Positions 1 to 64,000 of a DNA stretch of 64,000 nt are shown here, piece after piece; within the stretch, counting starts at the first letter, position 1, and every line of letters begins with the position of its first letter. The notes beneath the pieces were generated by a model. The model was given only the letters and a program-made list of their open reading frames with translations. It ran no database searches and was not told the origin of the DNA. The position numbers were made by a program, and so were the translations under genes. The stretch is from Arabidopsis thaliana (Eukaryota; Streptophyta; Magnoliopsida; Brassicales; Brassicaceae). The stretch is from assembly GCF_000001735.4 (NCBI RefSeq), contig NC_003076.8:20959835-21023834 (forward strand), written 5' to 3'.

Positions 1-1226
1 CATTAGGAGTGGTGGTAATGACTCCGTACCAAAGTTATCCAAATTTTTTCATTAGGATGTCTAATTCCCGCAAATAAAGTCTACAAGTTTGTTTTTAGGG
101 TGGATTAGGTTATAGATCTTCAGGATGGACCTATATATCACGATTGTTGTTGGGGTGATTAAGTTTTTTTTTTTAAACTTGATACCAAAAACATACAAAT
201 CGCACAAAATAGTTCAGTTGTTTTATCATTGTCTAAAGTAAGTTATAGTGGGTCTTCTAGATCACACGACTATACATAATATCAATTTAAAAACTCTGGT
301 TAGGGAATGTATCTATTTAGAGAGTTCTGATTTCCATTCTAGAAGCAAAAGATTAATTTTACAAACAACATATTAGGTTTCAAAATCTCCCATTTGTGAA
401 TTGTGACTTGTGAGCCTATAATATTCAAATTTCAAACAACACTCTTCGTCCCGTACAAATCTCCTTTCCGACTAGTAATTTTGACTTGTAACATCAGAAA
501 ATTTTCAAGAGATAAATCTATTATAACCTATAGAAAACTTTTTAAAAAAGATTTCTTACTCTATAAAACCTAAAGAATTATATATTTCCTAAATTTAAAA
601 TATTTACATTATATCTATAAAATATTTTCTATACTCTATAAAATATTTCTTAAGATTTCTAACTATATCTACATTTGACCGACCCCTTTCTATTTTATTA
701 TGTTGCATATGTCGTCAAATAAGACCTCATAGATCTCTGAAATTAATTCATGATGGATACAAATCGATGGAAGTTGATTATCCAAAGTGGTAAAATCATT
801 AGTAACCCCAAGCTATTTTGAAGTCATACATGGAGACGAAAAAGTGGTCAATCCACCAGTAAATTAAAATAGAAAATTGTGAAATATTGACCTCAACTCA
901 CAAGCAAATAATTTTTTGAATACACGAATATAGCCAGAAACAAGTTATGACAAGTCAGGTAATAATATGTTGCGGAATTTTCGAATAATAATGTGAAGTG
1001 GTCAATACAGATTAGGTTGACTAGTTTCCCACTACAGCTACTGAGCTACACTTCACGAAATGTTTTTTTTTTTCTTGTCAGTCTCAGAATAAACCATACG
1101 TGTAAAAATGATTACTCAAAAAAAAAAAAAAAAGCCAATCATATAATTGACCTTTTACAAACCAAACCACATTCAATTTGAGTTTTACAAATAAAAGAAC
1201 TTAAGTTGAATCCAACGGATTGATGA
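1..1226. other. AT-rich intergenic region at the window edge
   Basis: I see no gene here. The sequence is AT-rich, with runs of A and T and a stretch near 530-660 made of variants of the word ctataaaa. The last 200 bases or so are probably the 3' untranslated region of the minus-strand MAP65-3 gene. A small open frame near 993-1181 has no codon structure or family resemblance. Confidence 0.6.
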
Positions 1227-4200
1227 TCAAACCAAACGACATTCAGACTGTAGCATGAAGGCGAGTCTTCGTTCCTCAAACGAGTACTCAACAACTTCAG
1301 GCTTTTCAGACATCAATCTTGCATTGTTGGTGAATGGTGTTGGTGCGGTGTGCATTGGGACAGAGACTGTTGCTGGTGTCGACGGGATTGGAATCATTGC
1401 AGCAACATTTTTCGGTGTTTGCATCATCATAGTCATCATCTTCTCTTCTTCCAAGTTCCTGAGAATGTTGTTGTTCTTGATAGGAGTTGCAAATGATGAG
1501 ATCTCATTCACTGCGTTGTTTTTCGGAAGTTGTTGTGTTGTTGTTGTTGCTATGTTGGCCTTTGATGCAACCACCGTGGTCGATATGGGGGAAAACGGTT
1601 TGCGAACTAATGGGGATTGCAACATTTCAGAAGGATTCATTGATTGTTTCCTTGAGGGTAGTCCTGCAATGTCAAGCCCTCTTCTTCCTGCAGGAATAAG
1701 ATTCATTTGCCAATGCAATTAGGAAATCTATTCATACTATGATGATAACCAATGATTTACATTTGATTAAGAGACTTAGTTACCATTTGATAAAGCTCCA
1801 TCATTATGTCGGTGATCTGCTTTCTTGTTAGGCTTAGGAGTCTGATGCATTGCTGCTCCTAAGGAAAGTCTTCTGTTAGATGCACCACCGGTCGACATTC
1901 TTGGAGCCTTTTTACCACCAAGGGGTTTAGATGGGCTGGGTTTGGACCCGTAAAGTGCCTCTTGTTCTGCTATGAGCTGTCCTTGAAGCTTTTTCTGATC
2001 CTTTAATATGTAGAAAAAAGTTGCATCACATAGAGTTGGATTAGGAAGATGATATTGGGTCAAAAGTTTCTGGAAACAATAAATAGAGGACTTATACGTA
2101 CCCGTTGCCGACGGTGTTCTTCTTCTCTTTCCTGCCTGAGTATGTTATACTCCTCAAGCATAGAAAGGAGACGGATCTAGACACAGAAAAAAAAATGGTC
2201 AGCCATGAAATAATAGATACTCAACTAAAACGGAAAACCAATAGAGATATTGAGAATTCATACACCATCATAGAGAAATTCAATCCCGTTTTCTTGTTCC
2301 CAAACTATTGTCTTCGAGGCCAGTGCTTCAACCATACCTGCATGAATAAACATGAAAAGAATACTACCTTTATAATCTCTATTCAGAGCATCATAAACAC
2401 ATAATTTATTGATAACAAAGAGCAACTTACCTGGGAGCTTGGTAACAAGATTACGAGCTTTTTCAGCGCGCTTGAGAGTAAGATGAGCTCCACGCCCAGC
2501 ATTGTATCGGTTATCATCCTGAAGAGTGAAAAATCTCAGAATATGTAACAAGCTTATTTAAATTTAAAAAGATTTTGTGATTCTGACTCTAACCCTGTTG
2601 TATTCTTCAAGCCAACTTTCTTCATCGCAGGCAGATAACCATTTCTCAACCCTTTCAAGTATCTCTTTTCGGCTTAGTGCTTCCTCTTTGATCTTAGATA
2701 TATGTTGCTCAAGATGCTCCAGGACCATTGTAGCATCCACAATACCAGATTCTATCGCCACGATAGTCTGATCTATAGCACTGTCTGACACTGGCAACAA
2801 GTGGGTTTTCCTACATATCTCCTCTAGTTCTGACCTTTTCTTCAACACAAGTTCTTTCATTTTGCTTGCTTTTACCTCGTCCAATCGGACAACTTCTGCC
2901 TCAACCTGTCATGTTATGAACCATAAGTTATAAGCATGGTCATGTATAGAACAGTGTAAACATGAAAAATCGCCACAGCTTACGTATTTAATGAAGTCTT
3001 CAGAGAGACTATTGGCTTCAGTTATTTCATGTTCTGATGCAGCTATATTGCAGGTAATATGCTGATACTCTTGCTGCTCTTCTATGGGTGTATCCATCAA
3101 ATTCCAGAGCTCCAACATGGTTGTTGCTAGATCTTGAAGCTGCATCAAATTCAATAAGCAACAATGAGTAACAACAGCAAAGAAAATTCTACATAACTCG
3201 TCAGAGTAATATATCACTTACCCTCTGCATTCTCTGTATCTTGACCTCCATCAGCTTCTGAACTGCAGCCCCCAATTTCTCAATTGTATGATCACTTAAA
3301 CTTCTTGGTCCTTCTGGATCACTCAATGTGGGATTCACTTGGCCAACAACCTCATTAAAATCCATTCCAAGTACTGAACAATGGGAATACAGAGTACACA
3401 GGTGCTTCCGAATCGTCTCCACACGATCAATCTGAGAGAAACAACACCACAAAAGGAGTAAATACAATATAATGGTCGGAATAACCAAACAAAAACAAAG
3501 AAGCAAAATATTCAAGTACAAATCAAATTTCACCTTCTCCTTCTGAAGTACTTGCAGCTGGCAGTGTAACTCTTCAAGCTTTCTCATAGACAAGTTAGTC
3601 TCATCGATAAGAGGTTCGGAATGAACAAGTTCTCCTTGACCTTTAATATCATTAGTAATACTATCTATTTGCTCCATGACAACAATGAACTGGTTTCTTC
3701 TTTCAACTTTCCTCTTTTGCATCTCTTCCAGTTCAGGAAGAATCCTCCCAAGCTCTTGCTTCAAGCTCCCAACGCTTTGATCAGACTAACACATACAAAT
3801 AAATATCTTAAGCTCGAAAATTGCATAACCATAAGTCCATATCAAATTACTCATAATGAAGAATTACCTGTCTAATATGCACAGGACGCTCTCCCATAGC
3901 AGAACAAATTGCAGCTAATTGTGCTTCAGCATCAGCTATTGCTTGTCTAAGCTGAGCTCTACATCGATTAGCTTGATCAACTTTTCTTCTATAAACTTCC
4001 AAACATTCACGTTCAAGCTCAAGCAACATTTGATCTCTATCAGTTTCTGTTTCTCCAACTTCATCCCAAATAATCTAATTTTGCACAAAACAAACCAAAG
4101 AAGATCTCTAAACACTTCACACACAAAAATAGAAACAGTATCATATATAGAAAGACTCTTAATCTGCCAATAACCTGGAGTTCGAATAAAAGAGATCCAC

Positions 4201-4246
4201 AAGTTGTCTCTACTTGAAGAATCGGATCTTTTTGAACACTTGCCAT
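1227..4246 (-). CDS. MAP65-3: Microtubule-associated protein MAP65-3 (PLEIADE)
   Basis: This is a MAP65/PRC1/Ase1-family antiparallel microtubule cross-linker. The Arabidopsis protein works at the phragmoplast midzone and is needed for cytokinesis. I read eleven coding exons on the minus strand: 4246-4175, 4074-3868, 3785-3534, 3431-3222, 3139-2984, 2905-2594, 2518-2431, 2337-2264, 2176-2102, 2000-1784 and 1687-1227. They sum to 2124 nt, or 707 residues, with all junctions in frame. The N-terminal two thirds is a long charged coiled coil. The conserved MAP65 microtubule-binding segment ([19 protein letters not shown], then [16 protein letters not shown]) is about two thirds of the way along. 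The tail is basic, Ser/Pro-rich and low in complexity, typical of the region regulated by phosphorylation. The start MASVQKDP is the family start. The upstream DNA carries AACGG motifs that fit M-phase expression. Identity is very secure. Confidence 0.97.
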
Positions 4247-4262
4247 TTCGAAATGCTTAAGC

Positions 4263-4390
4263 CTGTAACAGGGAAAACGAAACCCTAACTATGTCATTCT
4301 CAAAATTAGAAGCTAAATTCGAAGCAATTGATTGAAAGCCTATATGATTGATTTTGACATTGCGAAGCAACAAATTGAGAGAAAACTTGC
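4263..4390 (-). other. Predicted 5' UTR intron of MAP65-3 with a GC donor
   Basis: On the minus strand, CAG|GCAAGT (exon end 4391, GC at 4390-4389) is followed 128 bases on by a pyrimidine-containing acceptor, CTGTTACAG (exon start 4262). The start codon follows at 4246. This is a good match to a GC-AG intron in the 5' leader. It is predicted from the motifs only; it has no coding frame to confirm it. Confidence 0.5.
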
Positions 4391-4597
4391 CTGAAACGGG
4401 AGATTTCTCGTAAATTTTCCAGAACTGATGATGATTTTGAAGTTTGATTGAATCTGTCACTGAAACTTCGCGAGATTAGATTTAAGAAAACGATTCAGAG
4501 AAAACTCTTCGATTAGCGTTTGAGATAGAGAATCCAATTTTAGAAACCTAGATCGAGATATTTCTGTGTGTGGAGAGAAGAGAGAAGAGAAATAGAG

Positions 4598-4828
4598 CCG
4601 TTACGAAGAAGTAAAAGGTTTTGGGTAGAGAGAGAGATGATGATGATGAGATTGGGAATTTCGTCCGTTACCCCAACCAGCTCAAACTATTTTTGTATAT
4701 TTGGGCTTTTACTTTTTCGAACTTTTGAATTTCAAAAATCTGATTTAAGGCTTTAGAATCCAGTGCATCGTGCTTACAGTAGACGAATAGATCCCTACCG
4801 TTGAGATATTCTTATTCCCTATGAACGG
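4598..4828. promoter_or_regulatory. Cluster of AACGG (MSA-like) elements upstream of MAP65-3
   Basis: Four AACGG cores lie within about 230 bp. Three are on the gene strand (4602-4598, 4669-4665, 4802-4798) and one is on the plus strand (4824-4828). AACGG is the core of the mitosis-specific activator element bound by three-repeat MYB factors. MAP65-3 is a mitotic and cytokinesis gene, so the cluster fits its known timing. Only the core matches well; the flanks deviate from the full consensus. Confidence 0.5.
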
Positions 4829-5742
4829 TTCAGATCTCAAAAACGAAAATCTAGCATAAATTGTGTTAAGCCGATCTTTGGTCTGAACCGGTCTAATTTT
4901 AATTATTTCGGTGTAGTAGTCATACCACGCCTATCCAAACCAGACTTTCTCTGTTTGTCAATGATCAGTGTAGTCAATCTAACAGAGATCGGTTTAATAT
5001 ATGATTAAATGTTCCTTAGAAATCCTACTCTGATGAAGAATATATGATTAAGGTAACTAATTGGTTTAATATATGGAATTCAAAATTTAGTTTTGGTTTG
5101 GGCGTGGTATGATTATATATTGAACCAAAATAATCGAACATAGACGGGAAATTACATGCATATACTGATATACAGTATGCGTCTGGCGAGTTACAAATAA
5201 TTTGAAACATTTAAAGAATCTCATAATCCGATGATTCAATAAGCATAAACATCTCTGTCGAATGAAGAAGTATTTGATCTCATCACTACATCAGGTTTAT
5301 AAATAATCTGCTTTATAATTTTACAAACGACATATGTGATTGATTTATACTAAAAAAAAAAATAATCTGCTTTATAATACATCACTACATCTGTTAATCC
5401 CAAGTGTCGAACATTTGAGTAATCATTTTTTCTTTTTTTGAGGGGAAAGTTATATGTTGCCGCGGTTTTGTGTAGGGAAGAGTGTAACTTTTTAAAAATT
5501 TACTGCAACACCGTCCCATCAAGTTCTGTCTAATCCAATTCACCCAGGCAACAATTACTATGGGCAGTTTGGTTTTCCTTTGGTCATATGTTTAATTACT
5601 GTTTTTGAAAAACTGGAAAACTGCTATATCGTCCAAATTTTCTATTTTTGTATGAGTAAATTAAATTACTTTTGGAAAGTTACTTATTACAAAACAACTC
5701 AGTATTCTACTTTCCCCTTCTTGCTTGTTTCACTGTGAATCA
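4829..5742. other. Intergenic region between MAP65-3 and the L11-like gene
   Basis: This holds the distal MAP65-3 promoter and the promoter of the L11-like gene. It includes an imperfect inverted repeat, listed separately. It also has a short direct repeat of the words ataatctgctttataat and catcactacatc, around 5280-5330 and 5360-5395. I see no gene. Confidence 0.5.
4917..5114. repeat. Inverted repeat, possible short MITE or foldback element
   Basis: The left arm near 4917-4944 (agtcataccacgcc, then ccaaacca) is the reverse complement of the right arm near 5093-5114 (tggtttgggcgtggtatgat). The match is about 20 bases, with a 3-base interruption in the left arm. The arms enclose about 150 bp of non-coding DNA. 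No target-site duplication is clear, so calling it a transposable element is inference. Confidence 0.45.
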
Positions 5743-6971
5743 ATGGCGTCTTCTTCTCTATCACACCTTTGCAGCTGCACCTCTTCTCTGCATCATCCTC
5801 TCTCACATTCTATTTCGGCTAACTTAACCTCCAAAACAAATCTTTCCTTTCAGTTTCTTGCAAACAGACAGTCCCCACTTCTCTCCTCAACCCCGAGATC
5901 TCTCACCGTTATCGCCGGCGCCACGGCTCCGTCGAAACTTAGAGGCAAAACCAAAAAAGGTAAAATCGTTTCTCTGACGTCCGTTTCCTTATAAACCTTG
6001 TTCGTGTTACTGAGCGAGTTTGTGTGTATTTTCACAGTGGTTGGAATTGTAAAAATGAATGTATGGGCCGGAAAAGCAACTTTGGCGCCGCCGGTAAATC
6101 CGGCGTTTGCTTCGAGGGGAGACAGTGAAGACAAACAAATGGCTAAGCGTTTCTGCAAGGAGTACAATGCCCGAACCGCTTGATAAACTCGGTGATATAA
6201 TTCCTGTCGTAATCACAATCTACGATGTTGGGTTTTTTTTTCTACCCTAATCTTTACACTACTTCAATCTTTATATCCGATGTAAATTCTTAACTAGAGA
6301 AGAGTAAATTTGCCATCAGTGGATGGGTTTTTGTATAGAGCCGCTTTTGAATTTTGTTACGTACTATTCATATATATATATAATTGATGTTTTGTTGTTT
6401 CATACTTCATAGAGTTACATGTGTGGTTTCAGGACCAGAGCTTCACTTTTATCCTCAAGACCCCTCCTACTTCGTTTTTGTTGCTTAAGGCTGCAGGTAA
6501 CTCTTCTTTTGTCCAACCCTAATTGTGTACCATGAGTCCATGACCCAATGAATGTGTATTTAATTTAATAATAGAAATTTTCAGCTGCATACATAATTTG
6601 AGTTTTGCTAGATCAATATTACTTGTGTCCCTTCTAAAACTATATGTATAAAGTGTGGAACAAAAACAATTGACAAGAAAATCACGTGTGTTTTATTTAC
6701 ATTCATTTTCACTTCTTTGGAGTTTTGTGATGTTTGACTTTATTGACTTGTGAAAATAGGTGTTAAGAAGGGATCAAAAGATCCAAAGCAAATTAAAGTT
6801 GGGATGATAACAATAGACCAAGTGCGCAAAATTGCAGAAGTAAAGCTGCCTGAGCTGAATTGCACAACAATTGTATCCACTATGAGAACCATTGCAGGAA
6901 CTGCGGGTAACATGGGGATAGACATTGACCCTCCTATTCTTGAACCTAAAAACAAAGTAGCTTTGTTGTAA
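5743..6971 (+). pseudogene. Plastid-type ribosomal protein L11 copy with a frame break
   Basis: The encoded protein resembles bacterial and plastid L11, a 50S subunit protein of the GTPase-associated centre. I place four exons at 5743-5959, 6038-6226, 6433-6496 and 6760-6971. Exon 1 gives a Ser-rich N-terminus like a chloroplast transit peptide. Exon 2 starts the L11 domain ([20 protein letters not shown]). The last exons give the C-terminal L11 domain, ending DIDPPILEPKNKVALL. The frame breaks in exon 2: after the conserved [10 protein letters not shown] a TGA follows at 6181. Skipping one T there restores homology (DKLGDIIPVVIT), and the exon total of 682 nt is exactly one base over a multiple of three. 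The loop before FCKEYN also differs from the family: the usual GVNIM block is replaced by a charged stretch. Either this is a decaying duplicate of the true plastid L11 gene, or an unusual splice avoids the break. Confidence 0.8.
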
Positions 6972-7338
6972 AAGCCTAACATGGGGTTGTTTTTGATAAT
7001 ATGATTATGAAATTGATACAATGTAATTGACAAACCCTTAACCGTCTTGTTGCCAAATCCAGCAAGGGTTTTTAGTGGGTTTCTATGTTGGGTTTTTTTT
7101 AAAAAATGGGCCCAGATGAAAAAAAAACAGAACAATCCATTTAGGATCGTTCATAAAATTGGGTTTTTCGCGACCCAATAGAAACTCATACGTGACTTCA
7201 TTTTATTGGGTAAACGTTTTGACTAAACAAAAAAAAAATACGCGTTTTTTTTCTTTTCTTTTTCTCTCTGATTTCTTCGTGGTCGCCGACGGAGACCCCA
7301 AATCGATTCTGCTTCGAACCAAATCGAAACCCTCATCA
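6972..7338. other. Short intergenic stretch between the L11-like gene and the EMC8/9 fragment
   Basis: This contains the likely 3' end of the L11-like transcript. After about 7240 comes a CT-rich leader that runs to an ATG at 7339. I see no other feature. Confidence 0.4.
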
Positions 7339-8333
7339 TGGTTCGTATCTCTTCTTCTTTGAATCGATTTGATTTTATGAGCTTTGAAATTGAATTTTGA
7401 AAGAGATTATGATCTGATTGCATTGGTATGTATATTGAATTACGAATTCTGGGAATTTTTAGTTCGTGTACTAAGCTTGAGCTGCATATGTTGTTATTAG
7501 CTTGTTCTTAGTTTTCTATATGTTTGCTTCATTCTCAGTGAAGTCATATTGTTGTTTCTATATTAACATAGAAATTTCAGATCTTTATGTGTTTGTTCTG
7601 TAGCTTTGTTTGTACCTATATCCTTCAAAGAAAAACTTACGGATTCAGGTATATGTTTTGTTGTGGTAGATAGAGGAGCATTATGTGGCTCAAGGTTTAA
7701 GTATTGTTGGATACTTTCATGCAAACGAGAGGTTTGATGATGTTGAGCTCTGTGGTGTGGCTAAAAACATTGGTGATCACATTTCTCGCTATTTCCCTCA
7801 GGCACCAATTCTCTTGGTAAGTAAATGTCTTATCCTTTGTTTATGGAATGCTTTGGCCAGGCAGGAAGCAAAAGGCTGCGAGTATCCAGTGTTCCGAGCA
7901 AGCTTAAGATTAATGCTAAGGTCGCCAAAAAGTAAGTGTTCCTCTATTTCTCCTGTGTTTTTTTTACTCTGTATAATTATCCTGCCCTGTTCTTCTTCCA
8001 TCATATCTCATTTGCGTCTTTATATCAATTACTATTTCAGGCTTAAAGAAAGGCAGTGGTGCGACTATCTCTGGTTTGCATCAATGTCTGACTCCAATTT
8101 GTTATCTATTTGATAGGGAATATAGTTGTGCAATACTCAGCAGGCTTTAGGATTAGGAAGTGGGACTCAAAGCACTTACTTCTCATAGTCAAGAACCATC
8201 TCGAAGCTAAAGAAAATCTAAAATATGGAAGACATAGATACAAGCTTACAAGTGTTGAAAAGCCGAGCACTAAAAGTATAAAAATGAAACAAAGGTGGAA
8301 AGAAACTGCTTTCTCTATCTCATGTCTGTTTTA
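7339..8333 (+). pseudogene. Partial EMC8/9 (UPF0172, MPN-like) gene copy
   Basis: One exon, 7670-7816, encodes a clear piece of the EMC8/9 family (IEEHYVAQGLSIVGYFHANE, then GVAKNIGDHISRYFPQAPILL). These proteins are subunits of the ER membrane protein complex with an inactive MPN fold. Only about 49 of the usual 200 or so residues are present. An ATG at 7339 that sits directly on a GT donor could be joined to this exon, giving M-IEEHYV in frame. The N-terminal MPN strands upstream and the C-terminal half are absent. Past the donor at 7817 I read only unrelated open stretches (7860-7935, 8041-8120, 8110-8333) that I do not recognise. I read this as a truncated duplicate of a complete EMC8/9 gene elsewhere. 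It may be transcribed, but a working EMC subunit is unlikely. Confidence 0.7.
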
Positions 8334-9438
8334 AGGTTTCTTCGGTCACTTAAGAGACAAAAGGCATTGTTTTGATCACTCTTTGAATCACTCTTATTTT
8401 TGAATTAGAGCAATACCTAAAGATCCATCTTCTTATAACCATCATACATGACCGCCATATGATTAACACAAGCCATTGCAACTTTTAACCACTCTTCGAA
8501 CATAGTTAGTAAAAACAAGAAAAGAAAAAAACACTATATTTAATTGAGGTTCAATCAAGACTAAACCAAATGATTTACACCACTCATAGTCTCAGTGTGG
8601 TTGAGAGCACAATCGAGACATTATTCTTCTCAGAAAGTGTTGGAACAAACTTATTGTTTTTGTTCGGTTTATGTTTGTCTTATGTTTCAATGTTATGATT
8701 CAATGTTATGATTGATCTTTTTATTACATTATGCTCAAGTAAAATATTAACAAATTTTCTTTTTAATTTTTTTTTTTTTGTTTTAGAAACCCACTTAAAG
8801 ATTCTACCAATGAACCATAAAATTTTCAAAAACTCTAAAAAATCTCTAAACTACAAAACTATCAAAATTTATTAATAAAAAATGTATAGAAACTTTACTT
8901 AGAAACTAATCACTGTGGTTGCTCTTACATTTTAAGATGAGTAGTAACTTATTTGATTATGACATACGTAGTTTGATTTCTCTAATTGCTAATTTTAAAA
9001 TTACTTTTGTAGTATATGCAAAGTATTATACTATTATTTAAACTTGATTTCTATTTTTTCTAATTCGAATTCGTCAAGCTTTACTACATGAATTGAAAAA
9101 CCTATTCACATGCACCATTTTTTACTTTCCATTTTCAATTTGACGTATTCTTTTACAACAATTCTTTATTATTTTTGTAGTGTTTATGCATGGAACATAA
9201 AATGATTTCACGTAATATTGGTGCAATATTTTAACACTTAAGTTAATCAAATATATTATATACCATGTGATTCGGTCGTAAAACAAGAAAAAATATATGA
9301 AAACACAAAGGAAAATAATTTGCATAACGTCCAGTATAAAAAAGATGGTTCGACAATATATTTTGGTTCTAACGTTTATTTCTCAAAACTCAAAATTCAA
9401 AAATCTTAAGATCGAAAAATTCGAACCGAGTATATTAA
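8334..9438. other. AT-rich intergenic region
   Basis: I see no gene in this 1.1 kb. It is very AT-rich, with several poly-A and poly-T runs. It may include decayed transposon sequence upstream of the copia-like terminus, but nothing specific can be supported. Confidence 0.4.
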
Positions 9439-9986
9439 TGTATGAGAGTAATTGGTTTACTTAAACCAGATAATTAAGATTGAATTGATGTAAACCGAGG
9501 TCAAAGCCTCCATATATATAAGTGAGAGTTACTGAGAAGTGAGAAATAAGCAAATCAGTTCTTCATTTCTCCTTCTTCATATAAAATCCTCTCAGGTATC
9601 AGAGCAATTTGCTCCATTGCGTTGCTGATTTCTTCAATTGATCGTATGTTTTCTCCGATGACGAAGAAACAATCCAAGCTCAGGATTTACAATCAGAAAA
9701 TGTTTCACCTCGCGCTAGTAGATCTCCTTCAACTCGAGAGATTCCGCGTCATGATTCTTCCCCGATTGATACCAATCGTGTTTCTTCTGGATCTAACGAT
9801 TGTATCTCTGTCCCGACCACCCGAGAATTGCTCCGATTTGCTTTAGCGATGCAATTTCGCTTGTTTGGTATGTCTGAAGTTCCCGAACTCTCTTTCAGTC
9901 TCTCTAAGCATTTAGCTTCTGGATATCTCTATGTTGATGATGTTTGTTGCAATATGGAGATTTTCGAAATGTTAATGTATTCGTAG
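9439..9986 (+). mobile_element. Ty1/copia-like LTR remnant with primer-binding site
   Basis: At 9595-9605 the sequence ggtatcagagc matches the initiator-Met tRNA primer-binding site that follows the 5' LTR of plant copia elements. The bases just before it (ctctca, ending 9594) have the CA typical of an LTR end. Upstream is a compact LTR-like block with a TATA box (tatatataag, near 9512) and a pyrimidine-rich stretch. A TG start is possible at 9439, giving an LTR of about 156 bp. Downstream, 9642-9986 stays open in one frame (about 115 codons, including TTRELLRFALAMQFRLFG) and could be the start of gag. No protease, integrase or reverse transcriptase follows, and I found no second LTR. The call rests on the binding site plus LTR architecture. 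Confidence 0.5.
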
Positions 9987-10234
9987 AGAGATGGAGATTT
10001 GGTTAGAAAAACTTAAATTTCAAAGAAGCTTCTAGTGATGAACTTTCTTTAGCCATCTAATTTAATATACATCAATAAATAAACAATGTATGAGTGGAAA
10101 CCACCTGGAAATTTTGTAAGGGCATGTAAAGTTTTTGGTCAAATTTTGGAGTCAATGATCTCTATTTAATTCCCTGCAGTGATCAAGAGTTTGATACAAA
10201 TGATTTTATTGGTTTCTTCTTTTGATCCACTTCC

Positions 10235-13200
10235 ATGGCTTCTTCTTCTTCTCGCAGCTGGACATACGATGTTTTCCCGAGTTTCAGTGGGGAAGATGTC
10301 CGTAAATCATTCCTCAGCCACCTTCTCAAGAAGCTTCATCGCAAATCAATCAATACATTCATAGACAACAACATCGAGAGAAGCCACGCGATCGCCCCTG
10401 ACCTTTTATCCGCGATAAATAACTCGATGATCTCAATCGTGGTATTCTCTAAGAAGTATGCTTCTTCCACCTGGTGCTTGAATGAATTGGTGGAGATCCA
10501 CAAGTGTTATAAGGAGTTGACTCAAATTGTCATTCCGATTTTCTACGAAGTTGATCCTTCTGATGTTAGAAAGCAAACCAGAGAGTTTGGCGAGTTCTTT
10601 AAAGTGACCTGCGTGGGGAAAACAGAAGATGTGAAGCAACAATGGATAGAAGCTCTTGAAGAGGTAGCAAGTATAGCCGGACATGATTCTAAGAATTGGT
10701 ATGTGTGTTTGGTTTATTTCTTTGCATAGGCTCTAATTTTGGTTTTAGTGATGTTCATTGTTTTCTTATGAGTATCTATTGACTTTAGGCCTAACGAAGC
10801 AAACATGATTGAACATATCGCCAAAGATGTGTTAAATAAACTTATTGCAACATCATCATCGAATTGTTTTGGAGATCTTGTCGGGATCGAAGCTCATTTA
10901 AAGGCAGTGAAGTCAATCTTGTGCTTGGAATCTGAGGAAGCAAGAATGGTAGGGATTTTGGGGCCTTCAGGCATTGGTAAGACTACCATAGCTAGAATTT
11001 TATACAGTAAGCTCTCTAGCCAATTCGACTATCACGTTTTTGGTTCTTTTAAGAGAACCAACCAGGACAACTATGGCATGAAGTTGAGTTGGGAAGAGCA
11101 GTTTCTGTCAGAAATTCTAGATCAAAAGGACCTAAAGATAAGCCAATTAGGTGTGGTGAAACAGAGGCTAAAGCATAAGAAAGTACTTATCGTTCTTGAT
11201 GATGTGGATAATCTAGAGCTATTAAAGACTTTAGTGGGACAAACCGGGTGGTTTGGACCTGGAAGCAGAATTATCGTGACCACTCAAGATAGGATCCTTC
11301 TCAAGTCTCACAAGATTGATCATATTTATGAGGTGGGGTACCCATCGAGAAAATTGGCTCTTCGGATTTTATGTCGATCTGCTTTCGACAGAAACTCCCC
11401 ACCTGATGGTTTCATGCAGCTTGCAAATGAAGTTACAGAGCTTGTTGGTAATCTTCCTTTGGCTCTCAATATCATGGGTTCGTCTTTGAAAGGGAGGGAC
11501 AAGGAAGAGTGGATAGAGATGATGCCTAGTCTCCGAAATAGTTTGGTGGATGGAGAAATTCTGAAAACATTAAGAGTCAGCTATGATCGATTACATGGGA
11601 ATTATCAAGAAATATTCCTTTATATTGCGTGTTTACTAAATTGCTGTGGAGTCGAATACATTATAAGCATGCTTGGAGATAATGCTATCATTGGGTTGAA
11701 AATACTGGCTGAGAAGTCCCTCATACATATATCACCACTGGACAAAACTGTAGAGATGCACAGTTTGCTACAAAAGTTGGGTAGAAAGATTGTTCGTGAT
11801 GAATCCTTTGGAAATCCTGGAAAACGCCGGTTCTTGTTGGATGCTGAGGATATTTGTGATGTATTTACCGATAATACCGTAAGTTCTTACATAATCTTTT
11901 CTTCACTGACTCTATTGACATCTAAGCAAGTCACTATTAAAAATTTGTTTTGATTGTTAAGAGAATGATTTTATATAGTGGGGATTATATTTCAGGGCAC
12001 AGAAACTGTACTAGGTATATCTCTTAACACATTGGAAATCAACGGGACATTGTCTGTAGATGATAAATCATTCCAAGGTATGCATAATCTCCAATTTCTT
12101 AAAGTTTTCGAGAATTGGCGGCGGGGGAGTGGTGAAGGCATATTGTCTTTACCTCAAGGCCTCAATTCTTTGCCCCGAAAACTCAGACTACTACACTGGT
12201 ATAAATTCCCGTTGAGGTGTATGCCTTCTAACTTCAAGGCCGAGTATCTGGTTAACCTAGAAATGGCGTATAGCCAGCTTGAGAGGTTGTGGGAAGGAAC
12301 TCAGGTAATACTATTAAGTAAGATTTTCTTCATTACTTAACTATTGTCCATTTTAAAAGAAAATCTTGCTCTTCTTTCTTCACTTCGATTGATAAATATG
12401 GAGTAAACAAAATGCTTTTACTTATTGAATATATGCATTATTTTTTTCATGTTCTGTTTTCAGCAACTTGGAAGTCTCAAGAAGATGGATCTGTCCAAGT
12501 CCGAAAATTTGAAAGAAATTCCAGATCTTTCTTACGCCGTAAATCTAGAGGAAATGGATCTTTGCAGTTGTAAATCTTTGGTAACACTTCCTTCCTCAGT
12601 TCGAAATCTTGATAAACTTAGGGTGTTAAGAATGAGTAGCTGCTCAAATGTCGAAGTTCTTCCAACTGATCTCAACTTGGAATCTCTCGATCTCCTTAAT
12701 CTTGAAGATTGCTCACAGTTGAGAAGTTTTCCTCAGATTTCAAGGAACATTTCAATTCTTAATCTAAGTGGAACTGCAATAGACGAAGAAAGTTCTTTAT
12801 GGATAGAGAATATGTCTAGGCTCACTCATCTCCGCTGGGACTTTTGTCCACTGAAAAGTCTGCCTTCTAACTTTCGTCAAGAACATCTCGTTTCTTTACA
12901 TATGACACATAGCAAGCTTGAGAAGTTATGGGAAGGAGCCCAGGTACTTATTCCATTTTATATTTTGGTCTTCCTTCGCTTTGCTTTTACATTTTGTTGA
13001 TTTAGCTTGCATACATGCATCTCTTTGAAGAAGTTTAATTAACGTCATGCTATAAGTATAACTGTATAATTTGATTTGTCAATCTATTGTTTAATCCAAA
13101 CAGCTCTTTTTGGTAATAACTAATAAGTCATCATTTAGATAAAATAAAACATCATTTTCTTAGATAATTATGGCTGGCTCATTGGACTCATGGGTGCCTA

Positions 13201-14726
13201 TTTTCTTGTTTATTTTATTTGTATTTCAGCCTTTTGGAAATCTCGTGAATATTGATCTTTCGCTATCTGAAAAGCTGAAAGAATTTCCAAATCTTTCAAA
13301 GGTCACCAATCTCGATACGTTGGATCTTTATGGTTGCAAAAGTTTGGTGACAGTTCCCTCCTCAATTCAGAGTCTCAGTAAGCTGACGGAATTGAACATG
13401 AGAAGATGCACAGGTCTCGAGGCTCTTCCTACGGATGTGAACTTGGAATCTCTTCATACTCTAGATCTCAGTGGGTGCTCAAAGTTGACAACTTTTCCTA
13501 AGATTTCAAGAAACATTGAACGTCTCCTTCTGGACGACACTGCGATTGAAGAAGTTCCTTCGTGGATTGATGATTTCTTTGAGCTCACTACACTCAGTAT
13601 GAAAGGTTGCAAGAGGTTAAGAAACATCTCTACAAGCATTTGTGAATTGAAATGTATTGAGGTGGCAAACTTCTCTGACTGTGAAAGACTCACAGAATTT
13701 GATGATGCAAGTATGGTAAGAAGAATCTTACGCACCATTGATGATCTGATAGCACTGTACGAGGAGGCTTCATTTCTTCATGCAATATTTGTACTGTGCA
13801 GAAAACTCGTATCAATATGTGCAATGGTTTTTAAATATCCCCAAGCTCTCTCTTACTTCTTCAACAGTCCAGAGGCTGATCTCATTTTCGCTAACTGCTC
13901 CAGTTTGGATCGAGATGCGGAGACACTCATCCTAGAATCAAATCACGGGTGCGCGGTCTTACCAGGTGGAAAAGTGCCTAACTGTTTCATGAATCAAGCT
14001 TGTGGAAGTTCCGTATCTATTCCTTTACATGAGAGCTATTATTCTGAAGAATTTCTTGGCTTTAAGGCTTGCATTGTGCTTGAAACTCCGCCTGACCTGA
14101 ATTTTAAACAATCGTGGATTTGGGTACGCTGCTATTTCAGAGACAAATGTGTCGAGCATAGTGTCCAGTTTTCCTGGGACTCGAATAAGATGGATCACCT
14201 GCTTATGATCAACTTTCGGCTCCCTACAAAAGAAATAATTGGATGTCCATCTCAATTGGACACCGATGACTTGATGTTTTTTTTTTACCACCATATGTAT
14301 TATGCTTGTAATTCCTACGTAAATCCTTCTCCATGCTCAGTCCAAAGGATAAAAGGATGTGGTATAAAATTTTGGGATGTCTCTCCCAGAGTTCTATCTC
14401 AAAGTGAGCTTGATACTTACTTCTCCTGGCCAGGTAACTTCTAACATTTTACAACTGTAATTTTATCCTAATTCATAATGGACTAGAACATGACTAAGAT
14501 TAGACCAAGACTAAAGTGATAAATGACTATCAATTTCATAGTTTTTCATGCCAACCAGTTTCTTCTTCTTCTTGCAGTTAAAGGTGAAGGTGAAGCTGAA
14601 GGTGAAAGTGAAGGTGAAAGCGAAGACGAACAAGAAGAAGACGAAGATGAAGATGCATATTTGGAGATTGAGGATGACTCGAGCTTGTCGTCGTTTGTAG
14701 GTATTGAGAACATCTTACAGCTCTAG
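10235..14726 (+). CDS. TIR-NB-LRR immune receptor (RPP5/SNC1-like class)
   Basis: This is a TNL-type intracellular receptor. I read exons at 10235-10698, 10789-11878, 11996-12304, 12464-12943, 13230-14433 and 14578-14726, all joining in frame (about 1231 residues). The TIR domain is residues 8-150 ([16 protein letters not shown]), with the conserved catalytic Glu at residue 84 in WCLNEL, as needed for TIR NADase activity. NB-ARC follows: P-loop GPSGIGKTT (Lys 219), Walker [26 protein letters not shown], and NLPLAL. The MHD motif reads MHS at residues 478-480, a variant also seen in RPP5-like proteins. Exons 3-5 encode degenerate LRRs, then a C-terminal jelly-roll-like region. The last exon is a striking acidic tail of GEGE/ESE repeats. 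The 3' end is uncertain: a donor at about 14698 (TTT|GTAGGT) and an acceptor at 14814 (cacag|GTGG) allow another ending. The copia remnant lies just upstream. Confidence 0.93.
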
Positions 14727-15566
14727 TTTTCTACTGATTTAGGATCAACTTGGGATTAGACCATGAATATAGACTATAGTCTCTAACGGTGACACCTTCA
14801 TGATTTTCACAGGTGGAGGAGAATATTGGTGAATCTTTTCTAAATACAAACACCTTAGTTCGGTGACTCTTTGAGTTTGATGGTGAACTTTGAGGCTATA
14901 ATTGGCTCAGGCAAGAGTTCTTCTACTGGATTCAATAAAAACCATCATCTTTTGGATTTAATAGCTTAGCTTCTCTATTTTTGGTCTCAAAAACTAAAGT
15001 ACAATAACGTGTATATACTTAATAATGAACCACACTTACCGTATTATTGATTTCGATCGATCAGTTACATTCACAGATGAAACATGTTGCGGTAGATTAC
15101 CATTTCATAAATCATACAGGATCAAGTTCAAAACAGCAAGTTACTGAATCCACATCGTACTCGTCACACGTTGCACTCTTAGTGCTTTCGGCAGACCACA
15201 CGAGCTACAAGAGCCAGGCAGTCCTTTTATCCATAACCAAAACAAATATGTGAAGAATTTTTGTACCATCTCTATCCAATACTATCTTAAAAAACAATGT
15301 GTAAACAAACAAACAAAAATTATGTTAGCGTTCGTCTAGAAGATTATAAACAAAAATTATGATTATAAAGATTCTTTCATCTAAAAGAGTAACTAATCTA
15401 ATAGAACTCTTATGTTTGCTTTAAGTTACATTGTACGTAAAAAAAGAGAGACCTACAAGTGTGTGTATTGTGTAATGAATATACTTTAGAAATCCTTAAA
15501 TCAACTAATCCGTGGTATGAATAAATGATCTTGTACGTATATATAAATATATCTTTTGCTCCTAGA
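14727..15566. other. Convergent intergenic region between the TNL gene and YLS7
   Basis: Both neighbours point their 3' ends here, so this holds two 3' untranslated regions and perhaps an alternative last exon of the TNL gene (from 14814). The small open frame at 15047-15253 has no recognisable product. Confidence 0.5.
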
Positions 15567-17544
15567 TCAAGATGATGGTGAACTTTGTCTGCCTTCAAAA
15601 TCTCTCCTAATAATCTCCAGAACCATCTCGTTCCATGTGTCCACTGGCCCTGGCATGCACCAATGCAAACAGTCTTGTGGAGGAGGCTGACCGTCTGGTC
15701 CACGTTTTGTGATCTTTTTCGGGTCAGGACTCCTGTATGGACCAGGATGACCGTCGTGGCGATACCCGAAAGCCTCAGTGATATCCATTAGCTTCAGCTT
15801 CTTCGATCTATTCCCGAGCTTATCATCCGCGACAGCACGGTGAAACCCTGTTGCTTGCTTCTCGTGCATTATCTCTGTGAACCCGTTTGTAACTAAATTC
15901 CCAGGAGGAAGCGGCTCTACTTTACCTGTGCATGATCCACCAGTGTTCCACGCACCGCCTTCATAATGATCAGGCGACCAAGTACGTAAGATGGTCAGAC
16001 CCGTGTAGTTTGGGTGTTTAGCCATTGCCTTTATGATTGTTTCTACAGAGATCCCAAATGCTTCGACGTTGTTAATCTTTTCGGGTTTTGATTTGTCTGG
16101 CCACCATAACTGGCCTCCCACAATCTGGTCATTTAAAATATAGACAGACTGTTTTGCAAACCAGTGACCTGATGAAAGTACAACCACATCGAAATTCGGA
16201 AGAGCTTCAATTATGCGCTCATCGGGTTGGTCAAGCTTGAGTTTAGTTACACCATCTGTAGCAAAACCAAACGGTTCATTGAACTGATGGACCAGCCAAG
16301 ATGACCACATCCGAGCTATCATCACCGATGATGACCTGAAATACCATCTCTGCATCTTCCTGTTCCCACGGTTAACCGGAGTTTCTACCTGAAAACAACA
16401 ACATCATTCAAAAGTTTAATCATACAGACAAAACAAACTCTTGGAAAAAGAAAGAAGCTCTATATAGTGACACAAAGTATAAGAAAACACTTGCCTGCCA
16501 AAGAAGACACATCATGGACTCCATCTGATTACGAGCTACTGAATCGCCTATAAAAGCTAGTGTCTTGCCTCTCATTAGCTCAAGAAATTTCTTAGCATCA
16601 AAACGCGGAAGATCACACTGAGACGGTTTCCATCTCCAGTTTTCATACCCCTTGTCAGGTCTTCCATTGCCCTGACAGTTTTGCATCTGTGTCAAAAGAG
16701 GACAAGAGTTGTTTGTATACAACGGTCCCATCGGATCATAAAACCAGTTACCATGATATAAATCACATTCTGCAAAATGGTCAAAGCAAATCAGAAAAGC
16801 TTCAGTAAGAAAAGTGATAAACACAATTTCAAAAAAATCCTGAGAGAAGACATGAAGGAGACATAATTGTCAAAAGGTAGTTATATTTTACCAAATCAGA
16901 TAACTATTAGTATAAAGGAGGTACCTAACTATATAGTCCAAAGGTCATTAAGATTCCAGATTAAGGACTTAAGAGTTAAATGCATCATTAATTAGTAGCA
17001 TTGGTTTTTTGTCTCAGTGATCCTTCAAGAGTAATTAAGTCAAATCATCATTAAATAGCTACTTAACTTACTCCACATAAATTTGCACACTAATCTACAA
17101 CAATTAGAGAAACTTAAGCAATCACTTAACAGTACCTGTTTCTACATGATCTTGTGTAGCTTCTTCATCAATGGAAACATTTGAAGACTTCCCTGAGTTT
17201 GTTTCTTCACCTAATCTAACATCATTCGAATCATGAGATCCCTTGGGAAGCACTTTATCATCACTATCTTGTGTCAATACTGGTGGTGACTCTGAGCTAG
17301 AAACAGGAGATGGGTTACGATCAGGATCATGGATACTATGGTGAAACTGGACGTTTTGAGTGGTCTCTGTTCTGTAGAAATAGTCAGTAACAGAGGAACC
17401 AATGGGATACGTGAAAAGAAGCAGAGAAGCGAAGATGACGAAAGAAGTTAATCCACCAATAGCAAATGCAATTGAAGAAACTTTTCGAGGAAACAACAAC
17501 ACAGTCGTCTTTGAATTTGAAACTCGTGGAGAAGCCAAAGTCAT
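15567..17544 (-). CDS. YLS7: YLS7 / trichome birefringence-like protein (TBL17)
   Basis: This is a member of the TBL/PC-esterase family, type II membrane proteins of the Golgi that acetylate cell-wall polysaccharides. I read three minus-strand exons: 17544-17136, 16769-16495 and 16388-15567. They sum to 1506 nt, or 501 residues. One transmembrane helix spans residues 24-46, followed by a Ser/Thr/Asp-rich stem. The TBL domain carries the family GDS motif (FIGDSVARNQ) and, near the C-terminus, the DxxH motif (DCLHWCMPGPVDTWNE). The Ser and Asp/His of these motifs are the expected catalytic residues. I chose the ATG at 17544 because the in-frame codon farther upstream is TTG. The second intron has a GC donor (TGGCAG|GCAAGT). 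YLS7 was named as a leaf-senescence-induced transcript; its exact acetyl acceptor is not shown by the sequence. Confidence 0.95.
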
Positions 17545-18368
17545 GATTTTTCTGCACAAAACCTATAAAAAAAAACAGAGCAATCATTCATTGATGGATT
17601 ACATATCTAACTGGGTTCCGCTAAATCACAATAAAGTTTCGATTTTTACAATTTGTTTACTAATCTCTATTAGGTGAAAAAAGGAATCAATAAGAGAAAA
17701 ACTTACATTTAGAATTGAAAACGAGACAAGGACGATCGAAGAAGCTTTTGCTTTGGAGAGGAATAAATAAATCGACAAGATCTGGGAGTTTGAGAGAGAA
17801 GCGTGGAAGGAAGAACAATGTTATGAATTGTTAAAGTCAAACTTATTTTAGTCAAAAAAAAAAAAAACTAAACAATTTAGGAGTTTTTTATTTTTCTTCT
17901 TTTGAAGTTATTTTTGATTTGGTTATTGTGTATGATATTATAATTCATATAATTATTACGGTTATATTTCATAATTAGTTTAATCGTGTATGTTCAACTT
18001 TTTTAATTGAACTAGATTATTAGTTAAACTAAATCGAATTACGATTGGTTAGACTGTTAGATTTTTATTAAATCAAATTTAACTTGAAAATAAATCAAAA
18101 TCTTCACTCTTCATTTTGATTAAACTAAACAAAAAATAAACTAAACAATTTAGGAGTTTTTTCTTTTTTCTTTTTTGAAGTTTTTTATTGATTTGGTCAT
18201 TTTGCATGATATTATAATTATTACGGTTATATTTCATAATTAGTTTAATCGTGTATGTCCAACTTTTTTAATTGAACTAGATTATTAGTTAAACTAAACC
18301 GAACTACATTTGGTTAGACTATTAGATTTTTATTATATCAAACTTAACTTGAAAATAAATCAAAATCC
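17545..18368. other. YLS7 promoter side and tandem repeat region
   Basis: From 17545 to about 17830 is the YLS7 leader, probably with a 5' UTR intron, and its promoter. The rest is the AT-rich tandem duplication listed separately. I see no gene here. Confidence 0.5.
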
Positions 18369-18375
18369 TCACTCT
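17868..18375. repeat. Tandem duplication of about 240 bp (two copies)
   Basis: Copy A is about 17868-18110 and copy B about 18141-18375, a period near 273 bp. Both start with ctaaacaatttaggagtttt and share gttatatttcataattag, ttaattgaactagattatta and cttgaaaataaatcaaaatc in the same order. Small indels and point differences distinguish them: B lacks part of the aattcatat block. Copy B ends at the stop codon of the interrupted frame on the minus strand, so the duplicated unit abuts that locus. Confidence 0.85.
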
Positions 18376-19199
18376 CGATTAACAATAAACGTTTTCCCTT
18401 TCTTCCCCTTCTTGCGCTTGTTCTTTTCAAGCTTCTTCTCCTTCATCAACTTTTCAATAAACTCATCGTTCTTTTTCTCAAACTCTCTCAGAAGTTTCTT
18501 AAGTTGCTGCTTGTCGTTTGCCAGTTTCCTTAAATCTGCAGTAGTTAGTTTGATTTTACTTCCAAACTTGATTCACAGAGAAATAAGCTTCCTTATGTCA
18601 TTCTCCACGTCATCCTCCTCCTCCTCTTTCTTCTTGTCCTTCTTCTTCTCCTTGAGATCCCAGATAATGCCAACTTCTTCTTCAAGGATTTTTGTATCAA
18701 AGTAGTCATTTTCGTTACCAGGTGCAGAAACAGTCCACTTGGAGTAGTTGATAAGGTCACGTTCAAGGTTAAAGTGATGAATGGCATATGTGTATGCAAC
18801 AGACACAGATCCATCCTTTTCCCATGAGACATGAGCCTCTTCTTTCTCCTTCTCCACAAGAACCTTTTCAACTCCCTCTTCTTTCCCTTGAGCTTCAAGT
18901 CCCTCTTTCCTCTCCTGAACCACACGTTGAACTCCTTTGGCCACTAAAGGATGCCAAAAATCCTCGAAAAGGAATCGAGGCTTTGGAGCCTAAGAGAGTA
19001 TCTCTTTGTGAATAGTTTTAACAAGCACAGTGTAAAAATTTTCTTCCTTGACATTTTTTCTTCTGGTAATGAGAAATAAGATAAAAATTTGGAGAAAAAG
19101 AGGATGAAGCAGAAGAAGAAGTATGTAAAAAGAGTAGTTATAGGTGGTTAAACTTAAAGCTATCATTGTTGTCGTCTTGTATGGGGGAGGAACACTCAA
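18369..19199 (-). pseudogene. Interrupted lysine/glutamate-rich reading frame, function unknown
   Basis: I do not recognise this protein. On the minus strand one frame runs from about 19199 to 18369 with only two stops, a TAG at 18992-18990 and a TGA at 18575-18573. The first part has a hydrophobic anchor-like stretch (YNYSFYILLLLLHPLFLQIF). The TAG lies at a plausible acceptor (ctcttag|GCTCCAAAG), so an intron could remove it. The middle part starts APKPRFLFEDFWHPLVAKG and contains VSWEKDGSVSVAYTYAIHHF and a run of K/E residues. After the TGA the same frame continues (IKFGSKIKLTTADLRKLAND), then a basic coiled-coil-like end rich in K and E, stopping at 18369. That coding character continues on both sides of the TGA suggests a single nonsense change in a former or lineage-specific gene. 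Confidence 0.5.
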
Positions 19200-20415
19200 A
19201 ATCGTTTCACAGAGACTTGCAGGAGGTTTCTTATTTTATGAGGACAAGAGGTGAGAAGTAGAGGAAGCCCAAAGTTGGTTATTTTCCTTTTCAAGATTTT
19301 TCAACAATTAATAAGAAATATTATATGAACGTATCTTTAAATCAATTAATTATTAGCATTTGTTTTCATAAACCTTATAAGGCATCCCCTTGTTCTCCAA
19401 AACAATTACTGTCATCCTCTTTCTAAGTGAAAATTATATTTTTTTTTATCGTCTCTAAGTTGTTTAAGGGGTTAAAATACTAATTACAAAAACACAATCT
19501 AAAACATAAATAATAAATACGTTTATCTCTTACATATTTTTGCTGAGATTTTTTTATTAGAAGTATAAAGATTTTTGGGGAAATTTGATACTAAGGATCT
19601 TTTTTAGAACTAAAAAGGAAAACAAAAATATTTTACAAAATGATATATTTCGATATATAAAGTTTTAATGCAGTAATGAAACTCAAAATGATTGATAACA
19701 CTTTCTAATACTTTTATGTTGCAAAAACAAAATCATGGTGCAAAATCCACTACTTTTATGTTGTAGTATATTTCTAGAAGAAATTTGGTTTCATGGTATA
19801 TATTGGGTATTAAATAAAGATTGGACTATCTTCCCTTTGGCTTTGGTGTGTCATAGATAGTGATAAGAAATACCTCTTTTTTTGGGCATTATTTGTTGAC
19901 AAACGATATAGAAAATTATAAACAAAATAAAGATCATTGGAAAAACATCATTTGACCAAAGATGTGTATATGTGTCCCAATCAGAAAGTTCATAACAAGT
20001 TCCTCTCTTCTCTTCTCAATTCTTATGCATCCACATCATCATTGATTTAATGCTTTTAAAAACAGAACATTACATTTATTTTTTTAAAAATGTATTACTT
20101 TTTGGACAATACAAGTTTGATACATATAACGGATTTCGCAAAATATTTCATGTTCTTTTTGCAAACAAATAATCCCCAAAAAAAACTAAAGGAAAAGAAA
20201 TTCGTAAAGACCAAACTCGTAATAAAGAGTATATACTGTTTCCCCTTAAAAAAAAAAACCAACCTAAAATTAAAACCCGTGGGTTTAAGGATTTGATCTT
20301 TTAATGTTCACAAAATCGAGACCCTAAATTGCTCTCACACTCACTTCCCAATCTTCTTAGTTCAATTTCAATTTTTAGAATTAGAATCTCTGAATCCCAG
20401 ATTCCGGTAGAGAAG
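19200..20415. other. AT-rich intergenic region upstream of CPSF160
   Basis: Mostly AT-rich with no supported gene. The last 100 bases or so, before 20416, are the CPSF160 leader. The interval also contains the 5' flank of the interrupted minus-strand frame. Confidence 0.5.
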
Positions 20416-23400
20416 ATGAGTTTCGCGGCCTATAAGATGATGCATTGGCCTACCGGCGTCGAGAACTGTGCTTCCGGCTATATCACCCACTCTCTCTCCG
20501 ATTCAACGCTACAGATTCCGATTGTTTCCGTTCATGATGATATTGAAGCTGAGTGGCCTAATCCTAAACGAGGTATTGGTCCTTTGCCCAACGTCGTTAT
20601 AACCGCCGCAAATATCCTTGAGGTGTACATCGTTAGGGCTCAAGAGGAAGGGAATACTCAGGAGCTGAGGAATCCGAAGCTTGCTAAGCGTGGTGGAGTT
20701 ATGGATGGTGTCTATGGTGTTTCTCTCGAGCTCGTGTGCCATTATAGGTACGTGTTTGTTGACAATTACCTCCTAAATTACTCCAATTTTGGTACTTTGA
20801 CTTTGAAGTGACGATGTGATTGGTATTGGATTGTAGGTTGCACGGTAATGTTGAGTCAATTGCGGTTCTTCCTATGGGAGGTGGTAATTCTTCTAAGGGA
20901 AGAGATTCGATTATATTGACATTTCGCGACGCCAAAATTTCAGTTCTTGAGTTTGATGATTCAATTCACAGCCTTAGGATGACGTAAGAGTGTTTTGCTT
21001 TTGTTGGTTTTGGTAAATAAATAAATGAATTCAGCTTTAGTTTCAGCTCTGTCTCCTCTCAATTGTTTCTTTTGACCTATATACGAGATGTTCTGTGTCC
21101 AACTATTGTTTTAACTGTTTTATACTTCTCAAAGTTTTGGTCTTTACTTACGCATTGTTATTGTTTCTAGCGATGCAAGTTACGTAGTATTGGATCATAT
21201 ACTGAAGCGTTCTATTGTCTATGTCTGATTGTTTCTTCTAGTTATCTAATTTATGTACCATTGACTCCTATACATGACTTCAACAAATAATAATGGATAT
21301 GTGGTTCCTTTTCAGTTCGATGCATTGTTTTGAGGGTCCAGATTGGCTTCATCTGAAAAGAGGAAGAGAGTCTTTTCCAAGAGGCCCTTTGGTAAAAGTG
21401 GATCCTCAAGGCAGATGTGGCGGCGTTCTTGTTTATGGTTTGCAGATGATCATACTCAAGACTTCCCAGGTTTTTGTTTTGGCATTATTAATCAACTTCA
21501 TCTTAACTGTCGCTTTATCTGCTACAAATTTCCAACCTTCATTCTTTTCTTTTATGAACTTTATTTTGGGTTTTAGGTTGGTTCTGGACTAGTTGGAGAT
21601 GATGATGCGTTCAGTTCTGGAGGGACAGTTTCTGCTCGAGTTGAATCATCTTACATAATTAACTTGCGTGATCTGGAAATGAAACACGTCAAAGATTTTG
21701 TTTTTCTACATGGTAGGTTTAGCAAGCAAGGTTTCTTCATAAACTTATCTCTGAATCAGTAGTTAATCATAAATATATTATGATGATTGTTTCTTAGCTG
21801 CTCAACTTGCATCGAATCTTGTGTCCTTGAATGGATCTAGCTTACTAAGTTGTTGTTTGTAGATTCAATACGACAACTGATGTATTCTGGTCATGATTAC
21901 AGTTTGAAACAAGAGGAAATGTATTGTTTCTTTGATTTTTCAATAACTAGCTGTCTGAAATTTTAGATATTCTAGTTTTCCCAGTAGGCATAAAGAATAA
22001 ACTAAGTGGTGCTTCTTTTGATTATGTGTTTTTGCATCCTGTGTCTTCTTCAGGTTATATTGAGCCTGTAATTGTCATCCTTCAGGAAGAAGAGCATACT
22101 TGGGCTGGGCGAGTTTCATGGAAGCACCATACTTGCGTGCTTTCTGCCCTTAGTATCAATTCGACATTAAAACAACACCCAGTCATCTGGTCAGCTATTG
22201 TATGTTCGTATTTTCCTCTTTGTATCTTATAATAGATCTCTTCCCAAGAAATTAAATATTTGAGTTGCACTATTAACTATATTGTAAGCTAAGGGTAGAA
22301 ATTGAAGTCATCTAAAAGGTTATTGAATATCCACTGTTGTTACATGACTAGACTTTCCAATCAGCTATGACGATGCTCTATTTTTTGTTTAGAATGCTCA
22401 AAGAGTTGATCTTTCTTTAGGAAAAATTTCCTAAAATAACAAGCTATTTCATGACTGAAATAGTTACTTCGGCAAACGTTAGTCCCTGATCATACTTATT
22501 CCCATTCTTTTGGTATTTTCCAGAATCTGCCCCATGATGCCTACAAACTACTTGCAGTACCATCTCCGATCGGAGGTGTTCTTGTGTTGTGTGCAAATAC
22601 AATCCATTATCATAGTCAGGTAGTTTTATATTACTTAGCTTTTGGTTGTTTCTTGTTTAAAATTCAACAATTCCAGCCACTCCACCTCAAAGTTCTACAG
22701 TTACTCACACATCTGGATACCATATATATTTGTAGTCAGCCTCCTGTGCTCTGGCACTGAACAATTATGCCTCCTCAGCTGATAGCAGGTACAGTTTTCT
22801 CGCACCTCCCCACTCTTCAAAACCTGCTTCATGCTTATGGATATAATCTTGTTACCTCAGTCTTAGTTTAGAATCCTAAAGCTTAGAATCAACTTTCAAC
22901 ATTTGTAAAACTCTGTTTATACTGTTAACCACATTTCTATCTCTGTGTGCGTCTGATTTCTTTCAGTCAAGAACTGCCTGCATCAAATTTCAGTGTGGAG
23001 CTTGATGCTGCCCATGGAACCTGGATATCGAACGATGTGGCCCTATTGTCGACAAAATCTGGGGAATTGTTGCTGCTGACTCTTATATATGATGGGCGGT
23101 AGTATTTTGATCTTCTTTAAAAAAAAATCTTCTGACGCTTGTAAAGCTGGCTGCAACTTATTTTGTTTAAAATATGTGAAACTGACTGCTACTTTCTTTT
23201 TTGAAGTGCTGTACAGAGACTTGATCTTTCCAAATCAAAAGCCTCTGTGCTTGCTTCGGTTAGTCAATATGTTCTTTCAGCATATTTGTACTTCAATTTG
23301 GATCCTGTTCGATTAGAGATTCCCTATGATGATATACCAAATTTCTTGCAGGACATTACTAGTGTTGGAAATTCCCTTTTCTTTTTAGGTAGCCGGTTGG

Positions 23401-26400
23401 GAGACAGTTTACTGGTGCAATTTTCCTGTAGATCTGGGCCTGCAGCATCATTACCTGGCTTGAGAGATGAGGTGATAGTTTAATCTTTCTTAGGCTGGTC
23501 AGAGTAACTTCTTTTTAAAATTGTTAATCCAGAACTTGAAAATTTCCTAAATTTATGCAGGATGAAGACATTGAAGGTGAGGGTCATCAAGCAAAACGTT
23601 TGAGGATGACTTCTGATACTTTCCAAGATACAATTGGAAATGAGGAGCTTTCATTGTTTGGTTCAACTCCAAATAACTCTGATTCAGCACAGGTAACAAG
23701 TTCTGTCTTGGTTAGAGTTTCGTAGAATTTTCTGTTGAGGTTCAATCTTGGAAAAATTAGATGGCTCTACTATATGAATTGGGGTTCCGTTGCAGAACAT
23801 TCTCCATCTTCCTATCTATGTGTGCTTTCAATTGCAAACATTCAGTCTAAAAAAATTAATGTTGAACGGAAAATGACTTCATTAGTTTAACTACCGAAGA
23901 AAGACTTTTCCTTTGTGCAACATGTATTGTATCAATAAGAGTTAGGTAGCTTATGTTCTCCTTTCCATGAAGTTTCTCATATTTTCTTTTCCAATAAATG
24001 CAGAAATCGTTTTCATTTGCAGTGAGAGATTCACTAGTTAATGTTGGCCCAGTGAAAGATTTTGCGTATGGCTTAAGGATTAATGCTGATGCAAACGCCA
24101 CTGGGGTTTCCAAACAGAGCAACTATGAATTGGTGAGCCGTTTGGGTAGAAGTTCTTATATTATACTAGCCATGGAACTGTTTTATACAAAATATAACTT
24201 GCTTAGGGTTGTTATTTAGTAATGTCTAGTTTTGAAGTATTCTTTTACGTAACAATGAAATCCTTTGTTCCACAACTTTATTTGTTGACATGCTTGCCTC
24301 ATATTTGTCTAAAAACTGTAGCCCCCAAACTAAAAATCTGAATTTTGGCGTTTAGGTGTGCTGTTCTGGTCATGGGAAGAATGGTGCTTTATGTGTTCTT
24401 CGGCAGTCAATTAGACCGGAAATGATTACTGAGGTATGCGTATATCTCAAATTGTGTCTGGTATATGAGAAGATTGGGAATCGTCCATTTGTTGATCTTT
24501 TAGTTTAAAACCCTTACTCCCATTACTATGGCATGGAGAGGATTTCATTTAAAATTCATTAGTTTGTAGTGAGCTCTGAACAGAAGGCATTGTTACGACA
24601 CTCTCGCGGGTTTATATCTTTCACAATTACTATCCACCACTGGGGTATTTATCTGTTTAGTATTGATATAGACAGAAAAGTGGAAATTGTTATGTGAAAA
24701 GTACAAGTTAGAACTTAGAGGGGGAGCTCACTGTAGAAAAATGGGGATGTATCCGATCTTTCCTAGTAATGCTCTGTATGTGACCTAGTCTCTTTAATCC
24801 TTAAGCACCTCTATTCCGGATGTTCTTGTGGGTAGGTTGAACTTCCAGGGTGCAAAGGAATATGGACAGTTTATCACAAGAGCTCCCGTGGTCATAATGC
24901 TGATTCTTCTAAAATGGCTGCTGATGAAGATGAATATCATGCCTATTTGATTATCAGTTTGGAGGCTCGCACAATGGTATATTTTGCTTCTGTGTGTTGG
25001 TTGTTTTTCATTAGATCCTTTTATTATCCATAGAAATACCTACAATGTTTGCCTTTTCAGGTACTTGAAACTGCTGACCTTCTCACAGAAGTCACTGAGA
25101 GTGTTGACTATTATGTTCAGGGAAGAACAATTGCTGCTGGAAATCTATTTGGAAGGTAATTAGCTGCCATATTATGTCTTTTGAGATATGCTTTTCATAG
25201 AAGTATTTTTTTCCTTTACACCCATCTATCTTATTATAATCCCCATGTAAGCTCTATCCATGGCTTCTTTTCAGTCATTGAGCTGTTTCTACTACATGCA
25301 GCTGTAAGATATACCAATATTGTGTAATATTAACTTCCATCTTTCTTTTTCAGGCGTCGGGTAATCCAGGTGTTTGAGCATGGTGCCCGTATTCTGGATG
25401 GTTCTTTTATGAATCAAGAATTAAGCTTTGGAGCCTCTAATTCAGAATCCAATTCCGGTTCTGAAAGTTCCACTGTGTCATCTGTTTCAATCGCTGATCC
25501 ATATGTTTTACTTAGAATGACAGATGACAGTATTCGTCTGCTTGTTGGAGGTATGTTATGGAAAGATGAACATCTTATTGCAATAGTTGATCGTTGTAAT
25601 CTATTATGAACTTGAGCATCTTGAAATGTTTTACTCAATCTACTATGAACTTTGAATTGCAGATCCTTCCACTTGCACAGTTTCCATAAGTAGCCCATCT
25701 GTACTTGAAGGCTCTAAAAGAAAGATATCAGCCTGTACTTTGTACCATGATAAAGGACCAGAACCATGGCTAAGGAAAGCTAGCACTGATGCGTGGCTTT
25801 CGTCAGGAGTTGGAGAGGCTGTTGATAGTGTTGATGGTGGACCTCAAGATCAGGGTGACATATACTGTGTGGTCTGTTACGAAAGTGGTGCCCTTGAGAT
25901 ATTTGATGTGCCTAGTTTCAATTGTGTTTTCTCTGTTGATAAATTTGCCTCTGGAAGACGCCACCTCTCTGATATGCCTATTCATGAGCTAGAGTATGAA
26001 CTCAACAAAAATTCCGAGGATAATACTTCGTCAAAAGAGATAAAGAATACAAGGGTTGTTGAGTTAGCTATGCAAAGATGGTCTGGGCATCATACACGCC
26101 CATTTCTCTTTGCAGTATTGGCTGATGGGACAATTCTTTGTTACCATGCTTACCTATTTGATGGTGTTGATAGTACCAAAGCAGAGAATAGTTTATCTTC
26201 AGAAAATCCTGCTGCTTTAAATTCCTCTGGTAGTTCTAAGCTTAGGAATCTGAAATTTCTACGTATCCCCTTGGACACGTCTACGAGAGAGGGGACTTCA
26301 GATGGAGTTGCATCTCAAAGAATTACCATGTTCAAGAATATTAGTGGCCACCAGGGATTTTTTCTTTCTGGCTCAAGGCCGGGGTGGTGTATGTTGTTCA

Positions 26401-29400
26401 GAGAGCGACTACGATTTCATTCACAGGTATGATATTCTCTCGTAGAGATGATTTTGTGTTCTTGTGTTTTAAAGAACTGAAGCACTGATTAGTATGAATT
26501 CAATCTGTTAAAATTTTTGGTTTTTCTGAATCAATTTCGTTCATTTCATGCTATCACTTTTCAGCTGTGCGACGGATCAATTGCGGCCTTTACTGTTCTT
26601 CACAATGTGAATTGCAATCACGGGTTCATATATGTCACAGCACAGGTTTAATAATTTTTCTACACGTCATTTCTGTTGTTGCTTTTGCTATTCTTATTAT
26701 TGTAGCATCTTGACTATCAATTTCGTTGACAAGATGGTTCATATTCATTTATATCAGGGAGTTTTGAAGATTTGCCAATTACCTTCAGCATCAATCTATG
26801 ATAATTATTGGCCAGTGCAGAAGGTAAATTCCAGTTTTTTTAATCATCTTTGCTTACTGTTGATTAGATGGAAAATAATAAGTGTACAAGGACTGATCAC
26901 GTTGATACCTATATTTTTGTCTAGATTCCTCTAAAGGCCACACCTCACCAAGTTACTTACTACGCGGAGAAGAACTTGTACCCGCTGATAGTATCATATC
27001 CGGTGAGTGCATTAGCATGATAATATACTCTAAATTGGTCTACCTGATCCGAATTGCATCTCTTTGGTTGCCTTCAATAAATTTGGAACTCTTTTGTGGT
27101 TGAGATGGCAACTGTGTTGCCCCAGCTCCCCGTTTTCCTTTTTAGCTATCGTGATTTTTATCCTTAATTCATATTATCAAATTTACCCTTTGCAAATTTA
27201 TTCAACTGGATGCCTCTCTGAATTTCTTTCATGAATATCACAGATTCCTGATTTTGTTTTTTTTGGCTGCAGCAATATTAATAGATCATACTTGTTTGTT
27301 TTGTTTCATAGATAAACACCTAAACTAATGCAATGTTTGCATGCTTATTTAGCCATTTTCTTTTTGTTGAGAAGAAAGAAAGTTTTGTGCCAGTTATGTA
27401 ATACCTGTCTATATATTTGATCCGCATCATTTGATATTTGATTATTCTATCTTACTAACACAAGCAATGTCATTTCTTTCTCCTTTTGAAGGTCAGCAAG
27501 CCGTTAAATCAAGTTCTTTCTTCACTAGTTGATCAAGAAGCTGGCCAGCAGCTTGACAACCACAATATGAGCTCAGATGATCTCCAACGGACATACACCG
27601 TAGAGGAATTTGAAATTCAAATTTTGGAACCAGAAAGATCTGGTGGCCCCTGGGAAACTAAAGCCAAAATCCCAATGCAGACCTCAGAACATGCACTGAC
27701 TGTGCGAGTTGTCACGCTTCTGGTAAGTTAGCTACTAACCCGCCTAATGTCATATTTGGATCAGATCTCTCTGTTTTAATTGCAATAACCAAGCCACATT
27801 CTCTTACTCCCTGGGGTGTTTCAGAATGCAAGCACAGGGGAGAATGAAACACTTCTTGCTGTTGGGACTGCGTATGTCCAAGGGGAGGATGTTGCTGCAA
27901 GGGGCCGTGTGCTTCTTTTCTCTTTTGGAAAAAATGGCGACAATTCTCAAAACGTGGTATGTTTAATTGGGTTCTACAACCTGGGGAATCTTTTTCTTTC
28001 TTTTCATTTTCACCTTGGATGTTCGATTTATTGTGAAGCCACTTTTCTATAGGTTACTGAAGTCTACTCAAGGGAGCTAAAAGGTGCTATATCAGCTGTA
28101 GCCTCCATTCAGGGTCATCTTCTAATATCATCTGGTCCTAAAATCATCTTGCACAAATGGAATGGCACCGAATTAAATGGTGTTGCCTTCTTTGATGCTC
28201 CGCCGCTCTATGTAGTCAGCATGAATGTTGTACGTTTTACTTCCTTGGCCAGATTGCCTAGTGCTGTGTTGGTTTTATGAGCTAACTTTACTAAACTGAC
28301 CTGTCTTGGCTCTGAGGACAGTTTTCTTTTACGTGATCTGGCTTTGTAAATTCTTCTTTACTTGCAGGTTAAGAGTTTCATCCTTCTTGGTGATGTTCAC
28401 AAAAGCATATACTTTCTTAGCTGGAAGGAACAAGGGTCCCAACTTAGCTTACTAGCCAAAGATTTTGAATCCCTTGATTGTTTTGCTACAGAGTTCTTGA
28501 TTGATGGAAGTACGCTTAGCCTGGCTGTCTCCGATGAACAAAAGAATATCCAGGTTAGCATCCTCTTATCGCCTTTAGTGTGTACTTGATGGGGTCAGGC
28601 CTTACTTATATGTACCGATCCCCAACAGATATTATATTATATTCCCAAAAAGGATGTCGAAGTTAGCAACTTAGCACTTCTCTTATCGCATATAGTGTTT
28701 ACGTGGTGAGATCAGGCCTTACTTATACAGTTATATGTAGAAGATGGATTATTGTGAAAATACCTCAACTCTTAAATTGACTTGGTACTGATCCCCAACA
28801 GGTATTTTATTATGCACCAAAGATGATTGAGAGCTGGAAGGGTCTGAAACTTCTTTCAAGGGCGGAATTTCACGTTGGTGCCCATGTGTCAAAGTTCCTA
28901 CGTCTGCAGATGGTTTCTTCTGGAGCAGATAAAATAAATCGATTTGCTTTGTTATTTGGTACTCTAGACGGCAGTTTTGGTTGCATTGCTCCACTGGATG
29001 AGGTCACATTCCGGAGGTTACAGTCTCTCCAGAAAAAGCTAGTGGATGCTGTTCCTCATGTTGCGGGTCTGAACCCACTCGCTTTCCGTCAATTTCGCTC
29101 AAGTGGGAAGGCTCGACGATCTGGGCCTGACAGCATAGTTGACTGCGAGTTACTATGCCAGTAAGTTTTCTTCCGCATTCTATATGTTCAAACGGTAGTA
29201 ACAGACATATGACAAAATGGACCTCAAAGTAGAGAGAGCACATAGGATAATAAACTCGAAAATCACACGATAGAAGGATCATAGATGCATATCCTCATGG
29301 TTTTGAAAACATTTTGCAGTTACGAGATGCTTCCATTGGAGGAACAGCTTGAACTTGCTCACCAGATTGGGACAACCCGATATTCGATTCTCAAGGATTT

Positions 29401-29434
29401 AGTTGATCTCTCTGTCGGAACCAGCTTCTTGTGA
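20416..29434 (+). CDS. CPSF160: CPSF160, 160-kDa cleavage and polyadenylation specificity factor subunit
   Basis: This is the large scaffold of the nuclear CPSF complex, which recognises the poly(A) signal region and directs pre-mRNA 3' cleavage and polyadenylation. I rebuilt 26 coding exons. The first are 20416-20747, 20837-20983, 21316-21469, 21577-21712 and 22054-22199. The longest is 25663-26426. The last are 28368-28553, 28802-29160 and 29320-29434. They sum to 4329 nt, or 1442 residues, all in frame, which is the expected family length. The N-terminal part is the WD-like propeller of the CPSF160/DDB1/SF3B3 class. The C-terminal third is the CPSF A domain (for example SFILLGDVHKSIYFLSW and FALLFGTLDGSFGCIAPL). 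The start MSFAAYKMMHWPTGVE is the plant family start. The intron before exon 25 carries an internal duplication, noted separately. Confidence 0.97.
28554..28801 (+). repeat. Duplicated splice-acceptor region inside CPSF160 intron 24
   Basis: The word tgatccccaacag precedes the true exon 25 at 28802 (gtattttattatgcaccaaa). A near copy (cgatccccaacag, then atattatattatattccc) lies at about 28615-28645. The start of the intron is also copied: the block near 28551-28605 (gttagcatcctcttatcgcc ... gtcaggccttacttatat) recurs at about 28661-28735 (gttagcaacttagcacttct ... atcaggccttacttatac). The intron thus holds two diverged tandem units, the first with a vestigial acceptor and a few exon-like bases. 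Confidence 0.8.
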
Positions 29435-32400
29435 AAGATCAAAGAAAAAGGCAGATCGTAATGCGTTGTTCACCCGCCGACAAAAATAGGCAGAGTCGCT
29501 TAATATGTTGTAAAAAATGCTGTAACAGTAGACAATCGTATGAACTTTGATGTTTAGTGGCATTTAGATTATGTTAAGATTCTTCTCCACTCTCTATTTG
29601 TTTCATGTCTACATTGAATCTGAATCCTCATAAAATTTGGACAGTTAATGTCAACTTTTGTTTAATTTTTGAGTATTTTTTAATCTATCATATGTTAATT
29701 TCTAATTGCAAATTGGGTTTAGAGAAATTGTGAGAAAATGAGATTACAAAATGTGGTAAAAAGCAGAAGGGCAGGCTTGATAAGATGGTGATAATGGTGT
29801 CCATGACACAAAGAGCATACACGTGCACATACTCACCACTCCACACACAAAATAGATAAACCAAATGGTACAAAAAAGTAAATTAGAAAAGTCTTAAGTT
29901 CAAATAACAAAACACAATCATAGTAACATGTTGTCTCTTTCCACCACCAATCTTGTTTTCACTTTCGAATGTCTACCAAAGTAACATCATTTTACTTACA
30001 ACTTTTTTCTGTTCTTTTTGCTCCTTTCTCTCTTTTCGAATCTATTCCGTTATTGAAATTTGATTTGGGAAATTATGGATCGATTATGAAAACCCACTTC
30101 TCCGGTGGGAATTTGTAAACTTGTCACGTTACTACGCACCCAAAAAATGGTACATTCTCCTTTATTCACATCCTATTATCAGATATTCTTTAAACGGCCT
30201 ATAATTGAACATTTGCTGATCCTTTTAAGGGGTTATTAACTAACAGTCGTTGATTTAGATATACCATTTACACACAAAAAAAGATCACATAAAATTAGCA
30301 AACTAGAAAAAGTTGAGGAAGAAGAATGAAAGAAGAAATGATTGGAGTCAGAAGGAGAATGTTGGTGATATGCTTAGCAGCGTGACTGCGTCTGTACTGT
30401 TGCAAGTCAGCGATTTCTCCTTTTGCCTCCTTCCTTTCTCTTTAGATCACTTTCTGATTGGATTGAATCTATTTTTCCTTCTTTTACGTTTTTTCACTTC
30501 TTATTTTTTCATACATTTTCTTTTCTCATAATGACATCAACAAAAAATAAATTCTTGTTTTTTAAAATAATAACATATTAGTTAGATGAAAAAATGGGTT
30601 ATAACCAAATGGATAAACAACCCTCAATTGAATACAGTAAAGTAAAAATGGTTGACTAAAAGAGTCGATAGTATTTGTCGATTAATTGTTTACTTTAACC
30701 TAGCTAGTAATTATTGGTGAATCTAAAGTAGTGCTAATTAATTTACATCCTAAAATTCTTCCATTAATTTTGTTTACCTTACTTATGTCAGTTATGTGTC
30801 ATGCCGTCATGGCAATCATCTCTAAATTAAATCTCACGATTATTTGTGATATTGCTCTAGAACATCTTTATAGTCATGTCTTGTAGTTTTTTTTCCCCAT
30901 TCTATTCTATGGACGAAATATAAATATAACTTTCGTAATGCAATATTTTACGACATATGATTGAACAAATTTATAGTTTACTAGTTTCTATTAGAAAACG
31001 TTGTGTTGCATGCATTAGTTAAATAATTGGTAAATGTTACTAGCATTGCTAGAATCATTCACATTTTATGCATGTAAAGACTAAAAAGATGTTCTAGAGC
31101 AATATCACAAATATTAGAAAAGACTATTAAAACTTTGTGAAATCGATGAGCATAGTGGACTCATTTGTAAAATCTAAGTTTATTTGGTCCATATTATATA
31201 TCGTATACAAAATTTGCGGCGTGTGAAGACTGTTTTGGATGAAACACGTTTTAAGACATCAATTGTTTTTTTTTTCTTCTAAAATTTCACTTATATCTAC
31301 AAAAATAAATGTATAGGACAGACAGACAAAATTACTTGAGATGATAAAAGAAGATTAAGGCTTCAGTAATCGTGAATCGGGTCAAAGCTAACAAAAATGC
31401 CACCATTTAGGGATGCGTCCTCAAATCTCATAACCCAATCACTCCCACGAAGCTTCCTTCTCATTCAACATTTCAACTCCGCAAATTCCAAGTATGAAAG
31501 TATTCAATTAACCATTTATGAGTACATTTGTAAAGATTTTAATTAAGCAAGTGGGATATCTAAAGATATGCAAATACACACATATTAATGTAATGTGTAA
31601 TGTGTGTACCATACGGGGGTTTTCATGCTAATTTGACGGGATGTCCCTTTCTCCAATCACTACAAATCCCGGTGCATCAGCTGGATTAATCCTATTTTAT
31701 TTGATTTTTGTTAAAAAATAATTAGTTCATGTAAATATTACTATAAAAAAAAGTCCCGAACAATTAATGTTTATTGATGGAATATATATCACCAACTGTT
31801 ATATACTGACGTTTTTTCTATTGTCAGTAAATAACATAACCCACACAATTAATATTAGTGATTTATCTGTCCATCGGTATCACTTGTAGTATAAGACTGA
31901 TGAACTGACTAACATCTGATGGAATTTTTTTAGTGGTTCTTAATTATGTAGCAAGATATGATGCATGCATCGTGGTTTCAAAGTGTTAACTTTATATAAT
32001 GGATTTATGAAATGAAATAGACATAATTGTTGATTGAGGCCAATTATTAAAATATGAACATGCATGCATCTATATCTATCGTTTGTCCGCAAATGCATGT
32101 TACGCAAATTTAGATAAATCTTCACAGCATATCCATGAGAAATATAAAAAAATGTTACTTTTTTTTTAACGTCTAGTAAAAAAAAGTAATCATCTTTAAC
32201 ATATTTCAATTTATATGACGAAGCTGAAATCAGCATTAGAAAGAAGAAAAACGTGAAGTTGAACAACAACAAAAAAGAACACATGTTGATTTGTCACTTA
32301 GAAAACAAATCGAAGTTAGAGATTAATCTAGAAAGTAATCAGAAGAAATTTCAAAAACTTGACATTCTTTAGGAGAAGGAATGGATCTAGCTGAATCTTT

Positions 32401-33725
32401 ACTACAAGAGTCAAAAATTTATTGATATATAATACAGTTATACACTTGACTAAGCTTATAAGGTTTAGAATTTTATTATTTTCTTATTTTGGTAATCTAT
32501 GTAACGTTTGTGATTTTTGAACAAAACAGGTCATGAAAAGCACATATAAGTTTTTACGAGGCAATATTACACCAAAGTTTATCACAAATAATTAGTTTGT
32601 TAAATGGTACTAATAAGATTTAATTCTTTGTTGTTTAATGAACTGAAGTGTTCTAACTTAAGATCCCTATATTTTCCATTTGAAATTTCGCTCCACCAAT
32701 AATCGAATTAAGGAAAACGTAAAAAGCGATTAGTTTATTCGTCGATTATGATTAAACGAACAAGTTCCAAAAATGCATATTTAGAATTTCTAGTCTATTA
32801 TGGCTTTGGGCTATAACCTTACGGAAATTATCAATGTAAGTTTCGTCGAAATAAAAATTTCACTTCTCTATATATCGTAAATACATAAATCTCCAAACAC
32901 ATGTCTTGGATTTTTTTAATAATGTATATATATATATATAGAGAAAAAAACACTTAGAAGATTTTTTTGAATTTTATAAAGAGAAATATATATTAAGAAT
33001 AAGAGAGAGGAAGGCATGTAGGCATGGGATTGTGCCTCTTCATTGAACGACAATACTTCTCATCCTCACAAATGGTTGCCTTACCATTGGTTGGCATTCG
33101 CATGCATCCTCCAACTTATTTTAATTATTATTGTCGTTAATATATTAAACTACATAGAATCTTCATTATGTTTATCGTAATGCCTTCGTTACGCCTTTAT
33201 TTGCTCCCCATGTGTTTACTCTTACCTCATTTTCGAACTCCAAACTTAGTTCCATAGTTTTGGAAGATTGGTGTAAATGGTCAAACGTTTTTAGAATATA
33301 TATGATCATAGTTACGTCAAGATCTTCAAGAAACAAATCTGGTATACAAAAAAAATTGGTCACAAAATCACAATCAAGAAAATGTATGTGTTACATTTTA
33401 TGGATAGTGAAGAATAATAAAATAGTAATAAGAATTGCTGAAGAGGACTCTCTAGTTGACATACACATCTTACATTCATTCCAACCATTTAAATAATGTA
33501 AACGAATAACAAAACGCATTATTTCAATAAATAATATTATTCTGATACTAAAATTTAAAAATCTAAAGTGTAATGATGAATAAAACACCCCACGAGCCAT
33601 TCACACATCTCAACTTTTTATTCTCCTAGAAGAAACTATAGATTATATCTCTCATTATCTCACTATCTTCTCCATATACTTGTTCAATTCAATCATTCCT
33701 TTGCTTTGCTCCTAAACCACAACAA
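29435..33725. other. 4.3 kb gene-poor intergenic region
   Basis: Apart from the CPSF160 3' untranslated region at its left end, the DUF668 gene leader at its right end, and the MITE-like inverted repeat near 31 kb, I see no feature I can support. The DNA is AT-rich. It contains a short (TA)n run near 32926-32940 and several atgcatgc words near 31960-32070. The short open frames in it show no coding signal. Confidence 0.5.
30838..31117. mobile_element. MITE-like element with inverted termini of about 35 bp
   Basis: The left terminus (about 30841-30875) reads tatttgtgatattgctctag, then aacatctttatagt. The right terminus (about 31081-31114) is its reverse complement (ctaaaaagatgttctagagc, then aatatcacaaata). 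They differ at one or two bases over 34-35. The interior is about 205 bp and non-coding. This is the structure of a non-autonomous DNA transposon. I could not fix a target-site duplication, so the superfamily is unassigned. Confidence 0.7.
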
Positions 33726-35262
33726 ATGGCTCTCGAAACTTTTCTAATAAAACTCAAAAACGCTATTTCCTCCAAACCAACTTCTCGTCGACCACACCGA
33801 TCATCTCCTCCGATATCAACCACCACTTCCTCCGTCGGAGTATTATCGTTCGAAGTAGCACGTGTCATGACCAAACTCCTACATCTCACTCACTCTCTCA
33901 CCGATTCCAATCTCCTCACTCCTCGAGACCACTCTCTTTCCTTAGAAGGTCTAACCAAAATCGTCAACGGCGACGAAACATTCCACCTCAGCCTCGTTTG
34001 TGCTGAGCTCGCAGATAGTCTCGCCCACGCAGCTAACTCTGTTTCAAGACTGAGCAACCGCTGCACCACGGCCAGCCTCCGTTCTTTCCACCGCTTATTC
34101 CATGAATTTGCCGACATGGGTCGTGACCCTCATGGATGGGTCATGAACTGTAAAGACACAGAAGCTAAAAACAAGAAAATCGAAAGGTAAACCAAATTTC
34201 TCTATATTTAACACACAAAAAACAGAGTAAAAACAGAGCAAGAAAACAGAGTACAACACAGAGATTGATTTTGTTTTTTCTTTGGTTAATGGAAACAGAT
34301 ACGTGAGCGTGACGACAGCTTTGTATAGAGAGATGGAAGAAATGGCGATATTAGAGAACTCTCTACGAAAACAAAGTTTACAGATTGGGATCGAATTCGA
34401 AGAAGAAGAAGACTACGAGAACAAGAAAGATGTTATGAAAGTGATAGATCTACAGAACAAGATTGAGAGACAGAAACAACATGTCAAGTATCTAAAAGAC
34501 AGATCTCTCTGGAACAAAAGCTTCGACACTGTCGTGTTGATTCTCGCCAGATCGGTATTCACAGCACTCGCTAGACTCAAATCCGTCTTCTCCTCCGCCG
34601 CAGCCACTGGGTACATGGTTCCGACCGTCGTGTCTTCTCTCCCTCGTTCTCTCTCTTCTTCTTCTTCCTCTATGAATCTTGTTCACCCTAGCCCAAACGA
34701 CGAAGAGAGAGACAAGACGACGACGTCTTCTGCGTTTCTTGAAGAAAGCTCAAGACTATTGAAACCACCGGAGACAACTCTCGGCGGAGCTGGCGTGGCG
34801 CTTCACTACGCGAATCTGATAGTAGTAATGGAGAAGATGATAAAGCAACCTCAGCTTGTAGGTCTTGACGCGAGAGACGATCTGTATTCAATGTTACCGG
34901 CAAGTGTGAGATCGTCACTTAGGTCAAGGCTAAAAGGAGTTGGTTTCACGGCGACGGACGGTGGTTTAGCGACGGAGTGGAAGGCGGCTTTAGGTCGGAT
35001 CTTACGGTGGTTGTTACCATTGGCGCAGAATATGATTAGGTGGCAGAGTGAGAGAAGCTTTGAGCAGCAACACATGGCGACGGCAACGAATAGTCAGAAC
35101 AGAGTGATGTTAGTTCAAACACTAGTGTTTGCAGATAAAGTTAAGACAGAAGCAGCCATAACAGAGCTTCTTGTTGGGTTGAATTACATCTGGAGATTCG
35201 AAAGAGAGATGACTGCGAAAGCTCTGTTTAATCTACAGTGTCCTCCTACTAATTACAGCTAA
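33726..35262 (+). CDS. DUF3475/DUF668 plant protein
   Basis: This is a plant-specific protein of the DUF668 family; its relatives include the PSI proteins, linked to phytosulfokine growth responses. Two exons, 33726-34186 and 34299-35262, give 1425 nt or 474 residues. DUF3475 lies near residues 36-95 (VGVLSFEVARVMTKLLHLTH). A charged coiled-coil-like middle follows (residues about 155-240). DUF668 starts near residue 313 (TLGGAGVALHYANLIVVMEK) and runs to about 405 (LYSMLPASVRSSLRSRLK). There is no transmembrane segment or signal peptide. The molecular function is not known from sequence. This copy lacks the long C-terminal extension of the bigger PSI-type members. Confidence 0.93.
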
Positions 35263-36849
35263 TTTTGTGTAGAGTTTTTTGTCTTCTTCTTTTTTTTTTT
35301 GTTTGATGGGTTAATGTTGATTTCTTGTTTTTTTTTGGTTTAGTTTGATAATACGAATTATGAAAGTGATTTGGGTGGGGTATGATGTGATGTGTAACAA
35401 TGTAGATATTGGAATGAATTTGAGTGATTGTTTTCTTTCTATTTAGAATGTAATTGACGAAGAATGAATACATGCTAGTGATTTGTATTAAGTTTAGACT
35501 CAAAAAGTCAAAAGTATGTGTATGCGTAATCAAATCTTTGAACAATCTTTTGTTTTTTTACAGCGTTTCTCACATATCTTATTTACATTTGTCATAACAA
35601 AACTAATTAACAATACGTTTATGTTTAATTAAACTGATTTTATTTTATTTCTTCACCGTTTTCTCTTGATTCTTTTTCTTTTGTTGAAGTCTTGATTTTT
35701 TTTTATTTTTTTTTCGTATTGTTGAAGACTTGATTTTTTCTCTTTTTTTTTTTCCGATTTAAGTTGGGAAAAATTAACTTTGTTCTGTAAAACAAAATAG
35801 TAAAATCGTATGCAAAAATTGTCTCTAGGTCCTAGGATGCTAGAACCATAAATGGGAGTATTTACTATTTAGTGGTTAAGGGTTATACTTATAGATGGAT
35901 CTCATAGGTAAAGTTGTTTGCTTTACTGACTCCTTTAGTTGGAAGGAGCCGAAATTAGAAAAGAATAGTTTCAGAAAAAGTTCTACATATGAATATTGAT
36001 GATATGAATCGAGAGAATAAAATTAGATGTCGAATATATCAAGTGCACCTATAATGCTTTAAAATTCGTTTTGACTTTACAAAGAAAAGTACTAATCAAT
36101 AGTTAGACTTGGATGGGTCCAGCTCATGCTAGAGATCAAGAGTCAACTAACCAAAGTTTTGTGTTTGCATAATTCTTTGATGGATTAGGTTTAGGGAAAT
36201 TGAGCTGTTTAGCCATTAAAAATATTGATAATGATGTGAAATGATTTTTCAAATCATGTTACTGATCATTAGGAAACATGGAATTTTATGTTGTTTTTCT
36301 TCCTGAAGAATCCTATAAATGTTTAAAATGAAATTATATGCTAAATGTTTAAATGTTAAGACGTTTTTTTTTTTTGGCAAATGTTAAGACGTTAAGATGG
36401 TGAACGTTAGGGCGTATATATTTGATATATAACTAGGATTTTATATCATTCTACTGTTAGACGTAAAATTCTGTTTAATATATATAATTAAAAATTGTTT
36501 ACAATTAATCTTCTTTGTTGTGGATCGGACCCATAAACTCTACATATTGTTCTCTGAATGATTTTTTTTGTTCCTAATGTTACATAGCGACTTAGTCCAT
36601 AATTTAAAGGTTTTCTCTACATTTTTTTCTAGTTAGTTTTCGAATTAACTTACATATCTTGTAACTTAGAGATCTACATAACTTTATTGCTAGTAATGTT
36701 TTTTTTAGGTATAACACAATCCGTTGATTCTCTAAGGTTAGTAATAATGGCTTTGTTAATAATTTAGGTTTACTGGATCCTAACAGTGGGCCAAGAAGAC
36801 CAGCCCAGTCGAAAACTAAAGTAAATGTCTGGAAGGTGGAGAGTGTAAA
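35263..36849. other. Intergenic region between the DUF668 gene and the U1 snRNA gene
   Basis: This contains the 3' untranslated region of the DUF668 gene, then T-rich sequence with long T runs near 35290 and 35700-35760. The word aatgttaagacg is repeated near 36351 and 36381. I see no gene. Confidence 0.5.
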
Positions 36850-36860
36850 GTCCCACATCG
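36850..36860 (+). promoter_or_regulatory. Plant snRNA upstream sequence element (USE)
   Basis: The 11-mer gtcccacatcg is an exact match to the plant snRNA USE consensus RTCCCACATCG. A TATA box (tataaagt, 36894-36901) begins about 34 bases downstream of its end, a spacing typical of RNA polymerase II transcribed plant snRNA genes. Confidence 0.95.
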
Positions 36861-36893
36861 GTTGCAAGAAACAAGAAGGCTTCGAGACTTGAG

Positions 36894-36901
36894 TATAAAG
36901 T
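36894..36901 (+). promoter_or_regulatory. TATA box of the U1 snRNA gene
   Basis: The sequence tataaagt sits about 24-31 bases upstream of the predicted U1 5' end and completes the USE plus TATA arrangement that sets polymerase choice for plant snRNA genes. Confidence 0.85.
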
Positions 36902-36924
36902 AAAAACTAATGTGATCGAGTAAA

Positions 36925-37089
36925 GTACTTACCTGGACGGGGTCAACTCGTGATCAAGAAGACGAGTGGCCTAGGCTAGTGACTTCCATTGCACTTAAAG
37001 GAAGGGTGCTTAGCCTAAGGTCTTCCCATGTGGAAGAGCCTGCGTCATTATTTGTGGCAGAGGGGGTTTGCGTTCGCGCAGCCCCTACC
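36925..37089 (+). ncRNA. U1: U1 spliceosomal snRNA
   Basis: The RNA begins gtacttacctggacggggtc, which holds the 5' splice-site recognition sequence ACTTACCT. Stem-loop I has the U1-70K loop gatcaagaag closed by the compensating pair ctcgt/acgag. Stem-loop II holds the U1A loop attgcac. The Sm site region reads attatttgtggc, and the 3' stem-loop IV is aggggg ... gcccct. The sequence catt ctcagtcttcaa just after it resembles the plant snRNA 3' processing signal (CA, a short gap, AGTNNAA). The length, about 164-165 nt, fits plant U1. The first base reads G where most U1 genes have A; every functional element appears intact. U1 RNA pairs with 5' splice sites and also protects transcripts from premature polyadenylation. 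Confidence 0.96.
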
Positions 37090-37756
37090 ATTCTCAGTCT
37101 TCAAATGTTTCTATTATTTCATTGCTAATTTTGGTTATTCCTTCACTTTTATTGTTCTTGCAACACATTCTAAAATCCTTATGGATATGTAGTATGGACG
37201 AATGTATGCTATAAAGAAAGGGCGAGTATTGATCCATGACCCATCCCTAAAAGTATTCATTTATTTTTTGTTTGGCTCTCTTAATGGGTTGGTGGAATGT
37301 GTGTATATGAGATAAACACTCTTCTATTGAATGATTTATGATTGAATTACAAAAGAAGACGCTAGTGTTCCCAAATGAGAAATCAAAATTGGGTTTGGAC
37401 TTAAGATCACAATTATGTTCATACTCTATATCAAAAACTCCAAATGTTGATATGACAAGAGATATTTCAATCGAAACGGAATAATGAAGATAAGATTAAT
37501 GGATTAGATTGTGAGATTAAGTGGAACAGAGAATGATGACATAAAATAAAGTCAACATGAAGTGGATCTACAAGTTTGGTGACACGACACCAAATGGTTT
37601 AGGTGAATCTTCATGAGAAAGAAGAATAGTTAGCTCTAATACCACGACACACGCTTTAAATTCTAAGTGGTTTTAGTTACTAACACAACATCTCATTGAC
37701 TAATCAAACCCATAAAAGCCTATAAATAAAGAGAACAACGTAAGAGATACGAACAA
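37090..37756. other. Intergenic region downstream of U1
   Basis: This holds the U1 3' end signal and then the promoter and leader of the DUF688-type gene. The word cacgacac occurs at about 37583 and 37644. I see no gene. Confidence 0.5.
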
Positions 37757-38921
37757 ATGTCTGATATGGAACCAAAAGAAACAAAACCACCTCGAAAACA
37801 ATTGAGACAGCCTCCTTCTGTTCCTTTCATTTGGGAAGAGCGGCCTGGCTTCCCCAAGAAGAATTGGCAACCTTCACTAGCCACTTTTGTGCCTTCTCCT
37901 CCTCCGCTTCCGCCACCTATCCCAGTCCCGGTTAAGCTGGTAACATCAGTTCCTTTCCGTTGGGAAGAAACGCCTGGAAAACCACTCCCTGCTTCCTCAA
38001 ATGACCCACCTCAGCTTCCACATCCACCATTGGAAACCGCTACGCCGACTCCATTACCGCCTCCAGTTCCTGTTCCGGTTAAGCAGGTTACTTCGGTTCC
38101 TTTCGATTGGGAAGAAACTCCAGGACAACCATACCCATGCTTTGTTGATACCAGTCCACCTGAGCTGTTGGATCAACCGCTGCCACCGCCTCCCATGTAC
38201 GGTGATGTTGAAACCAGCAGCGATATTTTTGATGATGCAAGCAGTGACTCCTTCAGCTCTGTGCCGTCTCTATTAGCAACAAACCGCTCGGTTTCGATAT
38301 CCGGTGCTGTTGCGGTGGATGAATTTGATGACAACCTGAATACAGTGACTAGCTCGATGCCAACATCGCCAGCTTATGAATCTGATGACAGTACTAGCAG
38401 TTACATGACGGGAGCTTCCAGTCTTGTGGGAGCTTCGTTCTTGGAAAAGCTCTTTCCACGTCTTCTTCCATCAGAAAAGGTCAAAGCTGCTGTTTCTGAG
38501 GACGTTCAGGTTTCTACTCATCCGTTGCATGAAGAAGTGAAGCTTACTACAGAAACTGACAACATGAGTATTGGCTTTCCTGTGAGGACGCCACAGACAC
38601 TCGGGGAGCTGATAATGATGAGCAGAAGGAGAAGTTATATGAGAAGAGCTGTTGAAATGAGAAAGCAGAATCCTTACACGGTAAGACTCTCAAATATCTT
38701 TTCTCATAGTCTTCCAAAGCCATATGCACCGTAACAGTTTATCACGCACATACCTAAATTCAATCGTGAAAAAAGATTCTGAAATGTTGACAAGTGCCTG
38801 GATAAATTAGCAGGAATTTACAAAGAATGGAGCTGATAGCTGCTGCCTCTTTGTGCCGGGCATCAAAATGATAGAAGGCCTTGAGTGGAAAAAATACCAA
38901 CCGAGGTTGAAGCTCATTTAG
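37757..38921 (+). CDS. DUF688-type proline-rich protein
   Basis: A plant-specific protein often listed as hydroxyproline-rich. The coding frame is best read as two exons, 37757-38680 and 38814-38921, joined at TACACG|GTAAGA and ttagcag|GAATTT. This gives 1032 nt, or 343 residues. The short second exon encodes a C-terminal block that fits plant DUF688 proteins (NGADSCCLFVPGIKMIEGLE, then WKKYQPRLKLI). If intron 1 is retained, a shorter 325-residue form ends at 38734. The N-terminal half has three copies of the motif VPFxWEExPGxP, near residues 22, 65 and 113, separated by proline-rich spacers. The middle is acidic and Ser-rich. There is no signal peptide, so a secreted cell-wall role is unlikely in spite of the common name. 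Function is unknown. Confidence 0.9.
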
Positions 38922-39180
38922 AAGAAAACACTTATAAAGATCCTCACAATTTGTATCCCCAAACAGCAAATTTTCAGGAGACGTTTTCTCTTTTAGAGAA
39001 GAAACTTGTATATGCAGTACCGTAAAAATAGATGAGAGATTCAATGCCATACTCTTTCAGCTGCAGGACAAGGAATTCATATCGTTTATTTCTTTCTTCT
39101 CTTTCAAGCTATAACGACTTGCCAAAATAATGTCTACCAATAAGTAACAATACCACACTAACCAAAATTCTGGTTCGACC

Positions 39181-41123
39181 TCAAGATCTAAATGATTCAG
39201 CAAGCTGTCTGATTCGTTCCATAATCACTGGGATATCTTCATCAGCTAAAGCGGTGAAACAGCACCTGAACCAACCTGGTTCTATACAATAACAGGCTGT
39301 TCCTGGAGTGGCATTAATCTTAGCAACAGTCAATAGCTTCTCAAATAACTCGAGTTCTCCTTTCTCACTGTAAGATGTCAGTAAACTGCTCATGTCTACC
39401 CAACAATACAACCCACCACCACTCTCAGCACATGGTATTCCTAATTGTTTCAAACCTTCCACAAACCGAATATGCTTATCCCGGATCCTTTGCCTGTGTG
39501 CTGCCATGTATCCCTCAATGAATCTTACATCAGATAGTAGAGAGATAAGTATCCTTTGAACTAGAACTGGCACTGATGAAAATCTCATCAGCTTCTTTGC
39601 AGCATTTACTACGTCTTCATGAAAGGAGTAGATGACTCCAGCTCTAAAACCAGGAATTGAAAGGTCTTTTGACAAGCCATATATGATATGAACCCTAGTC
39701 TTATCAAATTCCCCTGAGCCAGCGATCTCAGCCATGCTAACAAACTCTTTGTCCCCGTAAACAGAACCCGCAAATATTTCATCAGAAATAACATGGATGT
39801 TCTTCTCTTGAGCAAATCTCAAAATATCACAAAGCGTCTCCCTTGATAGTATGTTTCCAACAGGATTTGACGGGTTTGAAAAGAGGATGCCAGAAACCTT
39901 GCTTCCTCGTTTTCTAGCCTGATTCAAAGCTTGTTCCAGTGCGGAAACCGTTACAGTAAAATTGTCAGAGCTACGGCAGTGTACTGGTATAAGCTCCACT
40001 CCTGTCCGGAATTTAATATCCCTATCAAAGCTGCAAAATGAAGTTTCCTTAGTACATCGCATAGGAAGAGAAGACTGGTGTATAAATCAAAAAGTTTCAC
40101 CACATACTAATGGTCGAGAAGTGTAAACTAAAAATTACCCTGGATAATATGGCGTCGGAATTAGAAAAGCATTTCCATGATCAGCCAAACAGAAGGCCAA
40201 TACTTCAATAGCAGGAGTCCCACCGGCTGTTATAACCATATTTGAGGGATCAAATGACACATTACCTCCCATTATTCGTGACATGAAATCAGCAAAAGCC
40301 TGAAACATGATAGGAATAGAAGAAATTCAATTTCCTTCGCTACATTGTTGGGACAACTAAATCCACAAGTTTGAATACACAAATTTCTGATATATAATCA
40401 ACATTCCTTTGATCCTATACAAGAACATATATCAATCAAACCACTTCTAATTTCTGATACACGTTTGCAGTCAAATATTTAACTAATAACTGCAAAAAGC
40501 TATCCTTCCTCAAAAAATTTGAAGAATAAAAAAGTGAATGGTGTATGCACTTACCACTCTGAGTTCAAGTAATCCTTCAAAAGGTTTATACATGGCGATA
40601 CTACTAATATCAAATTCACCATCATCAGATTGCATCATTGACTCCATCAAATTCTCTGACATCCATCTCTGTAGCAAGTCAAAGCACAGCTACAGAACTC
40701 ACAAAAGCAATCCCCATCAGATTAAACCTCATCGCAACAATCACAAAGAGAAGAAATCATCGAGAACTTTTAAAATCTCACCGTACTCTCGGCTAATCCA
40801 AGCTGAATAATCCCATCCGTGTTCGTAATCCGATCGTACGGATCCGTTTTGACTCTCTCCAACCCAATGTAATAAGGCGAATCGGAAGGTTTAGCTACAG
40901 GAACTGCTCGGGAGGAGACTCGAACTCGTCCGATCGAGTTCCCGCGAGAGAAGAGATTAGTCCGTGAAAAAGTTCTCGGTAAGTCCGTCGGGTCGGAGGG
41001 AGGAGGACGGCGTCGTTTAAGGTAGAGCTGGAGAAAGTAGAAGAGACAACAAGGAATGAGAGAGCCGACGAAGAGACCACCACGGCCTTGAATTACTCCA
41101 CGGAGAGGTACTATCAACCTCAT
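39181..41123 (-). CDS. ACS12: ACS12, ACC-synthase-like aminotransferase
   Basis: This is a PLP-dependent class I/II aminotransferase. Published work on Arabidopsis ACS10 and ACS12 showed aminotransferase activity toward aspartate and aromatic amino acids, not ACC synthesis. Four minus-strand exons, 41123-40782, 40689-40555, 40299-40139 and 40030-39181, sum to 1488 nt or 495 residues. An N-terminal segment (residues about 10-35, [20 protein letters not shown]) looks like a membrane anchor, absent from true ACC synthases. The PLP-binding lysine is Lys 334 in [15 protein letters not shown]. The NPSNPVG and SDEIF motifs of the cofactor site are present. The start at 41123 is chosen on family length; the frame stays open for 35 codons farther upstream. 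The gene is tail-to-tail with the DUF688 gene, the stop codons only 259 bp apart. Confidence 0.95.
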
Positions 41124-41538
41124 CGGAAAATGCTCCGCCGCGGAGATAGTTGTTGCCTCCGGCGTTGAAGAGAGATTCGAGCCGTTCGTTGAGAGTAACG
41201 AAGTTGAAAAAGAGTCGAATAAATACAAAAGTTTTGAGATAAATTGGCAAATTATTTTTCCATATTCGCAATTTGTCTCTACGTTTTAAAAGTTGCTAAA
41301 TAGTCCTTCTAATATTGGTGAAATTATTTAAAGATCTTCAAAGTTTTGAAAACAACAATCAAAGCCATAATCATGATCCAAAACACAGAAGATGAGCATT
41401 TAACCATTACATATATCTGTCAACTGAAAGGTTCTATAACAAATCTAAAATAGAATTCCATATGATAAGAAGAACATGAAAACACAATTAGAAAAGATGA
41501 TTAATCTTTGAATCGAAAATCTCAGGAAAAAAAATATA
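41124..41538. other. ACS12 promoter and RAR1 3' end
   Basis: This 415 bp gap must hold both the promoter of ACS12 and the 3' untranslated region of RAR1, since both genes are on the minus strand. It is AT-rich, with no other feature. Confidence 0.5.
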
Positions 41539-43309
41539 TCAGACCGCCGGATCAGGGCTGCTGCTATGCCATCCTTTAGTGCAAGGAGGTATTTCCATGA
41601 ACTCGTCGAACTCCTTCACGTGAACATCGCAACATTTCCACTACACAAAGAAAACAGTGATATTCAATAGAAATTCAAACAGTGAAAGAAAAGGGTCACA
41701 AAATGATTGAACAAAGAACGTGTTACCCCTCTCAGTCTGTCGTGGAAGACCGCAGGACCTGGATGATGGCTACATGCAGTCTCATGATTGTCTCTCTCTT
41801 TGAATGTTTGGCCACATCCTTTGTTTTTGCAGACTTGCGGTTGATTAATGTCTATCACAGCCTTTTGTACTGGAGGCGCTAAGGGTTCAATTTTTTCTTC
41901 TTCTGCTTGTCCCGGTGTGTTCAGGGTCTGCTTGATCTGTTCTTTGGGTTGGGATCCTGTGTGGTAAAGAAGGACACAAAATTAGATAGAAGGTCATGCA
42001 TGTAACCAATGTGCAACGAGAATTTAAAGACGAGAGAATAAAGATACAAACCATGGTCTGAGCAGAAGAAGCCTTGCCGGCATCTGGAGCAAGAGTCTTT
42101 TGTTGCTGCATTGGCATCTGGAGATGAAGTAGGAGCCGCAACAGGATGTTTTGGAACCGATTTGGCCAGAACTGGTTTCTCAGTTGTGTGTTTACCTGTT
42201 TTACATCTTCATTGCAAGAAACATCTTCAGTGTTTGCAATCAACTACAATATGTACCATGAAAGACAGAGGAATTATTATGAGGGGGTACAAGGATATTA
42301 GTTACCCTGGAATTTCCAAGAACAAACTGAAATCATGACTTCTTTGCTTGCAGCAGCTCCACTCTTTCATTCCGTCGTGAAAAAATGGCTGCAAGTTTGA
42401 ACTTTGGTAGCTTTAATTCTCTGAGCAAGCGAGTGTGAAACAAAAAAAAAAACATAAAACAGTATTTGAAGAGTAAATTTGACTTACTCCCTGCTTGAAC
42501 AAAAACCAGTAGTCAGTGCAAAGACCAGCCCCAGCCACACCGGAAAAAGAAAAGATAATAAAAGAAGATGAATTACAATAAAAAGCTCAAAGCAATAGAT
42601 GAATATGAAAGAAACACTAGTATACAAGGCCAAATGTTAAGATGAATATTGAGATAAAGCCTTCTTTCTATACACAATTGTTCTAATTACACTTCCAGGG
42701 ACAGTCTTAACGAGCTCTCTCCCTCACATAGCCATAACCGGTGGCAAAAGTTGGAAGCAAACAATTCAAAAGTCGCTGCATGTACGTACACTCTCCCTCA
42801 CATAGCCATAAACGGTGGCAAAAGATCTAATACTTGGATTATTCAATTTTACGCAATATACTTTTGCTTTCTTCCATCAAGTGTTCTAATAAGCTCACAG
42901 TCTCACAGAATTCATAGGTTGCAAGCAAACAACTTAGTTAAAATTTGACAATTAGACAATCAAAGCTGTGTTCAAAGCTTACTTACTTACAACTAAATGA
43001 AATCTACATGTAATCAATCAGCTAATCCAAAACCTAATTAAACACTTGCGTAATCATCTTCTCATGATCAAAAATCGAAATTCGTAACCTCACATCATAA
43101 AATCAAATTCAAAAGCTACTCTATGGGTTTATCAGAAACTATCGAAGACTTAGAAAAGAAAGAGAAGAATCGATTAAAGATGGGGAGAGAAGAAGACGTA
43201 CGGAAGCATGAAATTGACAAGAACCTTGAGGATTGTCGTCATCGGTGAACATGGCGTTGCAGCCAATACGTTGGCACTGAAGCTTCTTCGTTGCAGATCC
43301 TACTTCCAT
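41539..43309 (-). CDS. RAR1: RAR1 (PBS2), CHORD-domain co-chaperone for NLR receptors
   Basis: RAR1 binds SGT1 and HSP90 and stabilises NLR immune receptors. I read six minus-strand coding exons: 43309-43202, a 3-nt exon 42490-42488, then 42388-42306, 42206-42052, 41956-41727 and 41640-41539. They sum to 681 nt, or 226 residues. CHORD-I spans residues about 12-71 and CHORD-II about 159-218; each has the six Cys and two His zinc ligands. The plant-specific CCCH motif ([15 protein letters not shown]) lies between them. Without the 3-nt exon the junction would read HAS-PFFHDG, missing the conserved Gly of SGPxFH; the microexon GGA restores it. Intron 1 is large (about 900 bp with the microexon) and also holds a 34-bp direct repeat. 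Confidence 0.96.
42488..42490 (-). other. RAR1: Three-nucleotide microexon of RAR1 (GGA, Gly)
   Basis: On the minus strand the sequence is gttcaagcag|GGA|gtaagtc. It has a good acceptor preceded by a T-rich tract and a branch-point-like ctgact, and a near-perfect donor. Inserting GGA between exon 1 (ending TCC) and the next coding exon (starting CCA) gives S-G-P, the CHORD consensus, and brings the protein to 226 residues. Frame alone cannot reveal it, because three bases leave the phase unchanged. Confidence 0.85.
42717..42824. repeat. 34-bp direct repeat in RAR1 intron 1
   Basis: The copies at 42717-42750 and 42791-42824 read ctctccctcacatagccata, then acggtggcaaaag or ccggtggcaaaag. They differ at one base in 34 and are spaced 74 bp start to start. 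The spacing sequence is not repeated. Confidence 0.9.
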
Positions 43310-44731
43310 TATCTCTCTCGTGAATTTGTGAAGAAATCGGACGAATTGAGAAGGTAGGAGTAAAAAGTATTGGGAAATCAAATTAAAGGGCTTTTTCGTC
43401 TTTTAGAAAATTTTGACTTTTGAGTTTTGACCGGTAATGAAAACTGATGAGTAAAACGGGCCTCGGCCCAAATAATACCATGCAGAGCGGGCTTGGTCCG
43501 CTTGGACATTATTTTCATGTCCATAAAATAGCATGCGTGATGGATAATAAGCCAATATGTTACAGATTACAGGTTTTTAAAGAGTTTTATCCACGGATTT
43601 GTAGGTCTAACCCACAAGAGGAAAAATATGTTGAATGATGGGAGTGTTATTTTATAGACCTAAGCAAGTGATTTAAATGTCGGACCTATTTTGATGTTTT
43701 TGCAAAGTTTGTGCAAAACTAATCTTAATTATTTTGTTTTTCTATTTGTATATATTTCCGTCTCCAAGTTTGCTTGTATGGCCTATCCCCAAACTTCATC
43801 TACTACGTGGAAAGCCATGACTCCGGAAAATTCAATCTCCGTAATGGTGATAAGAATGGTAGATTTGCTATTTAACCAGCTGATACAGGAAACTCAACAA
43901 TCTCACAAATGAAATCGAACTATAGATTGAAACGATGTTCATAAAACGCAGATTCACTTCTCACTATGCAAAAATCTCACATTAAGATTTGCCCGTAAAT
44001 AAATAATATTAGTGAATTGAAGGAAGTATCTCAAACTAACAATGAGTAACAACCCCAAACACACAAGAAAGGAAGAAGAAGAAAAGTTTACAATTCTCAG
44101 ATTTTTGCATAATGAAGAAGACGATGAACAACTTGATCTTAAGCTTGAGCAACTTCAGCTCATACCAATCGAATCCACGTATCTTTTCTTATTTCAACCA
44201 ATCACTAAGCTCCACGTGTCCTCATATATGTGCTACTAAATTCCTATTTCACCAGCCTCTTACTTCATTCCACCTCAATCCTTTTCTATACTTTGATGTC
44301 ATTGTTCTTCTAAGGAGGGTTCTTTTTTGTTATTTTTGTTGTGCATTGCAATGGATTTATACCTCTAAATTCATCTAGTTGTTGCTCGCACTTTAGATAT
44401 GTGGAGTTTGAGCACACAATTATAGAACTCTGTGGTTTCTATTGAGATTCTTATTTGTGATGAACATTAAAGAAACAACAGCATATAAGGCTAATATCGT
44501 TACAACGTTTACACCAAGTAAAACAAGCTATAAGCGCTTGAACTACACAAGAAGGTAGTGAATACTAAATATATACGATATTACAAAAAATAAAGAGTTA
44601 AGAAAATACAAAAAGCAAGTCTTGGATCTGATTTGGTCAGTTTCAAATGTTTTTTCTGCCTCCTAGTTGAGTATATCGGATCAAAATCTGTTTTTTCTTC
44701 TTAAATCTTCAGTCAATGTACAAAAGAGAGA
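43310..44731. other. RAR1 promoter and KEA5 3' region
   Basis: Both flanking genes are on the minus strand, so this holds the RAR1 promoter on the left and the 3' untranslated region of KEA5 on the right. The small plus-strand open frames (43447-43638, 43691-43912, 44042-44378) have no recognisable product. Confidence 0.5.
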
Positions 44732-47700
44732 TCACTTGGTTCTGTTATGTACTTCTATCAATGATGCTTTCTCCTGCAAACTCTACAAACAAAACTCTCA
44801 GTCACGACCTCACAAGTCAGTTTCCTATAATCAATACATCTATTTTCATTTTTATGTCATGTCTTATCTCAGTTCTTAAATATAAATAGATCTGGAAAAG
44901 AGAATGACCTCGTTCGGAGAACTGTTCTCAGAAGGGAACCATCGAAGCAGGACACCGAGGTTCATTGCACTCGGTATTAACTTGAATAGCAACGGAGTCG
45001 TTACCTGTAACAGCATTTTCAGGTAATCAGTTTTGAACTAAATATTATTTTAAGTATGTTCTCTTAGAATGGAAAAGGCTTGTTTGCATATATTAGGTAA
45101 CTTACGAGACTTAGAGCAGTTGTGCCCAAAAGGAGTAGATACATTTTCCCCTACATTGGTCATTCATATTAATCCCAAAGCCACAAAGTTTAGGAAGAAG
45201 AAAATGGTAAAGAGTGTGTTCAACTACAAGGGTAAAAGGGTGTTACCTCGATTACGTGTAGGTTTGACGCTCGGCTTAGAAGAACAAAGGCGAACTCTCC
45301 AATCTGAGCAAGCAGTACCCCGACCTATATATAACATTTGTGACAAGAAATTTACGTGATTGGTTTTAATAGTATAATATGTAGAAACTCACAAAAGCTT
45401 AAGTAGAGAGACCAAACTCACATGGAAAGATATCCTCATGTTGTACCTAAAAGCCTTAACAACTACTGCTGCAATTGCTGTCTTAATAACTATCACTAGA
45501 ATCACCGACGCTAGAAGGATATCCACGTGGTTCCATAGAAAGTGAACATTAATGAGCATCCCGATACTAGATAGAAAGAGAGCGGCAAACAGATTACGAA
45601 TTGGTTCCACCTACATCACAAAGTAAGGGAGATTCCACCACCTTAAGACTTCATTTTGTACCACGTACTCGCAAAGCAAAAGCGACCTGAGTTTAGAATC
45701 AATACCTGCTCTAGTGTATGTTGAGCAAATTCAGTCGTAGACAACATAACGCCAGCCACAAATGATCCCAACTCAAGACTAAGACCCAGCTTGTCACTGC
45801 ACTGAAAAAGTTTTGCGAGGAACCAACACTCTAAGTTAAAAATTGGAAATTACATCAATATGCTATTATACTTAAATACTTCAGTGTCTATTGTAATCAT
45901 CATTTTTTTCTTCTGTAGTCTATTAGTAAGATGCAAGCTCAGGTAACAATTAACTCAGATGTTATAATACACCAAAAGGGATCAGAAAGCTAAGCAAGCA
46001 CCAGTATGCAAAGAAATGACAGAATTAGACTTACCCATGCAGATAGTAAGCAGAATGCCACAGCAGCTAACTGGTAAAGTTCATTTGTCTGCATTATATA
46101 ATGAGAGACATTGGCAATAATTTGGATCCCACTTTAAGAAAGAAATAAAGATAGACAAGTAGTGTATATGAAGATATGACGTCTAAAACGTACTTGAGAT
46201 GATAATTGAATCATTAGCTTCAGAAAACGAGGTACAAATGACCACGTTAATAGAGATGCCACAGTGAGATATATGGACAATATCAGTAGCCTAAATTAGA
46301 AGAAGAAAATGTTTTATGTCAGAGACGGTAATGAGGATATATAAGAGGTTCCTGGACAAACTTCTTACTAGGGAACCACTTACAGCTTTCCCATTGATAT
46401 AATTCCTTGTAGTAAACCACTGTTACCACCCAAAACTGGAAGCAAGGCGAATAGTAAACCAACAACACAGTCCTGAAAATTCAAGATTAAGCTAAAGGAA
46501 ACAAAAATTTCGTAAAACGAAATATTCAATTTGTAAATATAGAGTGATGTGAGTGAAACCTGAAAGATAAGTATCCCTATAGTAACTTGACCATGAAGAG
46601 AACTTGTACTGTTCCGTTCTACCAAAAACTTTACCACCTGGTCAAATTGACATGTGGATTAGAAACAGAAACTCTGAGATGAAACCGGAAAGAGAGTAGC
46701 TTTTGTATTAAACTTGAGAAGACAAAAGAAAAGAAAAATACCACTGCAGTTGATGACATAGATAAAAAGGCACCAACAAAAATACCCTCTGACAACCTTG
46801 CTCCACACAACTGCACATGTCATCAGATATCAATTCTAAAAATAATTTCAAGATTGCCGTATATGCACACATACTGAAATCTTTGGCCATACCAAGGCAG
46901 TTACACCACACAAAAACATGAGTAAGACAATTTGAAGAAGCCCTCCAAGGACAGCAACTGGGCCAACGACTTTCAGCTGTAGCATTAACACAAGAACAAC
47001 AGATTGTCAGAGTGATATTGCAAAGTCGACATGAAATTGTATTCAAGTTAGTCAAATGTAAGGATATACCTACCTTAGTCATTGAGAATTCCAAACCCAA
47101 AGCAAACAGAAGGAAAACAACACCAAACTGTGCTACGGTTTCAACCTGCCATAGCATCAGAAGAAGAAACAGAAAATGTGAATACCAGAGTACTTTTTCC
47201 GTATGACTGTGGGGCTCCACGTCATCCTTTCATTTATACCCATACTGATGGATTAAACTCAAACGACAAGAACAAAAAAAATCAATGGTGAAGCCAACGT
47301 TAACATGCTCAATCAGAAAGCAAAAAGATCTGATTGCTATAATTGGCATGCCATCTAAAGTCACCGAAAATCTAATTGCTATACAGTAGGGAAATTTGAA
47401 TCTAATCAACCTTAATTGTAAAAGCACGAAAAGAGACATCAGAAAATAGATACATGTAACAACATCCCCGAAACTAAAGTGGTCCATTAATGTCTTCTTG
47501 TAATGTTTGCATGCCATAATCTAATATAACTAGCAAAAATATGTCTACCGATTTTGATCGTACCTGAACCATTTCACTAATGAATTTCAATCCTCCTGGC
47601 CCAATGATTGACCCCGCAAGAAGATATCCAACAATGACCTAAAGCATATGTATAACATAACATCAGAATAGATAATTGACCATAGTGTGTAGCTCGAAAT

Positions 47701-48746
47701 ACAAGGAACCCAATATCAGAAGTATTTCAATGCCAATATGTAAGGTTGCATACCGGTTGTCCAAGACAAGAGAAGACGATGCCACCAATTGCAGCAAAAA
47801 CAATAATGACCACCAAATCTGATATTAATCTGAAAACAATGTGAAGAACCTATCCATCACAAGTCTGAAACAGTGCATTTAACAAGATGCTCCAATACAG
47901 AGGAAATCTGAGAGAGACTAACCTCAAATCTACTTGAAGTATCGGATACTTAGATTTCTTGTTTGACATGACAAAAACATTATTCTGCAGAGTGGGATAA
48001 TGAAGAACATTAGCTGCAACTACAAATAAATGGTGAGATCAGTATAAAAAATATAGCATGGTCTGCCAAAAACCTTCTTGTCAATAAGAGTCATATCATC
48101 AGAATCTTCATTCTCCAGGGAAAACACATCTTGAAGTTGAAACGGTCTCGTACCACTAGACACACATTAGGAGAAATAACTCATAAACCCTCATTGAACC
48201 ACTAATCAAATATAGCTATTTTCAACAATGACAACAAAATTTCTGCATACTTATTTTCTTGTGTATCATTTCTTTTGCCCTTCTCATGAGTTACTTTAGC
48301 AACAGTCTCTATTTCAGCCTGGAAACATCAAAAAAGGGAGAATCTGAATCCAGAGCTCAAGAACATCAAAAACTATAACAAGTAACTAAAACCTACTTGT
48401 TGATCAGCAACACTGCTGTTAAAGCTAGCTCCATCAGATCCTAAGCAAAAGAAAACATGATTATAGAATAAATTGTTAATGTTTCCGTTTACTTTTTTCT
48501 CACATTCAATCAAAAGAGATCGATTAAGAAGAAGGAAACCTAACCTTCAGGCGAATCGTTTTCGGAAAATTCTTTCTCCAGAACTCGATCGAACATTTTA
48601 GCGATACTTCCTTCACCGTTTCCCGGAGCCGTCGAGTTCACGACGTTGCCGTAAAATCGCTCGCGTGTTTCTTCATCAGATCTCGCTGATAAGGACGTAC
48701 CAAGTAAAAGGAGGAACGTTAATCCAATCACTGCGAATCTCGCCAT
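44732..48746 (-). CDS. KEA5: KEA5, K+/H+ antiporter of the CPA2 family
   Basis: KEA5 belongs to the KEA4-6 clade of cation/proton exchangers, which act in the Golgi and endomembrane system in K+ and pH balance. I rebuilt 20 minus-strand exons. The first are 48746-48545, 48440-48397, 48318-48251, 48155-48074 and 47984-47923. The last are 45422-45324's flanking pair 45610-45422 and 45324-45247, then 45150-45106, 45004-44909 and 44782-44732. They sum to 1707 nt, or 568 residues, in frame. A signal peptide (residues 1-21) precedes an acidic luminal region to about residue 140. The exchanger domain follows, with many hydrophobic helices and motifs such as GYLLAGSIIGPGGL, FALGLEF, SMSSTAVV and IGEFAFVLLSRASNLHVIEG. 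There is no C-terminal KTN/TrkA-N domain, as expected for this clade. The last exon encodes only 16 residues (SLQEKASLIEVHNRTK). Confidence 0.95.
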
Positions 48747-49810
48747 CGATCAGAGATATTTTCCCAGGAATTTGGGAATCGTCGCGAATCAAAAACGTTT
48801 CAGAAATCAGATTTGATTTTTTTATTTTTTTTTTTAATGAGAGTTTTGGTTTTATTAGATCCAAAATTTTGAAATTGAATCAATGGGAAAGAGTTTTTGT
48901 GTTGAATGGTTGTTAATAGTTGTTGTTTAATTAGTGTAGTACGTGTCAATGCGAACTTGTTTTGGGTTCTTATTAAAGTCTCGTCGTGAGAGAGAAGAGA
49001 ACTAGTCCGTTTTGCACGACACTCATTTTTGAAGCAATTCCACAGCTAGGGCAATATATACAAGCTTTGGTTCGACACTTCGACTCGAATTCTCGTCATG
49101 CGTTTCACTTTTAGGTTCTCAGTTTTGAAATTATGTGCAGAGAAATACTCAAAAATATTTATACATTTGATCTATTAACACATCCTCTTGGAATTTTCAT
49201 CTATTGAAAAAATTTTACCATCGTGAATATATACCATTTTCAAAATTTTAAATAACAACCTAGAAAAAAAAGAGTTAAGGTTAGCCTATGACCAAATCCT
49301 TTGCAAATACTTCAAAATTACTATTTTAAAATTTGCAACGAATTCTTTTGCAAATTTTTTATGTATGGAACTATTTCTCATAATAGTTTACTTAGTTAGA
49401 CGAATTTGAGAACAAAAATTAGAAAAGATATACAGTATATATGTGTATTCTTTCATCTTAAAAATAGTGTTTTTCATCTTTAAAATAATGTTATACACAA
49501 TTTTCTATGTGTATTAATTTGAATCAATATAATATAAGAACATTAAAAAGTTGTAAATTCTAAATGTAAGTAAAAAATAAATTTTGCAGCTGATTTTTCA
49601 TATTTTTGTGATTAAATCTCATGTGAGTTTGTGACCATATCTTTTGATTCTTCCATCTCATACACACGCTTTACGACGTCGTTTAGCAGAGGGAGCGTGA
49701 TGGCCACAAGCTCTCTCTCTCCCTTTACCTTTCATATATCTAATATCTTCTGTCTTACTTCATAAACAAATCACTGCCACATAGAGAGTGAGTAAGAGAG
49801 AGTTATTCCA
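48747..49810. promoter_or_regulatory. Divergent intergenic region between KEA5 and NEET
   Basis: The two genes are transcribed away from each other, so this 1.06 kb holds both promoters. The half nearer NEET is very AT-rich. A CT-rich leader (ctctctctctccctttac, near 49710) precedes the NEET start. I see no coding sequence. Confidence 0.5.
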
Positions 49811-50393
49811 ATGGCTATCATCGCAAGCACGTTCGGCACGGGGCTAAGTTACGCCGGGGAGCTTCCATTCAAGCCAGTCACCGGGGGAGAGGTGGGACGA
49901 AAGCAGCAGAGAATGGTGGTGGTGAGAGCAGAAGGCGGTGGAGGTATCAATCCGGAGATCAGAAAGAACGAAGATAAGGTTGTTGACTCCGTCGTTGTCA
50001 CCGAGCTTTCCAAGAACATAACTCCCTATTGCAGGTTCACATTCTCTTATTAATTAGGAAAGAAAAGAACATAGTTAGCTACTATTTGAATCATGTTTTA
50101 ATTAAAATCATGCATAGTAGTGATTTATACATTAATGTATCTTCATACTAATCCATATGTTTTGCCAAAGCTTCTGCTCGTAAGATTTTTCTTAATTAGT
50201 AGTCTTTTTACAAACGAACAAATGTACGAATAAGTATTTTTGTGCATGTATATAAAATCATGGTCATGCATGGATTTGATTTGACTTTAGGTGTTGGAGG
50301 TCGGGGACGTTTCCATTGTGTGATGGGAGTCATGTGAAGCACAACAAAGCTAATGGAGATAACGTTGGCCCTCTTCTTCTCAAGAAACAGTAG
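49811..50393 (+). CDS. NEET: NEET protein (CDGSH iron-sulfur protein)
   Basis: This is the single Arabidopsis NEET protein, a 2Fe-2S protein of plastids and mitochondria that takes part in iron and reactive-oxygen balance. Two exons, 49811-50034 and 50291-50393, give 327 nt or 108 residues. The N-terminal 40 residues or so form an organelle targeting peptide. The CDGSH domain is complete: [16 protein letters not shown] gives the three Cys and one His cluster ligands. The intron splits the Arg codon between the first and second ligand Cys. The protein is the usual short length, without a membrane anchor. A block downstream of the stop is shared with the RRM gene 3 kb away. Confidence 0.97.
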
Positions 50394-51583
50394 TTCTTTT
50401 TGTTTTTTTTCTTGTTGTTTGTGTGTGATGTATTGATACTCGTCTAATTGAATAATAAGAAAATTATCTAGTGAAATGAAGCTTATAATAAAGGAAAAAT
50501 ATTCAAAATTTCCTTAGCGATCCTTGTTTGGTCTTCTAATTTTTGAATATATTTTTATCCAAAAATGCATTAAAATTAACAAAGTCGTAAATTTAATCGA
50601 CAACTTTTAGATTTTACAAATTTATCGCATATAGAAATATCCATCTCATATCTTTGACACCAAATTCGTATGTTGTGTTGTTTGGATCAAGTATTCATAT
50701 AATTATTATTCCATTATATATTCACAAGAATATTTTGCCACCATGGTACGTAAATCATTGATGCTATTATATTCTTCTTTGTATCTTAACATACTTGTTC
50801 GCATTCTAAACACGATCGACAAGGGTTATGCTGATCATTTCTCAACACTGATCTATAAAATCTATATTATTGTAACCCACATTAGTCAGTTTCGATATAG
50901 TTGAGTAAATAAATTTGTTTTGTGTCCCAAAAAGAGTTTTTTAATCGTAACCTCATAACTAGTTACTACTTTTACTAGTTTTATTCACCGTGAACACCGC
51001 CCAGGTAAGTAACAAACCAAGTTGAGTCAGATTTGTTCCGGTGATGAGTTAAAGCATTTGTTTTTCGGCGTTGGTAACAGTTTCCCCTAAAACGACTCAC
51101 TTTTTCCTCTTTCTCGAATAATCATTCGCCGAAGGCTGATGGCCACGTTGGACTCAGCGTTGACCAAGTTTTGGATGATTTTTTTCCGGCCTCCATATTT
51201 ATGGTATAGTTTGAATTCCCCGATTTAGGTTTAGTTTGGTTAAGTAAGTAGAAAGTCAAAAGTTAGTTTACTAAACCGGCCAAAGCCAAGATATACAGTA
51301 GCTGATTTTCCCTAAACGAGTTACTAAACCGTATTAACTAGGATTTGGTTTAGATCAAATTTTTTTGTTAGTCAAAACTCAATCTAATGAATTTTCCAAA
51401 TTTATTGGGCCTTAAACATAATAATGGGCCGATTTCGGAGGAGTGAAGAAATCCAACACCAACAACATTCACGGATCTGGGCTCGCAAAAGCCCATCCAA
51501 AAAAAACAGAATACGAACGAAGCTGTCTACAAAAGCTTCCATAGTAATCCACTCCCTCTCGAATCCTAGCAGCAGAGACATCA
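50394..51583. other. Intergenic region between NEET and the RRM gene
   Basis: This contains the NEET 3' untranslated region, including the shared block near 50471-50546, and the promoter of the RRM gene. It is AT-rich and I see no gene. Confidence 0.5.
50471..50546 (+). repeat. Shared 3'-flank block, copy 1 (after NEET)
   Basis: This block begins agtgaaatgaagcttataat and ends tccttgtttggtcttctaat. The same words in the same order occur at about 53558-53654, after the RRM gene, with a 15-20 base insertion between them there. The ends match at roughly 85-90 percent. Confidence 0.75.
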
Positions 51584-53531
51584 ATGGGACAATCTAGCAA
51601 AAGTATGTTAGGTTCTCCTTCTCCAGGTAAGAATTTTGGTCCCCGATAGCCTAGTATTCCGACAGATTCCCTTAGTAAACGATTCCGACAGATTCGGTTT
51701 TGTCATGTTGTGAATCCCCAGAACTTGGTTCCATAAATTCATAAATCCCCCAGCATGATTAGTGACTCTTAAGGTTCTTAGATTACAATAAGCGTCTTCG
51801 TTTTAAGTATATTATTGACTTTGTAAATCGTAATTATTTTTTAAATGCTTTTGCTGATTTCGTATTTGATTCTGCTGCTCTCTCTTTCAGATAAAAGGAA
51901 GGCTGAGGATGAATTGGAGACAGTGAATCCAAAGAAGAAGGCGAGTGTTCTTAAAGCCTATTTTTCTTCTTCATAATGATACAATGACTATTTTGTTTTC
52001 ACTCTCTAACAGATTTCTATAAAATGGACAACAGATAATCTGTCTGATTGCTTCCATCAAAGAAGATGTGAGTTCCATCAAAGTCGTTGTGGACTCTCTT
52101 AAAGAAGATGTGGCTTCTCTCAAAGCAACTGTGAACTCTTTGAAATCAACATTTGATTTGCTGTCCACAAAGAAAGATTCACTTGCCATTTTTACCTCAT
52201 TCAAGGTATAAAATCTCTTCTTGATCACTTATTTATTGTGTTTACTACGACTTCTGCTATATAACTTTGAGATTTTCTTCACAAGTAGAGATAGATTTTC
52301 AACTTACATACACTTTTCATAACTAGGAAACTGCAAGGATACCTGCTTCGGTTAAGAATATTGTCAGACCAGTTATTCAAAATTCTGCATCCTCTGAGGA
52401 TCTCAAGGTGATACTTCATACCTCAGTCTTGTTATGTTCTCCTGTTTTCATTATTTTGCTTATGTAATGTGTGCCTTTTAGGACTCAAGCTAGCTGTTTC
52501 TTTCTCCAACCGCATTGACTATACTTCTTTGTGGATATTTGTTTCTGAGTCTTTTTAATTCTTTGAGTCAAACATGTTTTTTTGGTTGATTTTGGCAGAT
52601 AAGTGATCAAGGTGAAGAGCCTGCCCATAAAAAGGTAAGAAATAGTTTTTTTTTTTAATTGTAAGTGCCAATTCACAAAAATATCGTATTCTGTTTTATA
52701 TATACAGGCTAAAACAGATACCAATACTTGTAAAAAAGAGAGCAGCCGTAATGTTTCTAGCAAGGAATCTGATGTAGTGAAGAAAGAAACCCTAGAACGA
52801 ACGTTACCTACTTACTCTTTTAAGAATCTTACAAAGACTGCTGAGGTAGGCGAGAGAGCCTTATTCATTCCAAAACAAGGGGGGAGGTAAATTTGATTTT
52901 CCATGTTTTGGAGACTTATGTTCCATGTGTTGATTATATTCTCTCCCTGCAAATTAACTGGTGGTAACTTCAGATATGATTGTGGCACGATTTTCGTAAA
53001 GGGATATGATTCTTCGCTTGGTGAGAATGATCTCGCGAGAGCATTGCTTGAACATTTCAGTCCATGTGGAATGATCTCAAGAATTTATTTTCAAACAAAT
53101 GACGCCGGTGAAGCTGTCTTAAAGTCTGTGACTACTTTCTTACTCCAATTTTGTGACAAGTAAAGTTAAATGCTAATGTAGTTTCCCTTTCTTTTTACAG
53201 ACATGTGTTCATTGTAATGTTACAAGGCACAGAGGACGCTTTAAAACTTAATGGTAGTGACATGGGAGGATGCAATCTTGAAGTTCATGACGCTACAGAG
53301 AGAGACGAATTCTATGTCAATTATGAAGTGAGTGGTGGTCCGTTTATCAAGAAACCTTGTCAGCGTCTTTTGGCTAGACGTAAATACACAAGGTACATAA
53401 ATTTGTTGTTGATGATTGATTCTCGTCTCATGATAACAATAGTGACTTGTCACTAATTTGTGATTTACTATTTCGTTAGAGAAAATCCCCCTGTGTATGG
53501 CATTGTCAGTTCTAGCAAGATCAACAAGTAA
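51584..53531 (+). CDS. RRM protein with N-terminal coiled coil
   Basis: A nucleolin-like RNA-binding protein whose precise role I do not know. Nine exons, 51584-51626, 51891-51940, 52035-52205, 52327-52407, 52599-52634, 52708-52886, 52974-53123, 53201-53392 and 53480-53531, sum to 954 nt, or 317 residues. Exon 3 (residues 32-88) encodes a heptad-like coiled coil made of an imperfect 7-14 residue repeat (IKEDVSSIKVVVDSLKEDVA, then SLKATVNSLK). A basic, Lys-rich linker follows. The single RRM is residues about 190-268 (TIFVKGYDSS, then VFIVMLQGTEDALKLNGSDM). The RNP1 motif is weak: FIVMLQ lacks the usual G-F/Y-G-F aromatic pattern. The frame needs a GC donor at the end of exon 2 (AAGAAG|GCGAGT) and the second of two acceptors 22 nt apart before exon 3. 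A short KKK-rich segment near residues 17-31 could be a nuclear signal. Confidence 0.85.
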
Positions 53532-54839
53532 TAGCGACCAGCCTCAGGCCCTCAATCTAAGTGAAAGTGAAGCTTATAATCGTCCAAACGATGATATAAA
53601 AGACAAATTTACAAAATTTTCTTACCGATCCTTGTTTGGTCTTGTAATCTTTGGTAAATTTGGTGAAAAAGGCCAAGTGTGGATAATTCGGTTCGATATG
53701 ATTCAAACCGGTTTAGTTCAAAGACATGATTATCAACCGGTTGAGAATGATGTGTTGATCCCTTCTTTAGATTTATATTATAGGTCCGGTTTGAGAACCG
53801 ATGCATGCATAAGTGATTCTTAACAAACTCGAGGAGGCCCATTGTGTTTAAAATGGATATCACTTGTTGATTAAAGCTGGAGTTTACGTAGTTATGCACA
53901 ATTTTGAACTCATACATTGGGGAGATGAATTAAGCCAAGATGCTAAGAAACGATCCGTCTGCAAATCAAAGAACACAGAAACATTGAATAGGCTATATGA
54001 AGTATTTTATTCCATTGACGTGTTTAAATAGAGTGTTCAAATAGAATTTTTTATTTTTCACATTCCAACTAAAACCTTAACTAGAACATTACATAAACAA
54101 AAAATATAGAAAAAGCTCAACAATGTTCTGAACTATGTCACAAAAAAAGGTTCATCTTCTTCTAAAAGCTTTCTAATCATTGTCGTTGTAGTTTAAAGTA
54201 ATCTTATTACTCTTAAGTATCATCGATGAGTCAACCCTATTCTTTCTCATCTCGAGCTTCTCAGCCTTTCCAGTCATGATACTTAGATTAAGTGTGTCAC
54301 TTTCACATAATCATCAATCATATTGATATATGCAGATAGACTCGTCTGATAATTTCGAATGTCCAACGCAAATAGAAATAATAGTTTTCTTTATACTTTT
54401 TTTTGTAAACTTTCAAATCATATAGTAATAAAAAAAAGCATACTAAAACTTGATAAAACAATTTTTAAATCCATAAATAGTTTGTAAAAAATATAAATAA
54501 TAGTGAAAAAACATTTTCTTTTAATTCTATTTATTCAAAGCAAACTCTTCCATTTTGTAATTAAGTCCATTACCTTAATTACAATGGAATCCAAGCAAAC
54601 AATAGAAGAAATAACAATGGAATTAATCAAAGAGAAATTTTTGTACAAATATCTATTTTTATCCAGTTTAACTAATATTTTATTAACTTTAAATCTTAAA
54701 GCCCATGTAATATTGTAAATGAAAAGACAAAAAAAAAATGAATTAATATAAAAAACCTATAAGATTATGTGTTTTACATAAAAATCTTAACATAATTTCT
54801 AAAATATGTCCTTAACTCTCTTTTGATGCCTTAAGTCAT
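53532..54839. other. 3' flank of the RRM gene and AT-rich spacer
   Basis: The first 120 bases hold the second copy of the block shared with the NEET 3' flank. The rest is AT-rich. The open frames at 53497-53823 and 54503-54718 start inside the RRM gene or in low-complexity DNA and show no family resemblance. Confidence 0.5.
53558..53654 (+). repeat. Shared 3'-flank block, copy 2 (after the RRM gene)
   Basis: This is the counterpart of the block at 50471-50546. It begins agtgaaagtgaagcttataa and ends tccttgtttggtcttgtaat. It starts about 27 bases after the RRM stop codon; copy 1 starts about 78 bases after the NEET stop codon. Confidence 0.75.
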
Positions 54840-55445
54840 TGCTTGAATAGCTTTTGCAATGGACCAGTCTTGTAAGCACATCCGCTCAAACCATATGTTT
54901 TTTTGTCTTTGTAAAGATAAATCCCTTTAACATTTACAATTGAGCTGAAATGCTCAACCAATTATAGTTTAATCTTTTTTTCGAAAAGAGTTTTAACAAA
55001 CCATCTTAACATATGTTGTTTACAAACCGTTGGTAGCACGTCAGAGAAACATTGGGTGACCACAACAACTCTTTAGCAAAAGCAAACTGAATGATTGCAC
55101 TTTTGCTATAATCATTCTTTTTGTCCTCATCAAACTCAACTCCAACAACCAGAGCAACTGTTTTGAAGAACTCATCAATAGCTGCTCTGTCAACTAGGGG
55201 ACCAGACCAGAAGCAAGCAAAACATCTTGTAGATAGTATTCATCTGTTGACGAATCATCTGAGCTAGATGAACTCCAAGGTTCCTTGGTAGAAGGTTCTT
55301 TTGATAAAGGAAAAAATCGCAAGTAAATCCTCCTTTTTGGGCATCAAACTAATGGACATAACACAAAGTTCACTATAATTTCGACACAGTCCACATCTTT
55401 TTTGAGAGAATCCACAATTAGTTTGATAGAATCCATATCAACTTT
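54840..55445 (-). pseudogene. Decayed inverted relative of the RRM/coiled-coil gene
   Basis: On the minus strand, 55440-55385 reads MDSIKLIVDSLKKDVDCV, clearly related to the coiled coil of the upstream RRM gene (SSIKVVVDSLKEDVASL); about 37 of 51 bases match. Farther along, PKKEDLLAIFSFIK (near 55340-55300) matches its TKKDSLAIFTSFK. At 54967-54843 the segment LVEHFSSIVNVKGIYLYKDK, then KTYGLSGCAYKTGPLQKLF is an RRM fragment, again like the upstream gene (LLEHFSPCGMISRIYF). The pieces are in gene order but separated by stops and frame changes, so this is a broken gene. It lies on the opposite strand, about 2 kb from the intact one. Confidence 0.75.
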
Positions 55446-57146
55446 GATTAACTACTGGTTGCAGTTATAAATTTTGTTCAATCGTAAATTTAACTACTAT
55501 ATATACGGTTAAAATGGTTGTGATTAAATACAGTTACGGGTATAGAGATTACGATTAAATACGATTACGGTTATTAGTGATTATGATTAATATAGTGACG
55601 AAATCTTACGAATTATCTAACTTTATATAGCATTATAACATATTTATTTTAGAAAAGACCATTTTGTGACGTAATTGTTTTTATATGCGATATTTTTTTT
55701 GAAAACATTTATCTAAACGTTAGATATTTTTTTTGCATTATACATTGTTTTAATTATATTTTTAAATTTTTAACTATACGGTAAATAATACGGTTAACTA
55801 ACAGTTTGATATGTTTACGGTTCACGTGTAACACTAAAACCAAAAATTATAAAACAATGTGAAGAGTACAAGTCTAATCTTTGTATGAACCGAGCAAAAT
55901 TTTATATCAATACTTTTCTCCTAAAATTGAGTCTACGAGTAAAACTTTGTATGAACTGTTTTATTGTAATCTATTTTACGGTTAGTGGTTATACTAAACT
56001 ATTATGATTTAACCTGTGGTACACTACGGGGCAAATATTTTATTTATATATATAATAATATAAATTTTACGGTTTTCGTTTATTATTAAAGTTATATAAT
56101 TTTATATTAATGTTGTAACTAAAAAAATTGGTGATGATAAAATAATAAAATAAATATTTAACATGTGTTATATCAATCCAAACCCGTTCTGCTATTCATA
56201 TCAATCTAAATCCGTCCCGTTATATTTTTTGTCTCATGATTTTTTAGTTTTGTATAAGTTTAAATATTAGTTGTTGAATTAGTTGTGATTGTGATTTTAT
56301 GTCGAAAAAGTTATGGACTTTTAATTTCATAAAATATTTAAACCAAGATAAGGAATGTTTTTAGGTGCACATATAATTGGGTTTGCTCATTTTACGGGAT
56401 TGTAAATGTATTTTGGTTTGTTTCACAATATTTGCTTTAATTGTTTGCCCAAATTTAATTGAAATAATTCAAATAGTTCAAATTTTGGTTGTTTTAAGAT
56501 TTAGTGAATATTGTAGGTGAGATAAGGAGAATATAATTTATTGTGTTTTGCGTGACATATGGGATTGCCATATATTTCGAATCTTTTTGGTTTATTATAC
56601 AATTATTTGTTTTAAAAATATTCAAACTATAATTAGAAAAAATTCAAATAATTAAAATCCAGTAACAGCCATTATAAATAAGTCTAAACTCAAGGATTTA
56701 TTTTACAAAATGGCTGCAAAAATGTATATGTAGATTATTCATTAAACCCAAAGGGCATATAACGCGACAATATCAACAGCCCAAAAGGCCCACTAACTGT
56801 TTGATTATAGACAAAGAAGAGAAATAAACCAAAACAACACGTGTACAAACGTGGAAGCCTCTGAAAGCTGCATCGAAACTTCACACACCTCCATCACCGC
56901 CTAAATTATCATCGCAGGTTTTCGCCTATCGAATGCTGATGTTACGGTTATAATTTTTTAACACAGCAGCTCCAGAAATCGATTTGAAAAATTATTTTTT
57001 GTTTGTTGTATGATCTGTCAGGAATAGTTGAATTAACCCTCAAACCGGCCGGTTAATTGTTCTCGGGAGCGACAATAAACCGAATTTTAAACTGAAAAAC
57101 CGAATCTTTGGCCGGTTATTTATCAAATTGTACCGGAAATAACCGA
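55446..57146. other. AT-rich intergenic region with possible transposon debris
   Basis: Very AT-rich. Near 55490-55600 the sequence is a series of variants of acggttaaatacgatt and gattacgatt. Around 56010-56042 an imperfect hairpin (cctgtggtacactacggggc) followed by atattttatttatatata resembles a decayed Helitron/ATREP-type end. From about 56850 is the leader of the OMA1 gene. I see no gene here. Confidence 0.4.
56011..56070. mobile_element. Possible decayed Helitron/ATREP-type fragment
   Basis: The words cctgtggtacactacggggc and the AT-rich tail tttatttatatatataataa look like a mutated version of the CCCGCGGTACACCGCGGG-type hairpin and tail known from Arabidopsis ATREP elements. No clean ends or coding sequence are present. 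This rests on recall of a motif and is weak. Confidence 0.25.
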
Positions 57147-59153
57147 ATGAAGCCCTCCCTTAAACGACGTCTTCTTCTTCTTTCTCGAAAATTCGCCAAA
57201 GCTTCGATCCGAAAACTTCTTCGCCAATCTTCCTTTTCTTCTCACGAATTTCTCCTTCAAGCTCCGTTCCCAGCAATGTCATGGTACAGAAGAACAAAAC
57301 TCGTATTCGATTCCCTGCGACGCAACATAAACCCGAAGATTCTACCTCGATCTCATGTTACTTCGAGAATCAACAATCCAATTGGGTCTTCTAATCCCTC
57401 AGCTAAGTTCTCTTCAATCTCTTCGCGAGAAGTAGGATTAAGATCATGGACATCTCTCGGCCGAAACACGAACAGAATCGCGTATAATCCGTTTCTGAGT
57501 CAACCCAAGAGATATTACTACGTTGATCGATACCAAGTTCGTCATTTCAAGCCACGAGGACCAGGACGGTGGTTTCAAAACCCTAGAACTGTGTTTACGG
57601 TGGTGCTCGTTGGTTCCGTTGGTCTGATCACTTTGATTGTTGGGAATACAGAAACGATTCCGTACACAAAGAGAACACATTTCATTCTCTTATCGAAACC
57701 TATGGAGAAGCTTCTTGGTGAAACTCAATTTGAGCAGATTAAGAAAACTTACCAAGGGAAAATTCTTCCTGCGACTCATCCTGAGAGTATCAGGGTTAGA
57801 TTGATAGCTAAAGAGGTTATTGATGCGTTACAGAGAGGTTTGAGTAATGAGCGTGTATGGAGTGATTTGGGGTATGCTTCTACTGAGAGTAGTTTGGGAG
57901 GTGGTAGTGATAAAGGAGTTAAGGAAATGGAAATGGCTATGAGTGGTGAAGATACTATGACTGATATGAAATGGTCTAAAGAAGATCAGGTTCTTGATGA
58001 TCAATGGATTCAAAAGAGTAGGAAGAAAGATTCAAAGGCTCATGCAGCGACTAGTCATCTTGAAGGTATTAGTTGGGAGGTTCTTGTGGTTAATGAGCCT
58101 ATTGTTAACGCGTTTTGTTTGCCTGCTGGGAAGATTGTGGTGTTCACTGGGCTGCTTAATCATTTCAAGTCAGATGCTGAAGTTGCCACTGTGATTGGGC
58201 ATGAGGTATATAAAAAGTTTTGATTGTTTTGATTTGTGAATGTACTATCTTTCTGTTAGGCTGCTTGTTAATGTGGAAATGATTAGGAGAGTAGCTATTG
58301 GAACGAAAGCATGGTTTTTTTTTCCTGATTGTTCTGTATATTGGTTCAGGTTGGTCATGCGGTGGCCCGACATGTAGCTGAGGGAATAACTAAGAACTTG
58401 TGGTTTGCTATCCTTCAACTGGTCCTATATCAGTTTGTCATGCCTGATCTTGTGAACACTATGTCCGCCCTTTTCTTGAGGCTTCCTTTCTCCAGAAAGT
58501 AATTCTTCTTCCTCTCTTACCATCAACACCATCTAGTCTCTTTTACTGTGAATCTGCAATAGTTCTTTCGTTCTCGAATAACTCATGAGGTTTGCAAAAT
58601 TACAGGAACAAAAATTCATTTAGTTCAAGTAAATTTGTAAGAAACTAATCACCTTGTGAACCATTAGAAGCTGTTGGTATAGTTAGGCATGATAAGAGAA
58701 GTTAACAAGAAAGCTTTGTAGGTTTATGTTTCACATCTTTTAATCATCTAGTGAACCATTTGGCTACAAAACGTTGCAAACCAGTAGAAGCTGTTGTTGT
58801 GGTTAGGGTATTGGTAGGAGAAATGAAATATGTATGTGTGTATAAGAAGAAGTTCTGATGCATTCAAACTCCCCTTGTGTATGTGTTTGGTGTTGCATCA
58901 CAGGATGGAGATAGAAGCAGACTACATCGGTTTGCTGTTACTTGCATCTGCGGGCTATGACCCACGAGTAGCTCCCACAGTGTATGAGAAGCTGGGAAAG
59001 CTCGGTGGAGACGCACTCGGAGATTATCTATCGACCCATCCGTCGGGAAAAAAGAGATCAAAACTTTTGGCTCAAGCCAATGTGATGGAAGAAGCACTAA
59101 TGATATATAGAGAAGTCCAAGCAGGTCGTACTGGCGTTGAAGGCTTTCTTTAG
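57147..59153 (+). CDS. OMA1: OMA1-like mitochondrial inner-membrane zinc metalloprotease (M48)
   Basis: This is an M48-family peptidase related to yeast Oma1, a quality-control and stress-activated protease of the mitochondrial inner membrane. Three exons, 57147-58205, 58350-58498 and 58904-59153, sum to 1458 nt. From the first ATG (57147) the protein has 485 residues; from the ATG at 57276 (MSWYRRTK) it has 442, which I recall as the annotated length. The extra 43 residues are rich in Arg, Lys, Ser and Leu, with no acid until one Glu, and look like a mitochondrial presequence. A transmembrane helix (TVFTVVLVGSVGLITLIVG) precedes the protease domain. The zinc motif HEVGH is split by the first intron (His 352 and Glu 353, then His 356, in the long form). 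The third ligand is Glu 407 in EIEADYIG. The domain is complete. Confidence 0.95.
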
Positions 59154-60431
59154 CTCTTCACCATTCATCTCGTCTGCTTCTGTACATTATTTCTCCTCCA
59201 CCTCCATTAATCATGTGGAATGTTATGTTAGTATGTTTATGTCGTTAAATTGATTGGTGCAATAGAATGATTCCGATTGAGACGTATAGTTGGATATTTT
59301 GGTCTAAATAAACATTTTAGACATAGAACATGCAAATGGTGAAAATAGGAACCTGAAATAGAATAGTTATAAGTATTGAATTCACGATATCTATCAATTC
59401 AATGAATCAAATTGATCCACTGGAACCAATCAATGGTGAAAATGTGAAATATCTTGATGAAGCCATCTTGGTTCTTTTAGGATATAGTAGTAGCTTGAGA
59501 GATAGAGGGAGAGAGAAAGTGGGTCATATGGAGTTTAAGCTTTAAATGTGTTTTTATAAATGTTGTGATAGACCGGTGAGCTGACCACTGCTCTTCTCAG
59601 TAAATTCAATTCCATTGACAGAGACCCAATATTATTGTGGTTTTTAGATTTTTTGTTTACATACCTTTTTAGTATGGAGAGACAGAAAAAAAAAACACTT
59701 TTGACCAATGAAAATATCATTTATAAACATTTTAAAAACTAGTTAATCTAGCTAGTAATCAAAACACGAGTTCTTACTAATGATGTTTTCAGACAAATTC
59801 AATTTCACATCAAGCTTTCAATTTTTGGTGAAAAACACAAGTTTAGGTTGTTTTAACATTTAAATACGGCAACACGGATCCACCTTTTGTATCAATGCAT
59901 TAAGATTTCATTTCAAGAGGTACGAATGATTCAGTCTCTACCAAAGAGAATCCTACATACTTTATGTTTTTTTCTGAATACTTGTTTATATTCCTCTCCT
60001 CACAAAAATCCAAAGCAATAAACAAAGCTTGATGTGACTTATTTTGTTATCTACGTAAAACGAAAAATGAGAAAGTGATAAATCAAGAATATGCTCGTAG
60101 ACTTCAAGACCTGCTTAAATGAATCTCATGCCTCATAATCTCATTGCTTAAACTAAGCAATAAACATTGAAGCTCGAGATGAGTCATAAATTCTCAAACC
60201 TAACGGTACTAATACTTACATAGAAGTAGGAGAAGGAACCATGAGCACATTAATTACTCTTCTCTGCCATTACCAACCAACTTGTTAGTAATTGTGCACA
60301 CAGAACATCTATGAAAACCACCTCTTACTTCACCTTTATTACTTCCGCCAAAGTAACAACAACACTCTCTTTATCTCTTCTTCTCCATAGAGATAGAGAG
60401 AAGAATCATCTCCTATACTCTAGCTCCAACA
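59154..60431. other. Intergenic region between OMA1 and SBT1.3
   Basis: This contains the OMA1 3' untranslated region and the SBT1.3 promoter. It is AT-rich, with a GA-rich patch near 59500 (gagagatagagggagagaga). I see no gene. Confidence 0.5.
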
Positions 60432-62774
60432 ATGGCTAACAAAAACCCACTTCAAAAACCCTTTCTTTTCATAATCTTATCAATCAATCTCATCTTTCTT
60501 CAAGCAGAAACAACTACTCAAATCTCTACCAAGAAGACTTATGTTATCCACATGGATAAATCTGCCATGCCTTTACCTTACACTAATCACCTACAATGGT
60601 ACTCTTCAAAGATAAACTCTGTAACGCAACATAAATCTCAAGAAGAAGAAGGTAATAACAACAGGATACTCTACACTTACCAGACTGCTTTCCACGGTTT
60701 AGCAGCTCAGCTTACTCAAGAAGAAGCAGAGAGGCTTGAGGAAGAAGATGGTGTTGTAGCTGTGATACCTGAGACAAGATACGAGCTTCACACTACAAGA
60801 AGTCCAACGTTTCTTGGGTTAGAAAGACAAGAAAGTGAGAGAGTTTGGGCTGAGAGAGTCACCGACCATGATGTGGTAGTTGGTGTTTTAGACACTGGTA
60901 TCTGGCCTGAGAGTGAGAGCTTCAACGATACAGGTATGTCCCCTGTTCCTGCTACTTGGAGAGGAGCTTGTGAAACTGGAAAAAGATTCTTGAAACGTAA
61001 CTGCAATAGAAAGATCGTTGGTGCTAGAGTTTTCTATAGAGGCTATGAAGCTGCAACGGGAAAGATCGATGAAGAGCTTGAATATAAGTCACCGAGAGAC
61101 AGAGATGGTCACGGGACACACACTGCAGCTACTGTAGCTGGCTCACCTGTTAAAGGAGCTAATCTTTTTGGATTTGCTTATGGGACAGCTCGAGGGATGG
61201 CTCAAAAGGCTAGAGTTGCTGCTTATAAAGTCTGTTGGGTCGGAGGGTGTTTCAGTTCAGACATTTTGTCGGCTGTTGATCAAGCTGTTGCTGATGGAGT
61301 TCAAGTACTCTCTATATCATTAGGTGGTGGGGTCTCTACTTATTCTAGAGACAGTTTGTCTATAGCAACATTTGGAGCAATGGAGATGGGAGTTTTCGTT
61401 TCGTGTTCTGCCGGTAATGGAGGTCCTGATCCGATTAGTCTCACTAATGTTTCTCCATGGATCACAACAGTTGGTGCAAGTACTATGGATAGAGATTTTC
61501 CAGCAACAGTGAAGATAGGAACTATGAGAACATTCAAAGGAGTGTCACTTTACAAAGGCAGAACAGTTTTGCCTAAGAATAAACAGTATCCTCTGGTTTA
61601 CTTAGGAAGGAATGCAAGTAGTCCTGATCCAACCTCGTTCTGTCTAGATGGAGCTTTGGATCGGCGCCATGTAGCGGGAAAGATCGTGATATGCGACCGC
61701 GGTGTTACTCCACGTGTGCAAAAGGGTCAGGTTGTGAAAAGAGCTGGTGGAATTGGGATGGTTTTAACTAACACTGCAACAAATGGTGAAGAGCTTGTTG
61801 CAGATTCTCATATGCTTCCAGCTGTTGCAGTTGGAGAGAAAGAAGGTAAACTAATCAAACAGTACGCGATGACGAGTAAAAAAGCGACAGCGAGTTTAGA
61901 GATTCTTGGAACAAGAATTGGTATCAAACCTTCACCAGTTGTAGCAGCGTTCTCTTCAAGAGGACCAAATTTTCTGTCTTTGGAGATCTTGAAACCAGAC
62001 TTGTTGGCTCCAGGAGTGAATATTCTTGCAGCTTGGACTGGAGACATGGCACCATCGAGTTTATCATCTGATCCAAGGAGGGTTAAGTTCAATATACTGT
62101 CTGGAACTTCAATGTCATGTCCTCATGTAAGTGGTGTAGCTGCTTTGATCAAATCAAGGCATCCAGATTGGAGTCCTGCAGCAATCAAATCAGCTCTCAT
62201 GACAACTGCTTATGTTCATGACAACATGTTTAAGCCTCTTACGGATGCATCAGGAGCAGCTCCTTCATCGCCTTATGATCACGGTGCAGGACATATAGAT
62301 CCTTTAAGAGCTACAGATCCTGGTTTGGTCTACGACATTGGACCTCAAGAGTATTTTGAATTCCTCTGCACTCAAGATTTAAGTCCATCACAGCTTAAGG
62401 TATTCACAAAACATTCAAACAGAACCTGCAAACACACTCTTGCCAAGAATCCGGGAAACTTGAACTACCCGGCGATATCAGCTTTGTTCCCAGAGAACAC
62501 ACATGTTAAAGCTATGACACTTAGAAGAACAGTGACCAATGTTGGTCCTCACATTTCAAGCTACAAGGTTTCTGTCTCGCCATTCAAAGGCGCATCCGTA
62601 ACTGTCCAGCCCAAAACACTCAACTTCACTTCGAAGCACCAGAAGCTTTCCTACACGGTTACTTTCAGGACAAGGTTCCGGATGAAGAGGCCTGAGTTTG
62701 GTGGTCTAGTGTGGAAGAGCACTACACATAAAGTTCGTAGCCCGGTTATCATCACATGGTTGCCTCCTCTGTAG
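60432..62774 (+). CDS. SBT1.3: Subtilisin-like serine protease SBT1.3
   Basis: A secreted plant subtilase (peptidase family S8A). It is intronless, like most plant subtilase genes, and encodes 780 residues. A signal peptide covers residues 1-25 or so. The I9 inhibitor prodomain (TYVIHMDKSAMPLPYTNHLQ onward) runs to about residue 114, where it ends ETRYELHTTRSPTFLGL. The catalytic triad is complete: Asp 154 in VLDTGIWPES, His 227 in DGHGTHT and Ser 560 in GTSMSCPHVSG. The oxyanion Asn is Asn 329 in SAGNGGPD. A protease-associated (PA) domain is inserted before the catalytic Ser, around residues 370-470, and a C-terminal fibronectin III-like domain ends at the stop. The product acts in the apoplast or cell wall. 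The substrate is not shown by sequence. Confidence 0.97.
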   Translation: MANKNPLQKPFLFIILSINLIFLQAETTTQISTKKTYVIHMDKSAMPLPYTNHLQWYSSKINSVTQHKSQEEEGNNNRILYTYQTAFHGLAAQLTQEEAERLEEEDGVVAVIPETRYELHTTRSPTFLGLERQESERVWAERVTDHDVVVGVLDTGIWPESESFNDTGMSPVPATWRGACETGKRFLKRNCNRKIVGARVFYRGYEAATGKIDEELEYKSPRDRDGHGTHTAATVAGSPVKGANLFGFAYGTARGMAQKARVAAYKVCWVGGCFSSDILSAVDQAVADGVQVLSISLGGGVSTYSRDSLSIATFGAMEMGVFVSCSAGNGGPDPISLTNVSPWITTVGASTMDRDFPATVKIGTMRTFKGVSLYKGRTVLPKNKQYPLVYLGRNASSPDPTSFCLDGALDRRHVAGKIVICDRGVTPRVQKGQVVKRAGGIGMVLTNTATNGEELVADSHMLPAVAVGEKEGKLIKQYAMTSKKATASLEILGTRIGIKPSPVVAAFSSRGPNFLSLEILKPDLLAPGVNILAAWTGDMAPSSLSSDPRRVKFNILSGTSMSCPHVSGVAALIKSRHPDWSPAAIKSALMTTAYVHDNMFKPLTDASGAAPSSPYDHGAGHIDPLRATDPGLVYDIGPQEYFEFLCTQDLSPSQLKVFTKHSNRTCKHTLAKNPGNLNYPAISALFPENTHVKAMTLRRTVTNVGPHISSYKVSVSPFKGASVTVQPKTLNFTSKHQKLSYTVTFRTRFRMKRPEFGGLVWKSTTHKVRSPVIITWLPPL

Positions 62775-64000
62775 AACAACAACCAATGTTTGAGCAATCC
62801 TAATGTTTTTAGTTCCACAAATAAAAATTCCTTATGTAATGGGAGCTATTCTCTAGATCAATGCTTTGGCATTTATAAAACAACCATATGTTCTTCTTTT
62901 GTCACAATGATAACGCTTAACAGAAGACAATTGAATTTGTCAAAACCAATGATAATTCTTCTGTTGCTTTAAAACAAACTTGGGCTTATTTTTATTAGTA
63001 AGCCCAATTAAGTCAACTAAACCTTACACTATGTATACGACGTGATGATCTCTAGGGTTTCAACAAAACAGAGGCGATGAAGAGAAGACGAGAAGTTACC
63101 ACACCATCGCCAACACGACGAGTTCGTCACGGTGGAGATATCGATATCCCTCTCGATATAACGTAGTATGCGTCTTCTTTGGTTTTTGTACAACGTATGT
63201 TAGTGTCGAGATGGGTAAGGGTTATTTATTCCTACATTCTCGGAACAGAGAATTCCCTTATTGTGCAAATTAAACAAAAAGGTCTCGAGACTTATAATTA
63301 TAGTCATAAGTTGATAGATGTATGCATATATGTTTTCAAATTTTAGTAACAAATAAAATGATTTCTTAAACATATGTTATTTGCTACTATCTTTCTAATT
63401 AAAATCGTTTCCTATAAAACATTTTTTTTGTCAACTTCGTTTCCTATATATGTGAGATTTCAAATTAGTTCCCTTACGTATACATATTTTAACTAAATTC
63501 CCACCAACTATTTTAAGTAGCATGGAAATATTGTCACGAAATTATACTACTTAATTAATATCTAGATTTTTGTACTAACTTAGCCTTTACAAAAAAAAAA
63601 AAAAAAAAAAATCTTAGCGTACGAGTAAAACAACCTATAGTTTATTGTATGCCGTACATGTTCCATTTCAAGTTGTCCTTTCAAGATATGGACTCTCAGG
63701 AATAAGAAAGTCGGTTACATTTCAATACCATGAATCAAAACTGTGTACTTACCAGTAGTTTAAGAGAACATGCCAAAACATTTTATTTTATTTAAATTGC
63801 AGAGTAGATATATAATACTTACAAATTAAAATACCGGCCAGACCAGTTTTAAAAATTTTGTAAAATCAAAAGTTTAAATTTGATATCTAATACGGTTTGA
63901 AACGATAAGTTTTAGAGCTAGATCGATATACTTTGACATGAAATTGGTTTACCAAAGTTTCAGGTTGTTTTGAGAAACGACAAATATCTCAATTTATATA
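62775..64000. other. Intergenic region to the window end
   Basis: After the SBT1.3 3' untranslated region, the sequence is AT-rich with a run of about 24 A near 63588-63611. A short open frame at 63077-63166, listed separately, is the only coding-like stretch. The next gene lies beyond the window. Confidence 0.45.
63077..63166 (+). pseudogene. Possible F-box gene start remnant (29 codons)
   Basis: An ATG opens a short frame, MKRRREVTTPSPTRRVRHGG, then DIDIPLDIT, ending at a TAG. The basic start followed by IPLDI resembles the N-terminus of plant F-box proteins, which often begin with basic residues and then IPxDLxxEIL. No F-box or kelch domain follows, so if related this is only a remnant. 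Weak. Confidence 0.25.

Follow-up and report, generated by a model that had tools for sequence, protein, structure and literature searches.

RAR1 is a plant immunity gene, and it lies on the minus strand of the 64,000-nucleotide stretch of Arabidopsis thaliana DNA analysed here (the window). Two of its coding exons are separated by an 813-nt interval. Does that interval hold a further coding exon of only 3 nt? A preliminary description had claimed that joining the two exons directly leaves the protein one residue short, and translation bore this out: the direct join gives 225 aa (HASPFFHDG at the junction), versus 226 aa (HASGPFFHDG) when a GGA from within the interval is included. The coordinates and flanks claimed for this GGA were exact, at 42490-42488 in the 813-nt interval, between TTCAAGCAG and GTAAGT. 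With exon boundaries marked by slashes, the minus strand reads TTTTTGTTCAAGCAG/GGA/GTAAGTCA. The observation of a GGA microexon is confirmed. The interval resolves into a 711-nt intron, 3 nt and a 99-nt intron, and the gene into six coding exons of 108, 3, 83, 155, 230 and 102 nt that encode 226 residues (Table 1). By sequence, RAR1 exon 2 fits the class of plant coding microexons, being internal, between 1 and 15 nt long, preceded by AG and followed by GT (CAG/GGA/GTAAGT).

Table 1. Coding exons of RAR1 and the two introns flanking the microexon (positions in the window).
Feature	Position	Strand	Details
RAR1 exon 1, coding part	43202..43309	-	108 nt; ATG at 43309; 3' end CAT GCT TCC (HAS)
RAR1 intron 1	42491..43201	-	711 nt; GTACGT...AAGCAG
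RAR1 exon 2, microexon GGA	42488..42490	-	3 nt; Gly codon (37); flanking introns both in phase 0; 3-bp exon reported in excerpts of PMC8430224
RAR1 intron 2	42389..42487	-	99 nt; GTAAGT...TTGCAG
RAR1 exon 3	42306..42388	-	83 nt; 5' end CCA TTT TTT CAC (PFFH)
RAR1 exon 4	42052..42206	-	155 nt
RAR1 exon 5	41727..41956	-	230 nt; contains first part of CHORD-II
RAR1 exon 6, coding part	41539..41640	-	102 nt including TGA stop

The gene was identified as RAR1 by residues 149-221 of its product, which are identical to structure-database chain 2xcm_E (molecule RAR1), a chain covering CHORD-II only. The protein carries two CHORD domains (Pfam PF04968, 159.9 bits over 2 stretches), and a CHORD search of the whole assembly (7 contigs, 119,662,809 bases) returned 3 matches, all within RAR1. 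A pattern search for relatives of the protein gave 34 matches in prokaryote genome contigs and 3 in viral contigs, none of which was confirmed, as expected for a plant gene.

Alternative ways of reaching a 226-aa protein, the only target of the search, were enumerated. An extra exon of 1 to 30 nt was allowed between GT donors at most 30 nt from the end of exon 1 and acceptors no more than 40 nt upstream or 20 nt downstream of the exon 3 start; GGA alone yielded the 226-aa product. Single-intron joins were sought over donors (GT or GC) lying at most 30 nt upstream or 60 nt downstream of the exon 1 end and over AG acceptors at least 70 nt inside the interval and at most 30 nt beyond the exon 3 start; none yielded the 226-aa protein. 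Since the 226-aa target was supplied by the model, these joins show that GGA is the unique solution and not that the GGA exon exists.

The splice-site context was then compared with chance. There are seven AG/NNN/GT sites in the 813-nt interval, one of which encodes glycine. When the interval was dinucleotide-shuffled 5000 times, 6.1% of the shuffles contained one or more AG/GGN/GT sites, so a bare match would be weak. The fuller composite YAG/NNN/GTRAGT appeared in 1.8% of the same number of shuffles, and YAG/GGN/GTRAGT in 0.02% (1 of 5000). The bare 12-mer CAGGGAGTAAGT occurs three times genome-wide, versus four times for its reversed control, and the string by itself is therefore not special. 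A crude splice-site matrix placed the RAR1 GGA site second among the 414 AG/NNN/GT sites of the window, both strands counted. The sole site scoring above it was TGCAG/AAG/GTAAAT at 26821 on the plus strand. The preliminary description had called the sites on both sides of GGA strong; by the same crude matrix this applies to the acceptor, the best of RAR1's five, but not to the donor, which ranks third of five. The acceptor forms a tandem NAGNAG (AAGCAG, 42491-42496, minus strand).

Whether such an exon had been described before was a question left by the preliminary description, and it has: the RAR1 microexon is an already known feature, not a new one. Excerpts of a 2021 paper on peanut (PMC8430224), which cites Shirasu et al. 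1999, give the second exon of AhRAR1 as 3 bp, like that of Arabidopsis RAR1, and count 6 exons and 5 introns in AhRAR1-A as well as in AtRAR1. Gene, exon number, exon size and exon-intron count are the same as ours, and the excerpted text description shows no difference from it. Within the literature searched, partly in excerpt, the 3-bp exon was found in this paper only. RAR1, AT5G51700 and CHORD are absent from the main text of PMC8831610, RAR1 and CHORD from that of PMC12409088 (MEPDB), and RAR1 and AT5G51700 from that of PMC10808074. In the excerpts of PMC8430224, the gene-structure figure gives 5 exons for cultivated and 7 for wild peanut, and different splicing or wrong assembly is suggested for the 7-exon model. 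A grape survey lists at most 4 introns in every family, RAR1 included (excerpt of PMC8556916), versus 5 in Arabidopsis RAR1. In grape the microexon may have been overlooked, or the gene may truly differ; the grape count and the third-ranked donor both speak against our preferred reading.

The contribution of the extra codon to the protein was assessed against solved CHORD structures. The first 76 residues of RAR1, with the glycine, align without a gap to both matched structure-database CHORD chains, 2yrt_A and 2xcm_E, while the 75-residue version without it shows a one-residue gap at the microexon position in both. The score differences are modest (70.8 versus 67.4 bits, and a small drop from 48.4 to 47.5 bits); the Pfam CHORD score is 85.3 bits with the glycine and 80.2 without. 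Judged against the two solved chains matched, CHORD-I with the microexon has the family length. The residue itself is another matter. In the ungapped alignments the microexon glycine lies opposite Val in 2yrt_A and opposite Pro in RAR1 CHORD-II (2xcm_E), and the glycine of HPG in both lies opposite the Ser that precedes it. The conserved feature is the spacing H-x6-H and not the residue; the equivalent CHORD-II loop, HPGPAVFH, has the same six residues between its histidines and is encoded unbroken in exon 5. As had been claimed, the microexon does supply one glycine (codon 37) to CHORD-I, a zinc-binding domain, but not a conserved CHORD glycine. SGPxFH likewise fails as a general CHORD pattern because the two solved CHORDs have Val or Pro at the glycine column, and the glycine, proposed to sit next to a zinc ligand, lies three residues after H34 and four before H41, adjoining neither. 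With Val or Pro opposite the glycine, what the microexon gives is loop length between His34 and His41 and not a conserved glycine. The GGA codon would keep CHORD-I at family length, with six residues between the two histidines, and a residue at this position is probably needed.

Together, these results suggest that GGA is exon 2 of RAR1, a 3-nt coding microexon in print that is very probably included in nearly every transcript, with its flanking introns removed in turn. Two spliceosomal complexes cannot occupy 3 nt simultaneously. There being no room for both, introns 1 and 2 would each be recognised as an intron and probably excised sequentially. As to order, we lean, as a guess, toward intron 2 (99 nt, with its GTAAGT donor) being spliced before intron 1. 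Its removal would fuse GGA with exon 3 into an 86-nt exon of ordinary size, and the CAG before GGA, RAR1's best-scoring acceptor, would then serve as the acceptor of that exon as intron 1 is removed. Excerpts of PMC8831610 report 69 constitutive Arabidopsis microexons, of which 16 showed downstream-only splicing intermediates with none upstream-only and 4 the reverse; among the remaining 49, 32 had more reads for downstream splicing.

The intronic signals were compared with those described for plant microexons. The excerpted text of PMC8831610 gives a T-rich rule of more than 80% T, and RAR1 intron 2 satisfies it, with four overlapping 20-nt windows of 17 T each. Intron 1 has one CTGAC branch-point-like site, its A lying 22 nt before the microexon. 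Other signals are less favourable to the proposed mechanism: intron 2 has no CTRAY branch-point-like site and contains four additional AGs at distances of 13-32 nt upstream of its acceptor, the most T-rich 20-nt window of intron 1, with 16 T, falls short of the T-rich rule, and no G-rich window was found in either intron.

Among other readings, the one that survives best is a regulated switch, in which the microexon is skipped in some tissues or upon immune activation, so that a 225-aa RAR1 is made whose CHORD-I loop is shorter and whose HSP90 binding is altered. The exon is 3 nt and in frame, hence skipping would preserve the reading frame; the exon-1 donor scores lowest of RAR1's five by the crude matrix; and excerpts of PMC2940742 name CHORD-I as the part of RAR1 that binds HSP90. 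Against this, a literature search on RAR1 CHORD alternative splicing gave no RAR1 case, its one match concerning yeast exonucleases, judging by the title, and excerpts of PMC8831610 put PSI above 0.5 for most coding plant microexons. We consider such a switch very unlikely. A shade less probable still is use, at least sometimes, of the first AG of the tandem acceptor, whereby exon 2 would grow to 6 nt (CAGGGA) and the protein to 227 aa, reading HASQGPFFH with Gln-Gly in place of Gly. An AG is indeed present 3 nt upstream of the microexon acceptor, but the resulting loop would be one residue longer than in both solved CHORD chains, which align gaplessly with the 226-aa form, and exon 2 is given as 3 bp in both reports, Arabidopsis and peanut, in the excerpts of PMC8430224. 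It is similarly far-fetched, if conceivable, that conditions govern whether the 3-nt exon is included or the neighbouring AAG acceptor used, and that a CHORD-I residue in this way tunes RAR1-HSP90 binding and, with it, immune receptor stability. That there is no microexon, exon 1 being joined straight to exon 3 and GGA falling between splice-like sites by chance, has almost no probability: the outer splice sites are both canonical, the direct join is in frame and the genome shows no excess of the bare 12-mer, but the 3-bp exon is published for Arabidopsis and peanut RAR1 (excerpts of PMC8430224), the direct join opens a one-residue gap against both solved chains, and the composite site turned up in just 0.02% of shuffled intervals.

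A system close to the RAR1 microexon is the 1-nt exon of Arabidopsis APC11 (excerpts of PMC4674806), likewise an ultra-short coding exon flanked by two introns. That exon was found through a mismatch between cDNA and genome, and sequential intron removal was proposed for it. It differs from RAR1 exon 2 in that skipping 1 nt shifts the frame, and mutations in APC11 were tested in protoplasts. The conserved plant microexon clusters (excerpts of PMC8831610; MEPDB, PMC12409088) share with it the shortness, internal position and coding role of the exons and an abundance of intronic signals, although RAR1 and CHORD are unnamed in the main texts of both. The microexon of Drosophila homothorax is also 3 nt, but it is reported in excerpts of PMC7392893 to be alternatively spliced with isoform-specific functions, unlike the probably constitutive RAR1 exon.

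The RAR1 microexon leaves existing knowledge of the gene unchanged. It is a clean example of an exon invisible to frame checks: the peanut gene models had 5 or 7 exons, versus 6 after cloning (excerpts of PMC8430224). Annotation software could usefully be tested on exon 2, which also bears on the splicing of exons below exon-definition size. Intron 1 also contains a 41-nt direct repeat (42710-42750 and 42784-42824), its copies 90% identical with 74 nt between their starts.
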